Assembly: GCA_024401555.1 (NCBI GenBank) | Contig: JAKSKV010000022.1 | Location: forward strand, 1 to 52,904 | Direction of reading: 5' to 3' | Length of the DNA: 52,904 bases | From: Paludibacteraceae bacterium | Lineage (GTDB): Bacteria > Bacteroidota > Bacteroidia > Bacteroidales > Paludibacteraceae | Shown here: piece after piece, positions 1-52,904 of the stretch | How the letters are laid out: the number at the start of each line of letters is the position of its first letter | Numbering within the stretch: position 1 is the stretch's first letter | Position numbers and translations under genes: made by a program | The notes under the pieces: generated by a model | Told to the model about the DNA's origin: nothing | Database searches by the model: none | Seen by the model: the letters and a program-made list of their open reading frames with translations, nothing else

Positions 1-26
1 TTATTTGATAATTTTAATTTTTAACC

Positions 27-47
27 GTCCACTATTTTTTAGTGGAC
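27..47. repeat. Perfect 8-bp inverted repeat at the break of the GH5 gene
   Basis: Positions 27-34 (gtccacta) and 40-47 (tagtggac) are exact reverse complements around a 5-T spacer. The repeat lies where the GH5 reading frame leaves family-like sequence and stops. It could be the end of an insertion sequence or an outward-facing terminator. No transposase is visible because the window ends here. Confidence 0.5.
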
Positions 48-490
48 ACTAGTGCATCAATATATATATTAAACTCCTCAGGAGTCTTCCATTGTTGGCC
101 TCCTGTCATGCAGTAGCCGCCCCACTCGTGGGTATAGACGGCGATACGGAACAAGTCGATGTTCCACTCATTCACCAAAGCGGTAATGGATTCCTCTGTA
201 TAAGCGGCTGGCGTCCATGCCAATCCGTGGGAACTCATGCCTCGCAATTGGATGGCTTTACCACACTCGTTTACCATCTGTGTTCCGCTTACAGAGAGCT
301 TTCCATTGTGGAACACTGGAGAACCTTCCGGATAAGAGGTCGCACTACGCAATGTAGTGGATGGTTGTTGTTTCATCCCGTTACTCATTTCATCGTTTTG
401 ATTTTGCTCACCTGCAAATACCGCATTTGCCGAAAATAATAGCGACACCGCGAGCGTAGCCATCGCTTTCATGGTCTTAGTAAAACCCAT
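32..490 (-). pseudogene. Truncated GH5-type endoglucanase, N-terminal part only
   Basis: The 152-residue product begins with a clear signal peptide (cleavage near residue 26, after NAVFA). A low-complexity linker follows, then the opening of a glycoside hydrolase family 5 cellulase: a SVSGTQMVNECGKAIQLRG-like first strand and the MSSHGL and WNIDLFRIAVY segments. GH5 enzymes usually need about 300 residues for the barrel and its two catalytic glutamates, and none of that is present. The frame reads family-like sequence up to YIDALV and then ends in STKK-stop inside an inverted repeat at 27-47. The promoter and signal sequence are intact, so the loss looks recent. A secreted beta-1,4-glucanase role applies only to the intact ancestor. 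The missing part may continue beyond an inserted element outside the window. Confidence 0.75.
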
Positions 491-584
491 AACACTTACA
501 CTTTAAAACATTAATACTTTAATAGGCCAGCCTGATTGACGCACCGCAAGCGCTACCTTGAAGAGACACTCAATCATTCGGGCG

Positions 585-614
585 CAAATGTAATGGATTT
601 TTTTGAAAAACAAA
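585..614 (-). promoter_or_regulatory. Promoter of the GH5 fragment
   Basis: On the minus strand TACATTTG (585-592) matches the Bacteroidetes -7 element TAnnTTTG, and TTTG (611-614) lies 18 nt upstream as the -33 element. The leader to the start codon at 490 is about 90 nt. Confidence 0.6.
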
Positions 615-668
615 AATTTAAAGAATTATTGAAGCCCGATATCTCGATAGAAATCCATTCAGGCAGGT

Positions 669-1706
669 TTATTCCGAAAGATATTTCTCCATCAACCTCG
701 AGACCGCAAACTCCCCCAACTGCGACCTCTTCAACTCAATAAAGTCGGATCCTCCACGATGCAGAAAGTGTCCCTCCGCACGGAAGAAGGCGGCATGGAT
801 GTTTTGGTGAGTCAAAATATGCTTTTTCATCACGGGTTGGCCTATTAGACGAAGATCCGTGAAATCCGCCGCCAAAGGTGCCAGCCAATCCTCGTCACCC
901 ATTTCAGTCAACGGACGGGGCAACTCCACCATCGGATACTCATATAGTCCTTTCCAAATATCCTTCCCCTCGCGACGACGCAAGTAGGTATATTCACCAT
1001 CCTCCACCGCCAAATAGACGAAGTAGCGATCTCGCGACACCAGTTTTTTCCCCTTCTTCGGGTACTCCACCGCTTCGGCGGATCCGCTCAAGGCGCACAT
1101 CTCTCGCAAAGGACATGCCTCGCAATTGGGTGCGGTAGGCAAGCAGATGGTCGCACCCAGATCCATCATCGCCTGGTTGTAAAGGGCGGGGCGCTTCCGA
1201 TCCATCACCTCTTGGGAGAGCTCCGTGAAGGCTCGTTTCCCCTGCGGCGAATCGATCAACTCATCCACACAAAAAACACGGGACAAGACGCGGTAGGCGT
1301 TGCCATCCACCGCTGGATAGGGTAAATCGTAGGCGAAGGAGCAGATAGCGGCGGCGGTATAATCCCCCACCCCTTTCAAGGCTCTCACATCGCTATATTC
1401 CGTTGGGAAAACGCCGCCAAACTTTTCCGCCACACGCTTCGCCGCCTCACGCATATTGCGGGCACGGCTGTAGTAGCCCAAACCTTGCCAAAGTTTCAGC
1501 ACCTCATCCTCCGAGGCGTCGGCCAAAGCGACCACATCGGGGAAGCGTTCGATAAATCGTAGGTAATAATCCATACCCTGCACCACACGGGTCTGCTGCA
1601 GGATGATCTCGGAAACCCAAATTTTATAGGGATCCTTCGTCATGCGCCAAGGCAATTCGCGGGCGTTCGCCTGATACCAAGCAATCAATTTATTGGCGAA
1701 TTCCAT
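669..1706 (-). CDS. mutY: A/G-specific adenine glycosylase MutY
   Basis: MutY removes adenine mispaired with 8-oxoguanine or guanine during base excision repair. The 345-residue protein has the catalytic-glutamate segment SEIILQQTRV (Glu33), the helix-hairpin-helix LKGVGDYTAAAI (residues 110-121) and the catalytic Asp134 in AVDGNAYRV. A 4Fe-4S cluster motif C188-X6-C195-X2-C198-X5-C204 follows. The C-terminal third has the NUDIX-like fold that recognises 8-oxoG. Length is normal for the family. It is the last gene of a minus-strand run and starts only 3 nt after the stop of the tRNA methyltransferase, so co-transcription is likely. Confidence 0.95.
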   Translation of the reverse strand: MEFANKLIAWYQANARELPWRMTKDPYKIWVSEIILQQTRVVQGMDYYLRFIERFPDVVALADASEDEVLKLWQGLGYYSRARNMREAAKRVAEKFGGVFPTEYSDVRALKGVGDYTAAAICSFAYDLPYPAVDGNAYRVLSRVFCVDELIDSPQGKRAFTELSQEVMDRKRPALYNQAMMDLGATICLPTAPNCEACPLREMCALSGSAEAVEYPKKGKKLVSRDRYFVYLAVEDGEYTYLRRREGKDIWKGLYEYPMVELPRPLTEMGDEDWLAPLAADFTDLRLIGQPVMKKHILTHQNIHAAFFRAEGHFLHRGGSDFIELKRSQLGEFAVSRLMEKYLSE

Positions 1707-1709
1707 AGG

Positions 1710-2426
1710 CTACATTTTGAGGTAAAAATCTTTGGTCAAGGAGATATACTGCTGAGAATACTGGTGACGGCCATAGGCCTCTATCACCAAGGTTTCTTCG
1801 ACAGGTTCTGTCACCTCCGATAAGGTAAACTCCACCAAAACGCGCTTAGAAGCTGACGTAGGCGTAGGCAAAACATCGGTACGGCGAGAACAGCGCAGAC
1901 CTACCGACGCCGCACATCGCTTCATATCCTCGAACTCAGAGGTGGGGACAACCACGGAAAACCTCCCCGCTGGCCGCAACAAGGCAACCACCGCCTTCAC
2001 CAAATCCTCGTAGGAGAGTGAATCGGTATGGCGCGCCAAACTGCGCCCTTCCCTCGGTGATTTCAGGGAATCTTGGAAATAGGGAGGATTGCTCACAATA
2101 TGATCAAACTTGCGCTTCGCCTTCTCGGCATAATCCTGCACCGATGCGCAGACAACCGTAATGCGCTCACACCACGGCGACTCCGCCACGTTTTCAGCCG
2201 CTTGCGAGGCGGCGGATTCATCCAACTCCACCGCTAACACCTCTGCCGATGAACGCTGGGCGACCATCAAAGCGACCAACCCCGTGCCTGTGCCAATATC
2301 TAAAATCGACGAAGCCTCCTCCACCCCGCACCACGCTCCTAATAGGACACCGTCCGTGCCGACCTTCATCGCACAGCGATCTTGCCTTACCGTGAAACGC
2401 TTGAACTGGAAATAGGGGTTGGGCAT
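1710..2426 (-). CDS. trmN6: tRNA1(Val) (adenine(37)-N6)-methyltransferase TrmN6 (YfiC type)
   Basis: A 238-residue class I SAM-dependent methyltransferase. Motif I is DIGTGTGL at residues 43-50, and the N6-adenine methyltransferase signature NPPY is at 113-116 in the VSNPPYFQ context. The start MPNPYFQFKRFTVRQDRCAMKVGTD is typical of YfiC/TrmN6 enzymes, which methylate A37 of tRNA-Val. It sits between the DnaQ-like exonuclease (25 nt upstream) and mutY (3 nt downstream). The tRNA substrate is assigned by family only. A different N6-adenine methylase is possible, but length and N-terminus fit TrmN6 best. Confidence 0.85.
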   Translation of the reverse strand: MPNPYFQFKRFTVRQDRCAMKVGTDGVLLGAWCGVEEASSILDIGTGTGLVALMVAQRSSAEVLAVELDESAASQAAENVAESPWCERITVVCASVQDYAEKAKRKFDHIVSNPPYFQDSLKSPREGRSLARHTDSLSYEDLVKAVVALLRPAGRFSVVVPTSEFEDMKRCAASVGLRCSRRTDVLPTPTSASKRVLVEFTLSEVTEPVEETLVIEAYGRHQYSQQYISLTKDFYLKM

Positions 2427-2451
2427 CGTCTGTCTCTATTATTATAATTTA

Positions 2452-3237
2452 TTAGCGGATGCCGTACTTCAACTTCACATTGGTCAAAACACGCTTAGTG
2501 TCCAAAGTGAAATCGCTCTGCATCATCCAACTGTAGTATCCTTGGTCGGTCAACAAGACCTCCGCCAACTTACGGCCCTTGTACTTACCGAAGTTGATGA
2601 TCTCCTCGTTCTTCTCATTGTAGATGAAACGGCCCGCGAAGTCCACATTATTGTTGTGGGCTGAATATTCAGAGAGGAATTCTATATCGTTCTGCAAATC
2701 GGGATAGCGGTCCAATTGCGCCTTGAGCACCTCGTAGGTGGCAAGGATATCGGCTTGCGCACCATGCGCTCCCTCCAACTCCTTGTCGCAGTAGAAGCGG
2801 TATGCGGCGGTCAGGGTGCGTTGCTCCTTCTTGTTGAAGATCACCTGCGCATCCACGAATTTACTTTTGCGGAGGTCAATGTCCGCATCGGCGCGCAAGA
2901 ACTCCTCCGCCAAGAGAGGCACATCGAAACGGTTGGAGTTGTAGCCGCCCAAATCGCAGCCCTTCATCCATTCAGCCAACGATTTAGCGATTTGCTTGAA
3001 GGTGGGCTGATCGGCCAAATCCGCATCAGTGATGTGAGTCAAGTCGCTCACCTCCTTCGGCAAAGGGATCTGGTTGCCGTTGTCATCCACTGGTTTCAAA
3101 CGACGTGTCTTGATCTCTTGGTCACCATTCGGCATGATCTTGATCGCCGAGATCTCGATGATTCTGTCTTTTGCAATATTCAATCCTGTTGTCTCCAAAT
3201 CGAAGAAGACAATCGGTTTCTTTAAATTCAATTCCAT
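2452..3237 (-). CDS. DnaQ-like DEDDh 3'-5' exonuclease with C-terminal DUF3820-like tail
   Basis: The 261-residue protein starts at the ATG at 3237 (MELNLKKPIVFFDLETTGLN). The longer reading frame upstream lacks family similarity. ExoI holds Asp13 and Glu15 (FDLETTG), ExoII is GYNSNRFDVPLL, and ExoIII is HGAQADILAT, whose H-x4-D spacing defines the DEDDh class. It resembles the proofreading epsilon subunit of DNA polymerase III, but many Bacteroidetes have several such proteins, so its partner is uncertain. The last 60 residues carry FGKYKGRKLAEV and YYSWM motifs like DUF3820. Its place between dnaN and mutY fits a replication/repair role. Confidence 0.88.
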   Translation of the reverse strand: MELNLKKPIVFFDLETTGLNIAKDRIIEISAIKIMPNGDQEIKTRRLKPVDDNGNQIPLPKEVSDLTHITDADLADQPTFKQIAKSLAEWMKGCDLGGYNSNRFDVPLLAEEFLRADADIDLRKSKFVDAQVIFNKKEQRTLTAAYRFYCDKELEGAHGAQADILATYEVLKAQLDRYPDLQNDIEFLSEYSAHNNNVDFAGRFIYNEKNEEIINFGKYKGRKLAEVLLTDQGYYSWMMQSDFTLDTKRVLTNVKLKYGIR

Positions 3238-3307
3238 ACTTATTCTATTACAAAGAAAGACGTGACACCTTTCGGGCACGTCTCTCAGATTATATCTCTG
3301 TCAACGA

Positions 3308-4432
3308 TTAATCGTTCAACATCATTGGCATCACAAGCATACGGGTCTCCGCATTCTCGTCTTGGGCCAATGGAACTACCAAACCTGCTCTTGAAGGGTC
3401 AGCCAATTCAAGCACCACCTCATCGCAAGGGAGGTTGGAGAGAATCTCCACCAACAAAGTCGAGTTGAAACCGATCTTCATCGGATCGCCGTCGTAAGAG
3501 CAAACCAAGTCTTCGGTCGCGGAAATGGAGAAATCGATATCCTGAGCGGAAACGGTCATTCTGTTTGGTTGCAACTCCACCTTCACCAAGTTCAACGCTT
3601 GGTTGGAGAAGATAGAGATACGACGCAAAGTGTTCAACAAAGAGACACGGTCCACGGTCACCTTGTAAGGATTGTTTTGCGGGATCACCGTCTTGTAATT
3701 AGGATATTTTCCCTCTTGCAAACGGCAAACCATCACATAATTCTCGAATGTGAAGACCGCATTCTTATCATCGAACTTAACTTGCAAGTTACCACCCACC
3801 TTTGGCGAAATGGCGCGCAACAAGTTTGTTGGCTTCTTCGGCAAGATGAAACTGCAATCCTGCTCGCCGCGTGCGGAGATGGTTCTCATGCAAGAGAGCT
3901 TCTGGGCGTCAGAGCCTACGAAAGTCAAATCGTTCATGGTGATATCGAAATAGATACCGTTCATAGATGGACGGTTCTCGTCGTCAGCCGTAGCGAAAAC
4001 AGTTCTGTTCAAGCCCATGTTCAACACCTCGGTAGAGAGCGTCAATTGGCTAGCGCCGTCCCCCAATGTACGCATCTTAGGATACTCGGATCCATCCTCA
4101 GCCACCAAGTTATAGACACCTGATTCCGATTTGATGCTTGTGGCAAGCGTACCATCCTCCACATTAAACTCCAATGGCATATCACCGAACTCCTTCAATG
4201 TATCCAAGAGGAGCTTGGAACCCAAAGCGACACTACCAGATCCCTCTGCGCTATCCAAATCGATGAAGGTCTGCATCATGGTCTCCATGTCGGCAGCGGT
4301 CAAAGTAAGGCGTTTGCCCTCCAATGTAAAAAGGAACTTATCTAGAATCGGCAATGGACTCTTAGGATTGATCACACGGCTAATCATCTGAAGATGAGAT
4401 GACAAAGCGGAACTTAAAACAGAAAATTTCAT
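3308..4432 (-). CDS. dnaN: DNA polymerase III beta sliding clamp DnaN
   Basis: A 374-residue beta clamp of normal length. The start MKFSVLSSALSSHLQMISRVINPKSPLPILDKFL is typical, and three clamp domains of about 120 residues each can be followed. The C-terminus (MLVMPMMLND) keeps the hydrophobic ending usual for the family. The ring tethers polymerase III and repair factors to DNA. The gene is divergent from ssb across a 246-bp region and heads the run dnaN, exonuclease, trmN6, mutY. Confidence 0.97.
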   Translation of the reverse strand: MKFSVLSSALSSHLQMISRVINPKSPLPILDKFLFTLEGKRLTLTAADMETMMQTFIDLDSAEGSGSVALGSKLLLDTLKEFGDMPLEFNVEDGTLATSIKSESGVYNLVAEDGSEYPKMRTLGDGASQLTLSTEVLNMGLNRTVFATADDENRPSMNGIYFDITMNDLTFVGSDAQKLSCMRTISARGEQDCSFILPKKPTNLLRAISPKVGGNLQVKFDDKNAVFTFENYVMVCRLQEGKYPNYKTVIPQNNPYKVTVDRVSLLNTLRRISIFSNQALNLVKVELQPNRMTVSAQDIDFSISATEDLVCSYDGDPMKIGFNSTLLVEILSNLPCDEVVLELADPSRAGLVVPLAQDENAETRMLVMPMMLND

Positions 4433-4458
4433 ATAATTTTACTTTAATTTTTTCCTTA

Positions 4459-4496
4459 TAACTTTGCAAAGTTAGTAAAAATATTGGCTCCACAAA
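4459..4496 (-). promoter_or_regulatory. dnaN promoter with palindromic -7 element
   Basis: On the minus strand TAACTTTG (4467-4474) is a -7 element, and TTTG (4493-4496) lies 18 nt upstream. The -7 element is half of a perfect 16-bp palindrome (4459-4474), so a plus-strand copy exists as well. The leader to the dnaN start is about 30 nt. Confidence 0.6.
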
Positions 4497-4607
4497 GTTC
4501 TATGAGGACAAAGAATTCGCCTCTTCTTTTATCCATATTCTAATCAAGCCACTACCCGATCTTCCAACAAAAAAATATTTTTTTGTGTATTTTTTAAACA
4601 AATACTA

Positions 4608-4638
4608 TTGCAAGATATAAAATTGAATACTATATTTG
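4608..4638 (+). promoter_or_regulatory. ssb promoter
   Basis: TATATTTG at 4631-4638 with TTG at 4608-4610, 20 nt upstream. This is a good match to the Bacteroidetes consensus. The leader to the ssb ATG at 4679 is about 37 nt and AT-rich. Confidence 0.7.
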
Positions 4639-4678
4639 CATTCGAAAACTATTTTAATCATTTAAAATTTTATAATCT

Positions 4679-5122
4679 ATGTCTGTTAACAAAGTAATCC
4701 TAATTGGAAATGTGGGCAAAGACCCAGAAATTCGCTACGTAGAGAAAGACGTGGCTGTCGCTAACTTCACACTCGCCACCACCGAGCGAGGTTACACATC
4801 AGCATCAGGGCAAACCATTCCTGAGCGCACCGAATGGCACAACATCGTGGCCTGGAGAGGCTTGGCAAAGGTAGCGGAAGGCTATATCCGCAAAGGCACA
4901 CCCATTTATGTGGAGGGCAAATTAAGAACACGTACTTGGGTGGATGAGAAGAATGGTGGCGTCACTCGATACACCACAGAGATCTTCGCCGACAACATCG
5001 AATTGCTTGGCAAGAAGCCGGAGGGAGGCGTGGCGCCATTGGCTACCGCACCGACCGCAGCCAACACAGCTATCGAGACGCCACCACCAGCAGTGGATGA
5101 CACCAACAATTTTCCTTTCTAA
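4679..5122 (+). CDS. ssb: Single-stranded DNA-binding protein SSB
   Basis: A 147-residue SSB. The N-terminal OB fold (residues 1-110) begins MSVNKVILIGNVGKDPEIRY and contains TEWHNIVAWRGLAKVAEGYIRKG. A short proline- and alanine-rich linker follows. The tail is DDTNNFPF, the acidic, hydrophobic-ended peptide by which SSB recruits repair and replication proteins. In some Bacteroidetes ssb lies next to mutY, gldE and gldD. Here mutY is 3 kb away on the other strand and the gld genes are 30 kb away. Confidence 0.97.
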   Translation: MSVNKVILIGNVGKDPEIRYVEKDVAVANFTLATTERGYTSASGQTIPERTEWHNIVAWRGLAKVAEGYIRKGTPIYVEGKLRTRTWVDEKNGGVTRYTTEIFADNIELLGKKPEGGVAPLATAPTAANTAIETPPPAVDDTNNFPF

Positions 5123-5188
5123 CATTAAATAATTAGGAAAGATTTTTTCATCGCAAACGATTTCAAAACAAAACGATTAGATTTTTTC

Positions 5189-5227
5189 GGGAGAGTGTAT
5201 CAAATTGATACGCTCTCCTTTCTTTTT
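5189..5227 (+). terminator. Rho-independent terminator after ssb
   Basis: A long stem of up to 14 bp (ggagagtgtatc paired with gatacgctctcc, one G-U) is followed by tttcttttt. Confidence 0.85.
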
Positions 5228-5280
5228 AGACCTCTTACATCACGTGCCTGGCTTTTACAAATGCGAAAGTCGAATATGTG

Positions 5281-5330
5281 TAATTTCTTAATTCTTAACT
5301 CATATTTCTTAATTAAAATTATTATCTTCG
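5281..5330 (+). promoter_or_regulatory. AT-rich upstream element and variant -7 box of the polyferredoxin gene
   Basis: TATCTTCG (5323-5330) is a one-base variant of TAnnTTTG. The preceding 42 nt nearly repeat the region upstream of the aldolase gene (6831-6872). Ungapped, the two 50-nt segments agree at about 41 positions, and 33 of 35 in the core 5286-5320. Confidence 0.5.
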
Positions 5331-5362
5331 CAACGATTTACAATATAAATGTTTCAATCCTT

Positions 5363-6832
5363 ATGTTAAAGAAAATCAGAGTCGTAGCTGCTATAGCATG
5401 TCTAACTCTTATCACTTTATTGTTCTTAGATTTCACGGGGACATTCTCCGACCATTTCGGATGGTTGGCGAAAATCCAATTCTTGCCAGCTGTTTTGGCT
5501 GTTAACTTAGTGATTGTCTTCGCATTAGTTATTCTTACATTGTTGTTCGGACGACTCTACTGCTCGGTCATCTGTCCTCTCGGCGTGATGCAAGACATCT
5601 TCACTTGGTTGGGCAAAAAGACAAAAAAGAACAGATATTCTTTCTCGGAGAATAATAAGAAATTGCGCATCGGAGCATTGGTGGCCTTCGTCATCACTTT
5701 GCTCGTTCCCGCCACCTCATTCATCGCACACTTGGTGGCGCCATACAGCGCCTTCGGACGCATCGCGACCAATCTTTTCGCCCCAATTTACAGATTGTGC
5801 AACAACGGATTAGCGACCATTGCGGAGAATCACGACAGTTATATGTTTTATAAGGTGGAACAGGTTATTCCGTCCTCCGTATCCATTATCGTGGCTTTGG
5901 TTACACTGATCGGACTCGGTGTAGTGGCTTGGAGATATGGCAGGGCTTGGTGCAACAACATCTGTCCAGTAGGAAGCATATTGGGATGGCTCTCCCAATT
6001 CTCCCTCTTCAGACCTGTCATCGACACGGAGAAGTGTAACGGATGCGGCAAATGCGCTCGCAACTGCAAGGCATCTTGCATCAACGCCAAGGAGCACCGT
6101 ATCGATTATAGCCGTTGCGTAACCTGCTTCGATTGCATCGAGAACTGTCGTCAGGGTGCTGTCCAATATGTGAGAAGGCCCATCGAGAAGAGAAAGAGAG
6201 CCGTCGAGACCGTCGATTCCTCTAAAAGGGATTTCTTGACCACCGGTGTACTCTTCGTGGCGGGAGCCGCCATGGAGGCGAAGGCGAAGAAGGTGGATGG
6301 CGGATTGGCGGTCATCGAGGAGAAAAAGATTCCAGCCCGCAACATCTCACCCAAGCCTGCCGGCTCATTGAGCGTCAAAAACTTCACCAGCCACTGCACG
6401 GCTTGCCAACTTTGCATTTCAGCCTGTCCGAACCACGTATTGCGTCCATCCACCAAGATGGAACATTTGATGCAGCCTGAGATGTCGTTTGAGTTGGGCT
6501 ATTGCCGCCCTGAATGCAATAAGTGCGCGTCTGTATGTCCTGCGAGAGCCATTCATCCGATCACTGTTGAGGAGAAGAGCTCCATCCAAATCGGTTATGC
6601 GGTATTCGATAAGGAGAACTGCGTAGTGAGCACCGATGGCGTAACTTGCGGCAATTGCGCTCGCCATTGTCCTGTCGGAGCGATCTTGATGGTCGAGCAG
6701 GAAGATGGCAAGAAATACCCTGCTGTCAACACCGAGATCTGTATCGGTTGCGGTGCTTGCGAGAACCTTTGTCCAGCCCGTCCATTCAGTGCAATTCACG
6801 TCGAGGGTATGGAGGTACATAGAACAAGATAA
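5363..6832 (+). CDS. NapH/NosR-like membrane polyferredoxin (multiple 4Fe-4S clusters)
   Basis: The ATG at 5363 (MLKKIRVVAAIACLTLITLLF) gives 489 residues; the frame upstream overlaps the ssb terminator and is unlikely to be translated. The N-terminal half has four or more membrane segments and two cytosolic C-x3-CP motifs (YCSVICPLGVMQDIF and WCNNICPVGSILGWL), the hallmark of NapH/CcoG/NosR membrane ferredoxins. Then come ferredoxin motifs: CNGCGKCARNC, CVTCFDCIENC, CTACQLCISACP, a CRPECNKCASVCP segment, CGNCARHCP and CIGCGACENLCP. Between clusters lies KRDFLTTGVLFVAGAAM, a twin-arginine-like hydrophobic stretch that may carry the last clusters across the membrane. An electron-transfer role is clear, but donor and acceptor are unknown because no reductase gene is nearby. 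Confidence 0.82.
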   Translation: MLKKIRVVAAIACLTLITLLFLDFTGTFSDHFGWLAKIQFLPAVLAVNLVIVFALVILTLLFGRLYCSVICPLGVMQDIFTWLGKKTKKNRYSFSENNKKLRIGALVAFVITLLVPATSFIAHLVAPYSAFGRIATNLFAPIYRLCNNGLATIAENHDSYMFYKVEQVIPSSVSIIVALVTLIGLGVVAWRYGRAWCNNICPVGSILGWLSQFSLFRPVIDTEKCNGCGKCARNCKASCINAKEHRIDYSRCVTCFDCIENCRQGAVQYVRRPIEKRKRAVETVDSSKRDFLTTGVLFVAGAAMEAKAKKVDGGLAVIEEKKIPARNISPKPAGSLSVKNFTSHCTACQLCISACPNHVLRPSTKMEHLMQPEMSFELGYCRPECNKCASVCPARAIHPITVEEKSSIQIGYAVFDKENCVVSTDGVTCGNCARHCPVGAILMVEQEDGKKYPAVNTEICIGCGACENLCPARPFSAIHVEGMEVHRTR

Positions 6833-6880
6833 AAATCTTAATTCTTAACTCATAATTCTTAATTAAATTTTATACCTTTG
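6831..6880 (+). promoter_or_regulatory. Aldolase promoter in a duplicated AT-rich element
   Basis: TACCTTTG (6873-6880) matches the -7 consensus. The upstream 42 nt are a near copy of 5281-5322 at the same distance from the -7 box. No clear TTTG is seen at -33. Confidence 0.6.
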
Positions 6881-6920
6881 TGGGCGAGAATATATTTTTA
6901 ATTTCTAAATAAAAAATAGA

Positions 6921-7928
6921 ATGGTTAATTACAAAGAGTTAGGCTTGGTAAACACTAAGGATATGTTTGCTAAGGCACTTAAGGGCGGTTACGCTGTCCC
7001 TGCTTTCAACTTCAACAACCTTGAGCAACTTCAAGCAATCGTAACTGCTGCAGCTACAGAGAAGTCTCCAGTTATCCTTCAAGTTTCTAAGGGTGCTCGT
7101 AACTACGCTAACGGAACTATCCTCCGTTACTTGGGTATGGCAGCTGTAGAGTACGCAAAGGAGCTTGGTTGGGAGAAGCCACAAATCGTTCTTCACCTCG
7201 ACCACGGTGATTCTTTCGAGCTTTGCAAGGACTGTATCGACAACGGTTTCTCTTCAGTTATGATCGACGGTTCTCACCTTCCATACGAGGAGAACGTTGC
7301 TTTGACTAAGAAGGTTTGTGATTACGCACACCAATACGGTGTAACTGTAGAGGGTGAGCTTGGTGTATTGGCAGGTGTTGAGGATGAGGTTTCCGCAGAC
7401 CACCACACATACACTAACCCTGAGGAGGTAGTTGATTTCGCTACTCGTACTGGTTGCGATTCATTGGCTATCTCTATCGGTACTTCTCACGGTGCATACA
7501 AGTTCACTCCTGAGCAATGTACTCGTAACGCTGAGGGTAAGCTTGTTCCTCCTCCATTGGCATTCGACGTTCTTGAGGGCGTAATGCAAAAGTTCGCTGC
7601 ACAAGGTGGTTTCCCTATCGTTCTTCACGGTTCTTCTTCAGTTCCTGAGGAGTACGTTGAGATGTGCAACACTTACGGTGGTAACTTGCCTAACGCAATC
7701 GGTATCCCTGAGTCAGAGTTGTCAAAGGCTTCTAAGTCTGCTGTATGTAAGATCAACATCGACTCAGACTCTCGTCTTGCCTTCACTGGTGCTGTTCGTA
7801 AGCACTTCGCTGAGCACCCAGATCACTTCGACCCACGTCAATACTGTGGTGACGCTCGTAAGGAGATGGTTAAGATGTACACTCACAAGATCGTTAACGT
7901 TCTTGGTTCTAAGGGTAAGGCTGAGTAA
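6921..7928 (+). CDS. fba: Class II fructose-bisphosphate aldolase
   Basis: A 335-residue zinc-dependent aldolase that cleaves or forms fructose-1,6-bisphosphate in glycolysis and gluconeogenesis. Metal-binding and active-site segments are visible: VLHLDHGDSFE, EGELGVLAGVEDEV, ISIGTSHGAYKF, VLHGSSSVP and CKINIDSDSR. The 335-residue form is common in Bacteroidetes. Codon use differs from the neighbours (cgt, ggt, ctt, gct and aag dominate), as expected for a very highly expressed gene. It has its own promoter and a strong terminator, so it is probably monocistronic. Confidence 0.96.
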   Translation: MVNYKELGLVNTKDMFAKALKGGYAVPAFNFNNLEQLQAIVTAAATEKSPVILQVSKGARNYANGTILRYLGMAAVEYAKELGWEKPQIVLHLDHGDSFELCKDCIDNGFSSVMIDGSHLPYEENVALTKKVCDYAHQYGVTVEGELGVLAGVEDEVSADHHTYTNPEEVVDFATRTGCDSLAISIGTSHGAYKFTPEQCTRNAEGKLVPPPLAFDVLEGVMQKFAAQGGFPIVLHGSSSVPEEYVEMCNTYGGNLPNAIGIPESELSKASKSAVCKINIDSDSRLAFTGAVRKHFAEHPDHFDPRQYCGDARKEMVKMYTHKIVNVLGSKGKAE

Positions 7929-7955
7929 TTATTCAGTTTTCATCTTAAATAAAAG

Positions 7956-7987
7956 AAAAGCTGTCGGGTTTCCGGCAGCTTTTTTTG
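7956..7987 (+). terminator. Rho-independent terminator after the aldolase gene
   Basis: aaaagctgtcgg pairs with ccggcagctttt across a 3-4 nt loop (one G-U), followed by a run of T. Confidence 0.9.
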
Positions 7988-8306
7988 TTGTGTTCTCCTA
8001 ACAACCTCCTCGCATATCCTATATATCCTCATCATCCTCATCCACCCTGCCTATCCTCGCTTCGCATATTCCACCCCGCACATCCTCGCTTCGCTCGGAT
8101 CTACGGGGCTATACAAATAGCGTCTTGCAGAAGCATAGATGACCCTCCCATCAGCGTCCGGAGGACGCTATCTCTGTAACCCCGTACATACACGACACAA
8201 TAAGAAGGGGACGTACGGGGGAGCAGTAGCATAGAATAAACGCAGATGAAAACACAGACACGATACATACAATATCAGCGTCAATAGAGGGTAGGGTACA
8301 TACGCT
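7988..8306. other. Non-coding stretch: CT-rich direct repeats, then the left flanking repeat
   Basis: No convincing gene. 8005-8100 holds imprecise repeats of tatcctc, catcctc and cctcgcttcgc. 8101-8199 is the left copy of a dispersed hairpin repeat, entered separately. 8200-8300 has a further partial copy of the cgtacgggg segment (8211-8220). Confidence 0.6.
8101..8199. repeat. Left flanking repeat: two inverted copies of a tacgggg...tagcgtc hairpin unit
   Basis: A plus-strand unit (8101-8136, containing GGGGCTATACAAATAG and AGCGTCTTGC) faces a minus-strand unit (8153-8190) whose hairpin is AGCGTCC-gga-GGACGCT (8153-8169). The segment 8153-8201 matches 13656-13704 in the same orientation at 43 of 49 positions. 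These direct copies bracket the seven-gene operon 8307-13471. Confidence 0.75.
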
Positions 8307-8555
8307 CTATTCTACACCTAATTGCTCTGCAAACACTTTGTCTACAATTGCACCAATTTTTGACCTGTCAACATCTACACCCATATGTAAATGCATTTGA
8401 TAAATATTATCAATAATTCCTTCCTTTTGTTCTTGAATAATAGGATGATTAATATCTATTTCTTTAGACTCAATATGCTCCTTCAACACATTCACTTGAC
8501 TAGTCAAATAATCCATAATGTAAATATTAGAACGACTACCACAAATTTTACTCAA
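8307..8555 (-). CDS. Small hypothetical protein, last gene of the accessory operon
   Basis: Up to 82 residues from a TTG at 8555 that overlaps the stop of the preceding gene. An ATG at 8516 would give 69 residues (MDYLTSQVNVLKEH...) and is an equally good start. No signal peptide or membrane segment is seen. The sequence looks mainly helical and acidic, with segments such as KEHIESKEIDINHPIIQEQK and GAIVDKVFAEQLGVE. I do not recognise a family. Overlap with the upstream gene suggests translation as part of the operon. Confidence 0.55.
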   Translation of the reverse strand: MSKICGSRSNIYIMDYLTSQVNVLKEHIESKEIDINHPIIQEQKEGIIDNIYQMHLHMGVDVDRSKIGAIVDKVFAEQLGVE

Positions 8556-9006
8556 CCTTTACATAATAAATAAAAACCTCTTTATCTTCCTGAGTGAAAT
8601 TTGTCAGTAACTCAACAGCCTCTGTCCAGCCAAACGACTTTTCATTAATCCTTTCTATCATTTCGGTTTCAGAAGTTCCATCACCATTTTCCTTCGACGA
8701 AATCACAAGGTCACTAGTGATTTGAGATCCATTAAAGAAACGACTTACTTGAGCAGTCGCTTTAACACTTGCCACACGAAACATAACACTCTCATTTGTA
8801 TATTTTGACTTATCTAATGTCAACACTGAGAGCAAATATGAATTTTCGTAGTCAGTGAATAACTTCACACCCTCAAATGGCTTTGACTCATACATTCTTG
8901 TTAAAAAATTTGTCATCTCGATCTTTTCCGAGTTATAACTTTGTGAAAAAATCGTCAAACTTGAAAACAGAAAAAAAAATATTAGTTTACAGGTTTTCAT
9001 AACCAT
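8548..9006 (-). CDS. Exported hypothetical protein of the accessory operon
   Basis: The 152-residue protein begins with a signal peptide, best started at the second Met (MKTCKLIFFFLFSSLTIFSQS, third residue of the frame), with cleavage near SQS. The mature part is about 125 residues with alternating beta-like segments (SYLLSVLTLDKSKY, VMFRVASVKATAQVSRFF, EVFIYYVKVE). There is no lipobox. Function unknown. A gap of 62 nt separates it from the FlgT-N-like gene upstream, and its stop overlaps the start of the gene downstream. A periplasmic or surface location is inferred from the signal peptide only. Confidence 0.7.
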   Translation of the reverse strand: MVMKTCKLIFFFLFSSLTIFSQSYNSEKIEMTNFLTRMYESKPFEGVKLFTDYENSYLLSVLTLDKSKYTNESVMFRVASVKATAQVSRFFNGSQITSDLVISSKENGDGTSETEMIERINEKSFGWTEAVELLTNFTQEDKEVFIYYVKVE

Positions 9007-9068
9007 AAATTTTATAAAACTATGAAAAAAAAAGACACTAACAATTAAGATTTTTAAACTTCACCAAT

Positions 9069-10469
9069 TTATTCCCTCTTGGGTATAGGAGAGAAAAACA
9101 GTTTATAGTCGTCTTTCAATTTTATATATTTATTTCTGGGGCGATCATAATACAAAGACTGTAACAGTCTCAAGTAACGTCCATAATCCCCCCCCGTATA
9201 TATCATACCATTTTTAATAGAATTATCTATATAAAGTTGTTCTTTATCAAAATCTACACCCATAATATCTTTCATATCTACTTCATAAGGAGAACGTTTT
9301 ACTCGATGCAAAAGAATATCAAACGACAATCCATGTTCTGAAGATGTCGCAATTTTGAGATTAGACAGTTTTCCCATCTCTGCCTTAGAATATGGGATTT
9401 CGAGTTTACAAATAATACAAGTACCAGCCATCACCTTCTCGTAATTATTGTCAAATTTATGGATTAAATCATCATCATATCCTTTTGATGGGGTTGCATT
9501 GATTAGTGAATAATCAATAGGTTGAACAGAAAAGAATCCGTGAGACAAATGGCATGAAGATAATTTTCTATCATCATTACTACCTAATTTGCGTTTCACA
9601 TAAACTTCGTTCCCTATATTATCTGTAATAACAAATCTAGTACAAACTGATGAAAGATACATTTTTTTCGCAACTTCGAATAAATCTAGCATTAATTGAA
9701 TATCATACAAGTTTAAACCAAACTGTTTATACTTATCCATCTCAGATAAAGACGGCTTAAGCTCTTTCAATCCATTATTAATTGAACTGATAAAAGGTCT
9801 CATGTTATTATTGGGTTTACACACGACTGTAACAGGAACATAAAATCTTCCATCCCGCCCCCCATAAGGCTCTGCAGTTTGTATTTCATAATCCACCAAA
9901 TCTGGAGCATTTTCAAAAATCGTCAAAAAGAAATGCCTCATTGCCGTCACTTTACTTTTCAAATTCAAGTCAGCAATTTTACTGTTCATCATGAAAGTTG
10001 CCCCTGATAATTCTGTTTCCATACCTTTACTTTTAGCATAATTTACCAACTTGGTGATGCTTATCGTTGCATTTATCATGACGGAAACATTGCCATTCGG
10101 CAATACTGAGGACGAGATCTCACTATATCTATGTACATTACCTCGGGAAATTGTAACAATTTCATCCGACACTAAATCATCATTTAGAACTTCAGTTTTT
10201 GAAGATACAAAAGTGCCGAATGTTTGTTCTAACGCACTTCTCAATGCGGCCTTAATAGCGTCCTCTTTGGTTTTCCCATCTCCATAAGAAGAAACAGTCA
10301 CAACGTCACCTGGGTCGCCTTGAGATTGTTGTCCAGGCATTAATATTGAATTGTTAGCATGGGAAGCACTAGAATTATTACCTTTCACTTGCTTCCCATA
10401 TGCAACACTTATTGCAAAAAAAGACAATAAAAACAATAATACACAATATCTATTCATAATCATAAACAT
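9069..10469 (-). CDS. Exported protein with FlgT-N/LPP20-like domain
   Basis: 466 residues from the first of three clustered ATGs (10469, 10463, 10457); each leaves a signal peptide ending near SVAYG. After a short Ser/Asn-rich linker, residues 55-140 read VVTVSSYGDGKTKEDAIKAA and continue through EQTFGTFVSS, LVSDEIVTISRG and a VSVMINATISITKL strand. This pattern (a glycine turn, a long helix ending in a conserved VG/FG, then two strands) is what I know from the N-terminal domain of flagellar FlgT and from LPP20/CsgG-associated envelope proteins. The remaining 320 residues are unrecognised. No flagellar genes are present, so a different envelope assembly is likely. Gene spacing (20 nt) suggests co-transcription with the upstream coiled-coil protein. 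Confidence 0.68.
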   Translation of the reverse strand: MFMIMNRYCVLLFLLSFFAISVAYGKQVKGNNSSASHANNSILMPGQQSQGDPGDVVTVSSYGDGKTKEDAIKAALRSALEQTFGTFVSSKTEVLNDDLVSDEIVTISRGNVHRYSEISSSVLPNGNVSVMINATISITKLVNYAKSKGMETELSGATFMMNSKIADLNLKSKVTAMRHFFLTIFENAPDLVDYEIQTAEPYGGRDGRFYVPVTVVCKPNNNMRPFISSINNGLKELKPSLSEMDKYKQFGLNLYDIQLMLDLFEVAKKMYLSSVCTRFVITDNIGNEVYVKRKLGSNDDRKLSSCHLSHGFFSVQPIDYSLINATPSKGYDDDLIHKFDNNYEKVMAGTCIICKLEIPYSKAEMGKLSNLKIATSSEHGLSFDILLHRVKRSPYEVDMKDIMGVDFDKEQLYIDNSIKNGMIYTGGDYGRYLRLLQSLYYDRPRNKYIKLKDDYKLFFSPIPKRE

Positions 10470-10489
10470 TAAATTCGTTATAACTTATA

Positions 10490-11593
10490 TTACCATAAAT
10501 ACACCACCTCGTACTGCGTTTGAGGCTGATTCTTCGCATACTCTAAACCAACTTGACGGCATGCCTCAATTGTTTGTTTTCTGCTTTCTATATCTGCAGC
10601 TTGTTGTTTCTGCCTATATTGGTTATCAGCTTGTTGCTGGAGCAATCTTCTTTCATTGTCAGCCTGTTGTTGTTTCGCACGATATTCATTATCTGCTTGC
10701 TGCTGAACAGCTCTTGCAGCATCATCACGCTTTTGTTTCTCCACATCATCTTTGTATTTCTGCATTTTAAACTCCCACTCTTTCTTCTCATCTGCCCTTA
10801 GTTTTCTATTGATTTCAGATTGCAAAGCTTCAACAGAAGATTGACTTGGCGTCCCTGCCGGAATTTTAGCCATAATATCAGCGACTATCGAAGCGCCAGA
10901 CGCATTGGGCGATTCACTCCATCTCGTTTGTGCTTCCTGCAGAAGTTGTGCAGCATCTGAGTTAATTTTTTCAGTATTGTACTGAATCATTAAATCCTGA
11001 CACTCGTCAGAACAATCACAGATCTCAGGCACTTGCATAAGTGCGTATATAGCTGCGTCATAATCTCTCATAGCAGCCGAGTTAGCGGCTTCTTGTTTTA
11101 TTTGAGCACATCTCCTCGTGTAATAATCAACAATCTTTTGCTTTGCTCGATTAAGGAAATCCACAATCTCCTTATTCTTTGTCTTTATTCCCGTTATCCC
11201 CGAAATGAAAGCTTTGTTCTCATTGATTCCCACACCAATAACAGAAATAGTAGTTGATTCGTACACTTTGTTTTCTATCAAATCTCCAATCATGAATGTA
11301 AAATCCATATTCATGGAAACTCGTTGAGGAGGGCCGTATGTGATGTCTTTTGATAGAATACTAACTTTTGACGTTATGACAAAACGATTATTAGGATCCG
11401 TCTCAGCTACACCATTAGAAGTTATCATCTGAGTCATCTTGTTCTCAAGTTGTTTCAGTGCTTCGTTGGGTATATTATCTCTTTGCGGCTGAACAACTCT
11501 AACAAATATCTTATCGAATGATCCCTGTGAATAGACTGTACACGGAATCAGGCAACATATAAAGATCCAAAAAGAAAAAAATGTTTTTCCCAT
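10490..11593 (-). CDS. Exported protein with Gln/Ala-rich hendecad-like coiled coil
   Basis: 367 residues with a signal peptide (cleavage near VYSQ, residue 23). Residues 27-125 form a mixed alpha/beta domain (FVRVVQPQRDNIPNEALKQL, then FVITSKVSIL and MNMDFTFMIGD) that recalls small envelope assembly domains of the LpoB/CsgG type, without certainty. Residues 155-225 look like TPR-type helices (RDYDAAIYALMQVPE). Residues 296-340 repeat an 11-residue unit around QQQADNxYR four times (10574-10708 in DNA). That unit predicts a long coiled coil or helical rod. The gene lies 12 nt downstream of the next exported protein. Function unknown; a structural or scaffold role in the envelope is inferred. 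Confidence 0.68.
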   Translation of the reverse strand: MGKTFFSFWIFICCLIPCTVYSQGSFDKIFVRVVQPQRDNIPNEALKQLENKMTQMITSNGVAETDPNNRFVITSKVSILSKDITYGPPQRVSMNMDFTFMIGDLIENKVYESTTISVIGVGINENKAFISGITGIKTKNKEIVDFLNRAKQKIVDYYTRRCAQIKQEAANSAAMRDYDAAIYALMQVPEICDCSDECQDLMIQYNTEKINSDAAQLLQEAQTRWSESPNASGASIVADIMAKIPAGTPSQSSVEALQSEINRKLRADEKKEWEFKMQKYKDDVEKQKRDDAARAVQQQADNEYRAKQQQADNERRLLQQQADNQYRQKQQAADIESRKQTIEACRQVGLEYAKNQPQTQYEVVYLW

Positions 11594-11605
11594 ACTTTCA
11601 TAAAT

Positions 11606-12616
11606 TTATTGTTCTCCTAGTACAATAATCGCTTCACCTAACCCTCTAGTCATAAGTTTGCCTGGAATTCCAAAAGAATTCTTTAAATATTTCACCAATC
11701 CAGACGCAAAAGACCTTGCATCCAAACTTCTTCCCGACTCATTTTGTAAAGGGATACGAACTTGCTCAAACTGCATAAAGTTTTCAGTGGCATCTGTTAG
11801 ATTGAAATTTCCACCAACCGTATTTGAATGCATCCAATCCTCTATTATCTCTGATAGTTGTGTCCCATTGAAGTCACTTTCTAAATCCTCAGACCAATCA
11901 TTCCATCTTTTTATTGTTAAAATAGTCTCTCTACCTTTGGTATTAATGTCTTTATAGAAAGCGACCATTTGTCTGTCAAACTCTTTTATGTTTGCCTTCA
12001 CCGCATCTTCTAGAAGGACAGGAACAATTTCGGAAGAAGCACTGCCTGTACCAGTAGAAGTTCCAACTCTCTTACTCGTGTAAGAATCAAAAGCCTCTAA
12101 TGTAAATGATACAGATTTGTTGGAACCCTCCCTATTTACTTTCCACCATATTTGAATCAATATATCTGCTTTCGCCCTTTTTTTCAAAATATCAAGAGGG
12201 CTCTCTGCCAATGATGCTCCTGCGTTTTTTGACATTGTTACATTATCCTCGGCCTGACGCTGATTGATAGCTCTTAATTCTTGTTCGACATCTTTTATAC
12301 TATAACCCAAATCTGTTAATATACCACCAACTTTACTGATAACCTGCCCTAACTCAGTATCTTCTTGAAAAGCCTGTAAATAATTTGGAACTTTTACCTT
12401 AGTTCCCTGATTATCCCATGTGGTCATAAAATAACGCATGGTACACCAATTATCACTTGGCAATATCATGATTGTTGGTTTTTTCTGTGATGAAGAATTT
12501 TGAACGACATTTACCGTTTCTATTTCTTTCCCTTTTCCCTTGGCATAACTCAAATCTACGATCGATAAACATGCCAGTAAAACAATAACTATTTTTCTCA
12601 TAACAATCATATCCAT
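11606..12616 (-). CDS. Exported hypothetical protein (DUF6175-like appearance)
   Basis: 336 residues from ATG 12616; the sixth residue (ATG at 12601, MRKIVIVLLACLSIVDLSYA) gives the cleanest signal peptide. The mature domain opens with KPTIMILPSDNWCTMRYFMT, a strand and loop typical of proteins that share a fold with TolB-N/CsgG-type assembly domains. It continues with RAKADILIQIWWKVNREG and a C-terminal GLGEAIIVLGEQ strand. I recall similar Bacteroidales proteins annotated as DUF6175 but could not check. It starts 3 nt after the stop of the HEPN-like gene and is 12 nt from the next gene, so it is firmly in the operon. Confidence 0.68.
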   Translation of the reverse strand: MDMIVMRKIVIVLLACLSIVDLSYAKGKGKEIETVNVVQNSSSQKKPTIMILPSDNWCTMRYFMTTWDNQGTKVKVPNYLQAFQEDTELGQVISKVGGILTDLGYSIKDVEQELRAINQRQAEDNVTMSKNAGASLAESPLDILKKRAKADILIQIWWKVNREGSNKSVSFTLEAFDSYTSKRVGTSTGTGSASSEIVPVLLEDAVKANIKEFDRQMVAFYKDINTKGRETILTIKRWNDWSEDLESDFNGTQLSEIIEDWMHSNTVGGNFNLTDATENFMQFEQVRIPLQNESGRSLDARSFASGLVKYLKNSFGIPGKLMTRGLGEAIIVLGEQ

Positions 12617-12619
12617 ATC

Positions 12620-13135
12620 TTACTTTGATTTACAATTTGACGTACTTCCTGATATAGAAGATGCTTCCGAGGATGTCTCGATGGGATTTACTTCAAAAAT
12701 CAGTTCATCTAAATCTTTCTTGCATTTCCCATCTTTCTGAAGATCTTCCCATGCTTTCTTTATGTTTGACAGAAGCGACTGTGCACCTATAATAGGGACT
12801 TTACCATTTCCAAATTCATCATCAACTGCACTGACTCTGATGGAAGCACTAGGCAACATTGAGTGCAACAAGCCACAGCGAAGCAATCCATACAAATCAA
12901 TCTTTTTGTATGCCTGTAAGCCGTCTAAATCAAGTGCTTTATTAAAAAGTTTTTTACTCTTATTCTTGCCGTTTCTCCATCGAGCTTTTTCACACATACA
13001 AATCCCCAGGAACTCAATCATAGAGCACATAATCCAAAATGCGACATAAGGATGATTGCCCTTTGTCAGAGATTCCACCTCAGTTAACAATCCCTTAAAA
13101 AAATCCTTAGAACTTTTCTTCATACTGTGAGACAA
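12620..13135 (-). CDS. Cytosolic protein with HEPN-like R-x4-H motif
   Basis: 171 residues, no signal peptide, mostly helical. Residues 82-95 read YGLLRCGLLHSMLP; Arg86 and His91 give the R-x4-H spacing that marks HEPN domains, where this motif forms an RNase active site or a degenerate remnant. Upstream helices include VAFWIMCSMIEFLGICMC. The C-terminal 35 residues are Ser-rich and probably disordered. It is the second gene of an operon otherwise made mainly of exported proteins, which is odd for a HEPN protein. The call rests on one motif and helix layout only. It could simply be a helical family without nuclease activity. Confidence 0.55.
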   Translation of the reverse strand: MSHSMKKSSKDFFKGLLTEVESLTKGNHPYVAFWIMCSMIEFLGICMCEKARWRNGKNKSKKLFNKALDLDGLQAYKKIDLYGLLRCGLLHSMLPSASIRVSAVDDEFGNGKVPIIGAQSLLSNIKKAWEDLQKDGKCKKDLDELIFEVNPIETSSEASSISGSTSNCKSK

Positions 13136-13162
13136 ACTATTTCTGTATTACTATCTAACCAG

Positions 13163-13471
13163 TCATTGTTCATTTACATATTGTAAACACTCGGACACGA
13201 ATTGAATCAATTGATTCCTTCCTCGTACATCATCTAACCGCAAAATATAAGAATCAATTCTGTCTTTTTCTGGATGTGAAGTCTTATAATAATCAAGTGC
13301 CACCAAAAGAAAAGCATAAAGTTTTCCAAATTCTACACCATTAGTATAACCCCTAGACGCTAAATATTTATTTGCGTAATTAGCATCTACACCGGCATAT
13401 TTCGCTCTTTGGCAATTATAAAGAGTCCGTAATAACAACTCGTAAGCCATAGGAAAGTTTTCTTCATTCAT
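13163..13471 (-). CDS. Small helical hypothetical protein, first gene of the accessory operon
   Basis: 102 residues, no signal peptide, mainly helical, rich in Tyr (AYELLLRTLYNCQRAKYAG, LVALDYYKTSHPEKD). The start MNEENFPMAYELL follows a good minus-strand promoter at 13501-13531, with a leader of about 25 nt. Not a family I recognise. As first gene of the operon and next to the HEPN-like gene (27 nt apart) it may work with that protein in the cytosol. Confidence 0.62.
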   Translation of the reverse strand: MNEENFPMAYELLLRTLYNCQRAKYAGVDANYANKYLASRGYTNGVEFGKLYAFLLVALDYYKTSHPEKDRIDSYILRLDDVRGRNQLIQFVSECLQYVNEQ

Positions 13472-13500
13472 ATGAGTAATTTATTTAATTAACATTTTTA

Positions 13501-13531
13501 CAAATATAGAGACGCATATCCTGCAAACAAA
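13501..13531 (-). promoter_or_regulatory. Promoter of the seven-gene accessory operon
   Basis: On the minus strand TATATTTG (13501-13508) with TTTG (13528-13531) exactly 19 nt upstream, a full match to the Bacteroidetes consensus. It drives genes 13471 to 8307. Confidence 0.75.
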
Positions 13532-13629
13532 GAAACCACCGTAACATATTCATTTACACTATCATACATTTATTTACACAGTTGTGTATAATATTCTTAT
13601 ACACCATATCAACCAGACCGACACTTGTA

Positions 13630-13704
13630 GCGTCTTTTAGACGCACTAATCCCCCAGCGTCTGCAAGACGCTACCTCTATAACCCCGTACATACACGACA
13701 CGAT
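13630..13704. repeat. Right flanking repeat with two hairpins
   Basis: Hairpin GCGTCT-ttt-AGACGC (13630-13644) precedes AGCGTCT-gca-AGACGCT (13656-13672) and the shared ataaccccgtacatacac segment. 13656-13704 matches 8153-8201 as a direct repeat at 43 of 49 positions. The seventh stem pair is C-G in the left copy and T-A here, a compensatory change. Confidence 0.75.
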
Positions 13705-13706
13705 AG

Positions 13707-13980
13707 TGGCGGTGGATGTGCAGGGCTGTGAGCGCCACGACTGTAGAGTGGATGTGCAGGGCTGTGAGCGCCACGGCAGCAGACACGACAGTGTAGTGTA
13801 TGTGCGGGGCAGTGACCGGCAAGACTGTAGAGTGGATGTGCAGGGCTGTGAGCGCCACGGCAGCAGAGCGGATGTGCCCACGGCAGCAGACACGACAGTG
13901 TAGTGTATGTGCGGGGAGATGCGAATATGGGCATACGGACAACGACAGACATGACAGTGTAGCATATATGCATGTAGATG
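13707..13980. repeat. GC-rich degenerate minisatellite
   Basis: About seven imperfect units of roughly 35 bp, each built from gtggatgtgcagggctgtg, an agcgccacg segment and a cgactgtag or cagcagacacgacagtgtag end. Units become more diverged to the right. Base composition contrasts sharply with the AT-rich surroundings. Unequal unit length and the absence of spacers rule out a CRISPR array. Confidence 0.7.
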
Positions 13981-14027
13981 GGTGAGATAATATACAACTG
14001 TGAAGTGTGTATATAACAAATTTTATA

Positions 14028-14035
14028 TATCTTTG
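14028..14035 (+). promoter_or_regulatory. -7 element of the toxin-antitoxin operon
   Basis: TATCTTTG, 30 nt before the antitoxin ATG. No convincing -33 element. Confidence 0.55.
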
Positions 14036-14064
14036 TGCTATCATTCCGTTAACACTTATATAAC

Positions 14065-14346
14065 ATGGAAACGATTACAGACAAAAAAATATTCACTGGC
14101 TTTAGGCTTAAAGAGAGTCTTATTCAAGATCTTAAACGTCTTGCAACAGGCTCCAATAGAAGTCTCAACAATTACGTAGAAACGTTGCTGACAAAATTCG
14201 TTGACGCGGAAAAAGATGAGGCCACAGCATTAAGCAAGGAAGAACTGATAGAAAAGGTAGCAAGATCAGAAAAAGAAACCAAGGATGGTGAGGGTATCGT
14301 CATCCGCAACAAGGAAGAACTGGAAAAATTTTTAAATGAACTATGA
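14065..14346 (+). CDS. Ribbon-helix-helix-type antitoxin
   Basis: 93 residues. The first 45 read like a MetJ/Arc-type ribbon-helix-helix: a strand (KIFTGFRLKESLIQDLKRLA), then GSNRSLNNYVETLLTKF. An acidic, flexible C-terminal half follows, suited to wrapping and neutralising the toxin. It overlaps the YoeB-like toxin gene by 4 nt (ATGA), the classic toxin-antitoxin coupling. It probably binds its own promoter (14028-14035) with the toxin. RHH antitoxins paired with YoeB-type toxins occur, although the textbook partner YefM is of another fold. Confidence 0.85.
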   Translation: METITDKKIFTGFRLKESLIQDLKRLATGSNRSLNNYVETLLTKFVDAEKDEATALSKEELIEKVARSEKETKDGEGIVIRNKEELEKFLNEL

Positions 14347-14618
14347 AATACGAAATAATCATCTCACCTGTTGCCAAAGAAGATATCCAAAAACTAAAAA
14401 GAAGCGAACCTAGTGCATTCAAAAAATTGGCCAAATTATTGCTTGAGTTAGGAGAACACCCTGAGACCGGCACTGGAAAACCTGAAAAATTAAAAGGCGA
14501 TCTTTCGGGTAAATGGTCAAGACGTATTACTGACAAGCATCGAATTATCTATAGTATAGATAACAGTATCATCAATGTTATCGTGTTAAGTTGCTGGGGA
14601 CATTATGAAGATAAATAA
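14343..14618 (+). CDS. yoeB: YoeB/Txe-family mRNA interferase toxin
   Basis: 91 residues, normal length for the family. Residues 46-90 hold the signature GKPEKLKGDLSGKWSRRI, then TDKHRIIYSID and VLSCWGHYED. Expected catalytic residues correspond to Glu48, Arg67 and His87. The family cleaves mRNA in the ribosomal A site. The toxin appears intact. It lies immediately outside the right flanking repeat and minisatellite, and ends 6 nt from the convergent XRE gene. Confidence 0.92.
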   Translation: MKYEIIISPVAKEDIQKLKRSEPSAFKKLAKLLLELGEHPETGTGKPEKLKGDLSGKWSRRITDKHRIIYSIDNSIINVIVLSCWGHYEDK

Positions 14619-14624
14619 ATATCG

Positions 14625-14846
14625 CTACCCCTTCCCAAATGTATCTCCGCTCAAATCCTTAAAAAAATCATGTTTTAACTCTATTGATATCTTCGCAAGT
14701 AAAGCGGTATCACAGCTCTCCCTCGTAAAAATATCATAAACATTCTGCCGATTGCAATGAAGATGCTTCGCCAGCCAAGAAGGGCCACGTTCCTGCCGTT
14801 CCATCTCCGCTTTTATTAATTTCCCTATATGTACAGCCATAGGCAT
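14625..14846 (-). CDS. Small XRE-family helix-turn-helix protein
   Basis: 73 residues from ATG 14846 (or Met3 at 14840). An HTH is visible: GPSWLAKHLHCNRQNVYDIF, with SWLAKHL as the first helix and CNRQNVYDIF as the recognition helix. The tail is FFKDLSGDTFGKG. The family binds DNA as a Cro/C1-type regulator; the target is unknown. The start codon directly follows six T at the end of a 300-nt structured leader (14847-15153), so expression is probably controlled at RNA level. Confidence 0.8.
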   Translation of the reverse strand: MPMAVHIGKLIKAEMERQERGPSWLAKHLHCNRQNVYDIFTRESCDTALLAKISIELKHDFFKDLSGDTFGKG

Positions 14847-15153
14847 AAAAAAGGCGTGTAACTACCATCTGTTTATTGAACAGCCAGGGAAACCGCCAAG
14901 CAACCCCACACAACGATAAACAAAGGCAGCTCACGCCCCAAAGGACGCAAGCCCACTTCCATTTATTCCGTTGTGTACAGTATGCTGAAAGATTTGGCGG
15001 TTTTCGGCTATATGTTCAGAATGAATGAATAAAGCTCACTTATATTTTCAAGACAGTATTTACATCATATTCAAAATCCAAATTAGTACATTAAACACTT
15101 GACCGCTCTTCCCCTCCTTCGGCACACGGTCTGTTTGCCAACAGGCAAACCCA
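14847..15153 (-). ncRNA. Structured leader or small RNA upstream of the XRE gene
   Basis: Read on the minus strand, a -7 box TACCTTTG (15157-15164) is followed at once by hairpin GTTTGCC-tgtt-GGCAAAC (15133-15150). Further on is a rod of three stacked stems: 14994-15002 with 14891-14899 (9 bp, perfect), 14969-14976 with 14908-14915 (8 bp, perfect), and a 10-bp apical stem 14943-14952 with 14929-14938 (three G-U pairs). The first two stems are separated by an asymmetric loop of 17 and 8 nt. The RNA ends in UUUUUU at 14852-14847. The rod with an internal bubble recalls 6S RNA. It could equally be an attenuator, because CACGCC just before the U run can pair with GGCGTG of the apical stem. No open frame explains it. 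Confidence 0.5.
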
Positions 15154-15306
15154 TCACAAAGGTACAAAATCATTAATTATTACGAACACCTTTCATCACG
15201 ACTATCACCCTATTCATCTTATAAATCGAAAATTTCGTCGATAATTGTTGCACACAACTAAACATGTCGTTACTTTAGCCGTACAAACTTTTAAAATAGT
15301 ATGATT
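15154..15306. promoter_or_regulatory. Divergent promoters of the leader RNA and the lipoprotein gene
   Basis: Minus strand: TACCTTTG at 15157-15164. Plus strand: TACTTTAG (15271-15278, one mismatch to TAnnTTTG) with TTG at 15248-15250, 20 nt upstream. Small palindromes lie at 15227-15237 (cgaaaatttcg) and 15246-15257 (gttgcacacaac). Confidence 0.45.
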
Positions 15307-15858
15307 ATGAAAAAGGTATTAGTATTCGCTACAACTGCTTTGGTTGGTTTATTCTTAGCTGCCTCTTGCTGCAATTGCGGTAAGGATGGCAAGTGTTGCA
15401 AAAATCAGGAAAATCAGGAGGCTCAGGAAGAGGAGTTCAATGAGGAGGATATGCCTGAGTTAGACGCTCAAGTACGCCCAAGACACGGTCGTGGCCACGG
15501 TCCTCACGGTGGTATGCGTCCAGGTTGCCAAATGGAGGAGATGACGCCAGAGATGAAAGAGAAATGCCAGAAATGGATGAAGTTCGACAGTCTCTCGGTA
15601 GAGGAACAGAAGGCATTGCTGTTGGAGAAGAAGGCCGAAATCGACAAACGAGAGGCTGAAATCGCCGCGAAGAAGGCTGAAATGGAGCAGAAATGGACCA
15701 ACTTCGAGCAACTATCCATCGAGGAGCAGAAACAACTCATCGAAATGAAATCATTCGGTGGCATGATGAAGATGGGACCTAAGCGCCCAATGGGTGACCA
15801 CCATGGAACGCCTCATCACGGGGAGGGCAGACATCACGCTCCTCACCACAATAAGTAA
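15307..15858 (+). CDS. Cys- and His-rich lipoprotein with helical central segment
   Basis: 183 residues from the second ATG (MKKVLVFATTALVGLFLAASC), which gives a proper lipoprotein signal with lipobox AASC. After the lipidated Cys comes a cysteine cluster (CCNCGKDGKCC), then an acidic stretch. A Gly/His/Arg segment (RPRHGRGHGPHGGMRPG) follows, then a charged helix in two similar halves, each containing SxEEQK (SLSVEEQKALLLEKKAEID and LSIEEQKQLIEMK). The tail has at least nine His within 25 residues. Metal binding, or a Spy/CpxP-like periplasmic chaperone or sensor role, is inferred from composition only. Own promoter and strong terminator suggest a monocistronic gene. Confidence 0.8.
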   Translation: MKKVLVFATTALVGLFLAASCCNCGKDGKCCKNQENQEAQEEEFNEEDMPELDAQVRPRHGRGHGPHGGMRPGCQMEEMTPEMKEKCQKWMKFDSLSVEEQKALLLEKKAEIDKREAEIAAKKAEMEQKWTNFEQLSIEEQKQLIEMKSFGGMMKMGPKRPMGDHHGTPHHGEGRHHAPHHNK

Positions 15859-15878
15859 GACAAGTGTTTCTCAATAGC

Positions 15879-15914
15879 AAGAGAGGGTGTCAAGCAATCT
15901 TGGCACCCTCTCTT
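15879..15914. terminator. Bidirectional terminator between convergent genes
   Basis: aagagagggtgtcaag pairs with cttggcaccctctctt (16 bp, one G-U) around caat. It serves the lipoprotein gene and the convergent PorP/SprF-like gene. Confidence 0.85.
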
Positions 15915-15933
15915 CGTTTCGTAACAAACGCTA

Positions 15934-16842
15934 TTAGAACTGGATAGACAATAGAATCTCGTGGGTGTTGGAGGGTAAATTATTGTATTTGCCCATATTC
16001 AAATCGAAGGTGTATCCCACACGGTACCTCTCCAAAAATTCGATACCCAATGTGAAAGCCATCATAGACATCTGTGTTGGATGAGCCAAATCAGGCTTCC
16101 AAGTCACTCCTCCCCAAATGAAACGATCGTAAAAGGCCATCGCATTGATCTCCAAAATATTGGTTTTATTCTTGTGCATATAGACCAGCGCAGGTGCGAT
16201 GTCGAAATGTTCCGACACAGGGATGAATCCTCTACCATACACATAGAAGTGACGGCCCGCTTTGAAGGTGGTGGATTCCTTATTCAACAAGTGAGTACAA
16301 GAGGCACCCACCATCCAATGTTTGGAGGTGAACTCAAAACCGAAGTTCATATCTGGCGTGACCTCCGTGGTTTTCTCCTGCACGAAGGTCTCGGTGTCGG
16401 TGTATTCAGACTCATCACGAATAATGTGGTCCTCCGGGTTGAAATAGCCAAAATTCGCACCTGCGGAGAGGCCCAAGGAGAGGATATACTTCTCGGTGAT
16501 GTCCAAATGGTAAGAATAGGCTACCTGCGCATTGGTGGTGCTGTGTCCGATGCCCAAATGGTCGTGGAACACGGAGAGTCCCAAACTGGACTTCAACTTC
16601 TCGCTATAACCGGAGAAGTTCAGCAAACCCACCTTAGGCCCCTTATCGACACCCACCCATTGGAAACGCCCCAAAACGAAGAGGTCGAATTTATCGTTGT
16701 TTCCGCTACCAGCCGGATTGACATTGATACGGGAGAAAAATTGCTGCGAGAGCAACAAGTCTTGCTGGGCGTGGGTGTTCCCCACACTTAGGAATGATAT
16801 ACAGATCGCAAATACGATTTGACAAATTCTGTTACGCTTCAT
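15934..16842 (-). CDS. PorP/SprF-family outer-membrane protein of the T9SS
   Basis: 302 residues with signal peptide (to THAQ, about residue 26). The mature start QQDLLLSQQFFSRINVNPAG is the PorP/SprF hallmark. A 14-16-strand barrel pattern follows with LGRFQWVGVDKGPKVGLLNF, and the chain ends in ILLSIQF, a C-terminal aromatic residue typical of outer-membrane barrels. SprF-type members are known to be needed for surface delivery of type B CTD proteins encoded beside them. Here a 1534-residue type B protein is two genes upstream, so a dedicated role for that protein is likely. Third gene of the trio, 32 nt after the OmpA/PD40 gene. Confidence 0.9.
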   Translation of the reverse strand: MKRNRICQIVFAICISFLSVGNTHAQQDLLLSQQFFSRINVNPAGSGNNDKFDLFVLGRFQWVGVDKGPKVGLLNFSGYSEKLKSSLGLSVFHDHLGIGHSTTNAQVAYSYHLDITEKYILSLGLSAGANFGYFNPEDHIIRDESEYTDTETFVQEKTTEVTPDMNFGFEFTSKHWMVGASCTHLLNKESTTFKAGRHFYVYGRGFIPVSEHFDIAPALVYMHKNKTNILEINAMAFYDRFIWGGVTWKPDLAHPTQMSMMAFTLGIEFLERYRVGYTFDLNMGKYNNLPSNTHEILLSIQF

Positions 16843-16874
16843 ATCTTCTATCTTATAGATGACCTATTGGCCTA

Positions 16875-18272
16875 TTAATTCAACTTATGGATCTCAACAC
16901 GACGGTTCTTTTGGTGATCCTCCTCCGTCTGCGCATTTTTAATGAGTGGATGACGCTCACCCTCTCCCTTCGTCTGCATACGATCTAACTTCACCCCCTT
17001 CACCAATAGGTTGAAGAATACCCACTCCGCACGTTTCTCGGATAGGGCCATATTGTACTCGTCGCTTCCCCGCTCGTCGGTATGTCCCACAATGAGGAAC
17101 TTGCTCTCCGGATAGGCGTTGATGAAATCAAGCACAACCTCCAAATCCTCTTTATAACTGCCATTCGGAATTCCCTTGTCGAATTCGAAATAGAAGATAC
17201 GCATCTCCTTAGTGGCAAGGACATTTTTGGAAACTTGGATGACCGAATCAGGCTTGGCAGCCAAGGCTTTCTCAATCTTCTTCTCTCGCTCAATAGCCTG
17301 TGGCGTGGAGAGTGGTGCGGAGATTTTATCTTCCGTACCCTTTTCTGCGTCATTAGAAGCGACGGATTGAGACTCCGTCGGTGAGGTGCCGTTGAGAGCT
17401 GACGAATCAGAGACTTCTTCTTTTGCCAACTGATTGACGCGGTCTATCTCCGCCCGCATAGAGTCCGCGACTCTTTTCTTATAAGCCAAACGTAGCGCCA
17501 TCACCCGCTCCTGTTCATACAAATCAGCCATCGATTGGGATAATCGAGTACCCTGTCGTCGGCTGGCATAGACATCGTATCTATCTTCCTGCGATTCACG
17601 GTTGCCCACATTGCGGTTGGAGGCAAAGGCCAAAGTGCCATCCTTGCGAAGGAACGGATAATTCTCATCTGACTTGCTGTTGACACTGCTTCCTAACTTT
17701 TCGGGAGCGCTCCATACGCCATCCGCCATTTTAGTGGATTTCCAGATATCCAACCCTTCGGATCCGACCATATTGGAGGCGAAATAGATTTCCGTCTCGT
17801 CCTCGTTGATCGTAGGGTTCATCACCACGACAGAGTCGTTTGGAAGATAACGCCAGTTGGCATAAGCCAAGACAGACCCCTTGTACTTATCTCTTTGAAC
17901 ACCGGTGCCTGGAATATCAATGTATTGATCCTCCACCCACTTGCCATTGCGTTTCTGCTTCGCGGTGAATATCTTTCCAGCGCAGGAGTAGTAAAGGGTT
18001 CCCGTTTTCTCTCCATAAGAGACCTGTCCGTCGAAATTGATTCGTTGCAAATCATTGGTGTAAACAACATTGCTCAACACACCCTTCTCATCGATGTCGG
18101 CCACGAATGTACTGTCGTTTCTCACGAAGAGCACCTTCCCATCCTTATATTTAGAGAGTAGATTCTCGACGCCTACATTCCAAAACCCATCGAAGTTGGT
18201 CTTCTGCTCCGCATTTACCACAGCGCAAGACAACAAGCCAACGGCACATAAGGCTGATAATAACTTCTTCAT
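16875..18272 (-). CDS. OmpA-family protein with PD40-like propeller segment
   Basis: 465 residues from ATG 18272 (MKKLLSALCAVGLLSCAVVNA, signal peptide); a longer TTG-started frame is less likely. Residues 130-225 carry WD40/PD40-like blades (EDETEIYFASNMVGSEGLDIW, then RKDGTLAFASNRN). A charged linker (residues 250-335) follows. The C-terminal OmpA domain has FYFEFDKG, LIVGHTDERGSDEYNMALSEKRA and RRVEIHKL, so it should bind peptidoglycan in the periplasm. It sits between the type B adhesin (16 nt upstream) and the PorP/SprF-like gene. It is a smaller relative of PorE and may anchor the secreted adhesin or its barrel to the cell wall. Confidence 0.88.
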   Translation of the reverse strand: MKKLLSALCAVGLLSCAVVNAEQKTNFDGFWNVGVENLLSKYKDGKVLFVRNDSTFVADIDEKGVLSNVVYTNDLQRINFDGQVSYGEKTGTLYYSCAGKIFTAKQKRNGKWVEDQYIDIPGTGVQRDKYKGSVLAYANWRYLPNDSVVVMNPTINEDETEIYFASNMVGSEGLDIWKSTKMADGVWSAPEKLGSSVNSKSDENYPFLRKDGTLAFASNRNVGNRESQEDRYDVYASRRQGTRLSQSMADLYEQERVMALRLAYKKRVADSMRAEIDRVNQLAKEEVSDSSALNGTSPTESQSVASNDAEKGTEDKISAPLSTPQAIEREKKIEKALAAKPDSVIQVSKNVLATKEMRIFYFEFDKGIPNGSYKEDLEVVLDFINAYPESKFLIVGHTDERGSDEYNMALSEKRAEWVFFNLLVKGVKLDRMQTKGEGERHPLIKNAQTEEDHQKNRRVEIHKLN

Positions 18273-18288
18273 TATATATCCTTCCAAT

Positions 18289-21200
18289 TTATTTTCTAAA
18301 CAATTCGATTGTACCCTTTACCACACGCTCATCCTTCAATGTCAGAACATAGTAATAGACACCCGGATCGGCCAACTTGCCACGGTACATTCCATCCCAA
18401 CCATTCTCCGAATGACATACGATATCGCCATATCGGTCGTAGATGATCACAGGATAACCTGGCATAAAATCATCGTTCTGACCATCCGCCGTATATGGGG
18501 TGAAGAGTGTAGGGATCACTATATTGTCGGCCAAATGCATACTAATCGTTCCACTGACAATAATCGGACAAGCGCCATTCTCCACCGTCACATAGTAGGA
18601 GACATCACCATCAGGCAAATGGGTGGTGAGGGAATCCTCGGTGACACCAATTTGCGTCTCATTGCCCTCCGCATCAATCGCATACCAAGTGTACGGACCA
18701 TAAACGAAGGAGGAGACTCCCGCAGTCAAATTGATGTCGGTACGGTACTCGAAGATCTTATCAGGAGAGGAGATCGTTACCGAAGATGGCTTAGCCACCT
18801 TGATCTCCACACTATCCACGGCAGAATCCGGACAAACACCATCTCTCACATAAACCGAAGGTACCACATTGCCCTCCGGCACGAAGGTGATGGTGTTGAC
18901 AAGTGTCTTTTCTCCATTCCACCACACATACTCCTTCACCTCACCTGTTTGTGGATGGGCCGTCAATGTGACGGTTTCAGTACCCTCCTGGCAGATATCC
19001 ACTTTATCCGCATCAAGTGTCACACCCAAAGGCTCATTCACCTTAATGGAGACAGTCTGACTCTTTTGAGGACATCTCTCCAATGGAGAACTAACCGTAG
19101 CGCTGTAATCGCCGCTCTCCTGCGGAACAATATGTATCATCGCATCGGTGGCGCCAGTGCTCCAAACAATCTTTCCCAACTTCTCACTCAAAGTGTCGAG
19201 TTTGATATCAACGCCCATCGTATCGACCTTACACAAAATGGTGCGGTCAGCGGAAAGAGAGAAATCTATCGGTTTGTCAACTGTCAGCGAAATGGTATCC
19301 GTACGGGAAGGGCATAAATTGTAACGAGACAATATTGTCACATAGAATGGCTCTTCCGTGGCAATCATCTGAACCTTCGATATTGAGAGACCATTGTTCC
19401 AAAGATAATCACCCGCCTCTCCTTCGGTAATCTCTGTCCAGAATAGGATGGTGTCACCCAAGCAGACGGTATCCTCGGAGACCATCAACTTGAAGTCCAA
19501 CAACTGTTCAACAAAGACCGTCTGCTCCACATAGGAGGCGACAATGGTATCCTTCTGTACGACCGCCTTATATGTGGTAGTGGAGTCGATCGGAAGGGTA
19601 ACCTTGGTCAAACCATCCGCATCCAATCGCTGGAAGGTATCGGCGGAGAGCGGTTTAGCGTACCAGACAACTGTATAGCCAGCCGCCAAATTACCCAACT
19701 CCTCGGTGCTTACCTCCAACGTAATCTCCTTGGCAGTGACACAGATAGAATCCGGCCACTGTACTGGCTTCAAGTGGTTGATACGCAACGTCAACTGGTT
19801 GGATATCTTATTGCTTCCGCAAGTCGTATCCATAGTTTCGACGAAACGCGCCACATCCCCTTGTGAGGAGGAAGAGAGCACCCGGAGATAGAGATCACTG
19901 TGATATTGCGTAGCCGGAAGCACGACCTCCGTTTGGTCTGTCGGTCCCACCAACGTCTCCCACTTCACACTGTCGGACGAAGCTTGGTACAGATAGTAAC
20001 GATCGAATTCGTCAACGGACGAAGTGGCCACACGAAGATGCAATGAGTCGGAGGTCAATGGCACCTCCAAATCCTCGGTTTCCGCAAAATGGAGCAAGAC
20101 GCTCGGTCCGCAATCCGAATTACTGATATAGAATCTCTTTTGAGCCATCACACCACTTCCATCCTTGCTTCGAACGGTGACGGTCACATAACCATCCACG
20201 GCCACATCATTTGTGATGAGGGATCCGTCACTCGACATGTGTGCCAAAACCTCGTTATCTACCGACCAGTCAAAATCCTGCAACGTCACCTTCTCTGGTG
20301 TGTAGAGAAGTTTCATCGGCAACGTATCGTTATGAGGCACGCAGGCACAACCGATAATCGTCATCGTCTCCACCAAGATAGGATCCTCGATGTACAGGTT
20401 GATGGTCGTGTCACGTTTTAACGCATAGGCGCCACTGTGTCCCTCTCCATAATGGAGATCATAAGCATAATTACCAGCCTCGCAGAACAACTCCACCTCG
20501 CCCTTTTCATCCGTATAGGTGGTATTGTAGAAGGCTCCCCCTTTCGTCACATCCAGTAGTAACCCAGGAACTGGCGCCTTGGATGATTTGTATTTCACCA
20601 CATACTTCACATCGTACATCTTCGTACCGGAGATGATCTCGAAGGACAAATCGTAATCCTTCACGATGAAGTCACGCTTGATGTCCAAGATTCTCAATTG
20701 GTATCTGCCCGGAACCAAGTGGTCGATAATTTGGCCAGAACTATTGGTACGGATTCCCTCGTGGGAACCATTATCGTACGTCAAGGATTCCATCAGAGTG
20801 CCATTCTCGTCATACTTATAAATGTTTCCGAACACACCTGTCACCAAGTTGGTGTTCGCATCTTTAATCGTAATCGTGACGGAACGTTTCACCGGAACAA
20901 CGATATAAATGAGCGTATCCTCATTCTGCGAATTCGTAATCTTATAGTCTAAACGGAAGGTTCCGTTGTACTCATAATCCTTCAACGTATACTCCACATA
21001 GTAGTTGTTCAACTCACAAAGGGTTGGTTCGTCGAACACCCAGACATTCTTTCTTCCTTCGTAGGTATCATAAAAATGCGATATGGCTTTTGAGTAGGAT
21101 TGATCACTTTCCGCCAACTTAATATCCATACTCATAATTTGCGGATAGACCAGTTTTCCGTCGTGCAGGAACTGGAACTTCACTCGTTGAACAGCCTCCG

Positions 21201-22893
21201 AGCTCGATTGGAAATAGAGGGTGGTGTCTCTGTCCAAGTCCACATGTTGCGTATCTCCAAAGGCAATAAAATCATACGGACCGGCGAGGTATTTGCCTGT
21301 ATAATGGCCTACACTGTCCGTCACCAATCTCGTATGGAAACCATCATCAACCATCTCAATGTATTGTCTCGACTCGAAATCCATGCCATTAACATCCTTC
21401 ATTACGATATTCACCGTATAATGAGGGATCAGCCTCGTCTCAACATGCGTCTCCAAAATGGAACTACTCAAAACAAATGATTTGTACATCATCTGGTGGT
21501 AATCCTTCTCATCGATGTAGAACGAGGAGAGATAGGAACCATACGGCAAGAGAACCGGTTTGTCATAGAGAAAACTATCATGCTCCATTCTACCATACAA
21601 TACAGTGGAGAAACCATCCTCTCTCCACGAAGCTATCTCAATGCTCGAAATCGAGACCGGATTGAACGGTTCTTCCTTAAAGAAGAAATCAAAATAGACC
21701 TTACTTAATTTTGAACTATCCAAATACATATAAACGGTAGTATCTCCCTTCACGTCTATTCCCTTCATGGTATCATTCATCACGACAAGATCGTAAACAA
21801 ACTTTCCGACATACCATTTATCCTCACCATAGACATTTGTAATACCGTATTCAGACCTCTTTTCAGGATCTCGGGCAAGGTACAACTGCGTTGGAGCAGC
21901 GGCAATCGGGTTCACGCTATCGGTAGAAGAGAAAACAAACACCGTCAACTGGTAAGGAGTCTCCAATGAAATGCTATCCTTCGGCAATTTTTCCTTTCTA
22001 TCATCGTCACCGACTGAATCTTTTTGGTTAGGCAAAGTTGGCAATACCAAATAGACGATGTTACCCAAAATCGGATCGTTCTCATCTATGACAAACGTAT
22101 CCTTGATGGTTCCATAATCCTTCGTTTCCACCTTACAAGTATAGGTGCCGGCTGGACAAGAAACCGAGTTCTCCGTTGTATTGTATTCGTAAAAACCGTA
22201 AGAGACACGATCACCATGGGCATCCACCGCACCAAATGGATAGACACTATCCGGAGCAATGTGTGTCACATAAATATCCTTTGCATAGACCGTCAACGGC
22301 ACCTTTTTATCATTGATGAAACTAAAAAAGGTCTCGTGGGTGATCTCGCCGCTGGTCATCTCCACCTGGGAATTTATATTCTCATCCTTGACCACTACTC
22401 GCTTAGTGCCACGCAAGGTCGTATATTCGTACGTTCCCTCAGGAATTAAGAAAGACACACTACCCGACTCGTCCGAGAATTTCTCTCCCACATAGACCTT
22501 TGACAAATCCTCCCTCACCCTATATAGCGAAACCTTCTTACCCGACATTAGAGTACCTTCGTCATCCTTGAAGGTGACAGAGAGTTGCCTATAATCCAGA
22601 TTGATCCACGTGTAGTCCGCCTCTTTGACCTCAAACGTGTCGCTTCCTAAATCACCGAACTCAAAAGAATAGGTATAGAGGCCGCTTGGAATCGTGAGGT
22701 CCACCACACGTCCACTTTCGTTCGTGGTATAATTTTTATACACCACATCCCCCTGCTTCACTACCACTGGGAGTCCCTCTACCGGTTTGTTCTGCGCATC
22801 TGAAATCTCAAAAATCAGAATACCGTTAGCATGTACATTCGCTATGTTGCCAATGAAAAGAAAGGCTAATAAAACCCTGAAAATTAATCTCAT
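18289..22893 (-). CDS. Giant surface protein with type B (CHU_C/gliding-associated) T9SS sorting domain
   Basis: 1534 residues with signal peptide (to about residue 22). Residues 25-850 are a series of beta-sandwich modules of the SpaA/CNA-B or transthyretin-like kind. Each has a strand with a GxYxY turn, such as IPSGLYTYSFEFGD, IPEGTYEYTTLRG and VPGRYQLRILD. Residues 870-930 look BIG2-like. Residues 1080-1450 are PKD/Ig-like repeats, each opening with an S-x-C or D-x-x-C segment (DSICVTAKEITLEV, EDTVCLGDTILFW). The last 80 residues (VIPTLFTPYTADGQNDDF, VIIYDRYGDIVCHSENGWDG, GVYYYVLTL) are a type B sorting domain. Such proteins are exported by the T9SS and act as adhesins. The trio with an OmpA/PD40 protein and a PorP/SprF-like protein supports this. 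The ligand is unknown. Confidence 0.9.
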   Translation of the reverse strand: MRLIFRVLLAFLFIGNIANVHANGILIFEISDAQNKPVEGLPVVVKQGDVVYKNYTTNESGRVVDLTIPSGLYTYSFEFGDLGSDTFEVKEADYTWINLDYRQLSVTFKDDEGTLMSGKKVSLYRVREDLSKVYVGEKFSDESGSVSFLIPEGTYEYTTLRGTKRVVVKDENINSQVEMTSGEITHETFFSFINDKKVPLTVYAKDIYVTHIAPDSVYPFGAVDAHGDRVSYGFYEYNTTENSVSCPAGTYTCKVETKDYGTIKDTFVIDENDPILGNIVYLVLPTLPNQKDSVGDDDRKEKLPKDSISLETPYQLTVFVFSSTDSVNPIAAAPTQLYLARDPEKRSEYGITNVYGEDKWYVGKFVYDLVVMNDTMKGIDVKGDTTVYMYLDSSKLSKVYFDFFFKEEPFNPVSISSIEIASWREDGFSTVLYGRMEHDSFLYDKPVLLPYGSYLSSFYIDEKDYHQMMYKSFVLSSSILETHVETRLIPHYTVNIVMKDVNGMDFESRQYIEMVDDGFHTRLVTDSVGHYTGKYLAGPYDFIAFGDTQHVDLDRDTTLYFQSSSEAVQRVKFQFLHDGKLVYPQIMSMDIKLAESDQSYSKAISHFYDTYEGRKNVWVFDEPTLCELNNYYVEYTLKDYEYNGTFRLDYKITNSQNEDTLIYIVVPVKRSVTITIKDANTNLVTGVFGNIYKYDENGTLMESLTYDNGSHEGIRTNSSGQIIDHLVPGRYQLRILDIKRDFIVKDYDLSFEIISGTKMYDVKYVVKYKSSKAPVPGLLLDVTKGGAFYNTTYTDEKGEVELFCEAGNYAYDLHYGEGHSGAYALKRDTTINLYIEDPILVETMTIIGCACVPHNDTLPMKLLYTPEKVTLQDFDWSVDNEVLAHMSSDGSLITNDVAVDGYVTVTVRSKDGSGVMAQKRFYISNSDCGPSVLLHFAETEDLEVPLTSDSLHLRVATSSVDEFDRYYLYQASSDSVKWETLVGPTDQTEVVLPATQYHSDLYLRVLSSSSQGDVARFVETMDTTCGSNKISNQLTLRINHLKPVQWPDSICVTAKEITLEVSTEELGNLAAGYTVVWYAKPLSADTFQRLDADGLTKVTLPIDSTTTYKAVVQKDTIVASYVEQTVFVEQLLDFKLMVSEDTVCLGDTILFWTEITEGEAGDYLWNNGLSISKVQMIATEEPFYVTILSRYNLCPSRTDTISLTVDKPIDFSLSADRTILCKVDTMGVDIKLDTLSEKLGKIVWSTGATDAMIHIVPQESGDYSATVSSPLERCPQKSQTVSIKVNEPLGVTLDADKVDICQEGTETVTLTAHPQTGEVKEYVWWNGEKTLVNTITFVPEGNVVPSVYVRDGVCPDSAVDSVEIKVAKPSSVTISSPDKIFEYRTDINLTAGVSSFVYGPYTWYAIDAEGNETQIGVTEDSLTTHLPDGDVSYYVTVENGACPIIVSGTISMHLADNIVIPTLFTPYTADGQNDDFMPGYPVIIYDRYGDIVCHSENGWDGMYRGKLADPGVYYYVLTLKDERVVKGTIELFRK

Positions 22894-22973
22894 ATAAAAT
22901 CGTTTTTCCTATTTTATAACTTTAAGCACTCTTCTGTCCACACACAAAAACTCACGAAACAACGAAGAATAGG

Positions 22974-23004
22974 CAAAAATACAACTTTTTTTAAAACCTA
23001 CAAA
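22974..23004 (-). promoter_or_regulatory. Promoter of the type B adhesin operon
   Basis: On the minus strand TATTTTTG (22974-22981) with TTTG (23001-23004) exactly 19 nt upstream. The leader to the start at 22893 is about 75 nt. Confidence 0.7.
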
Positions 23005-23040
23005 TCGCATTCATAAACATATTTTTCAATATTCTCTTCG

Positions 23041-23048
23041 TACCTTTG
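23041..23048 (+). promoter_or_regulatory. azlCD -7 element
   Basis: TACCTTTG, 15 nt before the azlC ATG at 23064, so the leader is only about 10 nt. It lies back to back with the adhesin promoter. Confidence 0.6.
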
Positions 23049-23063
23049 CGTAAAATTACGGAA

Positions 23064-23774
23064 ATGGACAAAAAAGATATCAAAGAGGGATTACACGACG
23101 GCCTAATGATTGGATTGGGTTACTTCGCCGTCGCCTTCTCCTTGGGATTTGCGGCAAAAAGAGCGGGACTCGCCCCTATCGAGGGAGCGATCGCCAGTTT
23201 CTTCAACCACGCCTCGGCGGGAGAATATGGGCTCTACACCTCCATCGCGTCATTGGCCACCTATGCGGAGGTCGCGCTCATCACCCTCATCGCCAACGCC
23301 CGTTACCTATTGATGAGTTGTTCGCTCAGCCAACGTTTCGACCCCAAGGCTCCATTCTTCCACAGATTACTGGTCGGATTCGGCATCACAGATGAGTTTT
23401 TCGGCGTCTCCATCGCACGCCCAGGTACGCTCTCACCCACCCACTTTTACAGCTGCGCGCTTTTAGCGATCCTCATGTGGAGCAGTGGCACCTTCTTTGG
23501 CATCTGGTTGGGCAACATGCTACCATCTAACGTGGTCAGCGCACTCTCCGTATCGCTTTACGGTATGTTCATCGCCATCATCATCCCACCTTGCAAGAAG
23601 GACAAAGTGGTGGCTTGTGCGGTGGCGGGCAGCTTCGCACTGAGCTATCTCTGCACGCTGATTCCCCATGTCAACGAGTTGTCGAGCGGCACCCGCACCA
23701 TTATTCTAACCATTCTGATCGCGGCAGTGGCGGCGATCATCAAACCAGTAAAGGAGGAGAGCTATGCAGCATAA
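23064..23774 (+). CDS. azlC: AzlC-family branched-chain amino-acid exporter, large subunit
   Basis: 236 residues from the ATG at 23064 (MDKKDIKEGLHDGLMIGLGYFAVAFSLGF). An in-frame TTG upstream lies inside the -7 box and is not credible. Features fit AzlC: GLGYFAVAFSLGFAAKRAGL, the NHASAGEYGLYT segment, a central NARYLLMSCSLSQRFD motif and a GITDEFFGVS motif. About six membrane segments follow hydrophobicity. AzlC/AzlD pairs export branched-chain amino acids. The gene overlaps azlD by 11 nt. Confidence 0.92.
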   Translation: MDKKDIKEGLHDGLMIGLGYFAVAFSLGFAAKRAGLAPIEGAIASFFNHASAGEYGLYTSIASLATYAEVALITLIANARYLLMSCSLSQRFDPKAPFFHRLLVGFGITDEFFGVSIARPGTLSPTHFYSCALLAILMWSSGTFFGIWLGNMLPSNVVSALSVSLYGMFIAIIIPPCKKDKVVACAVAGSFALSYLCTLIPHVNELSSGTRTIILTILIAAVAAIIKPVKEESYAA

Positions 23775-24072
23775 CACCTATATCTACATTTTCATAGCGG
23801 CTTTGGTCTCTTTCATCATCAGAGTACTACCCCTCACGCTGATCCGAAAGCCGATCAGCAACACCTTTATCCGCTCGTTCCTCTATTATGTACCCTACGT
23901 CACACTTGCGGTAATGACCTTCCCCGCCATCACCGAGGCGACACAATCTCCCATCGCAGGATTAGCCGCACTGGTGGTCAGCATCATCGCCGCCCTTTAT
24001 GGCGCCGGACTATTTCCTGTCGCCGTAATGAGCTGCCTTACGGTATTCATCATTGAGTGGATTATAAAATAA
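23764..24072 (+). CDS. azlD: AzlD-family small exporter subunit
   Basis: 102 residues with three hydrophobic segments, typical AzlD length. The segments IRVLPLTLIRKPISNTFIRS and YYVPYVTLAVMTFPAI match the family. Starts inside the end of azlC, so translation is coupled. Works with AzlC in amino-acid export. Confidence 0.9.
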   Translation: MQHNTYIYIFIAALVSFIIRVLPLTLIRKPISNTFIRSFLYYVPYVTLAVMTFPAITEATQSPIAGLAALVVSIIAALYGAGLFPVAVMSCLTVFIIEWIIK

Positions 24073-24381
24073 ATCTATCTATCTGTTTTTCAGTATATTA
24101 ACAATTTATTCCATCATTTTTTCATATCAAAAATCACCAAATAGAGGATTTTATTCTATATTTGCGACGCTAAAGTTTTGATATAGATGAAAAACACTTA
24201 GATGGAACAAGCACTTTAGCGCAGAGGTTATTCAGTTATTCAATAGTTGTCATAAAATTATCCGATGATTGCCACCGTGTCCAGGGTGGAATGCGATTAT
24301 CCCATAAATTTACGGCTATTTACTATTGCGGGCATTGATTATTACAGTTATTCAATAGTTATTCAATTTTATAGTTTTATT
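24073..24381. other. Leader region of the xylanase gene, with promoter and a direct repeat
   Basis: No gene seen. TATATTTG (24157-24164) is a good -7 element, giving a leader of over 200 nt. A 16-nt direct repeat cagttattcaatagtt occurs at 24233-24248 and 24345-24360. Between the copies is a small hairpin ccacc-gtgtccag-ggtgg (24281-24299). Confidence 0.55.
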
Positions 24382-27300
24382 ATGGACAAAAAGTACCTAA
24401 TGATCCCGATGGGATTATTCGCCGCATTGTGCACAGCGACCGCCGGTACCGTCATCGAAGAGGGCTTCGAGTCGGGCGCGGGAAGTTGGTCGGCGAGAGG
24501 AGGCGAGACGATCGCCGGATCCTCAACGGTAGCCCATACGGGCACCAAATCTCTCAAAGCTTCAAGCCGCGGAAATTATTGGAACGGACCTGCGTTGTCC
24601 TCCTCTAAATTCGTTGCAGGCGGTACCTACGATGTCGAATCGTACGTCTATTTCGACGGTAGCACCTACTCCACCTCTACCGGAGGAGGAAGCGCAGCCA
24701 CAGGCGACATCGTATCACTCAAAGCCGCTTACGCCAACTATTTCAAGATCGGAACCTGCCTCTCCTCCATGGAGGCGAGCAAGTCGCAAGCGAAGCAATT
24801 GGTTCAGACTCATTTCAACAGCGTCACACCGGAGAACGAGTTGAAACCAGACGCCATGTTGGACCAGAGCGCCAGCCAATCGAGGGGAAACAACGTCAAC
24901 CCGCAAGTCCGTCTCGGACAGGGAGCTAAAACCATCCTTCAATATTGCAGCGACAACAACATTCCGCTCAGAGGACACTGTTTCGTATGGCATAGCCAAA
25001 CCCCATCCTGGTTCTTTAAGGAAAACTTCTCCAACAATGGAGCGGACGTCTCCAAGGAGGTGATGAACCAACGCATGGAAAACTACATTAAAAACACAAT
25101 CGAGGCCGTCACTTCAGCCTATCCCAAATTGAACATCTACGCATGGGACGTCGTGAACGAGGCATTCAAAGACCAAGGCGGACTTCGTGACGGAGGAGAT
25201 AACAACTCCCAAAGCGGCACCTCTTATTGGGTGAAGATATACAAGAGCGACGAGTTCATCCACAACGCCTTCAAGTACGCGAGAAAATATGCGCCTAAGA
25301 CTTGTAAACTGTATTACAACGATTATAATGAGTACAACGACGGAAAGTTGGAGAGCATCGCTAAGATCGTGGAGTCATGCTTCAAAGAGGGCAACCTCGA
25401 TGGCGTCGGCATGCAATCACACTTGGCGACCAACTATCCGGACAAGAACCGTTACAGAAATGCGGTGAAGCGTTTCGCTCAAATCGGTTGCGACATCCAA
25501 GTGACCGAGTTGGATGTCACCAACTCCAGCGAGAGCGCGCAAGCCTCTTACATCAAGGATCTGTTCGACATCTACAAAGAGTACAAAGACAACATCAGCG
25601 CTGTCGTTTTCTGGGGTACCCAAGATGGTATGAGTTGGAGATCCAGCCAAAATCCGTTGATTTTCAACAGCCAATACAAGCCTAAGCAAGCCTACTACAA
25701 AATCGTGGATGGCATGAGCGTCTCTTCCGTTCCTGAGACACCTGCCGAGAGTGGATCAGGCCTTAGCGAGTGTGGATTCGAACTATGTTTCCAATACAGC
25801 GACGGAGGCGAGACTCAATACAAGACCATCGGCCAAGCAACCGCCAAGAGCAAGACTTGGACAAAACTCAGCGGTAACATCACCATCCCTTCCACCGCCA
25901 CCAGCATCAAACTCTACATCCAGACCAAGGATTCGGGAAGCGACGCTGACTTGATCGATTTCTATTTGGATGACGTGAAGTGTACTTCCGACGAGACAGT
26001 AGTTGAGAATCCGGGCGAAAAAGATCCAGGAGAACAGAACCCAGGCGTACACCAAGGCGGCGGTTCCGTCAATGAATCAGGCGTATATCCTATCAGCTAC
26101 AGCGTGGAGAACACTGGCGCCGATTGTGCGGAGCCATCCTCTTTGAACAAAAACAATTTGAAGAGCTGCTCCACATTGCCAGATCCATTCGAGTGGGCAG
26201 ACGGCAGCGGACGTGTGACCAATTTCTGCGACTGGTCATGTCGTCGTAACGAGATCAAACGTGAGATCGAATTCTGGGAGATCGGAGAGAAACCTAAATT
26301 CGATAAATTGGAGGCGTCGTATAATGGCGGCACATTGACCGTGAAAATCTACAACGGTAGCAATACCCTCACCTTGACCAGCAAGATCTCGGTTCCTTCC
26401 GGCAGCGGACCTCACCCTATCGTCATCGGTATGGATGGCAACACCGGAAGCTTGAGTTCAAACTATTTCTCTAAATGCATTCAAGTGCCATTCACCCACT
26501 CGCAAATCGCAGAGTACAACAGTGGTTTCGGTGGCGGCGGAAGAAGCCAAAACGATCCATTCTACAAACTCTACCCTGGTACATTCAACACCAAGGCGGA
26601 CTATTGCGCTTGGTCATGGGGTATCAGCCGTTTGATCGATGGTCTGGAGATCGTGAAGGATAAGATCAACGCCGATCTTGGCCACATCGCTGTCACAGGA
26701 TGTTCTTACGCAGGAAAGATGGCCTTGTTCGCAGGAGCCTTCGATGAGCGTATCGCACTTACCATTGCGCAAGAGTCTGGAGGTGGCGGTATCAACTCAT
26801 GGCGTGTGAGCGAAAAGATCGGTAGCTCTGTGGAGGGTATCTCCAACACCAACTACGATTGGTTCCTCACCAGCTTCAAGAACAACTTCAACGGCAAAAC
26901 CAGCCAAATCCCATACGACCACCACGAGTTGATCGCTATGATCGCGCCGCGTGCCTTCTTGGCATTTGGTAATCCAGACTATGAGTGGTTGGGCGACGAA
27001 TCCGGCTACATCTCCTTGAAGGGAGCAGAAGAGGTTTGGAAGGCGATGGGTATCGAAGACCGTTTTGGCTATGTCATCGAGGGAGGACATTCACACTGCC
27101 AAGCTTCCAGCAGACAAAACAGCGCGGCGCAGGCCTTCATCCAGAAGTTCTTGCACGGTGACAAATCGCAAAACACCACCATCCGCACCAGCACAGTCAA
27201 CAAAGATTACCAAAGTTGGTCTAAAGCATTCGCAGGACACAAGATCATCAACAATGGTTGTGGATTGACCGCTGACTTCAACACACAAGCTGAGGAGAGA

Positions 27301-27561
27301 GAGGGGTATGGATTGGAGCAAAACGCGCCGAACCCATCTACCAACGAGACTACCATCACCTACTCCATTGGAGATGACGCACAGGTTTCTATCGTGCTCT
27401 ACAACGAGATGGGTGCAGAAGTGATGAAGATCGTCAACGCTCATTTGGAGGCAGGCACCTACTACACCAATGTCTCTACCGAGCGACTCCCAAGTGGTAT
27501 CTACCACTACGTTATGTCAGCCAATGGTTTCACCAGCAGCAAGAGTATGATCGTAAAATAG
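24382..27561 (+). CDS. Secreted GH10 xylanase / CE15 glucuronoyl esterase fusion with T9SS type A sorting domain
   Basis: 1059 residues from ATG 24382 (MDKKYLMIPMGLFAALCTATAG, signal peptide). Domains: residues 25-108, first half of a CBM22/CBM4-like module (FESGAGSWSARGG, AHTGTKSLKAS, YWNGPAL, GGTYDVESYV). Residues 112-447, GH10 xylanase with acid/base Glu260 (WDVVNE) and nucleophile Glu376 (QVTELDV). Residues 457-536, the second half of the same binding module (SKTWTKLSGNITIP, IDFYLDDVKC). Then a Pro/Gly linker. Residues 565-930, CE15 with nucleophile Ser775 in GCSYAGK, Glu798 in AQESGGGG and His903 in GGHSHC. Residues 975-1059 hold the type A sorting domain (NAPNPSTNET, LPSGIYHYV). GH10 cuts the xylan backbone; CE15 cleaves glucuronoyl esters linking lignin to xylan. 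Export by the T9SS and surface attachment are inferred. Confidence 0.9.
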   Translation: MDKKYLMIPMGLFAALCTATAGTVIEEGFESGAGSWSARGGETIAGSSTVAHTGTKSLKASSRGNYWNGPALSSSKFVAGGTYDVESYVYFDGSTYSTSTGGGSAATGDIVSLKAAYANYFKIGTCLSSMEASKSQAKQLVQTHFNSVTPENELKPDAMLDQSASQSRGNNVNPQVRLGQGAKTILQYCSDNNIPLRGHCFVWHSQTPSWFFKENFSNNGADVSKEVMNQRMENYIKNTIEAVTSAYPKLNIYAWDVVNEAFKDQGGLRDGGDNNSQSGTSYWVKIYKSDEFIHNAFKYARKYAPKTCKLYYNDYNEYNDGKLESIAKIVESCFKEGNLDGVGMQSHLATNYPDKNRYRNAVKRFAQIGCDIQVTELDVTNSSESAQASYIKDLFDIYKEYKDNISAVVFWGTQDGMSWRSSQNPLIFNSQYKPKQAYYKIVDGMSVSSVPETPAESGSGLSECGFELCFQYSDGGETQYKTIGQATAKSKTWTKLSGNITIPSTATSIKLYIQTKDSGSDADLIDFYLDDVKCTSDETVVENPGEKDPGEQNPGVHQGGGSVNESGVYPISYSVENTGADCAEPSSLNKNNLKSCSTLPDPFEWADGSGRVTNFCDWSCRRNEIKREIEFWEIGEKPKFDKLEASYNGGTLTVKIYNGSNTLTLTSKISVPSGSGPHPIVIGMDGNTGSLSSNYFSKCIQVPFTHSQIAEYNSGFGGGGRSQNDPFYKLYPGTFNTKADYCAWSWGISRLIDGLEIVKDKINADLGHIAVTGCSYAGKMALFAGAFDERIALTIAQESGGGGINSWRVSEKIGSSVEGISNTNYDWFLTSFKNNFNGKTSQIPYDHHELIAMIAPRAFLAFGNPDYEWLGDESGYISLKGAEEVWKAMGIEDRFGYVIEGGHSHCQASSRQNSAAQAFIQKFLHGDKSQNTTIRTSTVNKDYQSWSKAFAGHKIINNGCGLTADFNTQAEEREGYGLEQNAPNPSTNETTITYSIGDDAQVSIVLYNEMGAEVMKIVNAHLEAGTYYTNVSTERLPSGIYHYVMSANGFTSSKSMIVK

Positions 27562-27634
27562 CGTTTTACGAAAAACTACAACTTTTTGCCGAATTATTCC
27601 TAACGGAAAGGGTGAAATCGGCTTACATTTGCAG

Positions 27635-27862
27635 TGTTATACCATTATTGCACACACTATTTGAACACTTACTTACTGTAAAAGTATTCGACGACGGAAT
27701 ACCCTCCGCAACGTCGATGGTTAAAGATGGATGAATCGGTTTGCCGAAAGGCAGGCCGATTCGACATCAAACTTCCGAACACAAAAAGAACAATACAATA
27801 TTAAACTCAAAAAATCTAAGAAGAAAGAGGGTTAACCGAATCCGGTCAACCCTCTTTTCATT
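27635..27862 (+). ncRNA. Candidate small RNA between convergent genes
   Basis: TACATTTG at 27624-27631 matches the -7 element, but the next plus-strand gene is over 1.6 kb away and a terminator follows at 27825-27858. This defines a transcript of about 225 nt. Within it, 27733-27745 and 27750-27762 form a 13-bp hairpin with a GAAA tetraloop (two G-U pairs). No open frame of note. The -33 element is not convincing, so the call is tentative. Confidence 0.4.
27825..27858. terminator. Terminator, probably bidirectional
   Basis: aagagggtt pairs with aaccctctt, extended by accg/cggt past one mismatch, loop aatc. A T run follows on the plus strand, with T-rich sequence on the minus strand. Confidence 0.8.
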
Positions 27863-27903
27863 ATCCCAAACTTCCAATGTCTTTTACACAAATATTACCT
27901 CCT

Positions 27904-29154
27904 CTACATCCACTTTTTACAACACTCCTTCGCCTCCGCGATAATACGCTCCTCATCCGCCATCTTCCTATCCTTCATAATGATCTTACCATCGCAAATC
28001 AAGGTGTCAAACGCCTCACTACAAGAGGAATAGACCAAATTGGATTTAAAGTTATAACAAGGGACAAACCGCTCGTGGTCCAAATTGACCAACAAGGCAT
28101 CCGCCACCTTACCCACCTTGATCTCTCCACCATCAATACCGAAGGCCTCCGCACTGCTCTTGGTCACCCAATCCAAGGCCATATCCACAGGCAGGGTTTC
28201 TGGTCCATAATTACATTTCGCCATCATAGAGGCGAACTTCATCTCCTCCTGCATATCCAAGTTATTGTTGGAAGAACATCCGTCCGTACCTATCGTCACG
28301 CGGCAACCCGCCTCAATCGCATGCTTCGTCCTAAAATAGCCGGAATAGAGTTTCATATTGGAGACTGGATTGTGGGCTATCGTCACACCACGCTCCTTGA
28401 GGATGGCTAACTCCTCGTCATCCACATGTACCACATGCGCAGCGATGCAATCCGGGCCCAAAACCCCTAACTTGTCCAACCATCGAACTGGCGTCATGCC
28501 GTGCTCCGCAACGCAATCTTTTATCTCCTTCTCAGTTTCGGAGAGGTGGAAATGGATCTTGGCATGGCACTTACGAGCCGCCTCCGCCGCACGAATCCAC
28601 AATTTCTCGCCCACCGTATAGACCGCATGAGGGGCTATGGAGACTTGTATACGGTCCGATTGTCCACTTAATCGCTCCAACGCGTCAAAGGACTTTTGGA
28701 TCCGCTCCTCCCCAATCGTGTCGATCAACGTGAATCCCATGCAACCACGGATACCCATTCTATCCAATACCTTCCAGGTCTCTTCGGTGTCCCAATACAT
28801 ATCATTGAAGAATACCGTACCCGACTTTACCATCTCCAAAATGGCCAACTCACTACCGATACGCACATCCTCCGGCGTCATCTTCGCCTCAAAAGGCCAA
28901 ATGTGTTCATTGAGCCAAGTAAACAGCTCCATATCATCCGCATAACCGCGCAAAAGTGTCATGGCGGCGTGGGTGTGCATATTATAAAAGGGAGGAACAA
29001 TCGCCAATCGCTTATCGCTCTCGAAGATCTCATCCCCAGCCTCAGGCTTCACCTCTTTGCCAATCGCCGCAAAACGGCCATCCGCCATACGCACATTCAC
29101 CAGTTCTCCATCCAAAAGGAGATTGCCTATATACATTGATTTGTTATTACCCAT
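27904..29154 (-). CDS. mtaD: 5'-methylthioadenosine / S-adenosylhomocysteine deaminase (amidohydrolase)
   Basis: 416 residues. Metal ligands and catalytic segments of the TRZ/ATZ amidohydrolase group are present: FYNMHTHAAMTLLRG, the HFHLSETEKE strand, HVVHVDDEELAIL with IAHNPVSNMKL, and GTDGCSSNNNLDM. MtaD-type enzymes deaminate MTA, SAH or adenosine in methionine salvage and nucleoside turnover. Chlorohydrolase-like and guanine deaminase-like relatives share the motifs, so the exact substrate is not fixed by sequence. Monocistronic by context, between a terminator and a divergent gene. TATATTTG at 29216-29223 (minus) is the likely -7 element. Confidence 0.85.
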   Translation of the reverse strand: MGNNKSMYIGNLLLDGELVNVRMADGRFAAIGKEVKPEAGDEIFESDKRLAIVPPFYNMHTHAAMTLLRGYADDMELFTWLNEHIWPFEAKMTPEDVRIGSELAILEMVKSGTVFFNDMYWDTEETWKVLDRMGIRGCMGFTLIDTIGEERIQKSFDALERLSGQSDRIQVSIAPHAVYTVGEKLWIRAAEAARKCHAKIHFHLSETEKEIKDCVAEHGMTPVRWLDKLGVLGPDCIAAHVVHVDDEELAILKERGVTIAHNPVSNMKLYSGYFRTKHAIEAGCRVTIGTDGCSSNNNLDMQEEMKFASMMAKCNYGPETLPVDMALDWVTKSSAEAFGIDGGEIKVGKVADALLVNLDHERFVPCYNFKSNLVYSSCSEAFDTLICDGKIIMKDRKMADEERIIAEAKECCKKWM

Positions 29155-29277
29155 ATTCCTCAGTATTTATTGTACATTCCACAAACCACATCAGAACATC
29201 GAGAGGTGGCGTTATCAAATATAAAAAATTTATTGCAAATTCATCCTATAATACCTAAAAAATCCATCGTAATTTCT

Positions 29278-29310
29278 TAACTTTGCCATGTTTAGGTGGA
29301 GGCATGCCTC
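29278..29310 (+). promoter_or_regulatory. Promoter and palindromic leader of the DUF4139 gene
   Basis: TAACTTTG (29278-29285) is followed by the perfect 12-bp palindrome gaggcatgcctc (29299-29310) in the early leader. Confidence 0.55.
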
Positions 29311-29337
29311 TATGTGTAATTTAAGTTGGAATTCATT

Positions 29338-31305
29338 ATGAAGTGTAACAAGGCCATTAAATTAATGCTAATTTCCGTATTAGCATTGCCGTTGAACGCT
29401 TATGCGGTCGAGAAAGAACTACAAATGGAGATTGACCAGGTAACCGTATTCCGTGCGGGAGCTGAGGTGGAACGTTCCACCAAAGTGGTGCTTCCAGCAG
29501 GTGTGTCGGAGTTGAGAATCAGATCACTCTCCCCATCAATCGATCCCAAGAGCATTTTGGTCAAAATACCTACCGAGAGCGTAGCGCTCATGTCATTGAC
29601 TCACGAGCTCGACTTCGCCAACCAAAAGAAGGTGTTAGAGGAGACTGCCAAACTTTCCAAAACCATCGAGGCACTCAAAGACTCCATCGCCCAAACCAAC
29701 AGTTTGTTGGAGGTTTACGCATCCGAAAAGGAGATGATGAAGTCTAACAAGAGCATCAAGGGCGTCGAAGGCATCACCGCCGACGACTTCGCGAAGATCA
29801 CCACCTTCTACCACAAGAAGATGACCGAGATCGAGAACGAGCAAAACAGATTGAAGAAGAAAAAGAAGGAGTTCTCCAGCCAATACATCAATCTAACACA
29901 AAAGCAGATCGCCTTGAACCTTACAGCGAATGAGTCCTCATTCACCGTAAAGATGGTGGTGAGAGCAGAGCGTGAGGTGGAGACCACCATCGGATTGGAC
30001 TACTATGTGACCGAGGCTGGTTGGGATCCAATCTACGAGGCCCGCATCACCAACGACAAACAACCGATGCAACTCACTTACGGCGCAAGCGTGAGACAAA
30101 ATGTCCACGAGGATTGGAGCAACGTCAAAATCCGTATCTCCACAGAGGATCCTACCGAAGACAAGTTGCAGCCAAGCATCGCCAGCGACAAGCTCTATTT
30201 CGGCAACTCCGCCAAATACGTGGCAAAGGCGCAGATGAAGGTGCAACCTAAGACTACCACCATCAAGGGAATCATCTCCAACTTTATGCATCCGCTTCCA
30301 AATGTCTGTGTAGTGGCTAAGGGCACCAACCTTTACGCTATCTCAGACCAAAACGGATATTACGAGATCAACGTGCCTGAAAGAAGCGATGTCGAGTTCT
30401 CCCACTTGGGTTACATCACCCAGACCATCAACGTCAACGACAAGACAAAGGGGGTCATCAACATCAATATGGCCGAGAATTTCGAGAAGAAGCAATCAGA
30501 ATTCAAAGAGGCAGTCTCTCAAGACGAGGAGGCTCCTACGGGAGAGACCAGCACCACTGTTTCCCAAATCATGATGGGCAACAACACCACCTCTACCTTC
30601 GAGTCGGGCAACACTCTTACACACAAGGAGTTGAAGCCTTCCCTTCTTTCCGAAGGAGAGATGGAGGCGGAGGATATCGTGCCAGGATGGATCAACTTGG
30701 CACCGTTCACAGTTACCGTACCAAACAGATACACCATTCCTTCCAACAATGTGCCTACCATCATCCGTATGAAGGAGTTGAAGATCGCCGCCAACTACGA
30801 ATATGTCGTATTGCCAAAATTGGAGAAGAAGGCCTACATTTCAGCCATCATTCCTGATTGGAGCAGATACAACTTGCTGGACGGCCCCGTTTACATCTTC
30901 TGGAACAATGAGTTCAAGGGACAAAGCTACCTCTCTACCGATGCGATGAAGGATTATGTCGAGTTATCGGTCGGAGCGGACAAGGGCATCACAGTCAACA
31001 GAGAGATCATCCAATCCAACTCGACCAGACAGGTGATGATCTCCAGCAACAAGGCTACCCGTTCTTGGAGAATCACATTGACCAACACCAAGCACCAACC
31101 GGTTGAGATTGCGGTGAAGGATCAATACCCAATATCCAACGATGAGGACATTGAAGTGGAATTGTTGCAAAGCAACGGCGCATCCGTTGACAAGAGCACA
31201 GGTATCATTACTTGGAAGGCAACCCTTCAACCCAACGAGACCAAGACATTTGACTTCACTTATAGAGTGAAGTATCCTGTCGGCAAAACGCTCTTCATCG
31301 AGTAA
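29338..31305 (+). CDS. DUF4139/DUF4140 (MuiA-like) protein with carboxypeptidase-regulatory-like insert
   Basis: 655 residues from ATG 29338 (MKCNKAIKLMLISVLALPLNAYA, signal peptide). The start DQVTVFRAGAEVERSTKVVLPAG is the DUF4140 opening. A coiled coil follows (residues 80-190, with a NRLKKKKKEFSSQ segment). Then comes the DUF4139 barrel beginning DYYVTEAGWDPIYEARITND and ending in NETKTFDFTYRVKYPVGK. Inserted near residues 310-380 is a carboxypeptidase regulatory-like beta-sandwich (IKGIISNFMHPLPNVCVVAKG, NGYYEINVPE, FSHLGYITQTINVND). The insert is common in Bacteroidetes envelope proteins. The family is called mucoidy inhibitor MuiA-like, but its function is not established. Likely periplasmic or outer membrane. 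Confidence 0.85.
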   Translation: MKCNKAIKLMLISVLALPLNAYAVEKELQMEIDQVTVFRAGAEVERSTKVVLPAGVSELRIRSLSPSIDPKSILVKIPTESVALMSLTHELDFANQKKVLEETAKLSKTIEALKDSIAQTNSLLEVYASEKEMMKSNKSIKGVEGITADDFAKITTFYHKKMTEIENEQNRLKKKKKEFSSQYINLTQKQIALNLTANESSFTVKMVVRAEREVETTIGLDYYVTEAGWDPIYEARITNDKQPMQLTYGASVRQNVHEDWSNVKIRISTEDPTEDKLQPSIASDKLYFGNSAKYVAKAQMKVQPKTTTIKGIISNFMHPLPNVCVVAKGTNLYAISDQNGYYEINVPERSDVEFSHLGYITQTINVNDKTKGVININMAENFEKKQSEFKEAVSQDEEAPTGETSTTVSQIMMGNNTTSTFESGNTLTHKELKPSLLSEGEMEAEDIVPGWINLAPFTVTVPNRYTIPSNNVPTIIRMKELKIAANYEYVVLPKLEKKAYISAIIPDWSRYNLLDGPVYIFWNNEFKGQSYLSTDAMKDYVELSVGADKGITVNREIIQSNSTRQVMISSNKATRSWRITLTNTKHQPVEIAVKDQYPISNDEDIEVELLQSNGASVDKSTGIITWKATLQPNETKTFDFTYRVKYPVGKTLFIE

Positions 31306-31325
31306 TCATCACAATTTGAAATCCA

Positions 31326-31361
31326 TACATTTGTAGAGGTTCGATTTATCGTGCCTCTACA
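31326..31361 (+). promoter_or_regulatory. Overlapping hairpin and promoter before thiL
   Basis: TACATTTG (31326-31333) overlaps the hairpin tgtagagg (31332-31339) with cctctaca (31354-31361), followed by tttt. It can act as terminator of the DUF4139 gene and as promoter region of thiL-porE. Confidence 0.5.
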
Positions 31362-31391
31362 TTTTGGTATATAAAATAGACATTCAAGAAA

Positions 31392-32420
31392 ATGAGCAGA
31401 ACGGAAATTTCCACCCTCGGAGAGTTTGGCTTAATCAAACATCTCACACAATCATTCGAACTCAAAAACAAATCATCCTTGAAGGGCGTAGGCGACGATG
31501 CGGCTATCTTGGATTATAAAAACAAACAGGTGTTGGTCACCACCGACCTTTTGTTGGAAGGCGTTCATTTCGACCTAACCTACGTGCCGTTGAAGCACCT
31601 CGGATATAAATCAGCTGTCGTGAACATCTCCGACATCTGCGCCATGAACGGCAAACCGAAACAGATCACCGTCTCTCTTGGTGTCTCCAAACGATTCTCG
31701 GTAGAGGATATGGAGGAGCTGTATGCGGGCATTCAATTGGCTTGCGACCGCTATGGCGTGGACTTGGTGGGAGGCGACACATCCGCCTCTTTGACCGGCC
31801 TTACCATCAGCATCACCTGCATCGGAGAAGGTGAAAAGGGGAAAATTTCTTGTCGGGATGGAGCGAAAGCCAACGATTTGATCTGCGTTTCAGGTGACCT
31901 TGGCGCTGCCTATATGGGTTTACTCCTTTTGGAAAGGGAGAAGAAAATCTTCTCCGGTGACGAAAACGCACAGCCTGATTTCGCAGGTAAAGAGTACATC
32001 ATCGAGCGTCAGCTGAAACCAGAGGCTCGTCAAGACATCATCGAGTCATTGGAACGCATCAAAGTAGTTCCAACCTCTATGATGGATATCTCAGACGGAT
32101 TGTCGTCCGAGCTACTCCACATCTGTAACCAAAGCGGTGTGGGTTGCCGTATCTACGAGGACAGAATTCCGATCGACTACCAGACCGCTGTCATGGCGGA
32201 GGAGTTCAACATGAACGTCACCACCGTAGCTTTGAACGGAGGAGAGGATTACGAACTGCTCTTCACCGTGCCATTGGATATGAACGATGTTTTCCAAAAT
32301 TTGCCAGGAATCAAGGTAATCGGACACACCACTGACGCCTCTTTGGGCGCATGCCTCATTACCAGGGACGGACAGGAGATTACCCTTAAGGCGCAAGGTT
32401 GGAACTCCCTTGAAAAATAA
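31392..32420 (+). CDS. thiL: Thiamine-monophosphate kinase ThiL
   Basis: 342 residues. ThiL phosphorylates thiamine monophosphate to the diphosphate with ATP. Conserved segments: LKGVGDDAAIL, VTTDLLLEGVHFDLTY, AVVNISDICAMNGKP, the DLVGGDTSA loop, ICVSGDLGAAYMGL, MDISDGLSSEL and NGGEDYELLF. Length and start (MSRTEISTLGEFGLIKHL) fit. It is followed 33 nt later by the PorE-like gene, probably in the same transcript although unrelated in function. Confidence 0.95.
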   Translation: MSRTEISTLGEFGLIKHLTQSFELKNKSSLKGVGDDAAILDYKNKQVLVTTDLLLEGVHFDLTYVPLKHLGYKSAVVNISDICAMNGKPKQITVSLGVSKRFSVEDMEELYAGIQLACDRYGVDLVGGDTSASLTGLTISITCIGEGEKGKISCRDGAKANDLICVSGDLGAAYMGLLLLEREKKIFSGDENAQPDFAGKEYIIERQLKPEARQDIIESLERIKVVPTSMMDISDGLSSELLHICNQSGVGCRIYEDRIPIDYQTAVMAEEFNMNVTTVALNGGEDYELLFTVPLDMNDVFQNLPGIKVIGHTTDASLGACLITRDGQEITLKAQGWNSLEK

Positions 32421-32453
32421 AACAATGGTTTCCCCGTTGAGATAATAAATGAT

Positions 32454-34439
32454 ATGAACATGATTCGATTAACAAAATACCTCATCTGCATTCTCTCCCT
32501 TTCCCTTCTTTGCGGATGCTCCGTGAAGCAGAAGTTGAAAAAGGCCGATAAAAAGTATGAAATCGGAGAGTACTACAATGCCGCGAACATATACAACAAA
32601 GTCTATCCAAAGGTAAAGCTCAAGGATAGGCAGACCAAAGCCTACGCCGCATTCAAGTTGGGTGATTGTTATCGTCTGACCAATATCAACGACCGTGCGG
32701 AACGCGCCTTCGCCAACGCCACACGCTACAACTACAAGGACTCCATCGTCTATCTCTACTTCGGCGACGCCCTCAGAAAAAACATGAAGTTGAAAGATGC
32801 GAACACAATGTACGACATCTACTTGATGTCGCATCCGGATGATGTGCGCGCCATCAACGGAAAGAAGTCGGCAGAGGAGGCTGCGGAGTGGATGAAAAAC
32901 CCTACCCGATACTTTGTCCACAAGGAGGATTTCTTCTCATCCAAACGCGCGGAATTCTCCCCTTCATTCCCAGGAGGAGACCCCGACATCGTCTATTTCA
33001 ACTCTTCCAGAGAGAATAAAGAGACGGGAGGTGGAAACAGTAAAATCACCGGCATCAGAAACAATGACATCTTTACCGCCAAACGCAACTCCCTTGGTTC
33101 ATGGGACAACCTTGAACCTATCGAAGGCGACATCAACTCGGAGATGGACGAAGGATCCGTCTCGTTCAGCGCAGATGGTAAAACCATGTACTTCACCCGC
33201 TGCGTCACCCAGAAGGGAGAGAGCCGAGGCGCCCAAATTTGCTTCGTTCAACGCTCTGGCGGTAAATGGGGTAAGGTGACAGAGGTGGAATTGTCTCCAG
33301 ACAGTTCTATCACATTCGCCCATCCAACCGTTTCGCCCGATGACAAGTACCTCTATTTTGTCTCTGACATGGAGGGCGGATTCGGCGGCAAAGATATTTG
33401 GCGATGTGAAAAGAATGGCAACTCTTACGGTGCGCCCGTCAACCTCGGACCAACCATCAACACACCTGGCGACGAGATGTTCCCTTACATGCGTGAGAAT
33501 GGAACACTCTACTTCTCATCTACCGGTCATCCAGGTTTTGGAGGATTGGACATCTTCTACGCGAACGAGATAGAGGATGGCGTGTGGAACATAACCAATA
33601 TGATGGCTCCTATCAACTCCAACGGAGACGATTTCGGCATCACCTTCATACAAGGGAAGGAGAAGGGCCTCTTCTCTTCCAACAGAGGCGAAAAGAAGGG
33701 TTACGACAAGATCTACTCTTTCGAACTGCCGGAGGTGGAATTCCTCATCGACGGAAAAGTGACCGAGATGACGGGAGAACCGATCAGCGGCGCCACTGTC
33801 CGCATCGTTGGTGATGACGGTACCAACACAAAAGTTCAATCCAAGAAGGATGGTACCTTCAAAATATCCCTCAATAAAGGGGTGAAATATGTTTTGCTTG
33901 GCAATTGCAGAGGCTACCTCAACCAGAAAGAGGATGCCGTCACGGTCGATTTGGAGGATTCAAAGACCTTCCCTATCAACTTCACCCTCGCTTCGCTTAG
34001 CAAGCCAGTGGGATTGGACAACATCTTCTTCGAATTCGGAAAAGCTACGCTTACGCCAGAGTCCTCATCCGCATTGGATAAGTTGGTGAAGATCTTGAAC
34101 GACAATCCGAACATCACCATTGAAATCGGAGCCCATACCGACCGCGTGGGATCTGCGGAGGGCAACCTCCAACTCTCAGGCAAGCGTGCCCAATCCGTTG
34201 TGGACTACTTGATCAAAGGAGGCATCGAAGCGGAGAGACTTACCGCCAAAGGATATGGTAAGACGCAGCCTGTCGTGGTGGATAAGAAGCTAAAAAAAAT
34301 GTATGGCTTCCTAAAAGAGGAGACACCGCTCGACGAAGAGTATATCGACACCCTTACCGACGAGCAGAAGGAGATTGCGGACTCCATCAACCGTCGTACC
34401 GAGTTCCGCGTATTAAAGACCACCTATAAGATGTATTGA
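32454..34439 (+). CDS. porE: PorE-like T9SS lipoprotein (TPR, PD40 propeller, CRD, OmpA)
   Basis: 661 residues. Signal peptide with lipobox LLCGC, so Cys22 would be lipidated. Residues 25-150 are TPR-like helices (YEIGEYYNAANIYNKVYPKV, then KAYAAFKLGDCYRL). Residues 160-420 form a PD40/WD40-like propeller (DIVYFNSSRE, GKTMYFTRC, DKYLYFVSDMEGGFGGKDIW, TLYFSSTGHPGFGGLDIFYA). Residues 425-510 are a carboxypeptidase regulatory-like domain (LIDGKVTEMTGEPISGATV). Residues 520-661 are OmpA-like (NIFFEFGKATL, IEIGAHTDRVGS, RRTEFRVLKT). This exact order is known for PorE of Porphyromonas gingivalis, which links the T9SS to peptidoglycan. Followed after 1 nt by a tiny basic gene. Confidence 0.9.
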   Translation: MNMIRLTKYLICILSLSLLCGCSVKQKLKKADKKYEIGEYYNAANIYNKVYPKVKLKDRQTKAYAAFKLGDCYRLTNINDRAERAFANATRYNYKDSIVYLYFGDALRKNMKLKDANTMYDIYLMSHPDDVRAINGKKSAEEAAEWMKNPTRYFVHKEDFFSSKRAEFSPSFPGGDPDIVYFNSSRENKETGGGNSKITGIRNNDIFTAKRNSLGSWDNLEPIEGDINSEMDEGSVSFSADGKTMYFTRCVTQKGESRGAQICFVQRSGGKWGKVTEVELSPDSSITFAHPTVSPDDKYLYFVSDMEGGFGGKDIWRCEKNGNSYGAPVNLGPTINTPGDEMFPYMRENGTLYFSSTGHPGFGGLDIFYANEIEDGVWNITNMMAPINSNGDDFGITFIQGKEKGLFSSNRGEKKGYDKIYSFELPEVEFLIDGKVTEMTGEPISGATVRIVGDDGTNTKVQSKKDGTFKISLNKGVKYVLLGNCRGYLNQKEDAVTVDLEDSKTFPINFTLASLSKPVGLDNIFFEFGKATLTPESSSALDKLVKILNDNPNITIEIGAHTDRVGSAEGNLQLSGKRAQSVVDYLIKGGIEAERLTAKGYGKTQPVVVDKKLKKMYGFLKEETPLDEEYIDTLTDEQKEIADSINRRTEFRVLKTTYKMY

Positions 34440-34440
34440 T

Positions 34441-34596
34441 ATGGCAAGAGGCAGAGGAGGCAGAAAAGAGGTGGGGGGAAATCCCAAGAATCCATTCAGA
34501 TTCAACACCAACGCCAAGAAAAAATCCAGCGGAAAGCGAATCGGGAAGTCAAAACCCGAAAAGGCCAACAATATGTTGAATAGACGCATTAAATAA
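34441..34596 (+). CDS. Tiny basic protein, 51 residues, coupled to porE
   Basis: ATG at 34441, one base after the porE stop, ends TAA at 34594-34596. The 51-residue product starts MARGRGGRKEVGGNPKNPFR and ends in NNMLNRRIK. About a third of the residues are Lys or Arg and only three acidic residues are present, so it should bind RNA, DNA or an acidic surface. No signal peptide. It resembles small ribosome-associated basic proteins in composition only, and I do not recognise a family. The 1-nt spacing suggests translation by ribosomes finishing porE. A chance frame is possible but unlikely given clean composition and position. Confidence 0.55.
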   Translation: MARGRGGRKEVGGNPKNPFRFNTNAKKKSSGKRIGKSKPEKANNMLNRRIK

Positions 34597-34601
34597 ATTT
34601 G

Positions 34602-34633
34602 TATATTTGCAGAGTCGGAGAAGTTCCGGCTCT
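34602..34633 (+). promoter_or_regulatory. gldE promoter with adjoining hairpin
   Basis: TATATTTG (34602-34609), then agagtcgga (34611-34619) paired with tccggctct (34625-34633), 9 bp with one G-U. The hairpin lies at or just after the expected transcription start. Confidence 0.55.
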
Positions 34634-34691
34634 ATATGTTTAACAAAATTGTAAAGATTTGGACATACCACTTCAATCTTCCCTTTGGGAA

Positions 34692-35993
34692 ATGATCGAC
34701 ACCCCATCATTTTGGGGTAACGCAACAATAGCATTGGCTATTTTAGTCGCACTTGTCTCATACGTGCTACTCTCTTTCACGGCCTTCTTCGAATCTGAGT
34801 TCTTCTCATTGAACAGCAGCGAGATGGCAGAAATCAAAATTTCCAACGAGAAAAAATTCGACCGTCTCAAAACCCTATCAGAAGATCCTCTTCAAACATT
34901 AGGTGGCATCATATCAACACGTTACGCATTAATCGTCAGCGCATTAATGACCACCACGCTTCTTTTGTGGCACTTTGCGGAATCCTTTCAAATTCCCGTG
35001 TGGGGCAAATGGATCATCTCCTTCTTGATCATCGGACTCCTACTCTCCATTTTCGCGGAATACATTCCCAAGAAGATGGCGGACAAGCAAAGCCAGAAAC
35101 ACCTTTGCGAAAGCGCCAACCTTATGTATTGGTTGGGCATCCTCTTCACCCCCTTCACCAAGGTACTGATGATGAAGACAGGCGTCGTGGAGCGCAGATT
35201 GGAATCCCGCACCCAACATAGTGCCGCCATCGAGGATATTTCCGACAACCTAAACCTATCCGGCGCCGAGAGCGTGGATGAGAAGGAGATCCTCTTAGGT
35301 GTGATGAACTTCGGGAAGATCAGCGTGGACGAGATCATGCAACCTCGTGTGGATATTGTGGATGTCGATTTCAACAGCGATTTTGAGACTGTATTGAAAA
35401 TTATTCGCGAATCGGAATACTCCAGACTTCCCGTTTACGAAGACTCCATCGACTATGTGAAGGGTATCCTATACATCAAGGATTTCCTCCAATACATGGA
35501 CCAAGAGAAGGATTTCAAATGGCAGGAGCATATCCGCGAGGCCTATTTCGTGCCTGAGAACAAGAAGATCGACGACCTTCTGAAGGAATTCCAACAGAAG
35601 CACATCCACATGGCCGTAGTGGTCGATGAGTTCGGAGGCACATCCGGCATCGTGACCATGGAAGATATCATCGAGGTTATTGTGGGCGATATCTGTGACG
35701 AACACGATGAAGAGGAAAAGCAGATTACCCCTATCGACGAGAACACCTTCCTGTTGGATGGAAAATTGCTTCTCTCAGAGTTCTATCATCTCCTGGATGG
35801 AGACAGGGAACTATTCGAAAAGGCGGCAGGAGATGCTGACACCCTTGCGGGCCTCATCCTCGAATCCAAAGGATATATCCCTACCCCAGGAGAGTCTTTC
35901 GATTTGGAAAACTACCACTTCGAAATCATGTCCGCCGATAAACGTAGAATCAAGGAGATTAAATTCGTAATCAACAATGAAAAGAGTGAATAA
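34692..35993 (+). CDS. gldE: Gliding-motility-associated GldE, CorC/HlyC-type membrane protein
   Basis: 433 residues from ATG 34692 (MIDTPSFWGNATIALAILVALVSYV); a TTG 33 nt upstream would extend it. The DUF21/CNNM-type membrane domain has three to four segments with FFESEFFSLNSSEM. Two CBS domains follow (EIMQPRVDIVDVDFNS, SEYSRLPVYEDSIDYVKGIL; MAVVVDEFGGTSGIVTMEDI), then a CorC/HlyC C-terminal domain (LDGKLLLSEFYHLL). GldE supports gliding and T9SS function in flavobacteria and overlaps gldD here by 17 nt, the usual gene pair. Distinction from CorC transporters relies on this linkage. Confidence 0.88.
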   Translation: MIDTPSFWGNATIALAILVALVSYVLLSFTAFFESEFFSLNSSEMAEIKISNEKKFDRLKTLSEDPLQTLGGIISTRYALIVSALMTTTLLLWHFAESFQIPVWGKWIISFLIIGLLLSIFAEYIPKKMADKQSQKHLCESANLMYWLGILFTPFTKVLMMKTGVVERRLESRTQHSAAIEDISDNLNLSGAESVDEKEILLGVMNFGKISVDEIMQPRVDIVDVDFNSDFETVLKIIRESEYSRLPVYEDSIDYVKGILYIKDFLQYMDQEKDFKWQEHIREAYFVPENKKIDDLLKEFQQKHIHMAVVVDEFGGTSGIVTMEDIIEVIVGDICDEHDEEEKQITPIDENTFLLDGKLLLSEFYHLLDGDRELFEKAAGDADTLAGLILESKGYIPTPGESFDLENYHFEIMSADKRRIKEIKFVINNEKSE

Positions 35994-36555
35994 GATCATA
36001 TTGTCCCTATTGGCAAGTATCTTGATGTGCGCATGTTCCGACTACATGCCGAAACCCAAAGGGTACTTCCGCATCGATTTGCCCGAAAAGAGTTACAAAA
36101 CCTTCCACAAAGATGGATTCCCCTGCTCTTTTGAATATGCGGACAATGTCTCAATGGTAAAGACCAGTGACATCGGTGCCGATTCCGTATGGATCGACGT
36201 CATCTACCCAAAGTGCAACGCGCGCATCTATGGCACCTACAGGAAGGTGGAGGGCAATTTCAACCAACTATCGGAGGAGGCTTATCGCCTGGTTTACCAA
36301 CCACACGTCTCTAAAGCGGACGGCATCAACACCTCCTTTTTCGGCGACGACGACCACAAGGTATATGGTATGTTTTACGAGTTGAAGGGGAATACAGCCT
36401 CCAACATCCAATTCGCCATGTCGGACAGTACCCACCACTTCCTTCGTGGCGCACTCTATTTCAATGCCAACCCTAACAAGGATTCCATCGCACCCGTTGT
36501 GGATTACATCAAAGAGGATATCATTAACCTAATTAACACACTTGAGTGGAAATGA
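35977..36555 (+). CDS. gldD: GldD, gliding-motility lipoprotein
   Basis: 192 residues. Lipoprotein signal with Cys20 in MCACSDYMPKPKGYFRIDLP. Family hallmarks: GYFRIDLPEKSYKTF and YGTYRKVEGNFNQLSEEAYRLVYQ. GldD is required for gliding and T9SS-dependent secretion in flavobacteria; the biochemical role is not known. It starts within gldE and overlaps gldG as ATGA, so gldE, gldD and gldG are translated as a block. Confidence 0.92.
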   Translation: MKRVNKIILSLLASILMCACSDYMPKPKGYFRIDLPEKSYKTFHKDGFPCSFEYADNVSMVKTSDIGADSVWIDVIYPKCNARIYGTYRKVEGNFNQLSEEAYRLVYQPHVSKADGINTSFFGDDDHKVYGMFYELKGNTASNIQFAMSDSTHHFLRGALYFNANPNKDSIAPVVDYIKEDIINLINTLEWK

Positions 36556-38252
36556 TTAAAAGGAGCATCCATATCATCCTATTTGTCGTAGCGGTTATCG
36601 CCGTCTACTTCATTTCGGAACGCTATTTCTTCCGTATCGACTTAACCTCGGAGAAACGCTATTCCCTATCGGATAACACAAAAAAACTGTTGCGATCCAT
36701 GGATAAGGAGTTGGCTGTTACGGTTTACTTGGATGGTGATCTCAATGCCGGATTCCTCCGCCTCAGAAAGGCGACCAAGGAGATGCTCGACGAATTCGAC
36801 GCCTACGCTGGCGCAAAGGTCCGCTACACTTTCGACAATCCCTCCGCAGGCGCCACAAACGAAGAGCGCGACAAGAAATACGAGTCGTTGGAGAAAAGGG
36901 GAATGCGAGGCATTCTCGTACACGACAGAGACCAAGAGGGACAAGCGATGCAGAAGGTAGTCTATCCTTGGATTGAAATCAGCTATAATGGCAAGACAAG
37001 ACCTGTCAATCTATTGAAGAACGTCCCCGACAAATCGGGAGAAGAGAACCTCAACACCTCGATTGAGACCTTGGAGTATGAGATCACAGACGCCATCCGT
37101 CTGATGACCACCACGGATATTCCCAAAGTGGCCTTCCTGGAAGGACACGGAGAGTGGAACCAACCTTTGGTATATGATATGTCACAGGAGTTGAGCCGCT
37201 ACTATCAAGTGGACCGTGGCGCCATTACCGACGATCCCGCCATCCTTGACAATTACAAAGCTATTATCGTAGCGGGTCCTACCGAGAAGTTCTCCGAAAA
37301 GGACAAATACGCTCTCGACCAATACATCATGAAGGGCGGTAAAGTGCTTTGGCTGCTGGATGGTGCGCGCATCTCGTTGGACAGTCTCTCCACCGCATCT
37401 CAAACAGTGGGTATCGAAAACAATGTGAACTTGGGCGACCAGCTCTTCAACTATGGTGTCCGCATCAATGCCGACTTGGTACAAGATGTGCAATGCTTGC
37501 TGATTCCGGTAAACACGGCCCGTATGGGTGATCAACCAAAATATGAGCCAATGCCTTGGTACTACTCTCCGTTGGCACTGACCGTTCCTGTTCATCCTAT
37601 CTCGAAAAACTTGGCTCCCGTAAAGACGGAATTCGTCAGCTCCATCGATTTCGTGAACAACGAGATGGATGTGAAGAAGACTCCTCTTCTCGTCACCTCC
37701 ACTGGGACACATGTCCAGAATGTACCCTCCATCGTCAGCATGGATGTGGTAGGCGTGGAGAAGAACGGCTACTATTTCAACCGCCATAACCTGATGGTCG
37801 GTTCCGTGTTGGAGGGCGTCTTCCCATCCGCCTTCAAGAACAGAATGATTCCTGAGGGTATCAAAACCACTGAAAAGAGCATTTCAGAGAGCAAGCCTAC
37901 CAAGATGGTAGTCATAGCCGATGGCGATGTAATCCGCAACGATGTACAAGGTAAGGGAGAGAATATGAATATCCTACCGCTCGGCTACGACCGATACATG
38001 AACCAACAATTCGGCAACAAGGAGTTCCTCTTGAATGCGGTCAACTACCTTACGGATGACGACGGATGGATGGCGCTCCGTTCCCGCGAGATCAAACTCC
38101 GCCTTTTGAACAAGCCTGCCATCATCGGCCAACGTACCTTCTGGCAGGTGACGAATGTCTTGCTTCCACTTCTGTTAGTGGGAATATTCGGATTAATCTT
38201 CAACTTCATCAGAAAGAGAAGATATACGGGGGAGTTGAGAAGCAAAAATTAA
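36552..38252 (+). CDS. gldG: GldG, gliding-associated ABC-transporter component
   Basis: 566 residues from ATG 36552, overlapping the gldD stop. N-terminal membrane anchor (HIILFVVAVIAVYFISERYFFRIDLT), then the ABC_transp_aux/GldG periplasmic domain with RYSLSDNTKKLL, FLEGHGEWNQPLVYD, IIVAGPTEKFSEKDKYALDQY and GKVLWLLDGARISLDSL. A C-terminal membrane segment (NVLLPLLLVGIFGLIF) and a basic tail follow. In flavobacteria GldG pairs with the permease GldF, usually encoded directly upstream. No gldF lies in this window; gldD occupies that place. Confidence 0.92.
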   Translation: MIKRSIHIILFVVAVIAVYFISERYFFRIDLTSEKRYSLSDNTKKLLRSMDKELAVTVYLDGDLNAGFLRLRKATKEMLDEFDAYAGAKVRYTFDNPSAGATNEERDKKYESLEKRGMRGILVHDRDQEGQAMQKVVYPWIEISYNGKTRPVNLLKNVPDKSGEENLNTSIETLEYEITDAIRLMTTTDIPKVAFLEGHGEWNQPLVYDMSQELSRYYQVDRGAITDDPAILDNYKAIIVAGPTEKFSEKDKYALDQYIMKGGKVLWLLDGARISLDSLSTASQTVGIENNVNLGDQLFNYGVRINADLVQDVQCLLIPVNTARMGDQPKYEPMPWYYSPLALTVPVHPISKNLAPVKTEFVSSIDFVNNEMDVKKTPLLVTSTGTHVQNVPSIVSMDVVGVEKNGYYFNRHNLMVGSVLEGVFPSAFKNRMIPEGIKTTEKSISESKPTKMVVIADGDVIRNDVQGKGENMNILPLGYDRYMNQQFGNKEFLLNAVNYLTDDDGWMALRSREIKLRLLNKPAIIGQRTFWQVTNVLLPLLLVGIFGLIFNFIRKRRYTGELRSKN

Positions 38253-38324
38253 GAATAAAGGGATTTTCGCATTTAAGAAATTCGGGGAATAATAATCAAC
38301 GCTTAACCCAATCGTCATTTGCCT

Positions 38325-38417
38325 GAAAGGCAATATTTTGGCATCCGGTTGCAGCACCCAAGGTGATGCTGCCGGCTATACGCAATAGAATAAAAAGAAG
38401 TGACTGGAAGCCACTCC
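38325..38417. repeat. Dispersed repeat copy and serB terminator region
   Basis: 38346-38388 contains CCGGCTATACGCAATAG in a palindromic context, resembling segments at 8105-8120 and 52785-52800. The hairpin agtgactggaagccact (38399-38415) with T-rich minus-strand flank is the probable terminator of serB. Confidence 0.4.
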
Positions 38418-39641
38418 CTACAGCGCCTCAATGTGCGAATCCCTGAATCCAAGGAAGTAGAGGATACCGTCCAAGCCGATGGTGGAGATCGCCTGCTGCG
38501 CATTCTCCTTCACCTTTGGCTTCGCGTGGAAAGCGATGCCTAAGCCAGCAAGGTTCAACATCGGAAGGTCGTTCGCACCATCTCCCACCGCAATCACCTG
38601 CTCCAACTCAATCTTCTCCACTTGAGCGATCAGATTCAATAATTCCGCCTTCCGCTTACCATCTACAATGTCGCCCACATAGTTTCCCGTGAGTTTTCCG
38701 TCCACAATCTCCAATTGGTTGGCATAGACATAGTCCACGCCAAAACGCTGCTGCAAATAGCGTCCAAAATAGGTGAATCCTCCGGAAAGGATCGCAATCT
38801 TATATCCGCAACGCTTCAAAACCGTCATCAGACGATCGGCGCCCTCCATAATTGGAAGGTTCTCCGCAATGTCACGCATCACCGACTCATCCAACCCCTT
38901 CAATAAGGCCACACGACGGCGGAAACTCTCGCTGAAATCAATTTCACCACGCATAGCGGACTCCGTAATGGCACGCACCTGCTCGCCTACGCCTGCGCGA
39001 TCCGCCAGCTCATCGATCACCTCGGTCTTGATCAAGGTGGAATCCATATCGAAACAGATCAGACGACGGTTTCTACGGTAGAGGTCATCGTTCTGGAAAG
39101 ATATATCGACACGTTCCTGTGCGGATATCTCCATAAAACGTTTTGACAAGGCGCTCTTATCAATCAACTCTCCACGGACGGAGAATTCGATACAGGAACG
39201 CACATCGTCCAGATCCTTCATATCCAAAGAGGGACGACCAGAGAGTCGCTTGATGGAGTCTATATTCAAGTGTTGCTCCGCCACCGCCTTAGAGACCAAA
39301 GCCATTTGGCGCGCCGTAATCACATGGCCCAACATCGTCACCACAAAACGGTGCTTACCCTGCTTGTCCGCCCATTGCGTGTACTCTTCGGACGAAACAG
39401 GAGAGAAACGTACCTGGACACCCAACTCGGAACATTTGAAGAGGATCTCCTTCATAATGTTACCCGACACATTGGAATCGTCGATCTTCACCAAAAATCC
39501 CAACGACAAGGTATGGTGGATATCGGCCTGGCCCGCATCTAAAATGGTAGTGCCATAGCGTCCTAAAATTTCGGTGACTGAGGCCGTCACACCTGGACGA
39601 TCCTCGCCATATATGCTGATCAAAATAATTTCACTCGTCAT
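38418..39641 (-). CDS. serB: Phosphoserine phosphatase SerB with N-terminal ACT domains
   Basis: 407 residues. Residues 1-180 hold two ACT-like domains (IILISIYGEDRPGVTASVTE). The HAD phosphatase follows: motif I ICFDMDSTLIKTEVIDELA, motif II region AILSGGFTYFGRYLQ, motif IV VIAVGDGANDLPMLN. SerB releases serine from phosphoserine, the last step of serine synthesis. ACT domains suggest amino-acid feedback. Downstream of xseB on the same strand (34 nt), probably one operon with xseA. Confidence 0.95.
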   Translation of the reverse strand: MTSEIILISIYGEDRPGVTASVTEILGRYGTTILDAGQADIHHTLSLGFLVKIDDSNVSGNIMKEILFKCSELGVQVRFSPVSSEEYTQWADKQGKHRFVVTMLGHVITARQMALVSKAVAEQHLNIDSIKRLSGRPSLDMKDLDDVRSCIEFSVRGELIDKSALSKRFMEISAQERVDISFQNDDLYRRNRRLICFDMDSTLIKTEVIDELADRAGVGEQVRAITESAMRGEIDFSESFRRRVALLKGLDESVMRDIAENLPIMEGADRLMTVLKRCGYKIAILSGGFTYFGRYLQQRFGVDYVYANQLEIVDGKLTGNYVGDIVDGKRKAELLNLIAQVEKIELEQVIAVGDGANDLPMLNLAGLGIAFHAKPKVKENAQQAISTIGLDGILYFLGFRDSHIEAL

Positions 39642-39675
39642 AAATCCGTAATAGTAAGTTTAAAAAGTAAGGCTT

Positions 39676-39861
39676 TTATTCCAAAAATTTCTCTACCTCT
39701 CCCGATGTGAGATAGAGCTTGTCCTTGCAGAATTTGAGTAATTCTTTCGCACGCTTGGCTTGCTTGGTAAGGTTATCCATATCAGGCTCACCATTCTCCA
39801 AGTGGTCCAATATCTCCTTTAATTCAGCCATAGCCGCCTTATAAGTCATCTCCTTCTTCAT
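39676..39861 (-). CDS. xseB: Exodeoxyribonuclease VII small subunit
   Basis: 61 residues, normal XseB length: YKAAMAELKEILDHLENGEP, then DMDNLTKQAKRAKELLKFC. It wraps the large subunit as a helical hairpin. Its start lies 23 nt inside the end of xseA, so translation is coupled. Exonuclease VII degrades single-stranded DNA in repair. Confidence 0.95.
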   Translation of the reverse strand: MKKEMTYKAAMAELKEILDHLENGEPDMDNLTKQAKRAKELLKFCKDKLYLTSGEVEKFLE

Positions 39862-41122
39862 ATATCTCTGATTTATCTATTATACTTTCCACCTGTCCAT
39901 CTTGCCAATAAGTGGTCAACCTATCGCCCTTTTTTAAGCCAGTAGCATGCGTCACCACCCTTCCATCACAGACGGTCAACGAGTATCCCTTCTTAAGTAT
40001 CGCCTCCGGAGATACCAAAGTTAACGATTTCTCCATCAATTCCAAACGATGAGCCTCATTCCTTAAGCAACTTCGCAAGGCAGTGGAAAGATGATCTTCC
40101 AGCGTCTCTGTCGCCTGCAAAGCAGATTGCAGTGTCAGCCTGAAACCACTCGACAAAGCGTGGGAGAGGTACTCCAATGAGCGGATTTCCTCCTGTATGA
40201 CGCGGTTAATCACCTGTGTCAAAGAGTGTTTCATCTCCACCCATTCAGATTCCAAATTCATCATCTCCTCTACCAAAAAAGCCGCTACGGCGGTAGGTGT
40301 CTTGCAACGGACAGCCGCTACCATATCGACCACCGACTCATCTCGGTCGTGACCTATACCCGTAATCACCGGCAAAGGGAAATTCGCCACATTGCTGGCC
40401 AAGGCATAATCATCGAAGGCCGCCATATCTGTCGTCGCTCCTCCACCGCGGATAATCACCACCACATCATAATCCTCCATCTTCTGATAGATGGCGTCCA
40501 TGGCGGCGATCACGCTTGGGACAGTGCGGTCACCCTGCATCACGGCGGAAAAGAGCGTAGGCACGAAGCCAAAGCGGTTGCCGTCCGCCATCAACTGGTC
40601 ACAAAAATCGCCATAACCAGCAGCGGTTCCAGAGGATATCACCGCAATACGCCTTGCCGGAAGTGGGAACTCCACCTCCCTATTCATATCCCAGACGCCA
40701 TCCTCCTTCAATTGAGCGATCGTCTCCTGCCGTTTCCGCGCCATATCACCCAACGTGAAAGAAGGATCGATGTCTCGAATCGTCAATTGCAAACCATATT
40801 GTTCATGGAAGGTAAGCGAGACCGCTACCAAGACCTTCATGCCCGGTGTGAGCATCTGTCCTGTTGCGGTATAGAAGTATGATTTCATCAACTTGTAGGT
40901 ACTCTGCCAAATGACAGCGCTCACCTTTGCTTCAATGAGACGCCCAGAAGTACCCTTATCGACCAAATTCAGGTAGCAATGACCGTTCGCGTTCTCCCGC
41001 AGCTCACTGATTTCGGCACGCACCCAATAGACCGCATCGAAAGCGTCTGCCAAGACATCCTTAACTTGAACAAGGAAATCTTTCAGCGAAAGGGAGTTGG
41101 GGGATAGGTTATCTACATCCAT
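39839..41122 (-). CDS. xseA: Exodeoxyribonuclease VII large subunit
   Basis: 427 residues. N-terminal OB fold (VYWVRAEISELRENANGHCY, LIEAKVSAVIW), nuclease domain with RIAVISSGTAAGYGDFCDQL, VVIIRGGGATTDMAAFD and TGIGHDRDESVVDMVA, then a long coiled coil and a C-terminal KKGYSLTVCDGRVV segment. Complex with XseB cuts single-stranded DNA from both ends. It lies just downstream of the rpsT terminator, so it needs its own start of transcription. Confidence 0.96.
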   Translation of the reverse strand: MDVDNLSPNSLSLKDFLVQVKDVLADAFDAVYWVRAEISELRENANGHCYLNLVDKGTSGRLIEAKVSAVIWQSTYKLMKSYFYTATGQMLTPGMKVLVAVSLTFHEQYGLQLTIRDIDPSFTLGDMARKRQETIAQLKEDGVWDMNREVEFPLPARRIAVISSGTAAGYGDFCDQLMADGNRFGFVPTLFSAVMQGDRTVPSVIAAMDAIYQKMEDYDVVVIIRGGGATTDMAAFDDYALASNVANFPLPVITGIGHDRDESVVDMVAAVRCKTPTAVAAFLVEEMMNLESEWVEMKHSLTQVINRVIQEEIRSLEYLSHALSSGFRLTLQSALQATETLEDHLSTALRSCLRNEAHRLELMEKSLTLVSPEAILKKGYSLTVCDGRVVTHATGLKKGDRLTTYWQDGQVESIIDKSEIYEEGDDL

Positions 41123-41129
41123 AATTAAG

Positions 41130-41160
41130 AAAAAAGAAGCCCATCTATAAAGATGAGCTT
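41130..41160 (-). terminator. Terminator after rpsT
   Basis: Read on the minus strand aagctcatct pairs with agatgggctt (one mismatch) around a 4-nt loop, followed by tcttttttctt. Confidence 0.8.
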
Positions 41161-41191
41161 CAATCTATAAGTTACAACTGAGTGACACAGA

Positions 41192-41443
41192 TTACATCTT
41201 GCTGATCATCTTAGCCAACTTAGATTTCAAGTTAGACGCCTTGTTCTTGTGAATTACGTTAGTCTTAACCAACTTATCCAACATTGAAGATACCTCTGGA
41301 AGTCTCTTTACTGCCTCGTCCTTGTCCTTAGATGCTCTCAAGTCACGAACGGCGTTACGAGCTGTCTTTGCATAGTATCTATTTTGCAATCTCTTTGCCT
41401 CAGCTTGTCTGACTCTCTTGATTGATGATTTGTGATTTGCCAT
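41192..41443 (-). CDS. rpsT: 30S ribosomal protein S20
   Basis: 83 residues, basic and helical: [20 protein letters not shown] start, [20 protein letters not shown], ending KLAKMISKM. Length and pattern are standard for S20, a 16S rRNA-binding protein. Directly downstream of tRNA-Glu (30 nt), it may share that promoter. Confidence 0.97.
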
Positions 41444-41473
41444 TTTTTTAATATGTCTTTATTGTTTATTTAG

Positions 41474-41545
41474 TAGCCTCTAGGGGAGTCGAACCCCTCT
41501 TTAGAGAATGAAAATCTCTCGTCCTAACCGATAGACGAAGAGGCC
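41474..41545 (-). tRNA. tRNA-Glu (anticodon TTC)
   Basis: 72 nt on the minus strand. Acceptor stem GGCCTCT with AGAGGCT (one G-U), discriminator A, D-arm gtctatcggttaggac, anticodon loop TTTTCAT with anticodon TTC, T-arm GGGGTTCGACTCCCC. CCA is not encoded. Confidence 0.97.
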
Positions 41546-41584
41546 AGCCTCCTTTGCTTTGATTCTTTCGTTTCAAATGCGGTG

Positions 41585-41592
41585 CAAAAGTA
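41585..41592 (-). promoter_or_regulatory. tRNA-Glu / rpsT -7 element
   Basis: On the minus strand TACTTTTG matches TAnnTTTG, about 40 nt before the tRNA 5' end. Confidence 0.55.
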
Positions 41593-41663
41593 ACGCGAAT
41601 TTTTGGATATTACAACTTTTTCGGCCACTTTTTAACAAAAAACTGTCTATCGGTATATGACTG

Positions 41664-42269
41664 TCAATGAACGCTTTGTTCCCGCGACTTCTCACCAAGG
41701 TAGCCACCGTGGTGCCTTTTCGCATATTCTTGATTGGTAAAAGCGATCGCTTTCATGGTGCTGACGACCAGTATATCGCCAATCACCGTCATGGTCGTGG
41801 TGGAGGTTGTCGGTGTCAATCCCAAGGCGCAAACCTCTTTCGGATTACCCGTACAGAGAAGCGCGTCGGCATCCTTCGCCAACTGGCTGTCACCATTTCC
41901 TGTGATCACAATAAACTTGATACCAGGTCGGAGGCCACGAGCCAAAGGAATCAGTTCCAAGATCTCGCGCGTCTTACCCGAATTGGATATCAGCAGCATC
42001 ACATCGTTCTCCTGCAACAATCCCAAATCACCATGTTGCGCCTCACTTGGATGGAGGAATACAGCCGGTGTTCCCGTCGAACTGAAGGTGGTAGCGATAT
42101 TCAAGGCTATCTGTCCCGCCTTTCCCATACCGCTGGTCACCAACTTACCCCTCTTCTCGTGAACCTGCTCGACGATGAGTTTCACCGCCTTCTCATAATC
42201 CTCCGTGATGGGGATGTTCAAGACCGCATCGGCCTCCTTGCGAATAATATCTTCAATCTCCTGCTTCAT
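41664..42269 (-). CDS. SIS-domain sugar-phosphate isomerase (KdsD/GutQ-like, without CBS domains)
   Basis: 201 residues. SIS domain with VTSGMGKAGQIALNIATTFSS, TPAVFLHPSEAQHGDLGLL, MLLISNSGKTREILELIPLA and IVITGNGDSQLAKDADALL. The end YAKRHHGGYLGEKS matches the HPGGxLG motif of arabinose-5-phosphate isomerases (KdsD), which start Kdo synthesis. Those usually have two CBS domains after this point, absent here. It follows gyrB by 14 nt. The specific sugar is uncertain; a related hexulose-phosphate isomerase is an alternative. Confidence 0.82.
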   Translation of the reverse strand: MKQEIEDIIRKEADAVLNIPITEDYEKAVKLIVEQVHEKRGKLVTSGMGKAGQIALNIATTFSSTGTPAVFLHPSEAQHGDLGLLQENDVMLLISNSGKTREILELIPLARGLRPGIKFIVITGNGDSQLAKDADALLCTGNPKEVCALGLTPTTSTTTMTVIGDILVVSTMKAIAFTNQEYAKRHHGGYLGEKSREQSVH

Positions 42270-42283
42270 TTCAGCATATAGCG

Positions 42284-44227
42284 TTACGCGTCAATTGTAG
42301 CGTATGTAGCGTTCTCCTCAATGAATTGGCGGCGTGGAGCCACGTCATCACCCATCAACATAGAGAAGGTGTAGTCCGCTTGCGCACCATTCTCGATGGC
42401 CACTTGACGGAGTGTGCGGTTCTCCGGATTCATGGTGGTTGACCACAACTGCTCCGCACTCATCTCACCCAAACCTTTGTATCGTTGGATGTTCACAGAG
42501 TTCTCATTTCCGCTCGCATACTTGTCGATGAACGCCTGCTTTTGTTGGTCGGTCCAACAATACTCCTCTACATTACCCTTCTTGCAAAGATACAATGGAG
42601 GTGCGGCGATATAGACGTATCCCTTCTCGATCAACTCACGCATGTGGCGGAAGAAGAAGGTTAGAATAAGGGTGTCGATGTGGCTACCATCGACATCGGC
42701 ATCGGTCATGATGATGATCTTATGGTAACGAAGCTTCTCGGTATTCAACGCCTTGGCATCGTCAGCCGTTCCAATCGTCACGCCCAACGCAGTATAGATA
42801 TTCTTGATCTCTTCGCTTTCAAGCACCTTATGCGGCATAGCCTTCTCCACATTCAAAATCTTACCTCTCAAAGGCAAAATAGCTTGTGTGGTACGGTTAC
42901 GTCCCTGTTTTGCGGTTCCACCTGCGGAATCTCCCTCGACAAGGAACAACTCGCAGTTCTCTGGATTCTTATCAGAGCAGTCGGCCAACTTTCCTGGCAA
43001 ACCAGCACCTCCCATAGGGGATTTTCTCTGCACAAGGTCACGCGCCTTACGAGCGGCAATACGGGCGCGGGCGGCCAAAATCACCTTGTCAACAATGGCA
43101 CGCGCCTCCTTTGGATGCTCCTCCAAGTAATTGGAAAGCGCCTCTCCCACAGCTTGTTGCACAATACCGGAAACGTCGTCGTTACCCAACTTCGTCTTCG
43201 TTTGTCCCTCAAACTGAGGCTCCGCCACCTTTACGGAAATAACAGCGGTAAGACCCTCACGGAAGTCATCACCATTGATATCCACCTTCGCCTTCTCCAA
43301 CATCTTGGAATCCTCGGCGTATTTCTTCAATGTTCTGGTCAACGCCATACGGAAACCGGTCACGTGTGTACCACCTTCGATGGTGTTGATGTTGTTCACA
43401 TAGGAGTGAATGTTCTCGTTATAAGAGGTGTTGTAGGTCATAGCAACCTCCACTGGCGTACCATACTTGTCGGTGTTGATGTGGATCACATCAGGGATCA
43501 AGTGTTCACGGGTACTATCCAAATACTCGACAAACTCGCCCAAGCCTCTCTCCGAATGGAAAGTATCCGCACGGAACTTGCCCTCCTCAACCTCTTCACG
43601 ATGATCGGTCAATGTGATGCTGATTCCAGCGTTCAAATAGGCCAAGTCACGCAAGCGGTTAGCGAGAATATCGTACTTGTAAACAGTCTCCGTGAAGATG
43701 GATCCATCGGGATGGAAGGTCACCTTGGTACCCGTCTTATCAGCGGTTCCCACCTCTTTTACAGCATACAAAGGCTTACCGCAAGCATACTCCTGGATGT
43801 AACGTTTTCCGCCGCGGCAAACTTCTGCCACCAACTTTGTGGAAAGAGCATTCACACAAGAGACACCCACACCGTGCAAACCTCCGGAAACCTTGTAGGT
43901 TCCCTTATCGAATTTACCACCGGCGTGCAACACGGTCATAACAACCTCCAATGCGGATTTCTTCTCTTTCTCGTGGAAATCCACCGGAATACCACGTCCA
44001 TCATCCTCCACAGAGATAGAGTTATCTTCCCAGATATCCACCAAGATATTTTTACAATACCCGGCCAACGCCTCATCGATGGAGTTATCAACGACCTCGT
44101 ACACCAAGTGGTGCAAACCACGCTCGCTGATATCGCCAATATACATGGCTGGACGCTTTCTAACCGCCTCCAAACCCTCCAAAACCTGGATGTTTTTCGC
44201 GGAATAAGAGGTATTTTCTTCGCTCAT
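42284..44227 (-). CDS. gyrB: DNA gyrase subunit B
   Basis: 647 residues from ATG 44227 (MSEENTSYSAKNIQVLEGLE). The upstream extension of the frame is not family-like and includes the promoter. GHKL ATPase: AVRKRPAMYIGDIS, VYEVVDNSIDEALAG, DDGRGIPV, VSGGLHGVGVSCVNALS. TOPRIM: LFLVEGDSAGGTAKQGRNR, LPLRGKILNVEKA, IIMTDADVDGSHI. C-terminal QRYKGLGEMSAEQLW. Length is that of the short gyrase B form, without the E. coli insertion. Gyrase introduces negative supercoils with GyrA, which is not in this window. ParE was considered, but the sequence and length fit GyrB better. Confidence 0.93.
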   Translation of the reverse strand: MSEENTSYSAKNIQVLEGLEAVRKRPAMYIGDISERGLHHLVYEVVDNSIDEALAGYCKNILVDIWEDNSISVEDDGRGIPVDFHEKEKKSALEVVMTVLHAGGKFDKGTYKVSGGLHGVGVSCVNALSTKLVAEVCRGGKRYIQEYACGKPLYAVKEVGTADKTGTKVTFHPDGSIFTETVYKYDILANRLRDLAYLNAGISITLTDHREEVEEGKFRADTFHSERGLGEFVEYLDSTREHLIPDVIHINTDKYGTPVEVAMTYNTSYNENIHSYVNNINTIEGGTHVTGFRMALTRTLKKYAEDSKMLEKAKVDINGDDFREGLTAVISVKVAEPQFEGQTKTKLGNDDVSGIVQQAVGEALSNYLEEHPKEARAIVDKVILAARARIAARKARDLVQRKSPMGGAGLPGKLADCSDKNPENCELFLVEGDSAGGTAKQGRNRTTQAILPLRGKILNVEKAMPHKVLESEEIKNIYTALGVTIGTADDAKALNTEKLRYHKIIIMTDADVDGSHIDTLILTFFFRHMRELIEKGYVYIAAPPLYLCKKGNVEEYCWTDQQKQAFIDKYASGNENSVNIQRYKGLGEMSAEQLWSTTMNPENRTLRQVAIENGAQADYTFSMLMGDDVAPRRQFIEENATYATIDA

Positions 44228-44297
44228 ATTTATATTCGAATTTATTTCTTCAATATTTAAGCCAACACAACAGGACATTCCGTCGTGATATAGCGAA

Positions 44298-44329
44298 CAA
44301 ATATAGTGAATTTTGTTCAAACCAACAAA
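44298..44329 (-). promoter_or_regulatory. gyrB promoter
   Basis: On the minus strand TATATTTG (44298-44305) with TTTG (44326-44329), 20 nt apart. The -33 box lies inside the end of the upstream deacetylase gene. Confidence 0.7.
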
Positions 44330-45084
44330 AGGAAATGGCTAAAAGTCTGGAACGCATCCTTCCCGAAAAGAGAAGCCATGGCGCTTAACCTTTTCACCAT
44401 CTGCTTGCCCGCCCCACGCTTGATGATCGCAGGAACTTTCCATTCAGGATGCTCCGCCAACTCCACGAACTCCCACGGGTGGAAGTAGATGACAAATAGA
44501 CCATCGTGGCGGTGCGTCCACCTACAAAGCAATTTGTACATCCACCACGGATAGTTATGAAACGCAAGCCAGAAGAGAGGAATGCGCAACCACGGCGTCA
44601 CCGAAGTGGGAATCTCCATCACCCTACCCTCCTGGAATGGGAGGCGAGGCAAATCCCTATGGTTGTATCGACCTGGGATGGCAGTTGGATGGAGAGAGGC
44701 GTCGTAAGTGTAACCTGCTTGGGCCAATGCCTCGTAGGAGACCTTGCCCATGCGAGGCTGTCGATACCCCCGCACCGTCACCCCGCCAATCGCTTCCAAC
44801 ATCGGCTTGCTACGGGAAACATCCTCCTCCTTCGGATTAAAATGGTCACATCCGTGGCTGGCCAATTCATGACCATCCGCCACGATCTGATGAATTAATT
44901 CAGGAGCATTCTCCGCAAAATTGGTGGTGCAGAAGAAGGTGGCTTTCGCACCCATCTCCTTCAATGTTTGCAAGATGATCCTGGTGCCCTCCTTCGAGAC
45001 ACGCATAGACTCTTCAAAAGAGATATCCACGCCATGCTCCTTAGGTAAATCAAACTCCTCTATGTCAAAACTCAATAGTATCAT
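44317..45084 (-). CDS. Polysaccharide deacetylase family protein
   Basis: 255 residues of the NodB/CE4 homology type. The start MILLSFDIEEFDLPKEHG holds the catalytic Asp motif. KATFFCTTNFAENAPELIHQ and DGHELASHGCDHFN give the metal-binding H-x3-H motif (SHGCDH). Later VRGYRQPRMGK and YDASLHPTAIPGRYNHR. A deacetylase acting on envelope polysaccharide or peptidoglycan is likely; substrate unknown. No signal peptide, as in DUF3473-related exopolysaccharide members. Last of a minus-strand run with GT2 and a GT-C protein (18 nt gap). Confidence 0.85.
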   Translation of the reverse strand: MILLSFDIEEFDLPKEHGVDISFEESMRVSKEGTRIILQTLKEMGAKATFFCTTNFAENAPELIHQIVADGHELASHGCDHFNPKEEDVSRSKPMLEAIGGVTVRGYRQPRMGKVSYEALAQAGYTYDASLHPTAIPGRYNHRDLPRLPFQEGRVMEIPTSVTPWLRIPLFWLAFHNYPWWMYKLLCRWTHRHDGLFVIYFHPWEFVELAEHPEWKVPAIIKRGAGKQMVKRLSAMASLFGKDAFQTFSHFLLLV

Positions 45085-45102
45085 TGCGCAAACTATTTGT
45101 AA

Positions 45103-46056
45103 TCATTTTATTTCTGAACATCGTTCGCCATTGTAAGACTCCACGAAATAGTTAGGTCTATTCTTTGTTTCCATAAAGACTTTGCCTAAATACTCCCCTA
45201 TGATACCAATGGAGAGAAGCTGAACGCCTCCCAAAAAGAGGATCGTCACCATGATGGTCGGATAACCCGCCACAGGATCTCCCCAAATCAGTGTCTGAAC
45301 CAAGATGAAGATCAGGTAGAGGAAAGCCGCAAAGCTGACCACCAAGCCAAGGACCGTAGAGATACGCAACGGAGCAACCGTATAGCTGGAAAAACCATTG
45401 ATGGCCAACTCCAACAACTGCATAAAGCTCCACTTGCTCTCTCCAAACAGACGCTCCTTCTGCTCGTACAACACGCCCTTTTTCTTGAAGCCGATCCAAG
45501 AGTAGAGTCCTTTGGTATTACGCTCCGTCTCGCGCAGCTGCTTCAAAGCTTCGATACAAGAGCGATCCAACAATCGAAAATCGCCAGTGTCCTTCTGAAT
45601 AGGCACCCTGGTCAGGCGTTGCAACACGCGGTAATATGCCTTTGAGGTATTTCGCTTCAGCCACGACTCTTTGCTGCTTTTGCGTTGTGCATAGACATCG
45701 TCGTACCCCTCTTCCCAATATTTCGTCATTTCAGGAATCACATCCACGGGGTGCTGCATGTCAATGTCCATGATGATCATCGCATCACTCTTCACATAGT
45801 CGAATCCCGCCATTAGCGCAATCTCCTTGCCATAGTTACGGGAAAGGTTCAGATAACTATAATGTTGCGGATCTTGGTTGTGAAGGCGTATCATCTGCTG
45901 TAAGGTGTTGTCGCGACTACCATCGTTTACCATCAGGAACTCCCAGTCGTAATCCGGGTTCTCCCGCAGCACCTGCGCCATGCAACGTTCCAATTCATCG
46001 AAAGAAGACTCTTCGTTATAAGCTGGAAGAAGAATAGTGATTTTCTTTCTATTCAT
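45103..46056 (-). CDS. Family 2 glycosyltransferase, membrane-anchored (GtrB/DPM1-like)
   Basis: 317 residues. GT-A domain: ITILLPAYNEESSFDELERC, FLMVNDGSRDNTLQQM, the DIDMQHPVDVIPEM donor-binding region and KDTGDFRLLDRSCIEALK. Two membrane segments near the C-terminus (ISTVLGLVVSFAAFLYLIFI and ILFLGGVQLLSIGIIGEYLG). This is the layout of enzymes that transfer sugar to undecaprenyl phosphate for use by GT-C transferases. The neighbouring gene is such a GT-C protein (15 nt gap), so the pair probably glycosylates an envelope glycan or lipid A-like acceptor. Confidence 0.9.
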   Translation of the reverse strand: MNRKKITILLPAYNEESSFDELERCMAQVLRENPDYDWEFLMVNDGSRDNTLQQMIRLHNQDPQHYSYLNLSRNYGKEIALMAGFDYVKSDAMIIMDIDMQHPVDVIPEMTKYWEEGYDDVYAQRKSSKESWLKRNTSKAYYRVLQRLTRVPIQKDTGDFRLLDRSCIEALKQLRETERNTKGLYSWIGFKKKGVLYEQKERLFGESKWSFMQLLELAINGFSSYTVAPLRISTVLGLVVSFAAFLYLIFILVQTLIWGDPVAGYPTIMVTILFLGGVQLLSIGIIGEYLGKVFMETKNRPNYFVESYNGERCSEIK

Positions 46057-46071
46057 ATCTATAATCGGTTA

Positions 46072-47706
46072 TCAGTCAAGTGGTTGAATCCTTTTTAAAA
46101 GATATAGGTTATGAAATTGCGTCTCATAAGAGATTGACTCGTAGGAGTAATGTAGCTGATTCAAGATCGGACCAACATTTTTGATGTCGCAGAAGTGACT
46201 CAAATAGAGCACATAACGATCGTTCACCAACATTTTCTCCAAAAACCCTTCTTTCATCATATGCAGTTCATCCGTGTTAATGTATTTCGGATGAGCGTAA
46301 TTCATCGGTACATCTATGAAGATGGAGGGTTGAGCATGGTCGAAAACCACGGCATCCAAATCCCCATAATTGCTTAAAAATTGCTGCTTCTCCTCCGTCA
46401 TGGGATAGAGATGCTCCAAGGGAACATGTTTCACCCAACCCACCGACAACAAGAGCGTAATGGCGAACATTGAAATGTTCACGACACGCTCCTTTCGGAT
46501 CCATTGCGACAATGCTTTCCATATAAGCGTGACAACCACAATGGAGAGAATTGGAAAGATTGGCGAGATATAGCGGAAGTCCACCCAAGGGGAAAACTTC
46601 GCCACGCCTAAGTAAAACAGAAATGATGGGAAGAGCAGCAACATCAGTTTCGATTTCGGACAAGAGGCAATCCAACTTTTAAGTTCTTCCCGTCTTGCCC
46701 GGATCTTCTGGAACAGAAGCAAAAGGACGAGCGCCGCAAACAACACGACACCTACTCGCCATCCATCAAAAAGGGCATTATCCATCATACCTACATATCC
46801 GACCAACCCTCTGAAGAAGGACAAAGTCGCCGCCTCGTCCTTTTGGTCAGCACCCTCCATAATCTGCACAAATATCTGCGGCCACACCAGCAGGAAGGCC
46901 ACTCCAGTCACAACATGACCTATCACAAACTTCTTCAATGCGGCCACATCGGAGGAGATTGCGTAGAGGGCAAAGAGAAATATTGGGAGTAGGAAGAAAA
47001 GCGAAAAAAATTGGGTGTACATCGCCAAGAATTCCACCACGCAGATCCACAGCAAAGACCTATTCTCCAAACGCCAACCGTTTTCCTGTAACTTCAGGTA
47101 AAGGTAAACTAATAACGTAATCAAAAAGGAGAGCAAACAATACATCCTAAAATAGGTCACGCTATTCATAAAGGCGTAAGAGAACCCGAAGAAAAGCACG
47201 GGAAGCAGCGCCTTGTATTTGTGGGAGAAAAGCAGACAGGAGATGCGGTATATCACGAGACAGGTCATCAGAAGGAATGCCAAATTGATGAAAAAACCGA
47301 TCATCACCAAATCAGAACTCTTCGTGATGGAACTAACCGTATGAACGATAAAATAGTACAAAGGAGGGTGTACATCCATCGTTTGGGTAGCAACCACATT
47401 GGTGTAATTGAATGCTCCATGATCTGAAATATATAGATCTTTTTTGAAGGTTTCAGCATCGTAGATACGATTGCAATCCCCCTCCCAGAAATGTTGCTTG
47501 TAACTATCGAAACCCTCCTCCTTGAGCGCCTGACAAACCTTGTCAAAGGTGGCATATTGTTTATTGGAGAGTGTAAAAGTGTAAATCTCATCCAGGAAGA
47601 AACCCTCCTTTTGGGATATAGCATAGAAACTTGTCAATACTATGGCACCCAACAGCAAGGACAACAGTGCGATATTCAGCTTTACCCTTTTTAAAACCAT
47701 CATCAA
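46072..47706 (-). CDS. GT-C fold membrane glycosyltransferase (ArnT/PMT-like)
   Basis: 544 residues with about ten or more membrane segments. The first extracytoplasmic loop has EGFFLDEIYTFTLSN, with the acidic catalytic residue expected for GT39/GT83-like enzymes. DVHPPLYYFIVHTVSS is the second common motif. Substrates are polyprenyl-linked sugars, likely made by the adjacent GT2 protein. Acceptor unknown. The start MMMVLKRVKLN has three candidate Met codons. Confidence 0.8.
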   Translation of the reverse strand: MMMVLKRVKLNIALLSLLLGAIVLTSFYAISQKEGFFLDEIYTFTLSNKQYATFDKVCQALKEEGFDSYKQHFWEGDCNRIYDAETFKKDLYISDHGAFNYTNVVATQTMDVHPPLYYFIVHTVSSITKSSDLVMIGFFINLAFLLMTCLVIYRISCLLFSHKYKALLPVLFFGFSYAFMNSVTYFRMYCLLSFLITLLVYLYLKLQENGWRLENRSLLWICVVEFLAMYTQFFSLFFLLPIFLFALYAISSDVAALKKFVIGHVVTGVAFLLVWPQIFVQIMEGADQKDEAATLSFFRGLVGYVGMMDNALFDGWRVGVVLFAALVLLLLFQKIRARREELKSWIASCPKSKLMLLLFPSFLFYLGVAKFSPWVDFRYISPIFPILSIVVVTLIWKALSQWIRKERVVNISMFAITLLLSVGWVKHVPLEHLYPMTEEKQQFLSNYGDLDAVVFDHAQPSIFIDVPMNYAHPKYINTDELHMMKEGFLEKMLVNDRYVLYLSHFCDIKNVGPILNQLHYSYESISYETQFHNLYLLKRIQPLD

Positions 47707-47793
47707 AATACGGGATTTTTTATTTTATTCGTCTATCTTTTGGGCAAAATTATACAAAATTATTGAATTATACACATTTCTTATAAAAGGAAT

Positions 47794-48849
47794 TCACTCA
47801 TCAAAATAAATATACTGATACTCCTCCTTGTCATCGCCTCCCTTACATCGCAAAGGATTACCGTAAGTATCATAAACCCACTCTCCCTCATTCTTTCTGT
47901 CTCGCGTCATCTTACGCTTGGACAATCTGCCCGATGGTCCATAACCATACTTTGAAGTGGTCTCCAACCCGTTCCGACGGACCTCCTCCGTTTTTCTTCC
48001 CATCGAATCATATTGGCAAGTATAGCCGACCATACGGGTGCCATCTGAAAAATAGGTGGTGCAAGAGAGTAATTGGCCAGCCTCATTGTACTGAAGGAGC
48101 CTTACCTCCTCGTCAGCCGCGCCAACCGTATCTCTTCTTGTCTTTAGGATGCCAGAAGGATAGGTTTCATAGCCACTCCTCACCTTGATCGTGTCGCCAC
48201 CCTCCCTACGGTCGAACTTCTCGCTCAAGAAGCCATACTTGTCGTATTTCCTGTACGAGAGACAGGTCACCTTCCACTCATCCGCATAGACAAAGGACTC
48301 CACCGTTCCATCCAGATTATAGCGAAGATAACGGTCACGTATCTTCTCCACCCTTCCCGAGTCCGAGACCTCACAGTGCTTCAAGGATATCTCTCTATCC
48401 AAGCGGGTTTGCATCTCAGTCATAAAGCCAAACTTGTAATGGATAACGCCACACAATTCTCCCTTACCGTTTTTCACCTTCGCCGTTGTTTCATTTCCCG
48501 CCTCTTCATACTCATAATAGACCGTATCCACGGAGGCGCCTTTGCGATGCAACCAAACATTGGTAGAGAGGATCCTACCCTCCCGGTCAAACTCAAAGAA
48601 CAACGGTGCGTCTTTTGATTGGATGACCCGCATCACTTTCACCTCATCGGAGAGCCCACGACGATCTTTGCGGAAGTTAATGGTTTGAATCGTTCGGAAA
48701 AGGGATGCGAACGTGTAATTTTTAATTTCGAAAGGGAGATCACAATCATAGCGGAACAAAAGCGAATCCCTTCCGTCTTGCGGCGTCAATGAATACCCTT
48801 GCACACATATACTCAATAATAATAGAACTATCGCAAATAATCTACGCAT
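47794..48849 (-). CDS. Exported protein with YD/RHS-like repeats
   Basis: 351 residues with signal peptide (MRRLFAIVLLLLSICVQGYS). The body shows repeated Y-D-x-x-G segments: YRKYDKYGFLSEKFDR, LLQYNEAGQLLSCTTYF, CQYDSMGRKTEEVRRN, YGYGPSGRLSKRKM, VYDTYGNPLRCK. This pattern is shared with RHS/YD proteins and with MORN-like antitoxin-type repeats. No toxin-like C-terminus and no RHS core, so it is not a full RHS protein. Surface or periplasmic; function unknown. It precedes the GT-C gene by 87 nt. Confidence 0.75.
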   Translation of the reverse strand: MRRLFAIVLLLLSICVQGYSLTPQDGRDSLLFRYDCDLPFEIKNYTFASLFRTIQTINFRKDRRGLSDEVKVMRVIQSKDAPLFFEFDREGRILSTNVWLHRKGASVDTVYYEYEEAGNETTAKVKNGKGELCGVIHYKFGFMTEMQTRLDREISLKHCEVSDSGRVEKIRDRYLRYNLDGTVESFVYADEWKVTCLSYRKYDKYGFLSEKFDRREGGDTIKVRSGYETYPSGILKTRRDTVGAADEEVRLLQYNEAGQLLSCTTYFSDGTRMVGYTCQYDSMGRKTEEVRRNGLETTSKYGYGPSGRLSKRKMTRDRKNEGEWVYDTYGNPLRCKGGDDKEEYQYIYFDE

Positions 48850-48900
48850 ACCTTACTAATCATTATTACAATGAATTCAATCGGCCGAATTCATAAATCA

Positions 48901-48940
48901 AAAAAGAGGTCCCGTGAAAAAAACGAGACCTCTCTCCTTA
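48901..48940 (-). terminator. Terminator after thrA
   Basis: On the minus strand agaggtctcgt pairs with the acgggacctct side (one mismatch) around an A/T loop, followed by a T run. Confidence 0.8.
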
Positions 48941-48958
48941 TCAATTTTGTCTTTCGAA

Positions 48959-51376
48959 TTATCGAATGTTCGCGATGCTGATGATGTCGGCGAATACACC
49001 CGCAGCAGTCACAGCGGCACCCGCACCATATCCACGGATCATCATCGGATCTTGGTAACGTGCGGTGTTGATGATGATGAGGTTGTTGCTTCCCTTCAAA
49101 TCGAAGAATGGATCAGATGGACCAACTGCACGCAAACCTACGCTGGTCTTGCCGTTCTCCAACTTGGCCACGAAACAGAAATGCTTGCCTTCCGCCTCAA
49201 CAGCCTTACGTTTCTCCTCGAACACGGCGTCGTAACCCTCCACCTTCTTCCAGAACTCATCCAACGAGCCTTCGAAGAAGTCGTTAGGAATGAAGAGGTT
49301 CTTCTCAACATCGTCTTGCTCCACACGGATGCCAGACTCACGGGCCAAAATCACCAACTTGCGGATCACATCCTTACCGCTCAAGTCGATACGAGGATCT
49401 GGCTCGGCGAAGCGTGCCTCCATCGCCATACGGATCGCCTTGCTCAATGGAATATCCTTGCTGATGGTATTGAAGATGAAGTTCAAAGTTCCTGAAAGCA
49501 CTGCCTCCAACTTCACGATTCTATCACCACTGAAGATCAAGTCGTTGATGGTGTTGATGATTGGAAGTCCCGCACCCACATTGGTCTCATATAGATACTT
49601 GATACCACGCTGACGGGCGATATTCTTGAGCTCCATATAGTTGTCATAGTCACCAGAAGCGGCAATCTTATTGGCAGCCACCACGGAGATATTGTGCAAC
49701 AAGAGGTCCTTGTAGATGTTGGCAATCGCACCAGAGGCGGTACAATCGACAAATACGCAGTTGTAAACGTTCAAATCGATCAACGCTTGTTTGATGATCT
49801 CAGGCGTAGAGGTCATTCCGCTCTTCAACAACTCCTTGTATTGAGTCAAATCGACACCGTCGCGGTCCAAGATGTAGTTGCTGACATCGGCGATACCGAT
49901 CACCTTCACCATCAAATTGTTTTGCTTCATCAACAACTCCTTTTGTGTATGGAGTTGCTCCAACAAGCTTCCACCCACTGTACCTGTACCTACTACGAAG
50001 AGGTTCAATTGCTGATACTCGGAAAGGAAGAATGACTCATGGACTGAGTTCAAAGCCTTACGCAAATCCGCGCGTTTCACCACGCAAGAGATATTGGTCT
50101 CGGCTGAGCCCTGCGCCAAAGCAATGATATTGATGTTGTTGCGGCCAAGCGCATTGAAAAGTTTGCCCGCAGTTCCTGTGTTTTGCTTCATATTGTCGCC
50201 CACAATCGCGATTGTGGACAAATCCTTCTCGGCGGTAATGGAGCTGATCGCACCCATCGCCATCTCCTCCGCGAACTCATCGTTCAAAAGATCAATCACC
50301 GTCTCGGCGTCATCCGCTTGGACACCAATGGAGATAGAGCTGCCGGAAGAGGCCTGAGAAACGAAGAACGTGTGGACATCGTTATAATCCAATGACATGA
50401 AGATACGGCCGTTCACATTGTGAACATTCATCATACCCATTCCCTGAATCGTCACCAAAGCGGAGTTCTCGATGGAAGAGATACCCTTGATCGTCTTCTC
50501 ATCCTTCACATCGGTGGAAATCAAGGTGCCACACACCTCTGGCTTCTCGATGTTCATGATTTGAATTGGAATATTCGCCACGCACGCTGGATAGATGGTA
50601 GGAGGGAACAAGACAGTGGCGCCGAAGTTACAAAGTTCCATCGCCTCTGAATAGCTCAAATGCTCAATCTTGTATGCCTTGCGGGTTACAGAAGGATCGG
50701 CGGTCATGAAACCATCGTTGGTGTTCCAGATCTCAATCTTGGATGCACCCAAAGCGGCTGCGATCAAAGCGGCTGTGTAGTCCGAACCGCCACGGCCCAA
50801 TGTGGTGACATCGGCAGACTCGGCATCCGAAGCGACGAATCCAGCCACTACCACACGTTTATCATTAGACGAGGAGAACTGCTCCTTGATCAACTTATAG
50901 GTCAACTCAAAATCAACATTCGCATTACCGAGCGAATCATTGGTCTTGATTAAATTACGGGCGTCCAAATTCTTGGCATCCAAAAACTTGCTGACGAACA
51001 AAGAGACAATACGCTCACCATACGAAAGGATCACATCCTCTGTCTTCGCAGTCAAATCCTTGATCAAATATACACCCTTGAGGATATTCTTCAACTCCTC
51101 GTGCAAAGCGTCGATCTCCTCCATCACCTTTGCGGATGAACCAAGGATTCCCTCCACCAATTGCTTGTGAGTTGAAACAATGGCATTCAGTTTCTCTGTA
51201 TATGAAGCATTTCCTTGCGCAGCCAATGTGGTAGCCTCAACCAACATGTCGGTGACATTCTCAACCGCTGAAACGACAATCACAACGGGCTCATTCACAC
51301 CCTCCACTATCTGCTTAACTTGCTGCAAGTTTTTTATGGAGCCTACGGACGCTCCACCAAATTTCAATACTTTCAT
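48959..51376 (-). CDS. thrA: Bifunctional aspartokinase / homoserine dehydrogenase
   Basis: 805 residues. Aspartokinase: MKVLKFGGASVGSIKNLQQV, VVSAVENVTDMLVEAT, TLGRGGSDYTAALIAAALGA. ACT-type regulatory region at 310-455 (VTIQGMGMMNVHNVNGRIF). Homoserine dehydrogenase: LFVVGTGTVGGSLLEQL, VAANKIAASGDYDNYMEL, YETNVGAGLPIINTINDLI and RGYGAGAAVTAAGVFADI. It carries out two steps from aspartate toward threonine and methionine. No thr leader peptide seen. Minus-strand promoter TATCTTTG at 51412-51419, leader about 30 nt. Confidence 0.96.
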   Translation of the reverse strand: MKVLKFGGASVGSIKNLQQVKQIVEGVNEPVVIVVSAVENVTDMLVEATTLAAQGNASYTEKLNAIVSTHKQLVEGILGSSAKVMEEIDALHEELKNILKGVYLIKDLTAKTEDVILSYGERIVSLFVSKFLDAKNLDARNLIKTNDSLGNANVDFELTYKLIKEQFSSSNDKRVVVAGFVASDAESADVTTLGRGGSDYTAALIAAALGASKIEIWNTNDGFMTADPSVTRKAYKIEHLSYSEAMELCNFGATVLFPPTIYPACVANIPIQIMNIEKPEVCGTLISTDVKDEKTIKGISSIENSALVTIQGMGMMNVHNVNGRIFMSLDYNDVHTFFVSQASSGSSISIGVQADDAETVIDLLNDEFAEEMAMGAISSITAEKDLSTIAIVGDNMKQNTGTAGKLFNALGRNNINIIALAQGSAETNISCVVKRADLRKALNSVHESFFLSEYQQLNLFVVGTGTVGGSLLEQLHTQKELLMKQNNLMVKVIGIADVSNYILDRDGVDLTQYKELLKSGMTSTPEIIKQALIDLNVYNCVFVDCTASGAIANIYKDLLLHNISVVAANKIAASGDYDNYMELKNIARQRGIKYLYETNVGAGLPIINTINDLIFSGDRIVKLEAVLSGTLNFIFNTISKDIPLSKAIRMAMEARFAEPDPRIDLSGKDVIRKLVILARESGIRVEQDDVEKNLFIPNDFFEGSLDEFWKKVEGYDAVFEEKRKAVEAEGKHFCFVAKLENGKTSVGLRAVGPSDPFFDLKGSNNLIIINTARYQDPMMIRGYGAGAAVTAAGVFADIISIANIR

Positions 51377-51411
51377 GCTTTTGAAAAATTACATTTAATA
51401 TGTTTAGTTTG

Positions 51412-51449
51412 CAAAGATAGTCATTTCTTCGATTTTTTACCTACTTTTG
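51412..51449. promoter_or_regulatory. Divergent -7 elements of thrA and the beta-barrel gene
   Basis: Minus: TATCTTTG (51412-51419). Plus: TACTTTTG (51442-51449). The plus leader holds a ggaccca (51473-51479) / tgggtcc (51505-51511) stem. Confidence 0.6.
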
Positions 51450-51526
51450 CAATACTTTCTTCGGGAATGGACGGACCCACACTCCGTGAAGAAATAGATT
51501 GAAATGGGTCCACTAAAAATCATTAA

Positions 51527-52222
51527 ATGAAAAAGTTATTTTTGGGAGTAGCAGCTCTCCTATCAGCATTGTCAATGAATGCACAAGCGGAAGAGAACAC
51601 CGCAGTTGAGACCAAAGAGGCTAAGGAAGTCAACCAATACAAAGTTGATGAAGGCAAGTTCATGATGGAAATTGGATATGTTCCAGCAACTGCTGGTTCA
51701 GTCAACCTTCCTGGCGGTATGCTAAGAGGCGTTTATGTCCTTTCTGAGAAGATCGAGTTGAAGATGGGACTCAATGTCGGTATCGTAAAAGATGTACAAG
51801 ACAATGCGAAGGCAGGTGATGAGTGGGTAAAGAACAGCGAGCGCACAGCCACATTCGCTATCGAGCCAGGTTTCAACTACTGCTTCGAAGGCACCAACAG
51901 ATTGGAGCCATACATCGGTGCTGAATTGTTGTTCGGCATCACTTCCACCAAGGAGGTACACGAGACTCAAAATCAAAAGCACGTAGTGAAGAACGAGACT
52001 GGTTTCAACTCTTTCGGTGTCGCAGGTAACGCAGGTTTCAACTTCTTCGTAGCCAAGAACCTATTCATAGGCGCCGAGGTTAAGTTGGGTGTTGAGATGA
52101 CAACCGACAAGAAGATCACTACCGAGGAGAACGGTACCACCACCAAGGAGGATACCAACAACCACGAAGTGGAGTTCGCTCCAGTAGCAGTTCCTGCTAT
52201 CCGCATCGGTTGGGCGTTCTAA
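51527..52222 (+). CDS. Outer-membrane beta-barrel protein (small porin-like)
   Basis: 231 residues with signal peptide MKKLFLGVAALLSALSMNAQA. Alternating strands with aromatic belts: GKFMMEIGYVPA, RTATFAIEPGFNYCF, RLEPYIGAELLFGITS, NAGFNFFVAKNLFIGAEVKLGV, ending VPAIRIGWAF with terminal Phe. Eight strands fit an OmpW/OmpA-barrel size. Function unknown. Own promoter and terminator. Confidence 0.88.
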   Translation: MKKLFLGVAALLSALSMNAQAEENTAVETKEAKEVNQYKVDEGKFMMEIGYVPATAGSVNLPGGMLRGVYVLSEKIELKMGLNVGIVKDVQDNAKAGDEWVKNSERTATFAIEPGFNYCFEGTNRLEPYIGAELLFGITSTKEVHETQNQKHVVKNETGFNSFGVAGNAGFNFFVAKNLFIGAEVKLGVEMTTDKKITTEENGTTTKEDTNNHEVEFAPVAVPAIRIGWAF

Positions 52223-52240
52223 AACCTCAGAACTTATAAA

Positions 52241-52280
52241 AAAGCGATGGCGTGTCATTTCCGTGGCACGCCATTGTTTG
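52241..52280 (+). terminator. Terminator after the beta-barrel gene
   Basis: atggcgtg (52247-52254) pairs with cacgccat (52267-52274), stem extended inward past one mismatch, followed by tgtttgttt. Confidence 0.8.
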
Positions 52281-52291
52281 TTTAATGTCGA

Positions 52292-52717
52292 TTGGCAGAG
52301 TGTAACCTCGACACGGGCAAAGAATTTTGGGATCGACAACGAAAATATTTTGTATCTTTGCCTATGTTCCAATGGGATAGCAACAATAACAACCTAAAGA
52401 ATCTTTGGCTCGAAACCTTTAAAAACTTAGGCAAAATGGAAAATATAGACCCATCCGTATATGAGCGTGCCGACGAAGGTTTGCTTCGTTTGATCGACAA
52501 AGCTAAGGTCGCTGCCCTCTCGGAGGAGGAGCAAAAACTCTACGACGCCAGCATGAAGTTGCTCGAAGACGAGATCGACATGGAGGAGCATGGGTACAAA
52601 AGAGGCAAAACTGAAGAACGCCAACTAATCATCTCCAACCTGCGCCAAGCTGGTTTTTCCAACGAGAAGATCGCCGAGATGACCAAAATTCCATTGGAAG
52701 AGATCACAAAAATATAG
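52292..52717 (+). pseudogene. C-terminal remnant of an Rpn/PD-(D/E)XK transposase-like nuclease
   Basis: The frame from 52292 has no ATG start; in-frame ATGs are at 52364 and 52436. The text YFVSLPMFQWDSNNN, then LWLETFKNLGKMENI and KVAALSEEEQKLYDASMK matches the C-terminal half of Rpn-type proteins. The nuclease core with the PD-(D/E)XK residues, normally some 200 residues upstream, is missing. The tail has KRGKTEERQLIISNLRQAGF, an HTH-like end (NEKIAEMTKIPLEEI). It is either a dead remnant or a free-standing C-terminal domain. TATCTTTG at 52353-52360 could drive translation from the ATG at 52436. Confidence 0.7.
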
Positions 52718-52904
52718 AAACGTATTAAACCAAAGCCTTACAGGCTGGTGTATCCGTGGAGCATCGTTAACCGAGGGCGTTGCCCCGGCTACTCAGATAG
52801 TGCCTTCCAGTCACCGCACGGAGACTCTAATTGGCTTGAATAACCTGTACTTAAATTCAAATTAGAAGTGCAAATACAAATGCGAAAAAAATAGGAGGAG
52901 ATTA
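52718..52904. repeat. Right edge: palindromic dispersed repeat
   Basis: No gene. 52768-52812 holds an accgagggcgttgccccggct palindrome core followed by actcagatag, a form resembling segments at 8105-8120 and 38372-38388. The stretch 52801-52817 is nearly the reverse complement of the hairpin at 38399-38415. Confidence 0.45.

Follow-up and report, generated by a model that had tools for sequence, protein, structure and literature searches.

What is the role of a seven-gene operon that is richer in A and T than any other 5-kb segment of the window, that is, of the whole 52,904-nt stretch of Paludibacteraceae DNA analyzed here? The initial annotation described seven genes on one strand, spaced by -8 to 62 nt, a single consensus promoter and a base composition unlike that of the neighbours, and took them for an uncharacterised envelope-spanning assembly or secretion apparatus that moves as a cassette. 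All seven ORFs (g1 to g7, minus strand) exist with the described spacings, which are 27, 3, 12, 20, 62 and -8 nt (Table 1). The promoter is one of three exact matches in the window to TTTG-N19-TAnnTTTG, which we take to be the Bacteroidetes promoter consensus; 0.22 matches were expected from shuffles. The operon has a GC content of 0.354 versus a window mean of 0.459 (sd 0.033, 5.2-kb bins), slightly under the lowest 5.2-kb bin. Rfam at gathering scores returned zero matches within positions 7000-16000.

Table 1. Positions of the operon genes, promoter and flanking repeats in the window
Feature	Position	Strand	Description
Left direct repeat	8152..8202	+	51 nt; 88% identity to right copy
g7	8307..8555	-	82 aa (TTG start) or 69 aa (ATG start); cytosolic; overlaps g6 by 8 nt; cargo
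g6	8548..9006	-	152 aa; exported; core of type II form
g5	9069..10469	-	466 aa; exported; LPP20/FlgT_N-like N-terminal part, variable C-terminus; core of type II form
g4	10490..11593	-	367 aa; exported; central part helical, with a Gln-rich repeat of 11 residues; core
g3	11606..12616	-	336 aa; exported DUF6175 protein; core
g2	12620..13135	-	171 aa (TTG start) or 167 aa (ATG start); cytosolic; cargo
g1	13163..13471	-	102 aa; cytosolic; cargo
Promoter	13501..13531	-	Bacteroidetes-type, TTTG-N19-TATATTTG; 29 nt upstream of g1
Right direct repeat	13655..13705	+	51 nt; partner of left copy

Hydrophobic leaders open g3 to g6 and are absent from g1, g2 and g7, as judged by eye and by a crude hydrophobicity count, in agreement with the four signal peptides reported before. 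By Pfam, g3 is a DUF6175 protein (PF19672; E = 2.1e-105, 352.5 bits against a cut-off of 23, full-length match over profile positions 1-293), an assignment new to this analysis. The TolB/CsgG-like opening previously proposed for g3 found no sequence support, with no CsgG or TolB match in Pfam or PDB sequences. In its AlphaFold2 model (mean pLDDT 86.9), the alpha/beta elements, inspected by eye, could be compatible with a TolB/CsgG-like fold; the likeness to CsgG, the curli secretion channel, is confined to this general fold idea. The Gln-rich 11-residue repeat described for g4 is visible in its sequence, and g4 relatives are present in 104 of the 113 loci with g3 (four duplicate loci counted).

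The FlgT-N/LPP20-like domain that had been assigned to g5 stands at the level of the family and not of the single protein. The g5 of the window stays below the Pfam cut-off for LPP20 (13.8 bits versus 25.9, E = 0.084), while weak matches recur among its relatives: 13 of 27 members match LPP20 and six match FlgT_N at E<=0.1, with best E values of 2.3e-4 and 0.003, respectively. Six of the 27 carry an Lcl_C domain at the C-terminus. FlgT is a flagellar protein of Vibrio and LPP20 a protein of Helicobacter; the g5 family resembles both profiles, but the scores are weak and none of the seven genes is flagellar. Profile searches gave no credible family for g6. No shared ancestry of the core proteins emerged from profile-profile comparison, in which the highest probabilities were 33.5 (g6 with g5, 21 columns, mostly leader) and 30.9 (g5 with c4, a further exported protein introduced below, 99 columns). 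Several matches were rejected as chance: g3 to RAD50 and the g5 C-terminus to HbP1 (both PDB sequences), g5 to phrog_32508 (E 0.0014, a family without known function), and CENP-B, SEO_N and similar weak matches to window proteins.

Three cytosolic genes complete the operon, the last of which, g7, had not been listed as cytosolic. No family was obtained for g1 by profile search, and neither g1 nor g7 has a relative in the loci read (single families F14 and F15). For g2, one homologue was found in 199 other genomes of the family. It sits inside a related operon in a different slot, between g5 and g6, which marks g2 as travelling cargo. Both g2 proteins conserve LRCGL[LV]H (R-x4-H), with C following R. 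In HEPN RNases, the corresponding Rx4-6H motif usually has a polar residue after R, according to PMC3710099. No Pfam HEPN profile matched g2 at E<=1; g2 is tentatively considered a candidate HEPN RNase. A DUF4752 match of g2 (E 0.0056) was rejected as chance.

Related loci were gathered by similarity to g3 or g6, and many lie in metagenome bins, so the counts below are not those of a random sample. Duplicates (L089, L094, L108 and L116) were removed before counting. Four further loci without a readable operon (L146, L147, L149 and L153) hold only g6-like pieces, or g6 next to g5 where a contig ends, and are not counted among the 41 below; the full operon is missing in three of the seven matches of g6 in the order and in further matches in the class. 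A total of 41 type II loci were read, of which 30 contain all of g3 to g6 (L151 overlaps L051; both are among the 41 and neither among the 30). The expectation of an uncharacterised system whose genes are conserved together is thereby borne out for g3 to g6, which co-occur in other Bacteroidota. A fifth exported protein, c4, is found in 17 of the 41 loci, and multiple copies of g5 occur in several loci.

Non-core genes lie between core genes in 24 of the 30 full loci. The six others include the window, whose cargo is placed outside g3-g6; L041 and L057 have zero cargo under the counting rule. The 41 loci hold 77 non-core genes in total. Since the 27 beyond the outermost core genes include plainly housekeeping ones, the 50 interior genes are the figures to use. 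By eye, the outer genes of L033 include those for a primase and a methionyl-tRNA synthetase. Grouped by sequence, the interior genes form 30 families, of which 11 recur; when outer genes are included, 14 families recur, 11 of these in more than one slot. Among 97 interior cargo junctions, 89 are within 60 nt and 51 within 10 nt, with 21 overlapping and a median of 6 nt. By the crude test, six of the 50 interior cargo proteins have a leader, versus 172 of 185 core proteins. The cytosolic genes vary from locus to locus and the exported g3 to g6 are the conserved core; the notion of cytosolic genes as part of one fixed assembly was not sustained.

For the domain scan, 56 cargo proteins were chosen, 49 of them among the 77 non-core genes; 12 of the 50 interior genes are outside the scanned set, some of which were scanned separately. 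Effector-type assignments were obtained for 11 of the 56: SIR2_2 (three), ADPrib_exo_Tox (two) and HNH (two), together with PADLOC matches to a TIR effector (three, by PADLOC alone) and PDC-S31 (one, E = 4e-57). The TIR-like member in L037, the one tested in Pfam, gave a weak deoxyribosyltransferase match (E 0.044). The ADP-ribosyltransferase (ART) pair retains R, STS and ExE, which we take to be the ART motif. Ten of the interior 50 are SIR2, ADP-ribosyltransferase, HNH, TIR-like or phage-defence-candidate proteins, and most have no recognised domain. Interior genes unlike effectors include SPFH/GYF, zinc-ribbon and HerA proteins and, by eye, a FISUMP-like (L033) and a lipoprotein-like (L051) protein.

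An older form of the locus, type I (c4-DUF6175-g4), also occurs in Bacteroidota. Its g3 and g4 are homologous to those of type II and identically ordered; it differs in having one or two c4 copies upstream, and g5 and g6 were not found in it by the profiles used. A gene is inserted between g3 and g4 in two of 66 type I loci and between c4 and g3 in none of 49. One type I locus, on an unannotated 9-kb 'Bacteriophage sp.' scaffold, was rejected as phage-borne and judged likely bacterial DNA.

The direct repeats around the operon had not been reported before. With up to one mismatch allowed, their 19-nt core has exactly two occurrences genome-wide. Flanking repeats are present in two of 20 loci examined (the window and L036) and were thus rejected as a general feature; the other 18 have no repeat clearly above shuffles, L033 and L037 falling short by a hair. 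Of 16 loci measured, 14 have a lower GC than their flanks. Within the genus, a single genome out of 16, the one that holds the window, has DUF6175, and g6 is present in seven of 291 genomes of the order. Patchy distribution, low GC and the window's repeats support the claim that the operon behaves as a cassette. No integrase was matched by Pfam among the seven products, no plasmid matched g3, g6, g2 or two cargo proteins, and viral contigs contained no relative of g2 or g3.

In our interpretation, the operon is a conflict system of Bacteroidota, mobile and modular and most probably directed against phages, that combines an envelope core with interchangeable cytosolic effectors; the probability of this reading is put slightly below one half (about 0.47). 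The conserved core, the diverse and slot-swapping cargo, the travelling g2, the tight junctions, the effector domains, the patchy presence and the scarcity of leaders in interior cargo were counted in its favour, with the type I loci, almost without insertions, as a control. Counted against it were the large share of cargo without a recognised domain, the interior genes unlike effectors, the six full loci without interior cargo, the g6 matches that lack a full operon, the non-random choice of loci and the weak case for g2 as HEPN. The four Sec-exported proteins, with c4 in some loci, would form an envelope complex that may sense attack, such as phage adsorption, DNA entry or envelope damage, and would then trigger the cytosolic cargo. 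The cargo enzymes may act on NAD, nucleic acids or proteins, so that growth stops or the invader is destroyed; in the window, g1, g2 and g7 would be the cargo, with g2 a possible HEPN RNase. No inner-membrane partner recurs across loci and the window's core proteins show no resemblance to known defence sensors in PADLOC profiles, so the link between envelope and cytosol is missing from this scheme.

Among known systems, the anti-phage system Zorya joins an envelope complex, ZorAB, to soluble modules that vary, either ZorCD or the HNH nickase ZorE (PMC11890865). The core and cargo described here resemble this arrangement, but in Zorya the core is a motor in the membrane, whereas the present core proteins have leaders. 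None of the seven proteins matched ZorA or ZorB (PADLOC, E<=1) or any system-defining PADLOC gene; the sole PADLOC match at E<=1, g4 to Cas8b (E = 5.3e-4), was rejected as chance. TIR and SIR2 are among the effectors of CBASS and Thoeris-type systems, and some cargo is of the same kinds; however, neither a nucleotide cyclase nor a cytosolic sensor of another known type was detected by Pfam and PADLOC profiles in the window's operon. No paper on the function of DUF6175 (PF19672) was found in the open-access literature searched, and titles and abstract openings contained no description of a g3-g6 operon.

Other readings were weighed against the conflict system. The diverse, mostly unassigned cargo and the AT-rich, mobile-looking operon would also be expected if an ordinary envelope operon were a site where small foreign genes settle without sharing a function. 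However, cargo is tightly set in, the same families recur in different slots, the sole g2 relative found belongs to an operon of this kind, and the type I form is almost free of insertions; such hitchhiking is regarded as unlikely. Also unlikely, and ranked after it, is an export machine for contact-dependent toxins, with the core as a CsgG-like channel and the cargo as toxins delivered to neighbours. The LPP20/FlgT_N-like domain and the toxin-type cargo domains are consistent with it, and the two small genes side by side in some loci, for example L059 and L060, could be toxin and immunity pairs; yet L038, L046 and L055 have a single cargo gene and hence no immunity partner, and both a recurring inner-membrane export component and a CsgG match by sequence are absent.

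The polarity could also be reversed, with the variable cytosolic proteins acting in sensing or regulation and the exported core serving as effector, for instance an envelope pore or barrier. A constant core with a variable cytosolic part is what tracking of changing invaders would produce, and the multiple g5 copies fit; the recognised cargo, however, is of enzyme type with conserved motifs instead of binding domains, and we regard this reading as improbable. A surface appendage or adhesion assembly with accessory cytosolic genes, close to the envelope assembly initially proposed, draws on the Lcl_C domains and the leaders. It leaves the SIR2, TIR-like, ART, HNH and PDC-S31 cargo unexplained, does not fit the patchy distribution, and is the least probable of all.

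A more specific version of the conflict-system reading, put forward tentatively, is an immunity class spread over several Bacteroidota orders, in which a constant exported envelope sensor of LPP20/DUF6175 type would be coupled to a cytosolic killer enzyme swapped like a cartridge. The killer enzymes would comprise SIR2, TIR-like, ADP-ribosyltransferase, nuclease and HEPN-like proteins and many without known kind. If the conflict-system reading is true, the operon would represent an undescribed kind of modular system, for immunity or conflict, whose sensing starts outside the cytoplasm. Its core genes would provide a simple probe for collecting many unknown cargo families, perhaps with new effectors among them, and DUF6175 would gain its first functional setting.

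Seven same-strand genes (g1 to g7 in order of transcription) lie behind one promoter, as the initial annotation had it, and its count of four exported products also holds: g3 to g6 start with hydrophobic leaders, and g1, g2 and g7 do not. In a profile search of the operon products, g3 was identified as DUF6175 (E = 2.1e-105), and no convincing family was found for g1, g2 and g4 to g7 in Pfam, NCBIfam, PADLOC or PHROG. The operon is indeed AT-rich compared with its neighbourhood, its GC content of 0.354 being at or below that of every 5.2-kb bin of the window. The 19-nt core of the 51-nt repeat on either side occurs only at these two flanking sites in the 3.5-Mb genome (at most one mismatch).

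Features of the operon and its flanks
Feature	Position	Strand	Remarks
Seven-gene operon	13471-8307	minus	promoter TTTG-N19-TATATTTG ahead
51-nt direct repeat, left copy	8152-8202		88% identical to right copy
51-nt direct repeat, right copy	13655-13705		with left copy encloses operon
Array of imperfect 36-nt direct repeats	13712-13903		directly beyond right flanking repeat
Pair of 25-nt direct repeats	8041-8094		88%; with CCTCGCTTCGC; left of operon
Two adjoining small genes	14065-14618	plus	beside island; RelB/RelE-type toxin-antitoxin-like (by eye)
Small HTH-like gene	14846-14625		after RelB/RelE-like pair

A g3 scan of the genome collection yielded 32 related loci, and DUF6175 searches were positive in 67 of 295 genomes of the order and in 19 of 395 of the phylum. 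Gene context was read for 113 loci including the window (four are duplicates), and a g4 relative is present in 104 of them. In the older form, type I, a short exported gene (c4) stands upstream of g3 and g4, in one or two copies and sometimes fused to g3; type II adds g5 and g6. Several type I loci (L075, L077, L079, L119, L131 and others) encode c4 and DUF6175 as one protein of ~410-500 aa, which makes a joint function of the two probable. Another type I DUF6175 locus, which also encodes a WG-repeat protein, was found in MT836698.1 (L157), which is filed as Bacteriophage sp. and resembles bacterial DNA. In the tree of 111 g3 proteins, the 33 type II rows, the window included, fall into a single clade of 37 rows (support 100/100), whose other four rows come from contigs truncated ahead of any g5/g6. 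By record title, the clade's members include Flavobacteriaceae, Chitinophagaceae, Sphingobacteriaceae, Prolixibacteraceae, Dysgonomonas and other Bacteroidales.

The gene-neighbourhood check proposed in the initial annotation gave a positive answer, with all of the core genes g3 to g6 present in 30 of the 41 loci of type II form or clade, from which the remaining (cargo) genes were counted. Same-strand cargo lies between core genes in 24 of the 30 complete loci. Four of the other six (the window, L040, L043 and L063) carry non-core genes at the operon ends instead; by the rule applied, L041 and L057 lack such genes altogether. The 50 interior cargo genes of the 41 loci fall into 30 sequence families, 11 of them found in more than one locus; with end genes included, there are 77 genes, some outer ones plainly mere neighbours, in 52 families (14 recurrent). 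In type I, a gene separates g3 from g4 in 2 of 66 loci and c4 from g3 in 0 of 49. By a crude test, a hydrophobic N-terminus is present in 6 of 50 interior cargo proteins versus 172 of 185 core proteins. Interior cargo is tightly spaced: of 97 junctions, 51 are ≤10 nt and 21 overlap. More than one slot is occupied by 11 of the 14 recurrent families; SIR2 cargo is located at g5/g6 or g4/g6, and TIR-like cargo at g4/g5 or g5/g6.

SIR2_2 matches with E-values of 1.8e-6 and 4.2e-6 were found among the cargo, and domain scanning of 56 cargo proteins detected SIR2_2 in three, ADP-ribosyltransferase in two (best 1.6e-10), HNH in two (best 2.5e-7) and the PADLOC TIR effector in three (best 4.4e-8); in Pfam, the one TIR-like member tested has only a weak deoxyribosyltransferase match (E = 0.044). 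One protein matches the PADLOC phage-defence candidate PDC-S31 over its whole length (4.1e-57) and is DUF2971-like in Pfam, under the cut-off (E = 0.0057). Ten of the 11 named-domain cargo proteins are interior; the exception, the third SIR2 protein, lies in L050 behind the last core gene that the truncated contig shows. By eye only, GIY-YIG-like cargo was noted in four loci, HEPN-like cargo with RN-x3-H in L039 and L151, and, in L063 and L040, caspase/CHAT-like genes slightly downstream of the operon, the last of these without support from Pfam. Zinc-ribbon-like and SPFH/GYF-family proteins are present among the core genes of L051 and L061, together with a HerA ATPase with a GYF domain in L061; these gene sets are a larger variant of the system.

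As for the window's own cargo, no relative of g1 or g7 turned up in any locus read. A search of 200 family genomes with g2 returned one homologue besides itself (35% identical), whose neighbourhood reads g3-g4-g5-g2-g6, an operon of the same kind in which g2 occupies a different slot. Both g2 proteins contain LRCGL[LV]H, and the HEPN motif is R-x4-H. A HEPN assignment of g2 stays tentative because, in the part of PMC3710099 consulted, the residue following the motif R is typically polar.

The FlgT-N/LPP20-like domain suggested initially finds weak matches across the g5 family of 27 members (LPP20 in 13, best 2.3e-4; FlgT_N in six, best 0.003) and no convincing one in the window's g5. Lcl_C matches six of these g5 proteins. 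The g3 model (mean pLDDT 86.9) has an alpha/beta order of helices and strands, and comparison of the core proteins with PDB sequences gave nothing credible. The TolB/CsgG-like opening proposed initially is a possibility.

Within the window's genus (16 genomes), DUF6175 occurs only in the genome that carries the window. In overlapping search sets, the window's genome among them, g6, the mark of type II, was found in 7 of 291 genomes of the order, eight of 395 genomes of the class (E no better than ~1e-5 in two), 4 of a set of 108 and one of a set of 21 (the centre genome itself), and in 0 of 250 of another order, a set without a positive control. The g6 matches of L146, L147, L149 and L153 lack the full operon on reading. 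Operon GC is lower than flank GC in 14 of 16 loci measured, which, together with the flanking repeats, speaks for horizontal movement and agrees with the cassette-like mobility proposed earlier. Such repeats were detected in 2 of 20 loci examined and are thus not general. The type II operon of L036 lies between 51-nt direct repeats (6789-6839 and 12437-12487, 90% identical) unrelated in sequence to the window's. The plasmid collection contained no match to g3 or g6.

A conserved leader-bearing core is interleaved with interchangeable genes, most of them leaderless and some of known effector types, and bears signs of mobility. Core and cargo may act jointly, the core as a sensor and the cargo on the cell or the invader, with phages as the putative target. 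A functional link is best supported by the operonic spacing combined with the recurrence of cargo families in more than one slot. What most weakens this reading is that no recurring inner-membrane partner able to carry a signal inward was found. It is also possible that the cargo genes merely hitchhike. Export of the cargo to other cells, or a reverse polarity between core and cargo, is possible as well.

The putative system would work like Zorya, which, in the part of PMC11890865 consulted, pairs its envelope complex with soluble modules that differ between types. Identity with Zorya was rejected, ZorA/ZorB matches being absent among the seven products. No description of the operon was found in the open-access papers searched, part of which were judged by title and start of abstract, and with this caveat the system may be regarded as categorically new. 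Should it prove to be anti-phage, exchangeable effectors would be a familiar principle, and the novelty would lie in the envelope core.
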